Source: Candidatus Pacearchaeota archaeon
GTDB taxonomy: Archaea; Nanobdellota; Nanobdellia; Pacearchaeales; GW2011-AR1
DNA length: 34,332 bases
Assembly: GCA_016188895.1 (NCBI GenBank)
Contig: JACPGZ010000049.1
Coordinates: 1-34,332 of the forward strand
Direction of reading: 5' to 3'
The notes under the pieces were generated by a model that was not told the origin of the DNA, searched no databases, and saw only the letters and a list, made by a program, of their open reading frames with translations. Positions within the stretch are counted from its first letter, which is position 1. Each line of letters opens with the position of its first letter. The translations under genes and the position numbers were made by a program. This document shows, in pieces, positions 1-34,332 of this stretch.

Positions 1-87
1 TCTGTATCTGCAACAAAGAAAAGAAACATGTACCATGAAGCAAAAGTAAAATATTGGGCTTATAATCTTCTTCAAGGAGTTACTTGA
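1..87 (+). CDS. Transposase C-terminal end (IS4/IS5-like DDE), cut by window edge
   Basis: An open frame enters from the left edge and ends at TGA 85-87, giving 28 residues that include ATKKRNMYHEAKVKYWAYN. The same residues end the longer transposase remnant at 9454-9699 on the other strand, and that copy shows the Y..R...E......R signature of IS4/IS5-type DDE transposases, so the family call comes from the second copy. The DNA is identical to the second copy over the whole stretch, which points to a recent common origin. Whether the element is complete upstream cannot be seen here. Confidence 0.7.
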   Translation, partial: SVSATKKRNMYHEAKVKYWAYNLLQGVT

Positions 88-141
88 TTGTTAAATAATA
101 GCTAATGCTATGTTATAAATCGAGAGTTATACAACACAGCA
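1..141 (+). repeat. IS right-end, copy A of a long inverted repeat
   Basis: Bases 1-102 are identical to the reverse complement of 9439-9540. From 103 to about 141 the two copies stay alignable with scattered mismatches, mostly transitions, ending at acaacacagca, after which they diverge. The end of homology at about 141 is the likely outer border of the insertion sequence. Near the border copy B has a perfect GCTGTGTTGT/ACAACACAGC inverted repeat, whereas copy A has GCTATGTTAT in the first arm. Confidence 0.85.
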
Positions 142-518
142 CAATATATAATAAGGACATAATTTATGTTGCTCCAGCACTTATATCTGATCAAGGTTAT
201 GAGATAATTACAGTAGGATGTTTTGATAAAATTCCTTTACTAAAGGTGGTTAATGTCTTAGAAAAAAAATTGAATGGCGAATTAATCTCTATACAGCAAC
301 GGAAACTTAATTCTATCTCTGTTATGAAGATTCATCCTGAATTGACTAATAAGCAAAAACATGCTATGCAATTAGCAATAAAAAATGGTTACTATCGTTC
401 ACCTAGAAAAATTGATCTAAAACAGCTTGCAAAACTTGCTGGTTTAAGTTTTTCAACTTTTCAAGTTCATTTGAGAAAAGCCGAGGAAAAACTTATGCCT
501 TATTTCTTTGAGCAATAG
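105..518 (+). pseudogene. HTH_10 (Bat-type) regulator, N-terminus lost at IS border
   Basis: The last ~60 residues are a clear HTH_10 domain of the archaeal bacterio-opsin-activator type: L-T-x-K-Q-x-x-A, then NGYYRSPRKIDLKQLAKLAG and a recognition helix followed by HLRKAEEKL. About 60 residues before it (IIYVAPALISDQGYEIITVG onwards) look like the second half of the N-terminal domain seen in DPANN members of this family, which are usually around 200 residues or more as I recall them. Here only 137 are open, and the first ~12 codons, including the ATG, lie inside the IS end. The upstream half is therefore probably removed by the insertion. It could still be expressed as a short HTH protein, but I infer a disrupted gene. 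Confidence 0.65.
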
Positions 519-587
519 CTAACAATAGCTTAAATACACGATATATATCGCTAGAAAATTTATATTTCCTTCTAGAACGATTTTTTA

Positions 588-1052
588 ATGGTAAAATTAT
601 CTCAAAAATTTGTTAGAAAGTTACTAGATATATACAAGCCAGTATATAGATATTTGAGATCAGCTGAAATTGAATTTCCAAGAGCAAGAGGAACATTTCT
701 TGTTCCTTATGCTGAATATTTAAATGAAAATATTGGGCATTTTACAAATACAGAAGCGTGTATCTGCCTTAATCAGTTATGTTATGTATTTTTTGCGCAT
801 GGTGTTAAAGAAGGAATATGGAATAATATAAACTTAGAAGAATTTCTTTCTTTACGAAATGAAAATATGTTTATTGTAAGCTCAAATTATAAATTTAGAA
901 GAGTTATTAATCCCAGAGAAACTAATATTAATGGACAAATTGAATTAATTAAGCTAAGAAAGTGTAAGGATTTTTACATAGCAAAATTAGATTTTTCTTT
1001 TGAAAATAAGGTGATATATGGAAATTTGGAGCTAATTCTGAAACTAAAATGA
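588..1052 (+). CDS. Possible FcoT-like hotdog thioesterase-family protein
   Basis: A 154-residue soluble protein. The segment ENIGHFTNTEACICLNQLCY (residues ~45-64) resembles the GHF-x-A-x-E-x-N-x-C-x-N-Q-L-x-Y region I recall from FcoT-like proteins, which have a hotdog fold. The match is from memory and over one segment only, so the function is tentative. The start at 588 follows a TATA-like stretch (aaatttatattt, about 555-567). Upstream lies a 12-bp perfect palindrome CGATATATATCG at 539-550. The stop overlaps the next gene by four bases (ATGA), so the two are probably translated from one message. No acyl-CoA or fatty-acid genes are adjacent to support a pathway. Confidence 0.45.
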   Translation: MVKLSQKFVRKLLDIYKPVYRYLRSAEIEFPRARGTFLVPYAEYLNENIGHFTNTEACICLNQLCYVFFAHGVKEGIWNNINLEEFLSLRNENMFIVSSNYKFRRVINPRETNINGQIELIKLRKCKDFYIAKLDFSFENKVIYGNLELILKLK

Positions 1053-1498
1053 AAAATCTTGAAGATAAGGTTTCAGATGAAAATATAGTAGAAAAATTGT
1101 ATACATGGAGTAAGAACTATGTAAATTATAAAATTGGTTCTATTGCAGGACTGATTGGTGGAAGTGTAGTTTACTATATTAATAGAGAGCACGGATTTAT
1201 TCCAGCTGCAGGAGCATTTGGTAAACAATTTCTTTATAATCTTTTTATTGGAGGATTTAATGTAAAGACTTGCGAGAAGTTAGCTACTAAAATAAAATCT
1301 AAATCAATAGCAATTGCTGCTTCAACTTTAGTTCCAACATTTCAAGCTTTTGCTATTACTTATTCTATCCATAAATTTGGCGGAACCCCAGAAGCTTTTG
1401 ATTCTTCTATATGGCAGGTTTATGTCAATATTCCAATTTGTTTTGCGTTCGGATTAATTTATAGAAAAAGATATGAAAATCCCTGTAAAAATGATTAA
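1049..1498 (+). CDS. Small multi-spanning membrane protein, unknown
   Basis: A 149-residue protein with a charged N-terminus (about 25 residues), a glycine-rich hydrophobic segment IGSIAGLIGGSVVYYI near residue 30, further hydrophobic stretches near residues 55-70 and 88-105, and a last one at about 125-140, before a basic tail. Three to four membrane passes are likely. It overlaps the preceding FcoT-like gene by ATGA and so probably acts with it. I do not recognise the family. It ends 8 bases before the convergent permease gene. Confidence 0.7.
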   Translation: MKNLEDKVSDENIVEKLYTWSKNYVNYKIGSIAGLIGGSVVYYINREHGFIPAAGAFGKQFLYNLFIGGFNVKTCEKLATKIKSKSIAIAASTLVPTFQAFAITYSIHKFGGTPEAFDSSIWQVYVNIPICFAFGLIYRKRYENPCKND

Positions 1499-1505
1499 AT
1501 GATTT

Positions 1506-2633
1506 TTATCTCAACAATGTAATTATTTCCATTACAACAGCAAGCACGAATATTATTGAAATAACTGCAATTATGAACCAGTTTATCGGGATTGAATATT
1601 CTGGTTTTCTTTCACTTTCCTGCTTTGCTTTTTTGTTTATTAAAAGGATTATAAATGCAAGAATCCCTCCTGAAATAGCTCCTGCGATTCCGATAATATT
1701 AATAAATGTTACAAGATTAAATAGTTTGATAACAATAAAAAAGATCAAGACAGTTATATTTATTAGAAAAAGAGCTTTATTTTTAGAGATTTTGAAATCA
1801 AAATTATACATATCAATAAATGCTGTATTTAATGCTGCAAAAGAAGTGAACATTGTTATAATTCCGAGTGAAATGAAGAATTTATTCAAACCAAGAGTAA
1901 AGATTTCTGGAACATCTATTCCTAAAGAACCTACAACAGACAATGTTAAAAAACTATATAGTATAAACGGAATAATTGTTCCTATAATTATTGTTTTTTT
2001 ATAGAGTTTATTATTTTTTAAGACAAGAGAAGATTCTTTTAAGTCTGAAAATGCGAGATATGCAAATATTATAACTCCCATTGGTATCAGGGTATTATTA
2101 AAATGAAATGTTGTTAAATTTTCAATTTTTATATTTTTTAAGAGAGATAGCACCAAGACCATAGATATCAGAGCCATGATACTTACGCCAAATATCTCAA
2201 CTTTTTTGACTCTTTTTAATCCACCATATGATAATGCAGTCATAATTATCCAGAATAAAATGCCTATATGCAATGAATATTCAGATGTATTGAAAAAAAG
2301 ATTGCTTATGCTTTCACCCTCTCCTATAAGATATGCTATAAGTGCAGAATAATTTATAAATAATACTCCGATAAAAACAATTAATTTTCCGCTTCTACCA
2401 AGATATTTTTCAGCATCTCCTGGAAGATGGTGGTCTTCTTTTGATCTAAGTATGATTTCACCGTAATATAAATTAATTAAAAGAATAATAATCCCAATTA
2501 ATACAAGATGGAATAAACCAATTGCAAATCCTGATTGTGCAACAACATAAGGAATTCCTAAATAACCAGCTCCTATTGCTGTTCCTGCAAGTATTGCTAT
2601 TGCTCCAAACAAGTTTCCTCTTTTTTTCACCAT
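1506..2633 (-). CDS. Amino acid permease, HAAAP/APC-type (aromatic amino acid transporter-like)
   Basis: A 375-residue integral membrane protein with about 11 hydrophobic helices. The first helix carries GAIAILAGTAIGAGYLGIPY, the G-[ST]-x-I-G-A-G motif by which LeuT-fold permeases of the hydroxy/aromatic amino acid permease (HAAAP) family bind substrate and cation. Its length is close to family members such as TyrP and Mtr (around 400). The predicted role is amino acid uptake across the cytoplasmic membrane, probably cation-coupled; the substrate cannot be read from the sequence. Its upstream region (2634-2650) runs straight into the palindromic repeat array next to tRNA-Arg, so any promoter lies in or beside that array. 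Confidence 0.85.
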   Translation of the reverse strand: MVKKRGNLFGAIAILAGTAIGAGYLGIPYVVAQSGFAIGLFHLVLIGIIILLINLYYGEIILRSKEDHHLPGDAEKYLGRSGKLIVFIGVLFINYSALIAYLIGEGESISNLFFNTSEYSLHIGILFWIIMTALSYGGLKRVKKVEIFGVSIMALISMVLVLSLLKNIKIENLTTFHFNNTLIPMGVIIFAYLAFSDLKESSLVLKNNKLYKKTIIIGTIIPFILYSFLTLSVVGSLGIDVPEIFTLGLNKFFISLGIITMFTSFAALNTAFIDMYNFDFKISKNKALFLINITVLIFFIVIKLFNLVTFINIIGIAGAISGGILAFIILLINKKAKQESERKPEYSIPINWFIIAVISIIFVLAVVMEIITLLR

Positions 2634-2644
2634 TTTTTATAGTT

Positions 2645-2748
2645 CTATTCAACTGCAATGCCCTACGCAGTGGGCCAGTTCTCTGTGTTTCCGATGCCCG
2701 TCCTCTATGCCTCGCGACGCCCTATGCGTAATGGGCATGGAATGGGCT
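2645..2748 (-). repeat. Degenerate array of 36-bp palindromic repeat units
   Basis: Read on the minus strand this stretch contains GCCCATTCCAT, a GCCCATTACG-type unit with GGGCGTCGCG, a partial unit with GGGCATCGGAAACACA, and GCCCACTGCGTAGGGCATTG. These match the better-preserved array at 23063-23197 and the single copy at 28482-28503. It begins right after the 3' end of tRNA-Arg and reaches the upstream region of the permease gene. Confidence 0.75.
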
Positions 2749-2749
2749 A

Positions 2750-2821
2750 TGAACCCGGAGGGAATTGAACCCCCATTGACCGGTCCGAAGCCGATTAGCC
2801 TTTCCATTAGCTGACGGGTTC
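2750..2821 (-). tRNA. tRNA-Arg (anticodon TCG)
   Basis: A 72-base cloverleaf on the minus strand. The acceptor stem GAACCCG pairs with CGGGTTC. The anticodon stem ATCGG/CCGGT encloses the loop CTTCGGA, with anticodon TCG for CGN arginine codons. The T-arm GGGGG-TTCAATT-CCCTC has one G-U pair. The D-stem is short (AGC/GCT). The discriminator base is A and CCA is not encoded. No intron is visible. On the same strand a TATA-like aatatataaagg lies about 35-45 bases upstream. Confidence 0.92.
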
Positions 2822-2835
2822 ATCAGACAACCAAG

Positions 2836-2855
2836 GTTTTCTGATGTACTTTCCT
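2836..2855 (-). repeat. 20-bp element shared with the tRNA-His upstream region
   Basis: gttttctgatgtactttcct (plus strand) is identical to 28531-28550. A second shared word, cttagaccatct, lies at 2865-2876 here and at 28510-28521 there, so the two words appear in opposite order at the two loci. Both loci lie upstream of a minus-strand tRNA gene. At this locus the second word is part of a hairpin with perfect 7-bp arms (TTCTTAG at 2863-2869, CTAAGAA at 2878-2884). The TATA-like sequence of the tRNA lies between the two words. Confidence 0.7.
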
Positions 2856-2945
2856 TTATATATTCTTAGACCATCTACTAAGAAATTTCTAGATTCCTTA
2901 ATGTCATTAGGAAAGATATTTAATATATAAATCTTAATAGATGCT

Positions 2946-3050
2946 ATGAAAAAGGGAATAAACTGGGAGAATATTCTTTTTTGGATTGCTATTATAATAT
3001 TTTTAATAATTATACTATACTTATTTTTATCAGGCAGGGCTTTCAAATGA
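2946..3050 (+). CDS. 34-residue single-pass membrane protein, first gene of a small pair
   Basis: The short frame reads MKKGINWENILFWIAIIIFL and continues hydrophobic to a basic end (GRAFK). One membrane helix follows a short polar head. Its stop overlaps the next start as ATGA, and the same two-gene layout recurs at 33991-34321, where the first product is MINWKDIAFWILIVLAIIML and the second is clearly homologous to the second here. That recurrence is the main reason to call such a short frame a gene. The function is unknown. Confidence 0.65.
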   Translation: MKKGINWENILFWIAIIIFLIIILYLFLSGRAFK

Positions 3051-3268
3051 AGATGGACATTAGAGATATTCTTTTTTGGATATTTCTTTTACTTAGTATA
3101 ATTTTAGTATTATGGGCTATATTTGGGAATAGTCCAACAGAATTCATTGCTATAATAACTCTGATTTTTACTTTGTTATTAAAGATATGGTCTATAAGTG
3201 ATAGATTAATTAGACTGGAAATGCGATTTAATGCATTAGCCAGAGACTTTAAAGAGCATATAAAATGA
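3047..3268 (+). CDS. Small membrane protein with ILFWI...FGNSPT motif
   Basis: 73 residues from the ATG at 3047, chosen because it overlaps the upstream stop; the earlier in-frame ATG at 2981 would bury the other small gene. The protein starts MKMDIRDILFWIFLLLSIIL, followed by WAIFGNSPTEF, a second hydrophobic helix, and an amphipathic, charged C-terminal helix (RLEMRFNALARDFKEHIK). The paralogue at 34073-34321 has the same ILFWIF, FGNSPT and C-terminal NDFKE features. Two membrane helices with a cytoplasmic or coiled tail are likely. The function is unknown, but the tail could be an interaction segment. Confidence 0.75.
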   Translation: MKMDIRDILFWIFLLLSIILVLWAIFGNSPTEFIAIITLIFTLLLKIWSISDRLIRLEMRFNALARDFKEHIK

Positions 3269-3341
3269 GGAATTGAAATGAAAAACCGCAACCAAAACAT
3301 TTAAATATACTATTAACTAATTGTTTATAACTATTAACAAA

Positions 3342-3941
3342 ATGTTAACAGAAAATAATCTAGCACAAAAAATAATGTTAATCTTATTAAAAGATTTATC
3401 CAGTAGCCACACTGTTACATCACTTGCAAAAGAATTGCACATTACTAGGGTTGGAGCGTGGAAAACCCTAAAAAAACTCGAAAAAGATGAATTAATAATG
3501 CTTGACCAAATTGGAAATAGCAGGACTAGTATATACACTATAAAACTCAATTGGAATAATATTATCACAAAAAAAACTCTAGTACTTTATCTTGCTCAAG
3601 AATCTTTAAAATATAAAAAATGGCAATTTAATTTTTCTAATTTAGAAGCACAAGTAGATTTTCTGATTTTATATGGCAGCATTCTCAATTCACCTAAAGA
3701 AGCAAAAGATATAGATATTTTAGATATGGCTAACAAAAGAAATCTTAATGAAATAAACAATATAATTATTAAAATACAAAAAACTCAATCTAAGAAAATT
3801 CATTCTATTAATCTAACTCAAAAAGAATTTAAAGAAGAATTAAAAAAACCAAACAAAGCATTTATAGATGCAATAAGACAGGGAATTATATTATTTGGAC
3901 AGGAAAAATTTATTAATTTTATCAGGAGTTTAAACTCATGA
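3342..3941 (+). CDS. HTH-nucleotidyltransferase (MNT antitoxin-like) protein
   Basis: 199 residues. Residues ~1-70 form a winged helix-turn-helix (TVTSLAKELHITRVGAWKTL). Residues ~105-199 form a minimal nucleotidyltransferase with the GS pair at 112-113 in LILYGSILNS and the D-x-D pair at 123/125 (AKDIDIL). In MNT/HEPN toxin-antitoxin systems this enzyme AMPylates and silences the HEPN RNase; the fused HTH suggests autoregulation. I place the start at 3342, about 38 bases after the TATA-like tttaaatatac. The stop overlaps the next frame (ATGA), which is a cut-down HEPN partner, so the system may be a relic. Confidence 0.8.
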   Translation: MLTENNLAQKIMLILLKDLSSSHTVTSLAKELHITRVGAWKTLKKLEKDELIMLDQIGNSRTSIYTIKLNWNNIITKKTLVLYLAQESLKYKKWQFNFSNLEAQVDFLILYGSILNSPKEAKDIDILDMANKRNLNEINNIIIKIQKTQSKKIHSINLTQKEFKEELKKPNKAFIDAIRQGIILFGQEKFINFIRSLNS

Positions 3942-4081
3942 TAACAGAAAAAGAACTCAAGGATTGTTTCAAAATAGCTTTAAAAGATGAAGAAAGAGGC
4001 AGAAAACATAAGCATTTGAAATATAAGGAACTCAAGAATACTATTCTCACAACTAAAAATCTCTCTAAAAATTTAAAATGA
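3938..4081 (+). pseudogene. Truncated HEPN partner (47 codons) between MNT gene and polX
   Basis: The frame starts on the stop of the MNT gene and ends on the start of polX, both as ATGA. Its first 30 residues (ITEKELKDCFKIALKDEERG, then RKHKHLKYKE) resemble the N-terminus of archaeal HEPN proteins that follow such MNT genes. The rest of the HEPN fold, about 100 residues including the R-x4-6-H motif, is absent. The simplest reading is a deletion that removed the toxin body and joined the remnant to polX. It could still serve as a translational coupler. The resemblance to HEPN is from memory, not from a search. Confidence 0.55.
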
Positions 4082-5805
4082 AAAACCTAGAAATCGCAAA
4101 AATTCTTTATGAAATTGCAGAAATGCTTGAGATAAAAGGGGTTGAGTTCAAGCCAAGGGCATATCAGAGAGCTGCACAATCTATTGAAAGCATATCAGAG
4201 GATATTGTTGATTTATATAAAAAAGGCGGAGTGAAAGAGCTTGAGAAAATTCCAGGTGTTGGCGAGCATATTGCTTTGAAAATAAAAGAGCTAATTGAAA
4301 CAGGAAAACTAAAATATTATGAGGATTTGAAGAAACAGATGCCAATGAATGTTGATGAGCTTAGGCATGTTCATGGAATGGGGCCAAAGAGAATAAAACT
4401 TCTTTATCAGAAATTAAAGATAAAAAATCTCCGTGAGCTTGAAAAAGCTGCAAAAGAGCATAAGATACAGAAGATAAAAGGATTAGGAGCAAAGGTTGAA
4501 GAAGATATCTTAAAAGGCATAGAATTTGCCAAACAGGGACATAAAAGATTTTTGCTTGGTTATATTATTCCAATTGCAGATGACATAAAGAAAAAACTTT
4601 TGAGGATTAAAGGTGTGAAAAAGGTCGAGATTGCAGGCTCGTATCGCAGGATGAAAGAAAGTATTGGAGATATTGATATTCTTGTAAGTGCTTTAAATCC
4701 GAAGCAAGTTATGGAGCATTTTGTAAAGATGGATGATGTTTCAGATGTATTAGCACATGGCGCAACAAAAAGCATTGTTAGATTAAATAATGGATTACAG
4801 GTTGATGTGCGTGTTTTAAAAGAGAATGAGTTTGGAAGTGCTCTGCAGTATTTTACAGGGAACAAGGAGCATAATATTGAATTAAGAAAGATTGCATTGA
4901 GCAAAGGTTATACTTTGAGCGAGTATGGGTTATTCACAATTAAGGGAAAGAAATGGATTGCAGGCAGGACAGAAGAAGAGATTTACAAAAAACTAGGAAT
5001 TGATATTATGGCTCCTGAAATGAGAGAGAATATTGGCGAGATAGAAGCTGCAAAAAAACATGCTCTGCCTAATTTGATTGATTATGGAGAGGCAAAAGGA
5101 GATTTTCAAATGCATACAATATGGAGTGATGGAAGCAACAGCATTGAAGAGATGGTAAAATCAGCTGTGAGTCTTGGACGGAAGTTTATCACAATTACAG
5201 ATCATGTCGGACAACTTGCAATTGCACATGCATTAGATAAAAGAAGAATAGAAAAGCAGGCAAAGGAAATAGAGAAGATAAGAAGAAAGTATGACAATAG
5301 CATTAGGATTTTTCATGGAGCAGAGGTTGATATTTTAAAGAATGGAAGGCTTGCAATGGAGAGAAATTTGCAGGATAAGTTAGATGTAATACTTGCAAGC
5401 ATCCACTCCGCATTTAAGATGAGTGAGAAAGATATGACATCTCGTATTTTAAATGCATTGGATAAAGACAGGGTGCATATATTTGCTCATCCAACAGGCA
5501 GGCTTATTAATAAAAGAGAAGGTTATGCTGTAAATCTTGCAAAATTGTTTGAAGCTGCAAAAAGAACAAATACCTTTCTTGAGATTAACTGCTATCCAGA
5601 GAGAATGGACCTTGATGGAGTGCATGTAAAGGCTGCAAAAGATGTTGGATGCTTATTCTCGATTGGGACTGACTCGCATAACAAAACTCATATGAATTTT
5701 TTAAAGCTTGGTGAGGCAATTGCAAGACGCGGATGGCTTGAGTCAAGGCATGTGCTGAACACATTTCCTGTGAATAGAATTGAGAAGATTTTAGAGGGGA
5801 AGTGA
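4078..5805 (+). CDS. polX: DNA polymerase X with C-terminal PHP domain
   Basis: 575 residues, the usual length of prokaryotic PolX. Residues 1-150 are the 8-kDa-type and helix-hairpin-helix region (IPGVGEHIALKIKEL at 58-72, VHGMGPKRIKLLYQKL at 98-113). Residues ~150-315 are the Pol-beta-like palm, with GS at 187-188 and catalytic aspartates at 198, 200 and 243 (GDIDIL, VDVRV). Residues ~338-575 are the PHP phosphoesterase (FQMHTIWSDGS, ITITDHVG, HGAEVDI, FAHPTGR, IGTDSHN), which gives 3'-5' exonuclease or phosphatase activity in bacterial PolX. The likely role is gap filling in base excision repair. It is coupled by overlap to the HEPN remnant. Its last codons are duplicated 636 bp downstream, after vapBC. 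Confidence 0.95.
   Translation: MKNLEIAKILYEIAEMLEIKGVEFKPRAYQRAAQSIESISEDIVDLYKKGGVKELEKIPGVGEHIALKIKELIETGKLKYYEDLKKQMPMNVDELRHVHGMGPKRIKLLYQKLKIKNLRELEKAAKEHKIQKIKGLGAKVEEDILKGIEFAKQGHKRFLLGYIIPIADDIKKKLLRIKGVKKVEIAGSYRRMKESIGDIDILVSALNPKQVMEHFVKMDDVSDVLAHGATKSIVRLNNGLQVDVRVLKENEFGSALQYFTGNKEHNIELRKIALSKGYTLSEYGLFTIKGKKWIAGRTEEEIYKKLGIDIMAPEMRENIGEIEAAKKHALPNLIDYGEAKGDFQMHTIWSDGSNSIEEMVKSAVSLGRKFITITDHVGQLAIAHALDKRRIEKQAKEIEKIRRKYDNSIRIFHGAEVDILKNGRLAMERNLQDKLDVILASIHSAFKMSEKDMTSRILNALDKDRVHIFAHPTGRLINKREGYAVNLAKLFEAAKRTNTFLEINCYPERMDLDGVHVKAAKDVGCLFSIGTDSHNKTHMNFLKLGEAIARRGWLESRHVLNTFPVNRIEKILEGK
5782..5805 (+). repeat. 24-bp direct repeat, left copy (polX 3' end)
   Basis: The last eight codons of polX (EKILEGK plus TGA) recur at 6418-6441 with a single mismatch (23 of 24), a synonymous AAG to AAA change in the same frame. 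The pair brackets exactly the vapBC module and its promoter. Confidence 0.85.
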
Positions 5806-5848
5806 CTAAAAGCAAAAGATTTATATAGGTATGTATGTATATATAAAT

Positions 5849-6061
5849 ATGGCTAAAATAATAAGCATCTCTGATGATGTATATAGATCATTAACAGTTC
5901 TAAAAGGTAAAGAAAGTTATTCAAATTTAATTAGAAAACTCGTCAAAAGAAAAACAAACAAGGATAAAATATTAGAATTTGCCGGAACAGGGGGCATGGA
6001 CGAAAATGAAGTTAAAAAAATCAGAGAGGAATGGAGAAAGTGGTCAGGAAAATATGCTTAG
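5849..6061 (+). CDS. vapB: VapB-type antitoxin
   Basis: 70 residues from ATG 5849. It begins MAKIISISDDVYRSLTVLKG, a ribbon-helix-helix-like N-terminus found in archaeal VapB antitoxins, with KESYSNLIRKLVKRK next and an acidic-to-basic C-terminal tail that would wrap the toxin. The start was chosen over ATG 5831 because the family begins with M-x-K-x-I-x-I and because the TATA box (tttatata, 5820-5827) lies about 22 bases before it, fitting a leaderless message. The end overlaps vapC by 31 bases. The AT repeat tatgtatgtatatata between the TATA box and the start is a plausible autoregulatory site. Confidence 0.88.
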   Translation: MAKIISISDDVYRSLTVLKGKESYSNLIRKLVKRKTNKDKILEFAGTGGMDENEVKKIREEWRKWSGKYA

Positions 6062-6414
6062 ATTCAGATACTATTATTGGTTTATTAAAGAATGATGATA
6101 AGACTATTGCTATAATTGCATCACTTGATGCAGATTTCTATATAACTTCTATTACTTTATTTGAAATATGGACGGGGAGAAAAGATGAAGAAAATATTTC
6201 AGAACTATTAGCTTGGCTTGATACTCTGGAATTTGGCAAGGAGGAAGCGTTAGTATCAGCTGATTTAAGACGAAAATTAAGGAAGTTGGGACAAGAAATT
6301 GATATAAGAGATCTTTTTATAGCATCTATTTGCATTAAAAATGAATTAGAATTGTTTACACATAACAAAAAACACTTTGAACGATTTAAACAATTTGGAT
6401 TGAAGTTGGTTTAA
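6031..6414 (+). CDS. vapC: VapC toxin, PIN-domain RNase
   Basis: Up to 127 residues. PIN-domain acidic residues are at D11 (ICLDSDTIIGLL), E45 (SITLFEIWTG) and D91/D94 (EIDIRDLFIASI), with FTHNKKHF at 109-116 in the usual fourth position. VapC proteins cleave RNA, often tRNA or rRNA, when released from VapB. The ATG at 6031 lies inside vapB; a GTG at 6040 is also possible, so the first three residues are uncertain. The module with its promoter is enclosed by the duplicated polX 3' end, suggesting it arrived as a unit. Confidence 0.92.
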   Translation: MEKVVRKICLDSDTIIGLLKNDDKTIAIIASLDADFYITSITLFEIWTGRKDEENISELLAWLDTLEFGKEEALVSADLRRKLRKLGQEIDIRDLFIASICIKNELELFTHNKKHFERFKQFGLKLV

Positions 6415-6417
6415 GGA

Positions 6418-6441
6418 GAGAAAATTTTAGAGGGGAAGTGA
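6418..6441 (+). repeat. 24-bp direct repeat, right copy (orphan polX 3' end)
   Basis: It matches 5782-5805 at 23 of 24 bases and lies four bases after the vapC stop. Here it is not joined to any gene, although in frame it would still encode EKILEGK and a stop. The strict reading-frame conservation suggests it is a displaced original end of polX. Confidence 0.85.
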
Positions 6442-6549
6442 AAACAAGAAGGGCATTTTTCTGAAATAGAAGGGTTTTAACTTGACATATAAGCAATTCT
6501 GTCATCACTTGCCGATAGGTTTATAAATGAAACAACATTTCCAAATTGT

Positions 6550-6894
6550 ATGAAGAAAGCATTATTAACTCTTGCAGCAATGTTAACATTAACTGGTTGT
6601 TCAGACAAATTAATAGAAGGAAAGATTGTTGGAGAAAATGAAATTAAGCCAGGTGTTGTTCAAAAAATTATCTTTAATGTTCCTAAAGGAAGATCATATA
6701 CTATTCAAGATGATTCTGGAAAATTTTATATGGCGATTGTTACTAATGGAGAAGATCCATTAAATGAAGGAGATGAAGGCTCATTTAAGTTAGGAGAAAA
6801 ATTATTTTCAAGTTCATTTGAACATTATGTTGATGGAAAGAGACAAGAACATAATGTTACTGCTTATAAACTTGATGAGTACAATTTAAGGTAA
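6550..6894 (+). CDS. Small lipoprotein, unknown function
   Basis: 114 residues. The N-terminus MKKALLTLAAMLTLTGCSDK is a lipoprotein signal with lipobox LTGC, cleaved before C17. The mature ~98-residue domain is polar, alternating and glycine-rich (EGKIVGENEIKPG, IIFNVPKGRSYTIQDDSGKF), which suggests a small beta-barrel or OB-like fold; this is a guess from pattern only. A TATA-like gtttataaatg lies about 22 bases before the start. It stands alone between vapBC and the convergent thermosome gene. I cannot assign a family. Confidence 0.75.
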   Translation: MKKALLTLAAMLTLTGCSDKLIEGKIVGENEIKPGVVQKIIFNVPKGRSYTIQDDSGKFYMAIVTNGEDPLNEGDEGSFKLGEKLFSSSFEHYVDGKRQEHNVTAYKLDEYNLR

Positions 6895-6913
6895 TTGTCA
6901 GTGCAACTAAACC

Positions 6914-8515
6914 TTATTCCATCCCGCCCGGCGGCATCCTCATTTCTGAACCAGAGCTTTTCGAAGCTGCAACAACATCGTCAATGCGGAGAATCATCAT
7001 TGCAACTTCTGACGCAGATGCAATTGCCTGCGTCTTGATTTTTAATGGCTCTATTATGCCTGCTATAAATGTGTCTTCTATTTTTTGATTGAATAGATTT
7101 AATCCTGCATGCGCCTCGCCTGATTTATGCTTTGCCTTTAATTCTGTTATTATATCAATTGGGTCTAAGCCTGCATTTTCAGCAAGTGTTGTTGGAATGA
7201 ACTCCAATGCAGATGCAAATTCCTCAACTGCTAATTGTTCACGGCCGCTAAGACTTTGCGAATATTCTCTTAATTTTTGCGAGAGCTCTATTTCAATTGC
7301 CCCGCCGCCTGCAACGATTTTCCCCTCTTTTATCGCAGAGCTTATATCACCTATTCCGTCTTTTATTGCTCTTTCCATCTCGTCAATAACATGATCGCTT
7401 CCGCCATGAATTAAAATTGTCAGAGCTTTTGGATTTTCGCAGTCCCTTACATATGTCATTGCTTCCTCGCCCGTTTTTACCTCCTCAACAAGCTTTGCAT
7501 GCCCTAGCTCGCTTTCAGACAGCTCATTTAAATTGCTTATTATTTTTGCTCCTGTTGCTTTTGCAAGCCTTTCAATATCTGACTTTGAAACACGCCTGCA
7601 AGAGTAAATTTTTTCTTTTCCAAGATAGTATTGTGCGACATCATCAATTCCTTTCTGGCAAAAAACCACATTTGCACCTGATTTCTTTATTTTTTCAACC
7701 ATATTTTTTATCATTCTTTCCTCTTGATCCAGAAATCCCTGCAATTGCTCTGGAGTTGACACGCTTATTTTTGTATCTGTCTCCGGATTTTTTATTTCAA
7801 GCGCAGAATCAATAAGCGCGATTTTCGCATTCTTTATTTTAGGAGGCATGTCAGCAGCAACTTTCTCCTTGTCAATGACAATTCCGCGAATCAACTCTGT
7901 GTCTGTTATTCCTCTTCCCTTGCTTTTCTCTATTTTTATATTGTTCATCTCAATATTATCTTCTTCAATAATCTGTTTTACAGCTGTTACAATAATGTCT
8001 GCGAATTCTTCTTTTGCATCCTCTGCACCCTTTCCCGTCATAGCTGTTTTCGCTATCTGCTTTAAAGTTTTTTCGTCATCTATTGTTACAACAGATGAAA
8101 TATTATTCAGTATTTCCAGGGATTTTTTAGCAGCCATTCTGTATCCTTTGACAATAATTGTCGGATGAATCTTTTTTTCAAGAAGTTTTTCCGCATTTTC
8201 AAGAAGCTTGCCTGCAAGCATCACAGCTGTTGTTGTTCCATCTCCAACTTCTTCCTCCTGTGTTTTTGCAATTTCAACCATCATTTTTGCAGCAGGATGC
8301 TCTATTTCCATCTCTTTTAGGATTGTAACACCATCATTTGTTACTACAATATCTCCCATATTATCAACAAGCATCTTGTCCATACCCATTGGCCCTAATG
8401 TTGTTTTTACAGTATCCGCTACAATTTTAGCTGCAAGAATATTTGTTCTTTGCGCATCTCTTCCCAAAATGCGCTGGACATTTTCAGGAAGAATATATAC
8501 TGGCTGTTTTTCCAT
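6914..8515 (-). CDS. thsA: Thermosome (group II chaperonin) subunit
   Basis: 533 residues, the normal size of an archaeal chaperonin subunit. ATP-site motifs are [11 protein letters not shown] (41-51), [12 protein letters not shown] (58-69) and [12 protein letters not shown] (91-102). It ends in the Gly/Met-rich tail typical of the family (MRMPPGGME). It assembles into a double-ring chamber with a built-in lid and folds cytosolic proteins using ATP. Only one subunit gene is in the window, so a homo-oligomer is possible but not shown. On its strand a TATA-like tttttaaaa lies about 25 bases before the start. A 14-bp perfect palindrome lies further upstream at 8588-8601. Confidence 0.97.
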
Positions 8516-8587
8516 GATTTTCAGTTAATTGTAATGTTTTTAAAAATTGTTGTGATAGCTGTGTTATGAATAATTAAATATTAAAGG

Positions 8588-8601
8588 TAATCTATAGATT
8601 A
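8588..8601. promoter_or_regulatory. 14-bp perfect palindrome upstream of the thermosome gene
   Basis: TAATCTATAGATTA is its own reverse complement. It lies 73 bases before the thermosome start and about 45 bases beyond its TATA-like element, in the 112-bp gap after the retropepsin gene. It could be a regulator site for the chaperonin promoter. No known heat-shock operator is recognised. Confidence 0.35.
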
Positions 8602-8627
8602 ACTCAATCATGAATAAAGGATTATAA

Positions 8628-9068
8628 TCATTTATTATCTATCCTTTCAAGATAACTACCTTCTTTCTTGTAAATAATTGATAAGTTATGTTTTTTTAAA
8701 AAGTCATTACCAATAAAACAAGGTATCTTATTTAGTAAAATTCCTTTCACTAAGGGGATTCCAACATACATAAAATGTTCAAGTTCAATCAATTCATTAT
8801 TTACATCCCTAAAAAATAATTTACAATTATCTAACTCAAGTATTTTATGTGGAATATTACCCAATGCGACCGGACTTTTTTCTATTTCTTTAAATCCACA
8901 AGGTATTCTTTTTCCGATTAAAGAATCCTTAGATAGAAAAGAGAATGGACAACCAGTATCTACAATTGCAGTAAATGGATATGGTGTAAGAGATTTATAT
9001 TTCAATGAAAAATTTAACATAGTCCTATCAAATCCAAGACTTTTTCCATCTCGTAATGGAATTTTCAT
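8628..9068 (-). CDS. Retropepsin-like aspartic protease
   Basis: 146 residues. AIVDTGCPFSFLS (residues ~36-48) contains the D-T-G active-site triad followed by the S-x-x-S/T pattern of retropepsin-like proteases. FIGNDFLKKHNLSIIY near the C-terminus matches the I-L-G-x-D-F-L block that forms the flap-distal strand. Such proteins work as homodimers. No signal peptide is seen, so it is probably cytosolic. It follows a DUF5678-type gene nine bases upstream, a pairing I recall as frequent in archaea, suggesting a joint function. The substrate is unknown. Confidence 0.82.
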   Translation of the reverse strand: MKIPLRDGKSLGFDRTMLNFSLKYKSLTPYPFTAIVDTGCPFSFLSKDSLIGKRIPCGFKEIEKSPVALGNIPHKILELDNCKLFFRDVNNELIELEHFMYVGIPLVKGILLNKIPCFIGNDFLKKHNLSIIYKKEGSYLERIDNK

Positions 9069-9077
9069 TTAAAACAC

Positions 9078-9332
9078 CTATAAAATAAGAATTTCTTCTT
9101 TCTTTGGAATAAATTCAACTATTGCCTTGTCTACTTCAATTCCCTTTTCTTTTGCAGAGTCCATAGCTTCATGTATAGTATGTCCTTCTCCAACAACTTT
9201 CTTATTTTTTATTACTACATACTTATTTGCAAATCTTTTTCTTAAATTATTCATTGTTTTATTTAGAAATACAAAGTCATCATCATAAATTTGCAATTCT
9301 GATAAAATTTTCTGATTCAATTCCGATACCAT
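9078..9332 (-). CDS. DUF5678-like small protein paired with the protease
   Basis: 84 residues from the ATG at 9332 (MVSELNQKILSELQIY). The body NKYVVIKNKKVVGEGHTIHEAMDSA and the ending VDKAIVEFIPKKE match the DUF5678 pattern of Y-V-A-I...V-V..G-x-x-x-x-E-A...A...G.....A-x-V-x-x-V-P as I recall it. The frame remains open further upstream to 9431, but that extension runs through the IS end and resembles no protein, so I place the start at 9332. A TATA-like tttttaaataa lies about 25 bases before this start, favouring a leaderless message. It likely forms an operon with the downstream retropepsin gene. Confidence 0.72.
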   Translation of the reverse strand: MVSELNQKILSELQIYDDDFVFLNKTMNNLRKRFANKYVVIKNKKVVGEGHTIHEAMDSAKEKGIEVDKAIVEFIPKKEEILIL

Positions 9333-9399
9333 AATACTATTATATCTCTCTTTATTTAAAAAGATATGTTTTTCTGATTTATATATCTTTCTTTCATAA

Positions 9400-9540
9400 T
9401 GCTGTGTTGTATGACTCTCAATAAACAACACAGCTCTCGCTATTATTTAACAATCAAGTAACTCCTTGAAGAAGATTATAAGCCCAATATTTTACTTTTG
9501 CTTCATGGTACATGTTTCTTTTCTTTGTTGCAGATACAGA
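9400..9540 (-). repeat. IS right-end, copy B of a long inverted repeat
   Basis: This is the reverse complement of 1-141: identical for 102 bp (9439-9540), then diverging but alignable to about 9400. Near its outer border it has GCTGTGTTGT and ACAACACAGC as perfect 10-bp arms around a 14-base spacer. With copy A it flanks the whole 9.3-kb segment in inverted orientation. Confidence 0.88.
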
Positions 9541-9699
9541 ATCTCCGAATATCCTAGTTACAGCAGAAAATATGCCTTCTGTAATTGGCCATCTATGTCC
9601 ATATTGTTTTTCTCTAGACCATTCTTTGTAAGGCATACTTCTGTAGATTTTTACTTCTTGTTTTCTTCTAGGTGATTTTGTTTTGGTAAGATTATCAAA
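9454..9699 (-). pseudogene. IS4/IS5-like transposase, C-terminal fragment only
   Basis: An open stretch of 81 codons between a TAG (9700-9702) and the normal TGA end. It encodes KSPRRKQEVKIYRSMPYKEW, then REKQYGHRWPITEGIFSAVT and the C-terminal tail shared with 1-87. Y-G-x-R-W-x-x-x-E-G-x-F-S-x-V-x-R-x-F-G is the Y-(2)-R-(3)-E-(6)-K/R signature of IS4/IS5 DDE transposases and contains the third catalytic acid. The catalytic Asp residues, and most of the ~300-residue protein, are missing, and no start codon exists before the internal ATG at 9636. The element is therefore dead here. The fragment ends close to the promoter of the gene at 9755. Confidence 0.85.
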
Positions 9700-9754
9700 C
9701 TATATAGTAGTTACAAATAGAAAGATTTATAACTATAATCTATCATATTAGAAT

Positions 9755-10885
9755 ATGAATCGTTCAAGGAAAAACCAAAAAAAGAATCACGGTAAGTATT
9801 ATAGTCCTAGCGAAGCTGGTGCGATTTCAAGAGCAATCAAAACAGGAAAGCAGTTGCAGTTAGATTATCCAGAAGTAGCTGATATGTACAGACATGGTCT
9901 TTTTCTTTCAGAGATAGTAGATCAACTTCACATTGTTTCTCATTATAATGTCAGTGAGAATGTCGCTATAGGGTGTGTCCGCTACGCGATTCATGGATAT
10001 GAGGGAGGATTTGGTATCGAAGAGTTTGATGGACTTATTAAAGATAAGAGTGAACTTCAAAGATTATTTCTTGAGCATGTCGAGGTTATTGGAAAAAAGA
10101 ATTATCAAGGGAGAAAAGGTATTCATGGGTTGTCACACGAAAAGCGAACAGAAATTGCTAGTCTAGCTGGTCGTATATCACATGCTTTAAGAAAAGGCGT
10201 TCATGGAAGAACACTTGAACAAATGAGTGAAGATGGACGAAAGGGTAGTCAAAAATTACGCGAATTAGGAATAGGAATTTTTGCTCAGACAATTGAAGAT
10301 AAAAAAGAAATTGGATATAGGAGCGGTCTACAGTTGTATCGTGATAAAAAGGGAATCTTTGCATTGACAGTTGAAGAAAAAAAGAAGATAGGCTTAAAAA
10401 CTGTACTAAAAAAAGGACAAACTCCTTGGATTGAAAGAGAAGAAACAGAAACCTATACACGATTATCGGAGAAAGAATTTGCTTATAGGTTATCAAGATC
10501 TTCACTTTGTCAATATTCTGGTGGTAGAGCAGGCAAACCTAATGCTCAGCTTATTGCTGATAGTCTCAATGAATTATATCATCAAGGAAGAAATGTTAGA
10601 ACTTCGGTTAGTGTTCATAATATTCTAAAACTCTATCGAAGATCAGTTGGCTTCAAGGTTCCACAAAATAGCCCTTGGGCATCGGAAGAAAAAGCTTTTG
10701 TTTGCAGGCTATCTGAGTTACCGGAGTATCAGTATTATATAGGAAAGAATAAAGGAAGAGCGAATATGAAATCAATAACTCGAAAAGTTAATGAAAAGTT
10801 TCATCAAGGTAAGGATATAAGAAGTTTTGAGGCGATACGTGCTCTATTATTAAAAGTTAAAAAACTCAAAGTTAAACAAGAATAA
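9755..10885 (+). CDS. Repeat-rich putative DNA-binding protein, DPANN-type
   Basis: 376 residues, no signal or membrane helix. Residues 13-85 (YYSPSEAGAISRAIKTGKQL onwards) look like a helical domain with an HTH-like LSEIVDQL segment. Residues ~118-220 contain four degenerate repeats of about 25-27 residues with a Gly-Ile-His/Phe-Gly/Ala core (KGIHGLS, KGVHGRT, IGIFAQT, KGIFALT), each followed by a basic/acidic helix, sometimes with G-R-K-G. Residues 236-293 and 307-366 are two copies of a Myb-like trihelical unit (Y..GG..G.pN...IA..LN..YHQG..VR). The combination suggests sequence-specific DNA or RNA binding. A TATA-like tttataa lies ~27 bases before the start. I recall similar proteins in Woesearchaeota, but no function. 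Confidence 0.7.
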   Translation: MNRSRKNQKKNHGKYYSPSEAGAISRAIKTGKQLQLDYPEVADMYRHGLFLSEIVDQLHIVSHYNVSENVAIGCVRYAIHGYEGGFGIEEFDGLIKDKSELQRLFLEHVEVIGKKNYQGRKGIHGLSHEKRTEIASLAGRISHALRKGVHGRTLEQMSEDGRKGSQKLRELGIGIFAQTIEDKKEIGYRSGLQLYRDKKGIFALTVEEKKKIGLKTVLKKGQTPWIEREETETYTRLSEKEFAYRLSRSSLCQYSGGRAGKPNAQLIADSLNELYHQGRNVRTSVSVHNILKLYRRSVGFKVPQNSPWASEEKAFVCRLSELPEYQYYIGKNKGRANMKSITRKVNEKFHQGKDIRSFEAIRALLLKVKKLKVKQE

Positions 10886-10932
10886 ATCAAAGGCATACAA
10901 ACCTTTATAAATTCTTTATTTTTTTATTTGAT

Positions 10933-11100
10933 ATGGCAAATGAAGGAAAGATTTACATGCCCGGCGGATTTGGCGGGCTGATGAGGTATAATGAGGAGTA
11001 TAAAAGCAGGTTTATGATTGATCCCAAGCACGTGATTATTTTCATTGTTGCAATTATTGCATTTGTTTTAGTTCTTAATCTGTTTTTTCCCGTTGGTTAA
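10933..11100 (+). CDS. secG: Preprotein translocase subunit SecG (Sec61-beta type)
   Basis: 55 residues, missed by a simple length cutoff. The pattern MPGGFGGLMRYNEEYKSRF followed by I-D-P-K-H-V and one C-terminal membrane helix (VIIFIVAIIAFVLVLNLFF) is the archaeal SecG/Sec61-beta signature: a G-G-x-M-R-[YF]-x-[DE]-E-Y block before a tail anchor. It is the non-essential third subunit of the SecYEG channel in the cytoplasmic membrane. It sits directly upstream of nac with one base between, so ribosome-associated NAC and translocon subunit are co-expressed. A TATA-like tttataaattc lies about 25-30 bases upstream. Confidence 0.9.
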   Translation: MANEGKIYMPGGFGGLMRYNEEYKSRFMIDPKHVIIFIVAIIAFVLVLNLFFPVG

Positions 11101-11101
11101 A

Positions 11102-11431
11102 ATGTTCAATCTAGACCCTAAAAAGATGCAGGCTGTTATGAGGCAGATGGGCATAAAGCAGGAGGAGATTGATGCCCTGCGCGTGGTAATAGAAACTCCT
11201 GGAAAGAATATTGTGGTTGAGCCCGCTTCTGTCCAGAAGATTGTTATGCAAGGTCAGGAAAGCTTTCAGATTTCAGGCGATGTCAAGGAAGTATTGCTTG
11301 CTGATGGGGATATTTCTGAGGATGATGTTAAAATTGTGATGGAAAAGACAGGCAGGAGCGAGGATGAATCCCGCAAGGCGCTTGAAAAAACACATGACAT
11401 CGCAGAAGCTATTCTAGAGTTGAGTGATTAA
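11102..11431 (+). CDS. nac: Nascent polypeptide-associated complex protein (NAC alpha)
   Basis: 109 residues from ATG 11102. MFNLDPKKMQAVMRQMGIKQ is the archaeal NAC N-terminus. The central barrel follows (ETPGKNIVVEPASVQKIVMQ, QESFQISGDVKEV), and the C-terminal ~40 residues form a UBA domain (ISEDDVKIVMEKTGRSEDES, AILELSD). Archaeal NAC works as a homodimer at the ribosome exit tunnel and shields emerging chains. Length and domain order are normal. A TTG nine bases earlier is in frame, but the ATG directly after the secG stop is more likely. Confidence 0.95.
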   Translation: MFNLDPKKMQAVMRQMGIKQEEIDALRVVIETPGKNIVVEPASVQKIVMQGQESFQISGDVKEVLLADGDISEDDVKIVMEKTGRSEDESRKALEKTHDIAEAILELSD

Positions 11432-12114
11432 ATTCTTCTCCGCCTTTCTTTCGGCTCTTTTTCCCTCTCTTCATATTTTCGCACATCTTCGTATTCCTTG
11501 TAAAAACCTCTTATCTGCTCTATTTCTGTTCTAGGATTTCTTATCTCTCTTTTTTCTTCAATTACTGCAGATGGTGCAAGCTCTGGCCTTAAATTTCTTA
11601 TGTTTGCCTCTCTAAATCTGGATTCAGGAGCTCTTTGCTCAACTATTCTTGGAGCCTGTGTTCTTTCTGGATTATAAATGCGCCTTGTTTCTGCGTCAGC
11701 TCTTCTTACATCTCCGAGAGAAGTGGCTTCAACATATTTAGTCATTTCTTTTGAAGGCTCTCTTTCGCTGTACATTCGCACATTTCTCTGCTCTGCTTGT
11801 GCTGTTTGTGTATTTCGCGGTGTTTCAGAAACCTCATCAAGGGTTCTTACAGGACTTATATCATCTGTTCTAATTATAGGAATTACCGGCTTGGATTCTG
11901 CGCGCTCTTCTGAAATGAAATCCAATCTGCCCGGCTTTTTTTCTTCATTTTTATCTTGCGTGTCTGCTCCCTCTATTTCTTCTTTCTTTAGCTCTTTTAC
12001 TTCTTTTATTTTTATATTATTTTTTAATTCTCCTGGCTCTTTAACTTTTATTTTTATGATACCAGCTACTTTTTTTGCCTCTGCCGGTTTCTTTAGAATC
12101 CTGAGTTTTGCCAT
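11428..12114 (-). CDS. Disordered, charge-rich protein at the end of a membrane gene cluster
   Basis: 228 residues from ATG 12114 (MAKLRILKKPAEAKKVAGII). The first ~35 residues could form a small beta/basic domain (LRILKK, IIKIKVKEP). The remainder is low complexity, rich in Glu, Arg, Lys, Pro and Thr with no hydrophobic core, ending in EEREKEPKERRRRI. It is probably intrinsically disordered, perhaps a nucleic-acid or membrane-surface linker. It follows the cytosolic and membrane proteins of the cluster on the same strand and overlaps the 3' end of nac by four bases tail to tail. No family recognised. Confidence 0.6.
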   Translation of the reverse strand: MAKLRILKKPAEAKKVAGIIKIKVKEPGELKNNIKIKEVKELKKEEIEGADTQDKNEEKKPGRLDFISEERAESKPVIPIIRTDDISPVRTLDEVSETPRNTQTAQAEQRNVRMYSEREPSKEMTKYVEATSLGDVRRADAETRRIYNPERTQAPRIVEQRAPESRFREANIRNLRPELAPSAVIEEKREIRNPRTEIEQIRGFYKEYEDVRKYEEREKEPKERRRRI

Positions 12115-12168
12115 AATTATCAAAAGAAATTGGGGTATAAAACATTTGCTATTTTATTTATTACATGG

Positions 12169-12372
12169 CTAGGTATATGAAGCCATTCCATGGGCTTTTT
12201 TATAAATATCAAAAATATTATAGCAGATTTCTTCTGCCTTTTCCCGCGCAAGTTTTCTAACAGCTTTTTCTATGTAGCTGTCTTTTCTAATTTGTTTTTT
12301 GCTTGTAATATCTGCATCTTTGCCTTTTTCCTCTGACTTTTCCTTCCCTTTTTTATTGTAAATCCTCCTCAT
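12169..12372 (-). CDS. Small lysine-rich protein, unknown
   Basis: 67 residues from ATG 12372, which overlaps the 3' end of the preceding gene by 20 bases; an upstream in-frame ATG at 12396 would add eight residues. The first half is basic and polar (MRRIYNKKGKEKSEEKGKDA). The second half predicts a helix (DSYIEKAVRKLAREKAEEIC) and ends YNIFDIYKKAHGMASYT. The overlap indicates translational coupling to the 384-residue protein. Function unknown. The last codons and stop region contain an imperfect palindrome (agccattccatgggct) that may act near transcription termination. Confidence 0.55.
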   Translation of the reverse strand: MRRIYNKKGKEKSEEKGKDADITSKKQIRKDSYIEKAVRKLAREKAEEICYNIFDIYKKAHGMASYT

Positions 12373-13507
12373 CTTTTTCTTTGAGATAATAATCAATCTG
12401 CTCTTTCAGCGTTTCAAGAGATTCTGAAGTGACCATATCTGCAAGTTTTAATGCATCTTCAAAATCAGATTCTTCTAATTTTTTCTTTAATAACATAATC
12501 TCGTCATCATTCATTGCATATGCTTTAAAGCTTATTGTAGTTTTTCCGCCAAAGGTATAATCCCCTCTTTGGGTTACTCTTTGAGGTATTCCCCTGAAAC
12601 TAAAATCAATAATCATGCAGTAATAATAATTTCTTTTAAATTTCATCTCTGCAAATGGAATTGGAAGAGTGCCTTCCTGCAGCGCTTCTTCTTCTATCTT
12701 TATTGGTTTTTTTGCAAATAATGTTAATTCAAGAAGTATTGTGTTGAAAGCTGTAACAAGTTCAGGGCTTTTTGTTTCCTTCATTTCAAGCAGTGTTGCA
12801 GTCTTCAAATACGGCTTTACCCATCTTGTATAAAGCTGCAAAGTGCCAACCTGGCTTTTCAGGTATGTTTTCTCTATCTCAAATCTTTTTCTGAGCTCTT
12901 TTTCAGATGTTTCCTTCCAGATTAGAAACTCGCTAAGCCGGGCTTTCAAGATTCTTTTTACCCTGTCATTTAAGTCAAGGCTATCTGCTTTTTTCACAGA
13001 GTTTGCTGACATAAAAGCATCTCTTAATGTAGTGAACATTAATTCAGCTGTTGACAGATTATTGATGCTTGCGCGCCCTTTTTTAATATCAACATTGTCC
13101 ATCCATATCTGCTTTAACGCAATATTTCCAGATTCCTTGATTTTTTCATCGCTTGAATTTGCATCATCATAATGATGTAGGCGCATTTCAAACTCTCTTA
13201 AATCATAGAGGATATTGATTATGCTTTTTAGCACTTGATTTATGGCACCAAGTATCTTCATCGCCTCATCCTGCATTCTCGTTGCTTTCTGCCCTAGCTC
13301 TGAAAAATGGCCTGAACCATGAGATGATGCAAAATTATCAACAAGCTTTTCCACATTTCCAGAGAACATTCCGTTAATCAAGTCAAGAATCCAGAAATAA
13401 ATCGGCTCAAGTGTATCGCTTGGAGAATCATAAATTAATTGATGCTCTGCGTCAGGCTCACCGACAATATTCTCTAATATTTCTGAAATAGTTTTGTCTT
13501 GGGCCAT
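12353..13507 (-). CDS. Conserved cytosolic protein of the membrane cluster, unknown function
   Basis: 384 residues with no signal peptide or membrane segment. Residues ~75-240 are mostly helical and charged (GQKATRMQDEAMKILGAINQ, ILKARLSEFLIWKETSEKEL, RKRFEIEKTYLKSQVGTLQL, YTRWVKPYLKTATLLE), suggesting a long coiled-coil or helical bundle. Residues ~285-350 change to beta-rich aromatic sequence (FKRNYYYCMIIDFSFRGIPQ, YTFGGKTTISFKAYA). An acidic helix ends it. It starts one base after the stop of the membrane protein gene 13509-14261 and is surely co-translated with it. I recall homologues in other Woesearchaeota-like genomes but no function; a peripheral partner of the adjacent membrane proteins is the natural inference. 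Confidence 0.72.
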   Translation of the reverse strand: MAQDKTISEILENIVGEPDAEHQLIYDSPSDTLEPIYFWILDLINGMFSGNVEKLVDNFASSHGSGHFSELGQKATRMQDEAMKILGAINQVLKSIINILYDLREFEMRLHHYDDANSSDEKIKESGNIALKQIWMDNVDIKKGRASINNLSTAELMFTTLRDAFMSANSVKKADSLDLNDRVKRILKARLSEFLIWKETSEKELRKRFEIEKTYLKSQVGTLQLYTRWVKPYLKTATLLEMKETKSPELVTAFNTILLELTLFAKKPIKIEEEALQEGTLPIPFAEMKFKRNYYYCMIIDFSFRGIPQRVTQRGDYTFGGKTTISFKAYAMNDDEIMLLKKKLEESDFEDALKLADMVTSESLETLKEQIDYYLKEKDEEDLQ

Positions 13508-13508
13508 T

Positions 13509-14261
13509 TTAAAGTCTGCGAAGGGCTTTTAATTTTCTTCGTAATTCTCTTGAGATCTGCCTAAATTGAGAATCTGTTATTATGTTCCTATTTAAGTCCC
13601 TTCGTGCTTCATCTAATTGTCTACGAACCTCTCGTTCATATTGCTGTCTATTTTGCATACCGAGCTGGCCCATTTGATATTTTATTATTACCCTTCTTAC
13701 AGTGCCGTCAAACAGGAAGAAGAAAAATGACAATATTCCTGTAATAAAATATATCCAAGATAAAGCGCCAACTTCACTATATCTGGAGAGCCATAAACCG
13801 AAGAAAATGACAACAAAGAATATCCAGAGTATTCTTCTAACTATCGGGCCTTCAAACGATTCTGTGAAAAAGAAGAATACAATCAGTGGAATTGCTCCTG
13901 TTAATGCAACTCCAAGGACTGTATAAGGCAGTATGATTGTTTTTACAAATTGGGTTTCTGTCAAGAAACGAGTTGCAAGAAGAGCAACTGCTCCTGCTAT
14001 AACCCATACAACAGCTGGCTTATCCTGAAAAGCAGAAAATCTTTCTAATGCAACATATGATACACTAAGTATTATAACAAGGAATAATACCTTTTCGAAC
14101 AAGAATTGGCCAGTGCCACCAAAAAATGCAGAAACAAATGGCGCTGAAAAATCTTCTGCTAATTTAACAAGCTGTTCAGAACCCTGCCTTAAATCGAATT
14201 GAGCTGAAACAATTGCAATTAAACCAAGTAAGACTATGATATATAATGCGCTCTTTTTCAT
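13509..14261 (-). CDS. Exported multi-spanning membrane protein, paralogue A
   Basis: 250 residues. A signal-peptide-like start (MKKSALYIIVLLGLIAIVSA, then QF) is followed by a short extracytoplasmic segment and five hydrophobic helices between about residues 45 and 190. Motifs shared with the next gene are LLATRFL, ILPY...GVALTG..P, WLSRYSEVG and FLFDGTVRR. The C-terminal ~55 residues are charged and helical (RRQLDEARRDLNRNIITDSQ, FRQISRELRRKL), resembling a SHOCT-like short oligomerisation element. It has its own TATA-like signals in the 47-bp gap upstream and runs directly into the 384-residue protein. Function unknown. Confidence 0.75.
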   Translation of the reverse strand: MKKSALYIIVLLGLIAIVSAQFDLRQGSEQLVKLAEDFSAPFVSAFFGGTGQFLFEKVLFLVIILSVSYVALERFSAFQDKPAVVWVIAGAVALLATRFLTETQFVKTIILPYTVLGVALTGAIPLIVFFFFTESFEGPIVRRILWIFFVVIFFGLWLSRYSEVGALSWIYFITGILSFFFFLFDGTVRRVIIKYQMGQLGMQNRQQYEREVRRQLDEARRDLNRNIITDSQFRQISRELRRKLKALRRL

Positions 14262-14308
14262 ATTTCAATAATATAAAAGAAGTTTATAAAGATTAATATT
14301 TTATGAAG

Positions 14309-15124
14309 TTAGAATGATTCAACTCTCCTAAGTCTCCTGTTAAACTCTTTGAGCATTCTTCTGTGTTGTGTTGCTGTAATTACTCCATTTGCTAAGTCAG
14401 TATTTGCCTGGTTTATTTTTCTTCTAAGCTCTGCTGAAAGAGCTGTTCTGTCAGCAGCCCCTATTGCTTCCATTTCAGATTTTACAAATGCTCTTCTAAT
14501 AGTTCCATCAAATATGAAAAACACAAAGCAGATTCCTGATGTTACTATATATATCCATACAGGATTGAATTTTCCAGCTCCCGCAATTGTTCCTATTTCT
14601 TCGTATCTTGATACGAATAGTCCAATGAAAACAACAGCTGCAAATATCCATGCAGTCTTCCTTAATGTTGGCCTCGGGCCGATTGTTTTTTCCACAAAAT
14701 AGAAATATAAAAGCAATGGCAAAAATGCAGTTAAGGTAACTGCAAATGCATTATACGGCAGTAAGATTGTTTCTACCCATCCTGGAGTTGCTAAGAATCT
14801 TGTTGATAATAATGATACACCTATTGATAAAACAGCTATAATCCATACATACTCGTTAAATGGGGGTATTGCGTCAAGGACAGCCCACACTACTGCTAAT
14901 ATAATAAGAAAAATAAATAATTTTGCAAAGAAAATATCGCCCTGCGCTTGTCCTGAAACAACTGATGTGCCTAATATTGGTCCGAGGATTACATTTAACA
15001 CTTCAATAAATCCCTGCCAGAACTTCTTTACATCATCAACAATGTTTTGAGCAGAGGCAAAACTTGTTAAGAACAAAGAAATTACTACTGCTATCGAAAA
15101 TAATGCCAATCTCTTTTTGTTCAT
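14309..15124 (-). CDS. Exported multi-spanning membrane protein, paralogue B
   Basis: 271 residues, clearly related to paralogue A. It has a signal peptide (MNKKRLALFSIAVVISLFLT, cleavage near SFASAQ), a ~45-residue outer segment, about five membrane helices, the shared motifs LLSTRFL, ILLPYNAFAVTLTAFLP, FVSRYEEIG and FIFDGTIRR, and a charged C-terminal tail with the SHOCT-like pattern L-A-N-G-V-I-T-A-T-Q-H-R. The likely topology places the outer segment outside and the tail in the cytoplasm. It leads the minus-strand set; its TATA box (tttataaa) is in the divergent gap shared with paralogue C. Confidence 0.75.
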   Translation of the reverse strand: MNKKRLALFSIAVVISLFLTSFASAQNIVDDVKKFWQGFIEVLNVILGPILGTSVVSGQAQGDIFFAKLFIFLIILAVVWAVLDAIPPFNEYVWIIAVLSIGVSLLSTRFLATPGWVETILLPYNAFAVTLTAFLPLLLYFYFVEKTIGPRPTLRKTAWIFAAVVFIGLFVSRYEEIGTIAGAGKFNPVWIYIVTSGICFVFFIFDGTIRRAFVKSEMEAIGAADRTALSAELRRKINQANTDLANGVITATQHRRMLKEFNRRLRRVESF

Positions 15125-15213
15125 AGTTGTTGTAGAGAATTAGACTTTATAAATTTCACCTTTCTAAAATGAATTGACGAAATATTTATAAAGCAGATTG
15201 CTGTTAACTGACA
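15125..15213. promoter_or_regulatory. Divergent promoter between paralogues B and C
   Basis: Two TATA-like boxes are visible: atttataaag on the minus strand about 25-30 bases before the gene starting at 15124, and atttataaag on the plus strand (around 15184-15193) about 25 bases before 15214. The two diverging copies suggest coordinated expression of the related genes. Confidence 0.55.
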
Positions 15214-15930
15214 ATGAAAAAGAGAGCAACAAAGTTATATTTATTCGTATTAGTTAGTTTTTCTCTAATTTCGCTTTTAACAACAATCGTTATTGCGCAA
15301 GACACAGTCTTAGATAGACTTATCGGTCCTGGAGGTTTGTCAGGGGTCTTTGAAAACTTATCTAATAGCAACTTATTTGCAAAAACGCTATTGTTCATTC
15401 TTGTTGCATTGATTGTTTATGCTGTTGCAGGTTCATTACCCATGATGCGCGGCGATAAAACATATATCGCTGCATTAATATCTATCGTTGTTGCCTTGTT
15501 AGCTACATTCTTTTTAAAAAGCCAAGAAATTAATACTATTTTACTTTCTTATGGAGCTTTAGGCATAACCTTAACAGGAATTTTACCATTTGTTTTAATT
15601 ATGATTATTGCAAAACAGCTCGCTGACGCAGGTTATGGATTCTTAAACAGAGTTATTTGGGCGGTATTTTTAATTGTTACTGGTGTACGGTGGCTTACTG
15701 CAACCCCAGAAGATATAGGAACATTTGGAACAGTTGTTTATCCAATTATTATTGCGGCTGTTATAATTATGTTTGCTATTGATAAAAAATTCTGGAGATG
15801 GTTTAAACGAGGTAGAAGAGAAGGTTTTAAAGAGAAGGTGGAAGAGGCTGCACACGAGTCAGTAGCTGGTGCAGAAGCTATGAGTACAATCGCAAGAGGA
15901 TTAGGCGGGCGACCTCAAAAAAGAAAGTAA
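15214..15930 (+). CDS. Exported multi-spanning membrane protein, paralogue C
   Basis: 238 residues with the architecture of A and B: signal peptide (MKKRATKLYLFVLVSFSLIS, cleavage near VIAQDT), short outer segment with Gly/Pro (GPGGLSGVFENL), about five membrane helices, and the shared motifs LLATFFLKS, ILLSYGALGITLTGILPF and V-R-W-L-x6-D-I-G. The F-D-G-T-[IV]-R-R motif is reduced to FAIDKKFWRWFKR, and the C-terminal tail is shorter, Lys/Arg-rich and ends GGRPQKRK. Transcribed divergently from B. Relationship to A and B is judged by eye. Function unknown. Confidence 0.72.
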   Translation: MKKRATKLYLFVLVSFSLISLLTTIVIAQDTVLDRLIGPGGLSGVFENLSNSNLFAKTLLFILVALIVYAVAGSLPMMRGDKTYIAALISIVVALLATFFLKSQEINTILLSYGALGITLTGILPFVLIMIIAKQLADAGYGFLNRVIWAVFLIVTGVRWLTATPEDIGTFGTVVYPIIIAAVIIMFAIDKKFWRWFKRGRREGFKEKVEEAAHESVAGAEAMSTIARGLGGRPQKRK

Positions 15931-16014
15931 GCCCGACAATTTCAAACCCCTCACTTTTTAAATTCAACCAACTTTTCAATCCTTCGCTTTCTAATAAGCA
16001 TGCCTGACGAAAGA

Positions 16015-16043
16015 TTTATAAACATCTGTTAACTTAAGTTAAC
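16015..16043 (+). promoter_or_regulatory. TATA box followed by a 16-bp perfect palindromic operator
   Basis: tttataaa (16015-16022) is followed five bases later by GTTAACTTAAGTTAAC (16028-16043), a perfect 16-bp palindrome at the expected transcription start. A weaker inverted repeat TGTAA/TTACA lies just downstream (about 16047-16064). A repressor bound here would block initiation. The encoded winged helix of the first downstream gene is the obvious candidate. Confidence 0.7.
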
Positions 16044-16083
16044 AAGTGTAAAAATAAAATTACAACTGTTAAAACAAATTAAC

Positions 16084-16599
16084 ATGAAAAACTATAACAC
16101 AAGAGATAGGGTTTTGGAGCTTTTGTTCAATTTTCCTACGAGGAGGTTTCATGTGAGGCAGATATCAAGAATTCTCAAAGTTTCGCCTCCTTCTGTCTCT
16201 AAGGCTATAACTGAATTAGCAAGAGAAAATCTAGCAAAAATAAAGAAAGATTTAACCTATGAAATGCAGGCAAATCTGTCAAATCAAGAGTTTAGGAATA
16301 TGAAAAGAGTATATAACCTAAAAATGGTATACTCGTCTGGTTTATTTAATTATTTAGCAGAAAAATTTTCACTGAATACGATTATACTATTTGGCTCTTA
16401 TTCTAAAGGCGAGGATAATGAAAAATCTGACATAGATATTGCCATTGACTCAAAAGAAAAGCTTCTTGAGCTTGAAGAATACGAAAAAAAATTAAATAGA
16501 AAGATAAATATAGAGTTTTTTGATTATAAAAAAATTAAAAAAGAGCTAAAAGACAGCATAATAAATGGCATTGTTCTTTTGGGATATATTGCAACATGA
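16084..16599 (+). CDS. Winged-helix/minimal nucleotidyltransferase (MNT) antitoxin
   Basis: 171 residues. Residues 1-60 are a winged helix (FHVRQISRILKVSPPSVSKA). Residues ~85-171 are a minimal nucleotidyltransferase with G104-S105 (ILFGSYSKGE) and D116/D118 (KSDIDIAI). In MNT/HEPN modules this enzyme transfers AMP to a tyrosine of the HEPN toxin and neutralises it. The stop overlaps the HEPN gene by ATGA. The operator palindrome upstream suggests autoregulation through the HTH. Architecture matches the gene at 3342-3941, but the sequences are not close. Confidence 0.88.
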   Translation: MKNYNTRDRVLELLFNFPTRRFHVRQISRILKVSPPSVSKAITELARENLAKIKKDLTYEMQANLSNQEFRNMKRVYNLKMVYSSGLFNYLAEKFSLNTIILFGSYSKGEDNEKSDIDIAIDSKEKLLELEEYEKKLNRKINIEFFDYKKIKKELKDSIINGIVLLGYIAT

Positions 16600-17033
16600 G
16601 AGAATTTGAAGATTTTATAGAAAATGGCGATGTAAGGTTACAAGAAAAGAATAAGATTTTAGCAAGCGCTTTGGTAAAGTCCAGCGAAAAAGGATTAAGG
16701 TTTGTAAGGAAGTTGGAAATAAACGAAGAAAATTCTGAGCATATTGTCGCAGATATCTATGACATAACAAGAGAATTGATTGAGGCAAAATTGGCTCTTG
16801 ATGGATATAAGTCATATTCTCACGAAGCAACTATTTTATTTTTGAAAAAATTCAAGCAATTTAATGAATCTGAAATCAATTTTATGGACAATTTAAGAAA
16901 GACAAGAAATAGTATTAAGTACTATGGCAAAGAGGCAAGTCCGGAAGATGCTGAAAAAACCTTGAAATTTATGAATTCTATATTACCAAAGTTAAATAAA
17001 TTGATAGAGAATGATAAAGAGCATAAAAAATAA
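16596..17033 (+). CDS. HEPN-domain toxin-like protein, catalytic His replaced by Tyr
   Basis: 145 residues, all-helical, directly coupled to the MNT gene. The HEPN R-x4-6-H site falls at R104-N105-S-I-K-Y109-Y110-G (DNLRKTRNSIKYYG): the Arg and the following polar residue are present, but the position of the RNase histidine is tyrosine. Helices before it (EHIVADIYDITRELIEAKLA) fit the four-helix HEPN bundle. In characterised MNT/HEPN pairs the tyrosine of R-x4-H-x-Y is AMPylated. This variant may be a non-RNase HEPN or use a different mechanism. Confidence 0.8.
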   Translation: MREFEDFIENGDVRLQEKNKILASALVKSSEKGLRFVRKLEINEENSEHIVADIYDITRELIEAKLALDGYKSYSHEATILFLKKFKQFNESEINFMDNLRKTRNSIKYYGKEASPEDAEKTLKFMNSILPKLNKLIENDKEHKK

Positions 17034-17107
17034 GCTAACTATTCTGTTCAACACTTTTAAAAACATAATTTCTTTATACACGAAAAAGATATATACTAGC
17101 AGAGTTT

Positions 17108-17692
17108 TTGATAGTGATGGAAAGGGGAGTAAGTGACAAGAATATTTTAGATAAGTTTGCAGAGGATTTTTGTAGCATTGTTGATAAATATGTTAAATAC
17201 ATAGTTGTATCTGGTTTTGTTGCTATTTCGCATGGTAGAAAAAGAACAACAGAAGATATAGATATGATAATAGAAAGAATCTCTTTTGAAAAGTTTAGAG
17301 ATTTACATGAAGAGCTGGATAAAGCAGGATTTGAGTGTATGCAATCGTCTGACCCAAAAGTTATTTACAATGATTATCTTAAAGATAATATAAGTGTAAG
17401 ATATTCACGAAAAGGAGGAGATTTTTTGCCTCCAGAAATGGAAATAAAATTTGTTAAAGACGAGCTGGACGAATTACAGATGAAAACAAGAAAAAAACTG
17501 CCATTTACAGGGTTAGATATTTGGTTTTCTTCTATAGAATTTAATGTCGCATTTAAGGAAGAGCTTTTGAAATCTGATAAAGATTTAGAGGATGCTAGGC
17601 ATTTTAGAATAATATATAAAGATAAGATTGATAATAATTTTATTGAAGAAATAAAAAGAAAAATAAGAAAATTGAGGTTAAATGAGAGATAA
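17108..17692 (+). CDS. Nucleotidyltransferase-fold protein (AbiEii/DUF6036-like)
   Basis: 194 residues as an open frame; ATG 17117 (MERGVSDKN) is an equally good start. The core YIVVSGFVAISHGRKRTTED then IDMIIE is the G-[FG]-x-A-x-x-x-H-G-x-x-R-x-T-x-D-[IL]-D pattern of the large nucleotidyltransferase toxin and substrate-binding families. A later MEIKFVKDELDEL and FNVAFKEELLKSDKDLEDAR match the helical half, where K and D/E-D-x-x-D/H are usual. It is probably one half of a two-gene toxin-antitoxin-like unit with the next small gene, which overlaps it. TATA-like agatatatac lies upstream. Confidence 0.72.
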   Translation: MIVMERGVSDKNILDKFAEDFCSIVDKYVKYIVVSGFVAISHGRKRTTEDIDMIIERISFEKFRDLHEELDKAGFECMQSSDPKVIYNDYLKDNISVRYSRKGGDFLPPEMEIKFVKDELDELQMKTRKKLPFTGLDIWFSSIEFNVAFKEELLKSDKDLEDARHFRIIYKDKIDNNFIEEIKRKIRKLRLNER

Positions 17693-17891
17693 ATCACATA
17701 TGGAGCAGGTTGAAAAATGGGCAGAATATGTTAGGAATAATCCCAGAGATAAATGGAAGAAAGTTATTAATTTGCTGATGAATGCCACTTATCAAAAAGC
17801 TGATGAATTTTATAAAAGATTAGAGAAAACTAGAGAGGGAAGAGAGATTTTAGCGAGATTGAAGAAAGAAAGGTTGAAGGTTAAGGACTAA
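17682..17891 (+). CDS. Small helical partner of the nucleotidyltransferase
   Basis: 69 residues, or 63 from the second ATG at 17700. Highly charged and helical (MEQVEKWAEYVRNNPRDKWK, KADEFYKRLEKTREGREILA). It overlaps the preceding gene by 11 bases. Small charged partners next to nucleotidyltransferase genes are usually antitoxins or accessory subunits, which is my inference here. I recognise no named family. Confidence 0.6.
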   Translation: MRDKSHMEQVEKWAEYVRNNPRDKWKKVINLLMNATYQKADEFYKRLEKTREGREILARLKKERLKVKD

Positions 17892-17905
17892 GATTTGTTT
17901 CCAAC

Positions 17906-18035
17906 AACTTAGCGATGAAAATAACCCTGCTGTTTATATAAAAATTAAATTTTAGCAGGGTTAATATAATGGAGAAGAATAAGACATATATTTCGCTGAT
18001 GTTAAAGATTGTTTCTTGACGCTAAGTTAAGCGTC
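17906..18035. promoter_or_regulatory. Nested inverted repeats around a TATA box upstream of abiE
   Basis: Outer arms AACTTAGCG (17906-17914) and CGCTAAGTT (18020-18028). Inside them are perfect 9-bp arms AACCCTGCT (17923-17931) and AGCAGGGTT (17954-17962) that bracket a TATA-like tttatataaaaa. A further hairpin GACGCT-aagtta-AGCGTC spans 18018-18035. Expected initiation near 17965 would give a leader starting at or near ATG 17969, which opens a 16-codon frame ending at 18019 on the hairpin. The abiEi gene starts 53 bases after the hairpin. This is probably the operator and leader of the AbiE operon. Confidence 0.5.
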
Positions 18036-18088
18036 TTAATGTGATTAAGATAATGTTTTAATCCTGCCAAATTTAGGTAACTTTTGTT

Positions 18089-18874
18089 ATGTCAAGATTA
18101 TCAAAAATGATAATTTCAATAAAACAAAAGTTTTATAAACAGCAGAATTCACTTATATTTATGAAAGCCCTTGAAATTATAAAGGAATTAGAAAAATTTC
18201 AGAAGGTTATTTTTAGTATCAATGATTTAGCAAAAATAATAAAAAAATCAAGAAAATACTCTTCTTTAGTTTTGTACAGACTTAAGAAAAAAGGGTTAAT
18301 TATCGAGATAGAAAGGAATAAATATGTGCCCAAGGATATGTCTCCGTATGTATTATCTAACTTAATTTATCCTTCTTATCTGTCCTTTTTAACAGCTTTC
18401 AGTTATTATAATTTAACAGCCCAAATACCAAAACAAATTCAAATTGTAAGCCTTAAATCAAAAAAGGAAATTGAATTTGAAAATTATAAATTAAAGTTTG
18501 TGAAATTTAAACCAAATAGATTTTTTGGCTATAAACGCGAGAAGATGGCTCATGGATTTATTTTTATTGCAGAATTAGAAAAAGCAATTATTGATTCTTT
18601 ATTTTTGCCGAAATATTGCCCAATTGACGAAACTTTTAATGTTTTAAATGAAGCAATTAAAAATATAAATTTGGAAAAATTAATAGATTATGCATTAAAA
18701 ATGAAAAGCAAAGTAGTTTTAAAAAGATTAGGTTATTTATTAGAAAAGAAAAATATAAATATCTATAATAAAATAAAAGATAAATTAAATAAGAAATACG
18801 ATAATTTAGACATACTTTCAAATAAAGGCAAAAAAAACAAAAAATGGAGGATTATAATAAATAGAACTTTTTAA
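18089..18874 (+). CDS. abiEi: AbiEi-type antitoxin/transcriptional regulator
   Basis: 261 residues from ATG 18089; ATGs at 18107 and 18161 are alternatives. Residues ~25-85 form a winged helix (KVIFSINDLAKIIKKSRKYS, LVLYRLKKKGLIIEIERNKY). It continues with the AbiEi-like C-terminal part (YPSYLSFLTAFSYYNLTAQI, EKAIIDSLFLP), close in pattern to AbiEi proteins: YISF.SAL..hGL..Q.P and E.A..D.l. Type IV AbiE antitoxins repress their own operon and counter AbiEii without direct contact. The partner gene starts one base after this stop. Confidence 0.85.
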   Translation: MSRLSKMIISIKQKFYKQQNSLIFMKALEIIKELEKFQKVIFSINDLAKIIKKSRKYSSLVLYRLKKKGLIIEIERNKYVPKDMSPYVLSNLIYPSYLSFLTAFSYYNLTAQIPKQIQIVSLKSKKEIEFENYKLKFVKFKPNRFFGYKREKMAHGFIFIAELEKAIIDSLFLPKYCPIDETFNVLNEAIKNINLEKLIDYALKMKSKVVLKRLGYLLEKKNINIYNKIKDKLNKKYDNLDILSNKGKKNKKWRIIINRTF

Positions 18875-18875
18875 G

Positions 18876-19637
18876 ATGTTAGACAAAAGAGAACTGGAAA
18901 AGTTTAAATTATCTTCTGGCTTTAATTTAGGGCAAATAGAAAAAGATTATCTGCAAAATTTATTTCTCTTATTTTTTTCTCGTAACATTAAAGATGAGAT
19001 TATATTCAAAGGCGGAACTGCTATTCAGAAGATTTACGGCTTGAACAGATTTTCCGAGGACTTAGATTTTACATTAATAAAGGACTTAGATTTAGATAGT
19101 GTGATTGAACAGGTAAGCAAGAATTTAATTAATTTCGGCTTTGAAACAAGTTATGAACTGCTTAAAAGCAAAAGCTCTAAAAACTATCGTTTAAGAATAA
19201 AAGGGCCTTTATTCGACGGAACTGATAAGACAATTGCGAGTTTAAGAATTGAGGTTAGTTTAAGAAACGATTCGGTTTTGGAGCCAGACTTAAAAGAGAT
19301 TATTCCGTTATATCAAGATATTCAGCCTTATATAATCCTTGTAATGAATATTCAAGAAATTCTCGCAGAAAAGATAAGAACAATTATGCAAAGAGAAAAA
19401 GCAAGAGATGTTTATGATTTATGGTTTTTATTAAAAAAGAACATTAAGATTGACTATAAACTTATAGATGAAAAATTCAAGATTTATGAATTAATATTTA
19501 ATAAAGATATTTTTTTAAGAAAATTAAAAGAAACAGAAAAAATATGGAAGCAAGAGCTTTCTGGCTATATTAGTCTAATTCCAGACTTTAATAATATCTT
19601 GAAAGAAATTAGAAAATATTTTAAAATTACCTATTAA
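18876..19637 (+). CDS. abiEii: AbiEii-type nucleotidyltransferase toxin
   Basis: 253 residues. FKGGTAIQKIYGLNRFSEDL then DFTLI (from residue ~44) is the hallmark K-G-G-T-x-L/I-x-K-x-Y...R-x-S-E-D-L-D-F of DUF1814/AbiEii. The later EILAEKIRTIMQREKARDVY then DLWFLL is the second conserved block (E-K-x-x-A/T...R.R-A-R-D-x-Y-D-L). AbiEii proteins use NTP to modify tRNA acceptor ends and cause reversible growth arrest or abortive infection. It is separated from abiEi by one base and surely belongs to one operon. All visible motifs are intact, so it is likely functional. Confidence 0.92.
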   Translation: MLDKRELEKFKLSSGFNLGQIEKDYLQNLFLLFFSRNIKDEIIFKGGTAIQKIYGLNRFSEDLDFTLIKDLDLDSVIEQVSKNLINFGFETSYELLKSKSSKNYRLRIKGPLFDGTDKTIASLRIEVSLRNDSVLEPDLKEIIPLYQDIQPYIILVMNIQEILAEKIRTIMQREKARDVYDLWFLLKKNIKIDYKLIDEKFKIYELIFNKDIFLRKLKETEKIWKQELSGYISLIPDFNNILKEIRKYFKITY

Positions 19638-19736
19638 AGAGAGATTTAAAAATTAGACGATTTAAAAACAATCTTCAGAAAAAATCGCGAAACAGATATC
19701 ACAAAACTTTAAATATATGATTAATTATAGTATTGA

Positions 19737-19952
19737 ATGAGCAGAATTGTTTTTAATCCTAAAATATTGAATGGAAAACCAGTGATAGAAGGCACAAGGA
19801 TTTCTGTAGAATTTATTATAGAACTTTTATCTTCAGGCGTGTCAATTAATGAAATTTTACAAGAATATCCTATCTTAAAAAAAGAAGATATTCTTGCTGC
19901 ATTAAAATATGCTGCTAAATCATTAAAAAAAGAGGATATAATAATTCGATAG
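19737..19952 (+). CDS. DUF433 antitoxin (VapB45-like)
   Basis: 71 residues. RIVFNPKILNGKPVIEGTRI then SVEFIIELL-SSG-VSINEILQEYPIL-KKEDILAAL is the full DUF433 consensus: P-x-[IV]-x-x-G-x-P-x-I-x-G-T-R-[IV]-x-V, followed by an HTH that begins E-x-L-x-x-x-P. DUF433 proteins act as antitoxins for the DUF5615 PIN-like proteins encoded just downstream. TATA-like ctttaaatata lies about 25-30 bases upstream. One base separates the stop from the next start. Confidence 0.92.
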   Translation: MSRIVFNPKILNGKPVIEGTRISVEFIIELLSSGVSINEILQEYPILKKEDILAALKYAAKSLKKEDIIIR

Positions 19953-19953
19953 A

Positions 19954-20307
19954 ATGAGATTTTTAGCAGATGAGAATATATCTAACTCCCTTATAAAAGC
20001 AATCAAGAATCTTGGGCATGATATTAAAGATATTAAGGAATATAAAAAGAATTTGAGCGATTTAGAAATTGTAAAAATAGCTTATAAAGAAGATAGAATA
20101 ATATTAACTCATGATAAGGATTTTGCTAATCTTAAAAATTATCCGCTGGTTTCTCATAAAGGAGTTATTCTATTAAGATTTTCTGACCAATCACCAATAA
20201 ATGTAACTGAGATATTTATTAAGCTTCTTAATTCTTCTATAAAGGATAAATTCAAAAATTCATTAGTTATTATAAATGAAGAAGAAGTTAGAATAATAAA
20301 TGAATAA
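19954..20307 (+). CDS. DUF5615 PIN-like toxin
   Basis: 117 residues. MRFLADENISNSLIKAIKNL begins with the D-E-N (residues 6-8) typical of DUF5615/VapC45-type proteins. DRIILTHDKDFANL supplies the second acidic cluster (T-x-D-x-D-F), and PLVSHKGVILLRF the later strand. The family is a truncated PIN nuclease fold expected to cut RNA. It pairs with the DUF433 gene. Its end overlaps, or nearly overlaps, the following membrane protein gene, which is probably just read through. Confidence 0.9.
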   Translation: MRFLADENISNSLIKAIKNLGHDIKDIKEYKKNLSDLEIVKIAYKEDRIILTHDKDFANLKNYPLVSHKGVILLRFSDQSPINVTEIFIKLLNSSIKDKFKNSLVIINEEEVRIINE

Positions 20308-20308
20308 A

Positions 20309-21001
20309 ATGATAAAAAGAGGATGCATCGCTATATTGATATTATTTCTAATTGTTATTTTGTTTCTTTCTTCAGCTCAAATTGACAGAACAGTTACTGA
20401 AAAAACTCAAGGACTTGATCCTGCAAATCCTTTGAACTTGCCGACTGATGTCGGCGAAGTTAAGAACAAAAGCAAGGAAAAATGGGATTATCTTTCAAGT
20501 GAGTGGCAGAGAATCTTGCTGAAAAATGAAAGAGTTGCTAAATTTGATTCTTTTATGAAGAAAGTTGATGATAAAAAGATATTTTATTATTTGATGGGTG
20601 AAAGTTACACCCTTACATTGAGTTTTTTTATTTTGTTATTAATGTGGGTGTTTTTTGGCTCAAGATTTGGTGAATTAGTGAGCAGTTATTTTAATTTCAA
20701 GGAGTGGGAGCGCGCTCTTGTATGGATTGGCTCGGGAATTGCATTTTCTATAGCAATGTCTTTGAGTGGAATTTATAAATTAATAATCTATCTGCCAAGA
20801 AGCCAGTATCTGAAAGATGTTGCATGGTGGGTTGCGATATTGATTTGGGTCGTTTTTATCATTATAATAGTAATTTTATATTATTTTATGGGGAATATTA
20901 AGAGATTTTTGATCAAAAGGATTAAAAAAGAACGAGAAAAAAGGACAAAACAGCATGAAGAGAAGATTGAAGAATTTTCAGAAGGGATAATGGAGAAATA
21001 G
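20309..21001 (+). CDS. Signal-anchored membrane protein, unknown (convergent pair D)
   Basis: 230 residues from ATG 20309 (MIKRGCIAILILFLIVILFL); an in-frame ATG at 20300 would overlap the toxin stop. A cleavable or anchored N-terminal helix ends near SSAQ. A ~70-residue polar region follows (TEKTQGLDPANPLNLPTDVG onward), then three hydrophobic spans (YTLTLSFFILLLMWVFFGSR; a glycine-rich one near RALVWIGSGIAFSIAMSLSG; VAWWVAILIWVVFIIIIVIL) and a strongly charged cytosolic tail. The layout and the M-(I)-K-R-G-x-I-A-I start match the convergent gene at 21008-21652. It also resembles the 13.5-15.9 kb family in architecture. Function unknown. Confidence 0.68.
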   Translation: MIKRGCIAILILFLIVILFLSSAQIDRTVTEKTQGLDPANPLNLPTDVGEVKNKSKEKWDYLSSEWQRILLKNERVAKFDSFMKKVDDKKIFYYLMGESYTLTLSFFILLLMWVFFGSRFGELVSSYFNFKEWERALVWIGSGIAFSIAMSLSGIYKLIIYLPRSQYLKDVAWWVAILIWVVFIIIIVILYYFMGNIKRFLIKRIKKEREKRTKQHEEKIEEFSEGIMEK

Positions 21002-21007
21002 AAAAAA

Positions 21008-21652
21008 TTATTCCTTAAACATCTTTCCGAATATCTCTGCAATCTTTGCTCCAAATCCCGCTTTTTCACCTTTTATTCTTGCCTGCTCTTTTCTAAGCTT
21101 TCCCTCAATTATACTTGCAACTATTTTGGCAGCAATTAAAATAACAATAATTATAACAATTACAATTGCTGTTGCAATTGCTGGAAATTTTTCAAGAAAC
21201 TTGAATAAAGAGGCGAGTCCGTAAATATATAGTGCAGTAAATTTAAGCGAGCCTGTAAGCGCAGCAAGCAATGTAATAATAAAAGAAAATATAATCCGCA
21301 TAAATGCTGATTCCGCAAAAAATGGAATAAATCTTGAAGCAGCCAGGATTATCACAAAAAAGCCGAACCATACTGCAATTAATATCATAAATATGTTTAA
21401 TGAGATTTTTTCATCTGGCTTCACCCCGAAAATTACTCTTGCAAACGGCTTGAAATTTTCAGGCAGGTTCACTTCTGCAGTGATTTTTTCATTTATTGTA
21501 GCTTTTGCTGTATCTGCAATCTGTTTTGTTCCCTCTTTCAACTGCTCTCTTGCTTCTTCCTCTGATTTTGGCAGTGCTTTGTCTAGCACATCTTGAGCAA
21601 ATGCTGGAATAATTAATAAAATTATTGCTATTGCTATAAATCCTCTTTTCAT
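21008..21652 (-). CDS. Signal-anchored membrane protein, unknown (convergent pair E)
   Basis: 214 residues. The signal peptide is MKRGFIAIAIILLIIPAFAQ, with cleavage expected before D21. A ~70-residue polar, helical segment (LPKSEEEAREQLKEGTKQIA) lies outside. Three to four hydrophobic stretches follow (IFMILIAVWFGFFVIILAAS, then FSFIITLLAALTGSL, then AIVIVIIIVILIAAKIVASI), and a basic cytosolic tail ends it. It faces the similar gene ending at 21001. Sequence identity to it is low but the segment order is the same. No family recognised. Confidence 0.68.
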   Translation of the reverse strand: MKRGFIAIAIILLIIPAFAQDVLDKALPKSEEEAREQLKEGTKQIADTAKATINEKITAEVNLPENFKPFARVIFGVKPDEKISLNIFMILIAVWFGFFVIILAASRFIPFFAESAFMRIIFSFIITLLAALTGSLKFTALYIYGLASLFKFLEKFPAIATAIVIVIIIVILIAAKIVASIIEGKLRKEQARIKGEKAGFGAKIAEIFGKMFKE

Positions 21653-21674
21653 AGCATGATGAAGAAAGTGGAGT

Positions 21675-22703
21675 TTAAAACCATTTCTTTAAGTCACTCT
21701 GCTGGACTTTTTTCCTCCCGTCTTCAAGTTTTTTCAGTCCATTGTCAATCCTTTCTTCTGAAAAATCCCTTGAAACAAGAAGTTGCTTTATTTTTTTATT
21801 ATCAATCCCGTGGAATTCTATTTTGATGTCCTTTTCTATATTTGGCTTTTTGAAAAGCTCAAAGATTTCCTGCCAGTCAAACTGCTCTTCTTGTTCTTTG
21901 AGCCTGTCTTCCACTGATTTGAAAATCAGCGTAGGCTGCTTCATTTTCCTTACAATATCCAGCGCTTTTCTTGGGCCAATTCCATATATTCCTTTTGGAT
22001 TGTAATCTGTTCCAATTAAAATACCAAGGCAGATTAATTGATCTTGGTTTATTTGCAAGTGATTTAGCACTTTTTCAAGCTCTATGATTTCAGGGCTTAT
22101 GTATACATAACCTGATACGGTTTTTCTTTTCCTTGCAAGCGTGAGATTTTGTATAAGGCGCGGAGCGCCGAAAAGAAGCGCATCATAATCTTGGCTGCCT
22201 ACTGCAAATGCTTTTGATTGCGAAATAAATGCAGCCTGTGCTTCTCCCTCGCCTGGTGCATCAATTGTTGGAATTCCCATTGCATTCAATAACTCTTTGC
22301 TTTCCTCTATAATCTCTGATGTGAGATAAGAAAACTGCTTTGCATATTTTGCCATTGCCTCAACATCTTCTTTTTGTTTTGCTTCTGCGTATCTGTGCTC
22401 AGCTTCCAGTTTTCGTTCTTTTCTTGATTCATGCGTCCTCTGCTTTTGCTCAGGAGGAGTTCCATCAAAAACATACACAGGTTTTATCCCTTCTATTAAT
22501 AGATTAATGTTTCTGTAAAAAAGACCTGAAAGATGGCTTGTTACCCTGCCTTGCCTGTCCATTAATGGTGTGCCATCTGGCTGCCTTATTGTTGTAATGA
22601 ACTGGAACAATATATTAAATGCATCAATGCATATTATCTTTCCAGAGAGCTCTGACATCTCTAAAGCTCTTCGCGGAACAATATCACCTATCTGCAATCC
22701 CAT
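21675..22703 (-). CDS. fen: Flap endonuclease 1
   Basis: 342 residues, the normal archaeal FEN-1 size. N domain: DAFNILFQFITTIRQPDGTP and VYVFDGTPPEQK with metal-site aspartates. I domain: APGEGEAQAAFI, GSQDYDALLFGAPRLIQNLT and LGILIGTDYNPKGIYGIGPR (helix-two-turn-helix after the last acidic pair). The C-terminal QSDLKKWF (335-342) is a PCNA-interacting PIP box (Q-x-x-L-x-x-[WF]-F). It removes 5' flaps during Okazaki fragment maturation and base excision repair, where PolX from this window could supply gap filling. The gene has its own upstream TATA-like element in the gap to 22781. Confidence 0.97.
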   Translation of the reverse strand: MGLQIGDIVPRRALEMSELSGKIICIDAFNILFQFITTIRQPDGTPLMDRQGRVTSHLSGLFYRNINLLIEGIKPVYVFDGTPPEQKQRTHESRKERKLEAEHRYAEAKQKEDVEAMAKYAKQFSYLTSEIIEESKELLNAMGIPTIDAPGEGEAQAAFISQSKAFAVGSQDYDALLFGAPRLIQNLTLARKRKTVSGYVYISPEIIELEKVLNHLQINQDQLICLGILIGTDYNPKGIYGIGPRKALDIVRKMKQPTLIFKSVEDRLKEQEEQFDWQEIFELFKKPNIEKDIKIEFHGIDNKKIKQLLVSRDFSEERIDNGLKKLEDGRKKVQQSDLKKWF

Positions 22704-22780
22704 AAGAGTAATAGTATAGGGGGATATAAAAGGGTTATGCTAAAATAAGATTTATATATTATTTAATTGCTATTACAGAT

Positions 22781-22915
22781 ATGTCTAAATTATTTATGAA
22801 TGCTAAAAAGAAAAACCAGTATGATGAATTTTTCCATAAAATACAGCAGCCAAAAATGAAGGAACTTTGGGGTAATATGGAAGATGGAGAATGGGAAGAT
22901 TCTGTAAATGAATAA
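22781..22915 (+). CDS. 44-residue antitoxin-like orphan
   Basis: MSKLFMNAKKKNQYDEFFHK is followed by IQQPKMKELWGNMEDGEWED and SVNE. The final M-K-E-L-W-x-N-x-E-D-x-x-W-E/D pattern is the toxin-wrapping tail typical of VapB/Phd-like antitoxins; a DNA-binding domain is missing. No PIN or RelE gene follows on this strand. A strong TATA-like tttatatatt (22751-22760) stands about 25 bases before the ATG, so expression without a leader is likely. It could be a solitary antitoxin remnant or an anti-toxin decoy. Confidence 0.55.
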   Translation: MSKLFMNAKKKNQYDEFFHKIQQPKMKELWGNMEDGEWEDSVNE

Positions 22916-22919
22916 TAAT

Positions 22920-23057
22920 TTATCGTTTCATATTCTTGAAAAATATAATCTGCCTTTCTCTTTTCAACGCAGCCTTTCTTGTTTTAAACTCGCCAAGCTT
23001 CTTTTTCTTGTCTTTTGTCAGCAAAATCCATTTACTTTTTCTTTTTATTATTACCAT
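22920..23057 (-). CDS. 45-residue basic protein (KW...LG.FKTRKAA.KRERQI)
   Basis: The frame begins MVIIKRKSKWILLTKDKKKK and continues LGEFKTRKAALKRERQIIFF before KNMKR. The pattern strand-K-W-x-L-L-x-K-x-G/K-x-x-L-G-x-F-x-[ST]-x-x-x-A-x-x-x-E-x-Q-[IV]-x-[FY]-F is one I recall in small archaeal and phage proteins: a short beta-hairpin followed by a basic helix. It would suit nucleic acid binding. It lies tail to tail with the antitoxin-like gene, five bases apart, and its start is only six bases from the repeat array. Confidence 0.6.
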   Translation of the reverse strand: MVIIKRKSKWILLTKDKKKKLGEFKTRKAALKRERQIIFFKNMKR

Positions 23058-23062
23058 ATTCA

Positions 23063-23197
23063 GCCCACTCCGTAGGGCGTCGGAATTGGATAGGACGAGC
23101 CCATTCCATAGGGCATCGGAAACACATAGTACGAGCCCATTCTATAGCCCACTGCATAGGGCGTCGCAGTTACATAGTACTGGCATCGGAATTGGAT
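23063..23197 (+). repeat. 36-bp tandem palindromic repeat array
   Basis: Units begin at 23063, 23099 and 23147, each 36 bp, with a 12-base partial unit at 23135-23146 and an internal fragment at 23183-23197. Each starts with an imperfect hairpin GCCCAyTsCrTAGGGC followed by rTCGsA and a variable tail ending ATAGkACGA or similar. Related sequence occurs at 2645-2748 (minus) and 28482-28503. Units differ by substitutions rather than having unique spacers, so this is not CRISPR. The array overlaps the 3' end of the next gene. Confidence 0.85.
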
Positions 23198-23829
23198 TTG
23201 ATGGAAGATATTTGTTTTTCCAGCTTTTTAGACTCATCTAAGTTCTGATGCTTTAGCCATATCCAGATTGCTCCGAGTATTACTAATATAATTAAAAGAA
23301 CAAACCCATATGCTGACTGGATTTCATAACCTGCAATTAAATATCCTGTTAGGTTTCCTGTTAGAAGGAATAAGGCAGTTATGAAACCTGCTATAATCAG
23401 AATTCCCAGAGCATTTTCAGTAATTTTTCTTACTTTTTTTCTTGTTTCGTAATGCTCTAAAAGAGTTGGCCTGCCATGAGGAAAGAATTTTTGCCTTTCA
23501 TCAGGAGCCATTTTTTCATATACCATTAGACTAGCTTGAAAACCAAATTCTTTAGGGCTAGTTTCGTCAACAGATATGCCTTTTTCCGCAGCCCCTCTTA
23601 ATTTTGCCCTTACATAATGCCCCACCTCTTCACTCAATACCTCAATAGCGTGTGATTGCTTTTCCCTGCCAAATATAATAATATTGTTAGTATGGTCATA
23701 CGCCCGAATATCTCCATCAACAATCTTTAGTTTTGGAAAATCTTTTTTATCCAAGCGGAATTCTCCAGACATAATCTCAACAACTTTGGAGTATGCTTGT
23801 TTAATGAAATTATCACTCTTTCTTGCCAT
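23170..23829 (-). CDS. Membrane-anchored M78/zincin-like protein with altered HExxH
   Basis: 219 residues. Residues 1-125 are soluble: DHTNNIIIFGREKQSHAIEV then LSEEVGHYVRAKLRG, where E-E-V-G-H occupies the place of the H-E-x-x-H zinc motif of IrrE/M78-type peptidases, with Glu instead of the first His. Two membrane helices follow (GILIIAGFITALFLLTGNLT and GFVLLIILVILGAIWIWL). The C-terminal KSNSDASTM and the stop codon are encoded by the 36-bp repeat array, so the original C-terminus was probably extended or replaced. With one zinc ligand lost it may be inactive or use another ligand. The family call is tentative. Confidence 0.55.
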   Translation of the reverse strand: MARKSDNFIKQAYSKVVEIMSGEFRLDKKDFPKLKIVDGDIRAYDHTNNIIIFGREKQSHAIEVLSEEVGHYVRAKLRGAAEKGISVDETSPKEFGFQASLMVYEKMAPDERQKFFPHGRPTLLEHYETRKKVRKITENALGILIIAGFITALFLLTGNLTGYLIAGYEIQSAYGFVLLIILVILGAIWIWLKHQNLDESKKLEKQISSIKSNSDASTM

Positions 23830-23878
23830 TCTTATTTATATAAATAATCAATTTTATAAATATTGCTTTTTGCAGAAA

Positions 23879-26656
23879 TTACTGATTCTCCGCCAATCCT
23901 TTCCTATCTCTTATTCTTCTTATAATATCTTGCTGGAGTTCAGCCGGCATTTTCTCAAACATCTGATCAAACAGCGATGAAACTCCGCGGCCTTCTGTAG
24001 CTGACCTTAAATCAGAACTCCACCCAATCATCTCTGCAACAGGAATTTTTGCCTTGATTTCTGCAAGCACTCCTTCCTGCCTTGCATCAAGGACTTTGCC
24101 TCTTTTTGACGATACTAATTTTATAATTTCTCCCATAAATTCAGCCGGGACATCAATAACATGAATTTGTATAGGCTCAAACATTACTGGCCCAGATGTT
24201 TTAAATCCTTGAGTTATAGCATCTCTTATTGCCGGATAAACTTGTGCAGGGCCTCGATGTATAGCATCTTCATGAAGTTTTGTGTCTACAAGAGAAACTT
24301 TAATTCCCATGCAAGGCTCTCGTGATAAAGGGCCTGCGTCCATAACCATCTCAAATGCATCCATTATCATATCTATAACTTCTCCTATATATACCTCACC
24401 TCTTGTTTTTTCTAGAAAGACATTTGCTTTATAGATATCTTTATACTGCCTCGCCTCGTCATTGCTTATTCCACATCTATTCAATGTTTTCCATAACTCT
24501 TCGTCCTTCTTTTTAATTCTCCCTTCTGAAATATCCCCGTTTTTGACTGCTTCATAGACCTCTTTTTCAAGAGGCTCTACTTTTATATAGAATATATTGT
24601 GTTTGTTTGGAGAGCGACCTTCCATCTCCATGGATTCTCTGGTCACAGTTTCTCTATAGACAACAACAGGGTCTCCTGTTTTTACCTCAACACCCTTTTC
24701 TGTTTTAATCCTGTTTTCTATAATTTCTAAATGAAGCTCGCCCATTCCGCTTATTAGATTCTCTCCTGTTTCTTCATTTATAGATACTTTAATAGAAGGA
24801 TCCTCTTTTGCTACTTTTCTTAAAACTTCGATAAGTTTTGGCAAGTCAGCTGGTTTTGTAATTTCAATTGACTTTGTTATAACAGGCTCAAATATATGCT
24901 TTAATTCTTCAAATGGATGCTGAGGGTTTAAAGTTACAGTTTCTCCCGCATTTCCAGTTATTCCTGCAATGGCTAAAACATTTCCAGCTGTTATCTTTTC
25001 CATCTGCTCTGGTCTTATTCCATTATAAATCAAAACCTGCTGAATAGCTTGCTTTTGCTTTGCATTATTCAGATAAACCTGCATTCCAGGAACTAATGTG
25101 CCTGAAAATAATCTTCCGGCTGATATTTCCTTTCCAGAGCGAGGATCAATCACGATTCTTGTGATTACAAAAGCAGGTTCTCCGTTTGGATTTACATGAA
25201 GAAGATTTTTGCCAAACTCGCTCTCCAAATCACCGCGCCATATTTTCGGAATTCTGTATTTTTGAGCTTCAATCGGAGACGGAAGATGCTTTACTACCAT
25301 ATCAAGAAGAACTTCATATAATGGAGCATTTTTCCACGCCCACTCCTTTCGTTTGTCATCTTCCATTGAATACATATTTAGAATATCTTTGAATCCTATA
25401 TTCCTCTTCTGCATAAATGAGAATGATAATGCCCAGTTATCCCTGGCAGAGCCAAATGCAACACTTCCTTCCCTGATGTTTACCTGCCATTTCTTTTTGT
25501 ATTCGGGCTCTGCAATATGCTCAATCAGTGTATTGAACTTAAAGATAACTTTCTGCAATCTTTCCTGAAGTACTTCAGGAGTTAATTTTAGTTCTTTGAT
25601 AGCTCTGTCAACTTTGTTTATGAATAGAACTGGTTTTACCCGCTCCCGCAATGCCTGTTTTAAAACTGTTTCTGTCTGCGGCATAATTCCCTCTACAGCA
25701 CACACCAATACAACAGTGCCATCTATCGCACGCATCGCTCTTGTAACATTTCCACTAAAATCAACATGTCCTGGAGTGTCAATAAGGTTAATTAAGTATT
25801 CTTTGTCTTGATAATCATGAACCATAGAAACATTTGCAGCGTCAACTGTCATTAGTCTTTCCTGCTCATCTGCATGCTGCCATGTTGCCATTCCCTCTTC
25901 CAAAGAGCCGGCTATTTTTGAAGCCATTAACCCGGCTGCTGCAAGAAGGTTGTCTGTCAGGGCTGTGTTATGGATAACCATTCCTTCTGCTATGAAATTA
26001 TGCGTTTCTGGAATGGTAAAGTCATATACTATTTCTTCGAAACTTGACTCTATTTTACTGACTTCAACAAAGGCTAAATCAGGATAAGGGTTTTTCATTA
26101 ATTGAATTAATTTTTTATTTCCATCGCTGATTTCTATGTAGTTATATTTAGATTTATCTGAATTCTTTTCTCTGCAAAATAAATCAGATTCTGTATTTCG
26201 CGCACATACAACTCTGTCTCCAATTTTTAAATCTCTCGCTTCTATATCTTTAAAGCCATCTTTCCATATTGTGTATTTATGTTCTGGAGTTGTAGATATT
26301 TCAAAGCCATTTCTCAATCCTATTTTTAAAGTGTTTCCACCTTTTAATCTCCATACATATTGTATAGGCTTTCTTTCAATCTTGCCTGTATCTTTATTAA
26401 GTGAAAAAACAATTATTTTTTCGTTTGGAATAAAAATTGTATAGTCTTCATTTTCTTCTTTTATAATGCAATCTTTAGAAACTTCTTCAAATATATCTTT
26501 AGCTTTCTTTATTGTTCTATCCACAAGCATTAGTCTAGAATTTCCACTAATGCACTTACCGTGATGTATATGGGCAGAAGTGGCAATATTCCTGATAAAT
26601 TCGGACTTGTGCATAATTCTTGCAATGCGCTGTAAATTTGTCTCTCCTTTTGCCAT
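23879..26656 (-). CDS. fusA: Archaeal translation elongation factor 2 with P-loop mini-intein
   Basis: 925 residues, of which 35-230 are an intein; the spliced protein would be 729 residues, the normal aEF-2 length. Extein motifs: G1 AHIHHGK|TALTDNLL (27-34 and 231-238), switch I ADEQERLMT (262-270), G3 LIDTPGHVDF (291-300), G4 LFINKVDRA, and the domain IV loop HEDAIHRGPAQVYPA, whose His in I-H-R-G is the diphthamide site. It catalyses GTP-driven translocation on the ribosome. H31 replaces the usual Asp of H-[IV]-D-H-G-K, and L268-M269 replace G-I of R-G-I-T. Without splicing the P-loop is broken, so cell viability would require intein removal. It closes a gene run with hisS upstream on the same strand. 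Confidence 0.96.
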   Translation of the reverse strand: MAKGETNLQRIARIMHKSEFIRNIATSAHIHHGKCISGNSRLMLVDRTIKKAKDIFEEVSKDCIIKEENEDYTIFIPNEKIIVFSLNKDTGKIERKPIQYVWRLKGGNTLKIGLRNGFEISTTPEHKYTIWKDGFKDIEARDLKIGDRVVCARNTESDLFCREKNSDKSKYNYIEISDGNKKLIQLMKNPYPDLAFVEVSKIESSFEEIVYDFTIPETHNFIAEGMVIHNTALTDNLLAAAGLMASKIAGSLEEGMATWQHADEQERLMTVDAANVSMVHDYQDKEYLINLIDTPGHVDFSGNVTRAMRAIDGTVVLVCAVEGIMPQTETVLKQALRERVKPVLFINKVDRAIKELKLTPEVLQERLQKVIFKFNTLIEHIAEPEYKKKWQVNIREGSVAFGSARDNWALSFSFMQKRNIGFKDILNMYSMEDDKRKEWAWKNAPLYEVLLDMVVKHLPSPIEAQKYRIPKIWRGDLESEFGKNLLHVNPNGEPAFVITRIVIDPRSGKEISAGRLFSGTLVPGMQVYLNNAKQKQAIQQVLIYNGIRPEQMEKITAGNVLAIAGITGNAGETVTLNPQHPFEELKHIFEPVITKSIEITKPADLPKLIEVLRKVAKEDPSIKVSINEETGENLISGMGELHLEIIENRIKTEKGVEVKTGDPVVVYRETVTRESMEMEGRSPNKHNIFYIKVEPLEKEVYEAVKNGDISEGRIKKKDEELWKTLNRCGISNDEARQYKDIYKANVFLEKTRGEVYIGEVIDMIMDAFEMVMDAGPLSREPCMGIKVSLVDTKLHEDAIHRGPAQVYPAIRDAITQGFKTSGPVMFEPIQIHVIDVPAEFMGEIIKLVSSKRGKVLDARQEGVLAEIKAKIPVAEMIGWSSDLRSATEGRGVSSLFDQMFEKMPAELQQDIIRRIRDRKGLAENQ
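25967..26554 (-). other. 196-residue mini-intein in the EF-2 P-loop
   Basis: 588 bp in frame. Block A starts at Cys1 (CISGNSRLML). Block B is GFEISTTPEHKYTIW with the T-x-x-H motif at intein residues 89-92. Block F is VYDFTIPETHNFIAEGMV. Block G is I-H195-N196 followed by extein Thr+1. These are all residues needed for standard class 1 protein splicing with Cys1, penultimate His, terminal Asn and Thr as nucleophiles. No LAGLIDADG or other endonuclease motif fits in the ~60-residue linker between blocks B and F, so it cannot home by itself. The insertion separates Lys34 from the P-loop Thr. Confidence 0.95.
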
Positions 26657-26701
26657 TTTTCAAAGATTATAAGAAGGTATTTAAAAGATTATTTTTAAAT
26701 C

Positions 26702-27118
26702 TTATCCAATCTGAAAACCTCTTTCTTTATAATATTGGTTTAAAAGATCTTGTGCTTGCATCACATATGGAGGAATATTGTTTCTAGTTTCTTCAATTTT
26801 GGATACTTCCTTAGGGTTTATACAAACATACATAAAAGGTAGTTTTCTTTCTTTACCTTCATTATATACTAAAGACAGTAAAAAGTTTTTAGGATCACTC
26901 CATTCAAATTCAACTTTAACATCTTTCGTTGTCGGGCGCGCACGATGAAGAAAGTATTCTGTTGCTTCTTCAAGTTCTCTTTTGTAAGCTTCTGATGTAT
27001 CTCTGTCAAAAACAACACCTTCTAAATCACTTACACCATTTGTTTTAGAAGTTATTCTTAATCTTGGAATTAATCCATAAATTCTTAATACACCTTTTTT
27101 TATCGCACCTAAGTCCAT
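26702..27118 (-). CDS. Hypothetical protein between hisS and EF-2
   Basis: 138 residues, soluble, mixed alpha/beta (MDLGAIKKGVLRIYGLIPRL, DVKVEFEWSDPKNFLLSLVY, KLPFMYVCINPKEVSKIEET, YVMQAQDLLNQYYKERGFQI). No cysteines for zinc and no catalytic motif I can name. It lies 31 bases after hisS and 46 before EF-2 on the same strand, so it probably shares their transcription and might have a translation-related role, but only position suggests this. Confidence 0.65.
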   Translation of the reverse strand: MDLGAIKKGVLRIYGLIPRLRITSKTNGVSDLEGVVFDRDTSEAYKRELEEATEYFLHRARPTTKDVKVEFEWSDPKNFLLSLVYNEGKERKLPFMYVCINPKEVSKIEETRNNIPPYVMQAQDLLNQYYKERGFQIG

Positions 27119-27148
27119 AAAATTATGGGATTATGGCTCTTTATAAAA

Positions 27149-28351
27149 TTATTGCTTCTGCAATAATTTAATTAGTTTTTCTTTTGCTAGATTTTGCTCC
27201 TTACCAGATTTCATGTCTCTAAGCTTGAATTTTCTGCTTTTTACTTCTTTTTCCCCAACAAAGATTACATACGGAATTGAATAGCTGTTTGCATATTCCA
27301 AAGCTTTCGTAAGTTTGTTAAGCATCAATGAAGAGATGCTATTTTTTCTGAGTTCTTGCAAAAATTTTAGAGCTTCTTTATCCTTTCCAATTGATATGAC
27401 TATGGCTTTTGTTGAGTCAGATTCTACCTTTGGGTAATCTACAATTGTTCCGAAACTTATCCCAACAGCAGGGATTTCTCGGCCAGCATACCTGCCGACT
27501 TTTTTGTCATATCTTCCGCCGCTTGCAATTGAGAATTTTTGCTCTTTTGAAAATACTTCAAAGACATTTCCAGTATAATAGCTGAATCCTCTCACAAGAG
27601 ATGAAGAGAATTTTGGTTTTATCCCATACAATGAGCAGATATCAATTAATTCCTTGATTTCAGATGCCCCCCCAAAATTATTTTTTACAAAATAATTAAG
27701 ATCTTTTTTTAATAATTCAAATAAGTTGTCTATCCCTTTTTTATCTATTAATTTTAAGAGATTTTTTCTAACTTCATCCTCGCTAATCTTGTCAAGTTTA
27801 TCAATTTCTCTTAAAACCTGCTTTTTATCTTTTATTTCCAGTTTCTCCAGTATGCTGTCAATAAGTTTTCTGTTATTAACAATGATTTCTGCCTTGATGT
27901 TTAATTCTTTGATTATGTCATTTGCAAGCGCAAGGCATTCTGCATCTGCTGATATTGATGCATCCCCTATAATGTCTGCATCACACTGAATAAACTCGCG
28001 GTATCTTTCAGCCCTTACAGGCTCGTCCCTGAAGACATAACCAATCTGGTATCTTCTGAAAGGAAGTTTTATGTTCTTATATTCTGAAAAAAGCCTTGAT
28101 AACTGGACTGTGAATTCATATCTTAATCCTAAATCTCTGCCAGCTTTGTCTTTTAAGCGATACCTGTCTGCAACTGCCTCGTCTTCCTCACCATCGTTTT
28201 TCAACAGTTCATCTGATTCAATTGTCGGAGTCTCAACTGGCAAGAAACCATATAATTTAAAATATTTTTTAATGGTTTCTATAACTTTCTCGCGTTTCAG
28301 AGATTCAGGAGGCAAAACATCCCTGAATCCTTTCATCTTGCTAACTTCCAT
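27149..28351 (-). CDS. hisS: Histidyl-tRNA synthetase
   Basis: 400 residues, class II aaRS. Motif 1 region around FKLYGFLPVETPTIE. Motif 2 FRRYQIGYVFRDEPVRAERY then REFIQCDADIIG (residues 98-129). Histidine motif A LVRGFSYYTGNVFEVF (252-267), and SIASGGRYDKKVGRYAGREI with motif 3-like AVGISFG. The C-terminal ~85 residues (AIVISIGKDKEALKFLQELR onwards) form the anticodon-binding alpha/beta domain. Length is slightly short of the usual ~420. It lies just downstream of tRNA-His on the same strand, 47 bases from it, with a T-rich tract between them that may end the tRNA transcript. Confidence 0.97.
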   Translation of the reverse strand: MEVSKMKGFRDVLPPESLKREKVIETIKKYFKLYGFLPVETPTIESDELLKNDGEEDEAVADRYRLKDKAGRDLGLRYEFTVQLSRLFSEYKNIKLPFRRYQIGYVFRDEPVRAERYREFIQCDADIIGDASISADAECLALANDIIKELNIKAEIIVNNRKLIDSILEKLEIKDKKQVLREIDKLDKISEDEVRKNLLKLIDKKGIDNLFELLKKDLNYFVKNNFGGASEIKELIDICSLYGIKPKFSSSLVRGFSYYTGNVFEVFSKEQKFSIASGGRYDKKVGRYAGREIPAVGISFGTIVDYPKVESDSTKAIVISIGKDKEALKFLQELRKNSISSLMLNKLTKALEYANSYSIPYVIFVGEKEVKSRKFKLRDMKSGKEQNLAKEKLIKLLQKQ

Positions 28352-28398
28352 AGCAGAATTAGAAAAAAGAGGTTTTTATTGGTTTCTATTTGAGTTAG

Positions 28399-28470
28399 GA
28401 CGGATGCCGAGACTTGAACTCGGTTCTCAAGGGCCACAGCCTTGTGTCCTACCCATAGACTACACCCGTC
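28399..28470 (-). tRNA. tRNA-His (anticodon GTG) with encoded G-1
   Basis: Minus-strand cloverleaf: acceptor ACGGGTG pairs with CATCCGT (one G-U), with G-1 (28470) opposite discriminator C73 (28399). D-stem GTC/GAC. Anticodon stem CAAGG/CCTTG with loop CTGTGGC, anticodon GTG. T-arm CCGAG-TTCAAGT-CTCGG. The encoded G-1:C73 pair is the HisRS identity element, and makes post-transcriptional addition of G-1 by Thg1-type enzymes unnecessary for this tRNA. CCA is not encoded. Confidence 0.95.
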
Positions 28471-28481
28471 ATAAGAAGAAC

Positions 28482-28503
28482 GCCCATTCCATAGGGCATC
28501 GGA
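28482..28503 (+). repeat. Single copy of the palindromic repeat core
   Basis: GCCCATTCCATAGGGCATCG plus GA is identical to the first 22 bases of the second unit of the 23063-23197 array (23099-23120). It lies 12 bases upstream of the tRNA-His 5' end, in what should be its leader. Confidence 0.85.
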
Positions 28504-28530
28504 TTCTTCCTTAGACCATCTCCTACTTAT

Positions 28531-28550
28531 GTTTTCTGATGTACTTTCCT
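28531..28550 (-). repeat. 20-bp element shared with the tRNA-Arg upstream region
   Basis: It is identical to 2836-2855. The companion word cttagaccatct lies at 28510-28521, between this element and the tRNA, whereas at the tRNA-Arg locus it lies on the far side. The function is unknown; position suggests a tRNA promoter-associated or mobile repeat. Confidence 0.7.
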
Positions 28551-28584
28551 AACATAAATGATGAATAGGATTAGTATAAAAATG

Positions 28585-29364
28585 TTATTCTACCTCGTTT
28601 GTTCTAATATATTTCAAGTTTAGCTTGTCAAGAATATCAAGAAGATGCTTTCTGTCTTCAGCTTTTCCAATGCCTTTCCAGTCAAGAATAACCACTTCTG
28701 GTTTTTCTATTGTTTTGCTGATAAGTTCTTTTATCATTTGTTCTGTGAAAGGCATGTGATATTGGGGAAGAACATGAGATATTGCATATTTGGAATTAAG
28801 CTGAATTTTATTAAAGCTTGGGCAGTAATGAGGACCACCTATACCAACTGCAGGAATAAAATTATCTTTTAAATTTTTAAATGGTTTGATAAAATTTATT
28901 ATAGTTCTTGCAATTATGTTCCCACCAAGCTCGTCGTTCCATTCTTCTTCACTTGATCCTAATTCTATAAAACAAGATGGCTTTTCAATATAAGGGCCAT
29001 GATGTGTTGCTTCTAAGGTGCATATATATGAACTGCCTTTTACCTCTTTGATTAATTCCTGAAAAAGAAGCTTATTGACAAAGGCAGATGACTTACATAT
29101 TTCTCCAGGAATTCCGCCAACTTCTGCTTTGCCGAAATTACCAATGCTGTGCACTGTTAATGTCTTGTTGTGCTCTTTTGCCTTATGCTTTGATGCAAAG
29201 ATTATAAAATCTTCTTTAATATTTTTGTCAAGATTATTCAGAAATATAATATGCTCTTTTTCCTTAAATTCGTATATATTAATTTTTGAATCTAATTTTC
29301 TCAATTGATCTGCAATATTATTTCCAGCAATATCATGGGAGGAATACACAACTGCAAAATTCAT
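28585..29364 (-). CDS. dtdA: D-aminoacyl-tRNA deacylase (archaeal DTD2 type)
   Basis: 259 residues, the usual DTD2 size. Conserved segments: FIIFASKHKAKEHNKTLTVH then SIGNFG (residues ~53-76), GSSYICTLEATHHGPYIEKP (the E-A-T-H-H-G-P signature), CFIELGSSEEEWNDE, AVGIGGPHYCPSF and ILDWKGIGKAEDR. DTD2 hydrolyses D-amino acids mischarged onto tRNA and, in archaea and plants, also clears aldehyde-modified aminoacyl-tRNA. Its stop overlaps the start region of the Nudix gene at 29361, and it lies next to tRNA-His and hisS. Confidence 0.93.
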   Translation of the reverse strand: MNFAVVYSSHDIAGNNIADQLRKLDSKINIYEFKEKEHIIFLNNLDKNIKEDFIIFASKHKAKEHNKTLTVHSIGNFGKAEVGGIPGEICKSSAFVNKLLFQELIKEVKGSSYICTLEATHHGPYIEKPSCFIELGSSEEEWNDELGGNIIARTIINFIKPFKNLKDNFIPAVGIGGPHYCPSFNKIQLNSKYAISHVLPQYHMPFTEQMIKELISKTIEKPEVVILDWKGIGKAEDRKHLLDILDKLNLKYIRTNEVE

Positions 29365-29816
29365 TTCTTAATTTTGAAAAAATCATTTAATATATTCTTG
29401 TGATAAAATGCAAGTTTAAGATTTTTGATTTCTTTTTTAGAAAACCACTTCTGATTCACAACTTCATGATTTGATTTTTCCTTTCCGCTTGGGGAGCTGT
29501 AAAATACAAGCACTACTGCATGTGTTTTTAATCTAGGCACATATTCATCATAATAATTAAAGAATTTAGGATTTTTCATCTTCAGGCCTGTTTCTTCTTT
29601 TAATTCTCTTTTCACTGATTGAAGAGCTGTTTCACCAATGTCTATATGTCCGCCTGGAATGCACCACTTCCCTCCTTCTTTCAAGTCTAAAGCTCTTTCT
29701 GTTAGCAGGATTTTTCCATTCTTGAGTAATATTCCTGCAACAGTGGCTTTTACTGTTGGATATTTCCTTTTATTAAAGTCTTTATGTTTTTCTAAATTAT
29801 TGTATTCCATTTTCAT
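29361..29816 (-). CDS. Nudix hydrolase
   Basis: 151 residues from ATG 29816. The Nudix box G-x5-E-x7-R-E-U-x-E-E-x-G-U is complete in GHIDIGETALQSVKRELKEE then TGL. The preceding KWCIPGG gives the substrate-side loop, and VNQKWFSKKEIKNL is the common C-terminal W-F-x-x-x-E-I. It probably clears a nucleoside diphosphate derivative such as an oxidised nucleotide or mRNA-cap-like substrate; specificity cannot be read. It overlaps the ASCH gene before it and dtdA after it by a few bases, so the three are co-translated. An in-frame TTG at 29825 is a weaker alternative start. Confidence 0.93.
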   Translation of the reverse strand: MKMEYNNLEKHKDFNKRKYPTVKATVAGILLKNGKILLTERALDLKEGGKWCIPGGHIDIGETALQSVKRELKEETGLKMKNPKFFNYYDEYVPRLKTHAVVLVFYSSPSGKEKSNHEVVNQKWFSKKEIKNLKLAFYHKNILNDFFKIKK

Positions 29817-30126
29817 TAATCTCAAACAATCCTAACTTTCCTTTAACAGTAAAGGGCTTAATATTTTTTATGTCTTTTAATATCCATGAATTTGCTCTTG
29901 GATAAATTTTACAGCATGCTGCATCTTCATCATGCTCTGTCATTTTTCTTACATCAATTAATTCTGCAATTGCAAATGCCTTGCCGCTAAGTTCAGATTT
30001 TGGATATTTGCTTGCGCATAAAATTATATTGCCTCTGTAATTTGTTTTCCATTTTCTTGTTTCTATTGTTTTCTTGCCCTCTTTTATCATTGAAGCCCAT
30101 GGTTCTTTGAGGCACAGCGCTTTCAT
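29797..30126 (-). CDS. ASCH-domain protein
   Basis: 109 residues. MKALCLKEPWASMIKEGKKT then IETRKWKTNYRG is the ASCH signature (L-x-x-P-W-[AV]-x-x-I-x-x-G-x-K-x-x-E-x-R-x-W-x-T-x-Y-R-G). AFAIAELIDVRKMTEHDEDA forms the next strands, and GKLGLFEI ends the PUA-like barrel. ASCH proteins bind RNA or nucleosides; some bacterial ones are RNases or N4-acetylcytidine amidohydrolases. It overlaps the Nudix gene by 20 bases, and the pairing suggests nucleotide or RNA metabolism. Confidence 0.88.
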   Translation of the reverse strand: MKALCLKEPWASMIKEGKKTIETRKWKTNYRGNIILCASKYPKSELSGKAFAIAELIDVRKMTEHDEDAACCKIYPRANSWILKDIKNIKPFTVKGKLGLFEINENGIQ

Positions 30127-30159
30127 AACTCTTAAAAAGCCAGTTTTGTTTAATAATTT

Positions 30160-30408
30160 ATGTATTGGGAATATTTGCTTGCTTTTGCTGTCCTTTTAAC
30201 TGCAGTTCCGGTTGCTTATGTTTTAGCCAAACTGACAAAAGAGGAGATTAGAAAGAGAAAAAGATTTTTTATTGCTCTTATAGTATTATTTGGCATAACA
30301 TCTTTGCTGTCTTTAATTCTTAGGTTTAACAACTGGAAGGCTGTACTATTTACATCATTGTTTATGATTTTGGTTGAATTAGGGTTGTTAATGTTTTCAA
30401 AGAGATGA
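30160..30408 (+). CDS. Three-helix membrane protein, unknown
   Basis: 82 residues: helix 1 YLLAFAVLLTAVPVAYVLAK, a positive loop (LTKEEIRKRKRF), helix 2 FIALIVLFGITSLLSLIL, a short loop, helix 3 VLFTSLFMILVELGLLMF, ending SKR. The basic loop places it on the cytoplasmic side. It diverges from the ASCH operon over a 33-bp gap and ends 37 bases before dph5, with a TATA-like tttttaataaat in between. No family recognised. Confidence 0.7.
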   Translation: MYWEYLLAFAVLLTAVPVAYVLAKLTKEEIRKRKRFFIALIVLFGITSLLSLILRFNNWKAVLFTSLFMILVELGLLMFSKR

Positions 30409-30445
30409 TGCAAACCTTTTTAATAAATGAAAATTCAGCTTTGTT

Positions 30446-31177
30446 ATGTTCTACTTAATCGGGCTAGGACTTAGCGAGAAATCATTAAATTTAGAGGCAG
30501 TTGAAGTCTGCAAGAATGCAGATGCTGTTTATATGGAAAATTATACAGTGAAGTTTCCTTATGATATTAACAAACTTGAAGATTTAATTGGAAAGAAGAT
30601 TATTAAATTAGACAGGAATCAAGCAGAAAAAGCTGAGTTTTTAGAGAATGCTAGGAAGAAGAATGTTGCTTTGCTGGTTTATGGAAATCCTCTTACAGCA
30701 ACAACCCACATCTCACTTTTACAATATTGCGTTTCAAAAGGAATTTCTTACAAAATAATACCAAATGCGTCTGTTTTTGACGCAATTGCAGAGACAGGCT
30801 TGCAATTATATAAATTCGGCAAGACAGCAAGCATTCCTGCATGGAACGATAAGTACAAGCCAGATAGTTTTGCTTTAGTTGTCAAAGAGAATTTGTCAAT
30901 TGATGCGCATACCCTTCTTTTAGTTGACATTGGGCTGTCATGCTGGAATGCATTAAACCAGCTGGAAGAGGCATTGAGGAAAAATAATATTTTAGAGCTG
31001 GGTCATATTTACATATGCTCAAGGCTTGGAACTGATAATCAGAAGATATTTGTCATAAACTTGAAAGATGAACTCTATGAAAAAGTGCTTCAGGTAGAAG
31101 AGCCATTCTGTTTCATAATACCTGCAAAAATGCATTTTATTGAGAAGGAATTTACAGATAATTTCAGTAAAGTTTAA
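30446..31177 (+). CDS. dphB: Diphthine synthase
   Basis: 243 residues. MFYLIGLGLSEKSLNLEAVE, then ADAVYMENYTVKF is the Dph5 start (Y-x-I-G-L-G-L...E......A-D-x-V-Y-x-E-x-Y-T). LLVYGNPLTATTHISLL is the SAM-binding G-x-P-x-x-A-T-T-H loop, NASVFDAIAETGLQLYKFG the next conserved block, and ENLSIDAHTLLLVDIGL follows. It trimethylates the diphthamide intermediate on EF-2, whose gene is 4 kb away and keeps the target His. A slightly shorter C-terminus than the ~260-residue average is seen. The gene has its own TATA-like box. Confidence 0.95.
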   Translation: MFYLIGLGLSEKSLNLEAVEVCKNADAVYMENYTVKFPYDINKLEDLIGKKIIKLDRNQAEKAEFLENARKKNVALLVYGNPLTATTHISLLQYCVSKGISYKIIPNASVFDAIAETGLQLYKFGKTASIPAWNDKYKPDSFALVVKENLSIDAHTLLLVDIGLSCWNALNQLEEALRKNNILELGHIYICSRLGTDNQKIFVINLKDELYEKVLQVEEPFCFIIPAKMHFIEKEFTDNFSKV

Positions 31178-31201
31178 ATTAATGATATTATTATTCATTT
31201 C

Positions 31202-31804
31202 ATGCAAAAAAGAATTATTCTAAATATTATTGGTATCATTTTTCTTGCTTTCGGCATTGCTGCAATAGTTAATGTCACACTTCGCAGCCAGTATGAGCAG
31301 GTTATATGGTTTTGCTATATAGGGCTTGTTATTATGGGAATTGCTACTTTGAAACAGAATTCATTTTGGCTAACAAGCCAGATAAATATACTTGCATTTC
31401 CATTATTGTTCTGGAGCTTTGATTTTATTATTTTGATTGCAACTGGAAATTCTATATTCGGGCTTACAGATTATTTTTTAGCAGAAGACTTTCCTCTTAT
31501 ATCAAAGATTATAAGCATACAGCATCTTTTCACAATCCCACTATCAATTTATGCGCTTTATTTAATGAAATTAAAAAGGAATGATGCATGGAAGATTAGT
31601 TTTGTTCAGCTTACTGCCTTGTTTTTTGTTACACGCATATTTACATCATCTGAAAGCAATCTTAATTGTGTATATAGATCATGCTTTAATTTTACACTTG
31701 ATTTTTATCCTATAGCATGGTTTATTGCAGGGTCTCTGATGATTTTAATAACAAATTTTATTATTGTGAGGTTTTTTAAAAATGGAAGAAGACCCAAGAA
31801 CTAA
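31202..31804 (+). CDS. Six-helix membrane protein, unknown
   Basis: 200 residues with about six hydrophobic spans (IIGIIFLAFGIAAIVNVTL, VIWFCYIGLVIMGIATL, INILAFPLLFWSFDFIILIA, LFTIPLSIYALYLMKL, a conserved-looking central stretch, and a last span near AGSLMILITNFIIVRFF). Charged or aromatic residues in the loops (NLNCVYRSCFNFTLDFYP with two Cys) face outside. The C-terminus overlaps the next gene by 23 bases. It starts 24 bases after dph5. No family recognised. Confidence 0.7.
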   Translation: MQKRIILNIIGIIFLAFGIAAIVNVTLRSQYEQVIWFCYIGLVIMGIATLKQNSFWLTSQINILAFPLLFWSFDFIILIATGNSIFGLTDYFLAEDFPLISKIISIQHLFTIPLSIYALYLMKLKRNDAWKISFVQLTALFFVTRIFTSSESNLNCVYRSCFNFTLDFYPIAWFIAGSLMILITNFIIVRFFKNGRRPKN

Positions 31805-32051
31805 GGAAGAGTTGGATTTGTGCAAGAGAATTTATGCATTGATAGAGGAGCTGAAAAAGAAAGGAGATCACAGAGTTGTTGATATTTTGGATGTGATGGA
31901 TAAGTCTGCTAAATCAGTCACTTCTCCAGAAAACATTAGACCTGTTGGTGAGGTATTGTATAAATCAAGTCTTGCAGTATTCAATTATATAGAAGAAAAT
32001 CACCCGGATTTATATGGATTTGTTCAGAAGACGCGCAGGGATTTGAACTAA
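31782..32051 (+). CDS. Small helical cytosolic protein coupled to the membrane protein
   Basis: 89 residues, no membrane segment: MEEDPRTKEELDLCKRIYAL, EELKKKGDHRVVDILDVMDK, SAKSVTSPENIRPVGEVLYK, NYIEENHPDLYGFVQKTRRD. It is predicted all-helical. The 23-base overlap with the upstream membrane gene suggests the two products interact. The stop overlaps the convergent tfs gene by four bases. Function unknown. Confidence 0.65.
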   Translation: MEEDPRTKEELDLCKRIYALIEELKKKGDHRVVDILDVMDKSAKSVTSPENIRPVGEVLYKSSLAVFNYIEENHPDLYGFVQKTRRDLN

Positions 32052-32353
32052 CGATATTCCCTGTGGGTGAATTTGCACTTTGTGCAGCGAAAGAACTGCG
32101 TTTCAGCTTCATCTCCTGCCCTTGTCTGAACTGTCCAGAAATGAGCCTCTTCATTCCCGCATTTTTTGCATTTGAATTTTGTTATAGGAAGAATATCAAC
32201 ATTCTCTTTAACCACATCCACTTTTCCTTTTTTCTCTATTTTTTCAGATGTTTCCATCTTTATCTTGCCTTTCAGCGAATAATTGCATCGTGGGCAGCCA
32301 TAATTCTTGGTCTTTTTCACAAGTATTGTTCCGCATTTAGGGCAAAATTCCAT
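32048..32353 (-). CDS. tfs: Transcription factor S (TFS, TFIIS/RPB9-like)
   Basis: 101 residues. The N-terminal zinc ribbon is CPKCGTILVKKTKNYGCPRC (residues 4-23). A basic linker follows, then the C-terminal ribbon CKKCGNEEAHFWTVQTRAGD then EAETQFFRCTKC. The tip residues R-A-G-D-E replace the usual R-S-x-D-E but keep the acidic D-E pair needed to stimulate RNA cleavage in backtracked RNA polymerase. Length is normal for archaeal TFS. It has a short gap to the winged-helix gene downstream on the same strand direction. Confidence 0.95.
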   Translation of the reverse strand: MEFCPKCGTILVKKTKNYGCPRCNYSLKGKIKMETSEKIEKKGKVDVVKENVDILPITKFKCKKCGNEEAHFWTVQTRAGDEAETQFFRCTKCKFTHREYR

Positions 32354-32431
32354 GTTAACTCTCTATTTTTATGGAGTGCATAAACTGCAATATATTTAAG
32401 CTTTTGCTTGCTATGATAATAGTTACTATTA

Positions 32432-32701
32432 TTAATTGTTGAAAGTTTTTCTTATGTTATCAATGTTCTCTGCAATGCCCCTGCCTCTTTCTGTAAGTGT
32501 AATCAATTTTATTCTTCCTTTCTTCTCCACTGAAATTAAGTCCAGTTTCTCAAGTGTCTGCAAAATTTTTACTGCATGGCTGTATGTACAATCCACTTCC
32601 TTTGCCAGAAGAGAGCCATACTTTGCTCTTGAAAGCCTTCTTAATGCAATAAGCATCAGTGCCGGCTTTCTTCGAAAAAAAATATCGAAGTTATCTTTCA
32701 T
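32432..32701 (-). CDS. Winged-helix transcriptional regulator (MarR/PadR-like)
   Basis: 89 residues. ALMLIALRRLSRAKYGSLLA then KEVDCTYSHAVKILQTLEKL is a helix-turn-helix with a recognition helix at Y-S-H-A-V-K-I-L. DLISVEKKGRIKLITLTERG forms the wing (L-I...K-x-G-R-x-x-x-x-x-L-T-x-x-G). A short C-terminal helix may dimerise it. Upstream, in the 160-bp gap to trpS, are two TCTGATA repeats and a perfect 14-bp inverted repeat that could be its operators. Target unknown. Confidence 0.82.
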   Translation of the reverse strand: MKDNFDIFFRRKPALMLIALRRLSRAKYGSLLAKEVDCTYSHAVKILQTLEKLDLISVEKKGRIKLITLTERGRGIAENIDNIRKTFNN

Positions 32702-32751
32702 TTCCTTAGTCTGATATATTGTTTATAATGTATATATTCTGATACATGTTC

Positions 32752-32787
32752 GCTTTAAAAATCTTTCTATTCCAAGATTTTTAAAGC
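32752..32787. promoter_or_regulatory. Perfect 14-bp inverted repeat in the divergent gap before trpS
   Basis: GCTTTAAAAATCTT (32752-32765) and AAGATTTTTAAAGC (32774-32787) are exact reverse complements around the spacer tctattcc. It lies 51 bases beyond the start of the winged-helix gene and 75 bases before trpS. Both arms contain TTTAAAA, so it could serve as a bidirectional TATA region or as a regulator site. Two TCTGATA words lie nearer the winged-helix gene (about 32710 and 32739). Confidence 0.6.
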
Positions 32788-32861
32788 AGGATATGAACAA
32801 ATTAGATTGATATTTTTTCAGGCTTAGAAAAGATTTAAAACAAGCTTTGCTATAATGTTTT

Positions 32862-33986
32862 ATGGAAAAATTCAAGGTAACTCCTTGGGATGTAAAAGGG
32901 GCTGTTGATTATTCAAAGCTTATCAAGGAATTTGGAACAGAGCCTATTAACGATGCCTTGCTTTCAAGGATAAAGAAGCACACTAAAGAATTGCATTTCA
33001 TGCTAAGAAGAAAAATTTTTTTCTGCCACAGGGATATGAGCTGGTTGCTAGATGAGCATGAAAAAGGAAACAAGTTCTTTTTGTATACAGGCAGGGCTTC
33101 ATCAAAAGGCGGAGTTCATCTTGGTCATTTGATTCCATGGATGTTTGCTCAGTGGATGCAGGAAAAATTTGATGCTGAGATGTGGTTTCAGTTTCCAGAT
33201 GAGGAAAAATTCCTGTTCAGTAAGGATATTTCACTTGAAGAAACAGAGAAGTCAACATTAGAAGATGCTTTAGATGTGATTGCTCTGGGATTTGATTCCA
33301 AAAAAACTCATTTTTTGATTGACACAAAACACGCTGGCTTGATGTATAAGCATGCATGCAGAGTTGCCAAGAAAATAACTTTATCTACAGTAAAAGCAAG
33401 TTTTGGCTTTGAAAATGATGCAAATATTGGCATGATTTTTTATACAGCAATGCAAGCTGTTCCAGCAATATTGCCATCTGTGTTAAAGGAAAAAAATATT
33501 CCGTGCTTGATTCCGCTTGGTGTCGACCAGGACACTCATTTCAGAGTTTCAAGAGATGTTATGCCAAAGCTTGGATATTACAAGCCAGCAATAATACATA
33601 ACATTTTTCTTCCAGGCTTGAAAGAGAATGGAAAGATGTCTGCATCTGATACAAATTCTGCAATATTTACAACAGATTCTCCAAAGGATGTTGAATCAAA
33701 AATTAAAAAATATGCTTTTTCAGGCGGGCAGGCAAGTGTTGAAGAGCATAAGAAGAAAGGAGGAAATCCTGATGCTGATGTTTCATATCAATATTTGAGA
33801 ATGCTTCTTGAGCAAGATGACAAAAAACTGGAAAAGATTTATAATGACTACAAATCAGGCAAAATGACAACAGCAGAGCTTAAGGATATAACTATAGAGA
33901 AGATTAATGCATTTTTGAAAGAGCATCAGAAGAAAAGAGAGCAAGCACGAAAACAACTAGACAGATTTATCTATAAGGAGAAATAA
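32862..33986 (+). CDS. trpS: Tryptophanyl-tRNA synthetase
   Basis: 374 residues, archaeal/eukaryotic-type TrpRS. Class I signature HLGH at 86-89 (FFLYTGRASSKGGVHLGHLI). The second is KMSAS at 258-262 (ENGKMSASDT). Conserved LIPLGVDQDTHFRVSRDV (216-233) binds tryptophan and ATP. Residues 308 onward form the helical C-terminal anticodon domain (YQYLRMLLEQDDKKLEKIYN). The start is about 25 bases after TATA-like gatttaaaaca. The family is close to the 380-residue norm. A small membrane pair follows directly after the stop. Confidence 0.97.
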   Translation: MEKFKVTPWDVKGAVDYSKLIKEFGTEPINDALLSRIKKHTKELHFMLRRKIFFCHRDMSWLLDEHEKGNKFFLYTGRASSKGGVHLGHLIPWMFAQWMQEKFDAEMWFQFPDEEKFLFSKDISLEETEKSTLEDALDVIALGFDSKKTHFLIDTKHAGLMYKHACRVAKKITLSTVKASFGFENDANIGMIFYTAMQAVPAILPSVLKEKNIPCLIPLGVDQDTHFRVSRDVMPKLGYYKPAIIHNIFLPGLKENGKMSASDTNSAIFTTDSPKDVESKIKKYAFSGGQASVEEHKKKGGNPDADVSYQYLRMLLEQDDKKLEKIYNDYKSGKMTTAELKDITIEKINAFLKEHQKKREQARKQLDRFIYKEK

Positions 33987-33990
33987 GAAT

Positions 33991-34071
33991 ATGATAAACT
34001 GGAAAGACATTGCATTTTGGATTTTGATAGTTCTCGCTATAATAATGTTAATTGTGTCATTTTATAGATAA
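33991..34071 (+). CDS. 26-residue single-pass membrane protein, first gene of the second small pair
   Basis: MINWKDIAFWILIVLAIIML then IVSFYR. It starts four bases after the trpS stop and one base before the next gene. The N-W-x-[DN]-I-x-F-W-I core equals that of the 34-residue protein at 2946-3050, and both stand directly before homologous second genes. This is the best reason to believe the very short frame is translated. Confidence 0.6.
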   Translation: MINWKDIAFWILIVLAIIMLIVSFYR

Positions 34072-34072
34072 A

Positions 34073-34321
34073 ATGGCAAGAAAAATTAATGTATATGACA
34101 TATTATTTTGGATATTCTTTATAATTGCAGTTATATTCTTCCTATGGTATATTTTTGGTAATTCTCCAACATTAGAGCAAGCGTTATTGATATTAATAAT
34201 TACATTTTTATTTAAGATTCAAGCAGATGTTGTTTCTAATACCAAAGAAATAAGTATTATAAAGAATAGTTTTATCAGGTTAGTTAATGACTTTAAAGAA
34301 ATTAAAGATAAAAAAAGTTAA
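34073..34321 (+). CDS. Small membrane protein with ILFWI...FGNSPT motif (paralogue)
   Basis: 82 residues from ATG 34073. It reads MARKINVYDILFWIFFIIAV, then FFLWYIFGNSPTLEQALLIL, a second hydrophobic span and a polar tail with LVNDFKEIKDKKS. It matches the 3047-3268 protein in ILFWIF, W-x-I-F-G-N-S-P-T, L-F-K-I and [ND]-D-F-K-E. The in-frame ATG at 34052 would overlap the preceding small gene and is less likely. Function unknown. Confidence 0.75.
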   Translation: MARKINVYDILFWIFFIIAVIFFLWYIFGNSPTLEQALLILIITFLFKIQADVVSNTKEISIIKNSFIRLVNDFKEIKDKKS

Positions 34322-34332
34322 AATGAAAAAAA

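Follow-up and report, generated by a model that had tools for sequence, protein, structure and literature searches.

The window and its genes

The window, by which we mean the whole stretch of DNA that was analysed, is an entire 34 kb contig of a Candidatus Pacearchaeota archaeon (GCA_016188895.1, contig JACPGZ010000049.1, positions 1-34,332, forward strand; GTDB lineage Archaea; Nanobdellota; Nanobdellia; Pacearchaeales; GW2011-AR1), from an assembly of 0.97 Mb that is 87% complete. The archaeon carrying the gene set described here is tiny and probably host-dependent. The open reading frames and coordinates listed in a previous, sequence-only reading of this DNA all exist. The features of the locus are the following:

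F, 11428..12123, (-): disordered charged protein; equivalent of gene X (see below) by position and composition alone
E, 12169..12396, (-): C-terminal portion of gene D, read in another frame than the first part
D, 12353..13507, (-): first part of the gene of a near-core soluble protein; 384 amino acids versus the usual ~460-510
Paralogue A, 13509..14261, (-): 250 amino acids; signal peptide, ~5 transmembrane helices and charged helical tail; tree class A
Paralogue B, 14309..15124, (-): 271 amino acids; AlphaFold model with pLDDT 90 and pTM 0.64; PDB fold search without match
Paralogue C, 15214..15930, (+): 238 amino acids; divergent from B, 89 bases apart
MNT + HEPN type toxin-antitoxin pair, 16084-16599 and 16596-17033, (+): within the slot; PADLOC match
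AbiEi/AbiEii toxin-antitoxin pair, 18089..19637, (+): within the slot; PADLOC match
Paralogue P4, 20300..21001, (+): 233 amino acids; A/B/C superfamily, E 8e-23 with a wide profile that itself included P4 and P5; absent from the first reading
Paralogue P5, 21008..21652, (-): 214 amino acids; A/B/C superfamily, E 7e-19 with the same wide profile; abuts FEN1
FEN1 (XPG family) nuclease, 21675..22703, (-): conserved border of the slot; outside the proposed complex

Farther along the contig, positions 23879-26656 encode an EF-G family protein, elongation factor 2, of 925 amino acids, which carries an intein splicing domain at residues 44-230 (PF14890).

A family of exported membrane proteins

A and B share 37% identity (BLAST E 8e-50), B and C 27% (3e-14), and A and C 29% (2e-11); by these comparisons they are true paralogues. 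The sequence-only reading was right about this kinship but not about the number of copies, which is five and not three. It missed P4 and P5, which join the A/B/C superfamily both by searches with a profile (A1) built from 57 relatives and by clustering of the neighbouring genes. Against a profile of A/B/C alone, P5 scores 2e-4, and profile-profile comparison of A/B/C with P4/P5 gives 9e-10. Two of the three motifs reported as shared, L-L-x-T-x-F-L and [SV]-R-[YW]...[DE]-[IV]-G, are present in A, B and C, while I-L-x-x-Y-x-x-x-x-[VI]-x-L-T-x-x-x-P is found in B and C, A having I-I-L-P-Y instead.

The signal peptide and the count of about five helices are borne out. The model of B comprises, besides a signal helix and an amphipathic one, five membrane helices and a ~65-residue helical tail, and a simple pattern search finds a signal-peptide-like start in 115 of the 117 family members. 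Once the signal peptide is cleaved, the N-terminus would lie outside and the charged helical tail, beyond some five helices, in the cytosol, an N-outside, C-inside orientation that fits the loop charges. The tail had been described as SHOCT-like: it is indeed charged and helical, but A, B and C have no SHOCT match at E<=5, and one of the 57 homologues reaches E 0.002. The divergent arrangement of B and C is common, the same divergent-pair layout being found in 19 of 33 related loci.

Searches for known relatives return little. Foldseek of the B model against the PDB and viral libraries gives nothing at E<=0.001, and PDB sequence-profile searches with alignments A1-A4 yield no match below E 0.05. 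There is no credible Pfam match for A, B, C and P4, no credible NCBIfam match for A, B and C, and no PADLOC model match at E<=0.1 for A, B, C, P4, P5 and D; a literature search retrieved no description of the A/B/C family. This family of class-wide, uncharacterised exported membrane proteins is outside any Pfam or NCBIfam model.

Old paralogue types

A maximum-likelihood tree of 116 family proteins (support given as bootstrap/SH-aLRT) splits A/B/C (78 rows) from P4/P5 (38 rows) at 100/100. Types C (16 rows from 15 loci, 100/98), P4 (14 rows, 96/92) and P5 (12 rows, 100/99) are almost all single copy per locus. Resolution is poorer for type A, whose core of 24 rows has support of 89/82 and one protein per locus, and for type B (21 rows, 53/91); the separation of the two from each other is weakly supported (53-59% bootstrap), and 22 of the 116 proteins fit no assigned type. 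All five types are found together in the window and at one other locus (L044) only; many loci hold two to four types, some because the contig ends there. By this tree the paralogues are ancient, mostly old subunit types kept together rather than recent copies.

The set diverges fast. Median cross-genome identity is 28% for A, 28% for B and 25% for C (23-29% over the five types), as compared to about 57-58% for FEN1, 52% for TYW2 and 63% for HerA, their neighbours. Relatives of B are found in 41 of 186 genomes, and A/B/C matches at E<1e-20 are confined to the source's own GTDB family. Distant members occur across the class (L233-L244); they are longer, the exported membrane part being the same and the cytosolic tails long; tandem pairs are frequent, and ribosomal L35Ae and PAC2 genes are common neighbours.

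A fixed genomic slot

At most of the 33 loci, the set lies between FEN1, often accompanied by DNA polymerase B, and genes for a TYW2-like methyltransferase, a HerA ATPase and a DsbA-like protein. This order is kept across Pacearchaeota-type relatives with or without the A/B/C set, and the window retains the FEN1 side of it, the MNT/HEPN and AbiE pairs sitting between C and P4. A two-helix protein of 80-110 amino acids (family f1) is encoded at 24 of the 33 loci, mostly adjoining A. A HerA-type ATPase gene lies near the set at 18 of the 33 loci and is also kept in genomes lacking the set. Another 20 loci were examined, most of them from genomes that give no clear A/B/C match, and the majority show the same gene order. 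Because the order persists in loci without A/B/C, the neighbours of the slot are best regarded as synteny and not as partners.

Among these loci, the slot is empty at L196. Other slots without the set hold different genes, as a rule with one to three among them that encode divergent proteins with a signal peptide, ~5 helices and a charged tail; a profile of such slot singletons matches A/B/C at 98% and 1e-13 in profile-profile comparison. Many members of the same GTDB family have just one, a few or none of these divergent proteins in the slot, which, like the scarcity of loci with all five types, speaks against a five-part complex.

Toxin-antitoxin pairs like those at 16084-19637 of the window recur in the same slot of other genomes. 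In a leave-one-locus-out count, from which matches to queries of the same locus were excluded, MNT/HEPN-type genes are ~11-fold denser within the slot (13 in 107.6 kb) than outside it (4 in 372.7 kb), a figure that is approximate because the query set was seeded from the slot itself.

D, E and probably F belong to another module

A single base separates the stop of A from the start of D on the same strand, as the sequence-only reading had noted in proposing D, E and F as a cytosolic partner set. Comparison across genomes, the check that this reading had suggested, does not sustain the proposal. Homologues of D are found in 174 of 186 relatives and in 52 of 53 near-complete genomes, usually as a single copy, consistently without A/B/C, which is the observation that the sequence-only reading had named as refuting its proposal; named relatives are almost all labelled Pacearchaeota, Nanoarchaeota or plain archaeon. 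In the 39 other genomes that hold relatives of both D and B, the two are never near each other: they lie on different contigs or, in the three genomes where they share one, are separated by at least ~180 kb. The A-D adjacency is therefore peculiar to the source genome.

D usually heads an operon of its own, in which it is followed by an acidic disordered protein (X), an AP_endonuc_2-type TIM barrel (Y) and a nucleotidyltransferase (Z). Y is found just downstream in 45 of the 69 testable D loci. In the near-core D-X-Y-Z operon (L055-L073, L095-L134), D is ~480, Y ~600 and Z ~299 amino-acids long. In the source genome, Z is located elsewhere (60% identity) and Y is detected only as a weak match.

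E had been taken for a separate lysine-rich small protein. It aligns instead, in another frame than D, with the C-terminal ~57 residues of intact D homologues, which are mostly 456-567 amino-acids long (phmmer 3e-15), and matches the conserved end that terminates in YKKAHGMAS. By this alignment, D and E are a single gene, broken by a one-base frame change within an A-rich linker around 12353-12396; the change could be a sequencing error or real decay, and no second copy of D was found in the source's own assembly (87% complete). F is probably X, the usual second gene of the operon, judging from position and composition alone, there being no detectable sequence match between the two. The model of D is of moderate quality (pLDDT 73); Foldseek against the PDB returns nothing at E<=0.001, and Pfam and NCBIfam provide no credible match. 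Most simply, D, E and F represent a separate housekeeping module, unrelated to A/B/C and brought beside A by a rearrangement.

A remote link to a pilus-type ATPase cluster

Profile comparison relates A/B/C to TM4, a four-helix membrane family that 174 of the 186 genomes encode (hhalign 96.5%, E 9e-10 over 109 columns, in a single-pair comparison whose score membrane composition can inflate). The TM4 genes commonly stand in the order M50 protease, PRC-barrel protein, two or three TM4, two coiled-coil proteins and T2SSE ATPase, the ATPase lying near TM4 in 20 of 25 loci. Examples are G000:C45:1691-3279 (L186), L075, L076, L078 and L213-L231; one of the coiled-coil proteins is weakly FlaC-like, the ATPase is ~760 amino-acids long, and a membrane protein of ~720 amino acids is often present. 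No Pfam model covers TM4. DUF2070 was considered and rejected: its best E-value is 4e-5, in 2 of 13 members, and a member scored in full fell below the cut-off.

Remote as it is, this likeness between profiles is the sole mechanistic hint for A/B/C, also as regards the secretion or adhesion role that the sequence-only reading had suggested. T2SSE genes are absent from the window and from the gene families conserved around the A/B/C loci. In the source genome, T2SSE is found on contigs C35, C32 and, weakly, C56. The first bears a separate, canonical type IV pilus locus (G000:C35:22001-31263, L187) with T2SSE, two T2SSF proteins and short proteins that have class III signal peptide-like starts; the second bears, at the contig end, a T2SSE ATPase fragment with an intein splicing domain (G000:C32:5544-6626, L188), near a 712 amino-acid membrane protein.

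A putative envelope complex

A, B, C, P4 and P5 can be understood as five paralogues that diverged long ago within one archaeal family of polytopic exported membrane proteins. Of the membrane system first proposed, the complex of related exported subunits gains support, as old types are found side by side in one place, and the cytosolic partners do not. The five proteins would most plausibly assemble into one hetero-oligomeric envelope complex, a proposal in which, going by the sequences, we place as much belief as doubt. Confidence in any specific function is lower than that. Most likely, the complex would serve an envelope or surface machine as platform or pore, because the family is distantly related to TM4, encoded with a type IV pilus-type ATPase. 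The two-helix protein beside A may be a further subunit, and the complex possibly derives from pilus-associated membrane proteins. The combined scenario, a five-paralogue complex with the two-helix subunit, of pilus-ATPase-linked origin and diverging fast through contact with hosts, rivals or viruses, is advanced tentatively and would more probably fail than hold as a whole.

A rather doubtful alternative is that the slot houses a variable, fast-evolving surface or immunity repertoire beside toxin-antitoxin genes, in which every protein works on its own, as a membrane effector or in superinfection exclusion, for instance. The density of HEPN/MNT-type genes and the rapid divergence of the set point this way, as does a weak resemblance of 3 of the 57 homologues to the membrane toxin SpoIISA (E 1e-4). 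However, all five proteins lack a PADLOC match, the enrichment was measured with slot-derived queries, and a fixed site occupied by old paralogue types is not the pattern of mobile, patchy genes. Uncoupled housekeeping transporters or channels arisen as tandem duplicates are unlikely: the polytopic, hydrophobic nature of the proteins and the lack of conserved partner enzymes and of any known family match speak for this idea, but the cleavable signal peptide of nearly all members and the helical cytosolic tails, which are long here and very long in other orders, fit a structural or complex-forming role better.

A DNA import channel of VirB6/VirB2 or Ced/Ted type, working near the HerA ATPase, FEN1 and DNA polymerase, seems quite improbable. 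B does match TrbC/VirB2 (PF04956) weakly, at E 0.05, over residues 3-56 that are mostly signal peptide, and HerA is a frequent neighbour; yet TrbC has no match at E<=0.01 in the 57 members, no pilin is found among the PDB sequence or fold matches, and the HerA, FEN1 and PolB order is kept where the slot lacks the set. The original proposal of one machine comprising A/B/C together with D, E and F is scarcely credible, as the one-base spacing of A and D that speaks for it is confined to the source genome, D being near-universal where A/B/C are not and belonging to a conserved operon, and E being a fragment of D.

For the surface biology of Pacearchaeota-type archaea, a fixed, fast-evolving multi-paralogue envelope set offers a concrete target for structure prediction and localisation studies. 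As a core envelope machine of such cells, the near-universal PRC/TM4/coiled-coil/T2SSE cluster makes a strong candidate. Keeping D apart from A/B/C avoids the testing of a false partner and draws attention to D-X-Y-Z as an uncharacterised near-core module.

Comparison with known systems

SHOCT-tailed membrane proteins (PF09851) resemble A/B/C by their short charged helical C-terminal tail, a likeness to which the single matching homologue adds; A, B and C themselves have no match, and their conserved part is the membrane core. Membrane families of the DPANN and archaeal dark matter (PMC6393860) are likewise conserved, uncharacterised exported membrane proteins of small-genome archaea; the consulted part of that source does not describe the A/B/C family.

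Published Ted loci encode a HerA-like helicase and a signal-peptide-processed pilin (PMC9905601). The Ced/Ted DNA import systems (CedA/CedA1, TedC; PMC9905601) share with A/B/C the exported membrane subunits and a HerA-type ATPase in the neighbourhood. They differ in that no sequence match was found by the Pfam, NCBIfam and PDB searches with A/B/C, and in that the DNA enzymes beside the slot are present with or without A/B/C. Since HerA, FEN1 and PolB stay together as housekeeping synteny where the set is lacking, a Ced/Ted-type link through them was rejected.

Archaeal type IV pilus-type loci combine a T2SSE ATPase with accessory multi-helix membrane proteins (Makarova et al. 2016, PMC4858521), and in Thermoproteales, proteins with 4-5 TM and no detectable similarity are paired with secretion ATPases (PMC4858521). 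A/B/C differ in having additional helices and a signal peptide, and the genes beside them include none for an ATPase, platform protein or class III pilin; the T2SSF/TadC/FlaJ platform domain (PF00482) has no match in the 57 members at E<=0.01. The likeness to these loci lies in TM4, the distant kin of A/B/C, which is encoded near a T2SSE ATPase, PRC-barrel and coiled-coil proteins.

Follow-up and report, generated by a model that had tools for sequence, protein, structure and literature searches.

The EF-2 gene of the window is split at its P-loop

We analyzed a 34,332-nucleotide stretch (the window) of contig JACPGZ010000049.1 from the genome of a Candidatus Pacearchaeota archaeon (GCA_016188895.1). 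An ORF of 925 codons, stop-free throughout, occupies positions 23879..26656 of the minus strand and encodes a precursor of EF-2, the factor that moves the ribosome along mRNA. The archaeal EF-2 equivalog profile (aEF-2, TIGR00490) matched residues 230-922 with 916 bits against a cut-off of 738, placing the protein among the archaeal EF-2s when its insert is ignored. The surrounding genes are ordinary archaeal ones, e.g. HisRS, FEN-1, and thermosome. We directly observed a single EF-2 copy in the assembly, which is 86.6% complete, so that a second copy may conceivably have been missed.

The insert comprises residues 35-230 of the ORF (25967..26554, minus strand; 196 aa, Cys1 to Asn196), and it lies between Lys34 and the Thr of the P-loop, with the flanks ...AHIHHGK and TALTDNLLAAAG. 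On its N-terminal side, an extein of 34 aa (26555..26656, minus strand) ends in ...AHIHHGK and carries the P-loop up to Lys34, as aligned with intein-free relatives. The C-extein (23882..25966, minus strand; 695 aa) holds the remaining GTPase domain and domains II-V by profile matches. The intein borders are exact because about 40 relatives have an EF-2 of 720-750 aa without the insert, reading ...AHI[HD]HGKT[AT].[TS]DNLL. With residues 35-230 computationally removed, EF-2 is 729 aa long, its GK-T P-loop is intact, and the DAIHRG loop is present. The GC content of the intein is 0.29, compared with 0.39 for the C-extein.

The EF-2 lineage of the window reads AHIHHGKTA (26555-26575 and relatives) in place of the usual AHIDHGKTT, i.e. 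the P-loop Asp is replaced by His. On the EF-2 tree, AHIHHGKTA-type proteins form a single well-supported clade.

The insert has the anatomy of a class 1 mini-intein

The profile PF14890 (Intein_splicing) scored the insert at 71-76 bits, where the cut-off is 35.8. Block A holds the first splicing nucleophile, Cys1 (codon at 26552..26554, minus strand), which is invariant in all aligned EF-2 inteins. Block B (TTPEH, residues 88-92; 26279..26293, minus strand) provides the TxxH motif, while block F (residues 174-189; 25988..26035, minus strand) spans the VYDFTIPETHNFIAEG region. Block G (25967..25972, minus strand) consists of the penultimate His195 and the terminal Asn196. Aligning nine short EF-2 inteins, we find Cys1, TTPEHKY, Asp178, His185, and Asn196 among the invariant positions; in relatives, the penultimate residue varies among His, Ser, Cys, and Asn. 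Without exception, the 48 complete EF-2 inteins have Cys as their first and Asn as their last residue, and Thr comes next. This +1 Thr (25964..25966, minus strand) is at once a splicing nucleophile and the P-loop Thr of EF-2.

An AlphaFold2 model of the intein reached a pLDDT of 87, and Foldseek matched it with probability 1.00 to the PhoCDC21-1, TvoVMA, and PhoRadA inteins. The PhoRadA and CDC21 inteins were also recovered by sequence when the intein profile was searched against the PDB. The lowest model confidence (pLDDT 58-74) falls on a linker at about residues 119-158 (26081..26200, minus strand). Alignment with the full-length inteins of two relatives (G434 and G483) shows that this is the place of the LAGLIDADG domain. 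No LAGLIDADG domain was found in the 196-aa insert, while endonuclease-bearing relatives carry about 280-320 aa there. The window copy is therefore no homing intein, although LAGLIDADG domains occur in relatives at the same site.

Anatomy, conservation, and fold are thus direct observations: an in-frame insertion at a conserved site with insertion-free homologues, a HINT fold and profile, Cys1, the TxxH block B, a His-Asn end, and Thr+1. By established intein chemistry, these residues define a class 1 intein, which is predicted to splice. The first-pass annotation had proposed a 196-residue, endonuclease-free intein with complete splicing blocks between Lys34 and the P-loop Thr. PF14890, TIGR00490, and the intein-free relatives agree on the intein and its place, and the short linker bears out the missing endonuclease.

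Cys117 (26204-26206) is invariant in the nine aligned mini-inteins, though it is no standard splicing residue. A redox role of Cys117 is possible. The genome of the window, about 1 Mb in size, contains many inteins (loci L002-L008; contigs C46, C32, C40, C29, and C37, also C38 and C2). By our reading, their hosts include MCM, the PolD large subunit, a HerA-like ATPase (at its P-loop GK/T), and CDC48, which holds several.

The GK/T intein of EF-2 is patchily distributed and has repeatedly lost its endonuclease

A search of DPANN genomes for EF-2 with an insert at this site, which the first-pass annotation had called for, was fruitful. By our count, 13 of the 181 genomes in the Pacearchaeota family of the window have the intein, as do 28 of the 371 in the phylum sample. 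The named records with an intein at the site include Candidatus Pacearchaeota and Woesearchaeota, besides one from Micrarchaeota, three from Halobacteriales, and one from Nitrososphaeria. In a sample of 148 genomes from the phylum of the Halobacteriales genome, two more site inteins appeared besides the seed. The annotation's suggestion that no EF-2 example had been described does not carry over into novelty, since there are 48 distinct complete EF-2 inteins at this site, also outside DPANN.

Thirty-seven of the 48 are 472-611 aa long, and their endonuclease status was judged by size, with a LAGLIDADG-like motif matched in most. The other 11, including that of the window, are mini-inteins of 183-222 aa. 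The intein tree requires at least nine switches between mini and full forms; branch support for the position of the window's intein is not strong. One mini (G377) and one full intein (G434) come from a single genus and are sisters on this tree. Their splicing domains gave a dN/dS of 0.046. For the window intein and that of a relative (G115), the value was 0.16, a rough figure as dS to the nearest relatives is high. Judged by these ratios, the splicing domains of relatives are under purifying selection.

On the EF-2 tree, presence of the intein changes at least 17 times, and the majority of same-family relatives are intein-free. Patchy presence and repeated endonuclease loss are, like the anatomy, seen directly. 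Because presence is patchy and relatives carry endonuclease-bearing copies at the same site, the window intein appears to be what remains of a mobile intein after loss of its endonuclease. The earlier view that it is fixed or maintained by necessity does not survive the intein-free majority, the at least 17 changes, and the endonuclease-bearing copies. The window intein is a degenerate mobile element whose clean removal is difficult, and a need for it is unsupported by evidence.

Several other loci deserve mention. A woesearchaeotal intein-free EF-2 (L171, 3950-6148), which groups with that of an intein-bearing genome (G281), reads GK-C-AFTDN (GGAAAA TGC GCA TTT). Here a Cys stands where the P-loop Thr would be and looks like a retained Cys1; either an intein deletion may have left this scar or the assembly may be in error. 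In archaeon GW2011_AR18 (G495, L086), the EF-2 intein is missing its C-terminal block, the C-extein is missing its start, and the frame changes there; this broken intein-extein junction can be read either as a broken gene or as an assembly collapse. An apparent split intein in two frames (G015) was rejected, as an N-filled scaffold gap separates the parts and the second continues the LAGLIDADG domain. Nor are the long EF-2 frames of G689 and G598 due to inteins; their extra length is open sequence past the gene ends. In Nanoarchaeota, Diapherotrites, and Micrarchaeota, IF-2 has inteins at the homologous site, GHVDHGK/T (L076 in G166; L156, L157, and L159).

Putative BHB introns lie 9 nt upstream of the intein site in relatives

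In 13 of 378 related genomes, EF-2 carries an insert of 22-39 nt between AHID and HGK, 9 nt upstream of the GK/T site. Nearly all of these inserts contain stops or shift the frame. Three of the genes also carry the intein (L084 3488-3565 in G221; L089 929-1009 in G257; L088 787-860 in G356), while the others do not (L192-L198, L200, L206, and L223). Woesearchaeota supply two of the intron-and-intein cases, G221 (JACPNF010000040) and G257 (JAGWAC010000024). The G221 insert reads GCCCATATTGAT|AGTTTTACTTGTTAGTAATAACAAGTTTACCAATAG|CATGGGAAATGT, takes a bulge-helix-bulge (BHB) fold, and has cut points that restore AHID-HGK. In-frame stops had seemed to lie inside the G221 intein; this reading was discarded, as the stops belong to the separate, putative RNA intron upstream.

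A first covariance model recovered nine more EF-2 introns in intein-free genes, and a second, built from those twelve, raised the number to thirteen with G549, whose BHB is looser. Among the first twelve introns, 88.7% of the cells are paired, against 27-41% with slid partners. Cells changed on both sides number 36, against 13 (sd 3) in shuffles. The covariation score is 0.529, compared with 0.168 for shuffled alignments, and five of five inner-helix pairs covary. These pair counts leave out a 14-sequence alignment (with G549 and aIF2-gamma), in which the inner helix is misaligned. The Ile codon of exon 1 has T or C at its wobble position, and in 12 of 12 cases the intron has the matching A or G.

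The inserts display two short bulges, a helix of about 4 bp, and exact exon borders. Several copies are canonical; others are relaxed, with an end mismatch or a wider bulge (e.g. G257 and G549). A tRNA-splicing endonuclease (PF01974) is encoded in G000 and in each of the first 12 intron genomes. The twelve intron genomes tested have one EF-2 gene apiece. In one genome (G555) that has an EF-2 intron, aIF2-gamma is split by a like intron, GHVD|30 nt|HGKTTLTERL (L239, at ~1518, minus strand). The 22-39-nt inserts are apparent, putative BHB introns of mRNA.

Three genes carry both intron and intein; to build one P-loop, each would have to be spliced first as RNA and then as protein, at sites 9 nt apart. 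We consider it likely that the EF-2 P-loop codons of DPANN are a target of two unrelated elements 9 nt apart, BHB introns between the Asp and His codons of AHID/HGK and inteins at GK/T. Both would occur together in at least three Woesearchaeota-type genomes, whose active site would be assembled by RNA and then protein splicing, and the intron would also have reached the same position of aIF2-gamma.

EF-2 is very probably restored by protein splicing in the window

The occurrence of such introns in the same gene, only 9 nt away, makes RNA splicing plausible in the clade, and the window's own insert might in principle be removed as an RNA intron. However, its frame is open, the catalytic residues and the fold of an intein are conserved, and related copies are under purifying selection. 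The region has no Rfam match, and canonical BHB motifs are absent from the intein borders. Neither covariance model gave a strong match in the window's EF-2, in which we thus find no BHB intron. An RNA intron, the outcome that the first-pass annotation had named as fatal to its reading, is excluded as far as sequence allows, and we regard it as extremely improbable. We give as little credit to a dead or artefactual insertion, i.e. a pseudogene, a misassembly, or a contaminating contig. The source is a metagenome assembly, and one relative (G495) has the broken junction described above. Against this stand 925 codons without a stop, all motifs intact, in the sole EF-2 of the bin, ordinary archaeal neighbours, and homologous inteins at exactly this position in 12 further same-family genomes.

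A different proposal, following the first-pass annotation's idea of a control point, concerns the reason for its retention: the intein would be kept as a conditional switch, with the rate of its splicing adjusting EF-2 activity to conditions. Its P-loop placement would mean zero activity until splicing, and the intein has three further cysteines, of which the invariant Cys117 could in principle respond to redox. Yet the majority of relatives do without the intein, it is often gained and lost, we saw no link between splicing and a signal, and retention of a mini-intein is expected without any benefit. Such a switch is very unlikely.

In our judgement, the segment is very probably a class 1 cis-splicing mini-intein, a member of an EF-2 GK/T family that moves or has moved among archaea by LAGLIDADG homing, and its endonuclease has been lost here. 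From established intein chemistry, we infer the following steps and their occurrence in the cell. The entire 925-aa precursor would be translated, and the intein would fold between the P-loop halves. Cys1 would attack the carbonyl of Lys34, and the P-loop Thr (+1) would then take over the N-extein. Cyclization of Asn196 would release the ligated 729-aa EF-2 with a normal GK-T P-loop. Loss of the endonuclease in the window lineage, as in several others, would have left the short linker. The intein would persist because EF-2 is essential, so that splicing must be kept, and because clean deletion is rare. As the assembly (86.6% complete) has one EF-2 and the insert parts the P-loop Lys from its Thr, EF-2 should be inactive before splicing; this part of the first-pass annotation is well grounded.

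Discussion

The window intein adds a DPANN branch to the P-loop inteins and makes the only translocase detected in the cell dependent on a splicing step. It belongs to an already known kind of element, and a regulatory reading of it is unsupported. The site exists in full, mini, empty, and possibly scarred states, a natural series in which endonuclease loss can be studied. The putative BHB introns near the EF-2 P-loop, which lay outside the view of the first-pass annotation, are more surprising than the window's intein. With them, one of the most conserved GTPase motifs would be hit by two kinds of splicing element. If true, they would widen the set of confirmed archaeal mRNA introns past the cbf5 case. 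Such an intron would lie about 100 nt from the start codon where transcription and translation are coupled, which raises the question of how it is removed before ribosomes read its stops.

As of 2009, archaeal pre-mRNA splicing was confirmed for cbf5 only (PMC2738675). All 39 of 39 archaeal group I introns reported in 2018 lie in rRNA genes (PMC6125680), and a 2023 survey recorded one intein from two DPANN genomes (PMC10643990). The cbf5 intron is crenarchaeal (PMC2738675), whereas those described here are from DPANN, in EF-2 and once in aIF2-gamma, inside P-loop codons; unlike the cbf5 intron, the EF-2 introns adjoin an intein in three cases. In the literature searched, mostly freely available journal papers, no text described an EF-2 intein from DPANN, an mRNA intron in EF-2 or aIF2-gamma, or an active site in which an intron and an intein adjoin. 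We take this absence as weak evidence of novelty.

Among known inteins, those in the P-loop of archaeal IF-2 resemble the window's in position (GHVDHGK/T of a homologous translation GTPase) and in intein class. They differ in the host protein, and the copies that we read still have endonucleases, whereas the window copy has none. For Methanopyrus kandleri, InBase has an EF2 intein, which we liken to the window's only by its host, EF-2. The PhoRadA, TvoVMA, and CDC21-1 mini-inteins are the best PDB matches by sequence and fold, sharing the fold, the blocks, and the class 1 residues. Their identity to the window intein is about 20%, however, and their hosts are a recombinase, an ATPase, and a helicase rather than a translation factor.
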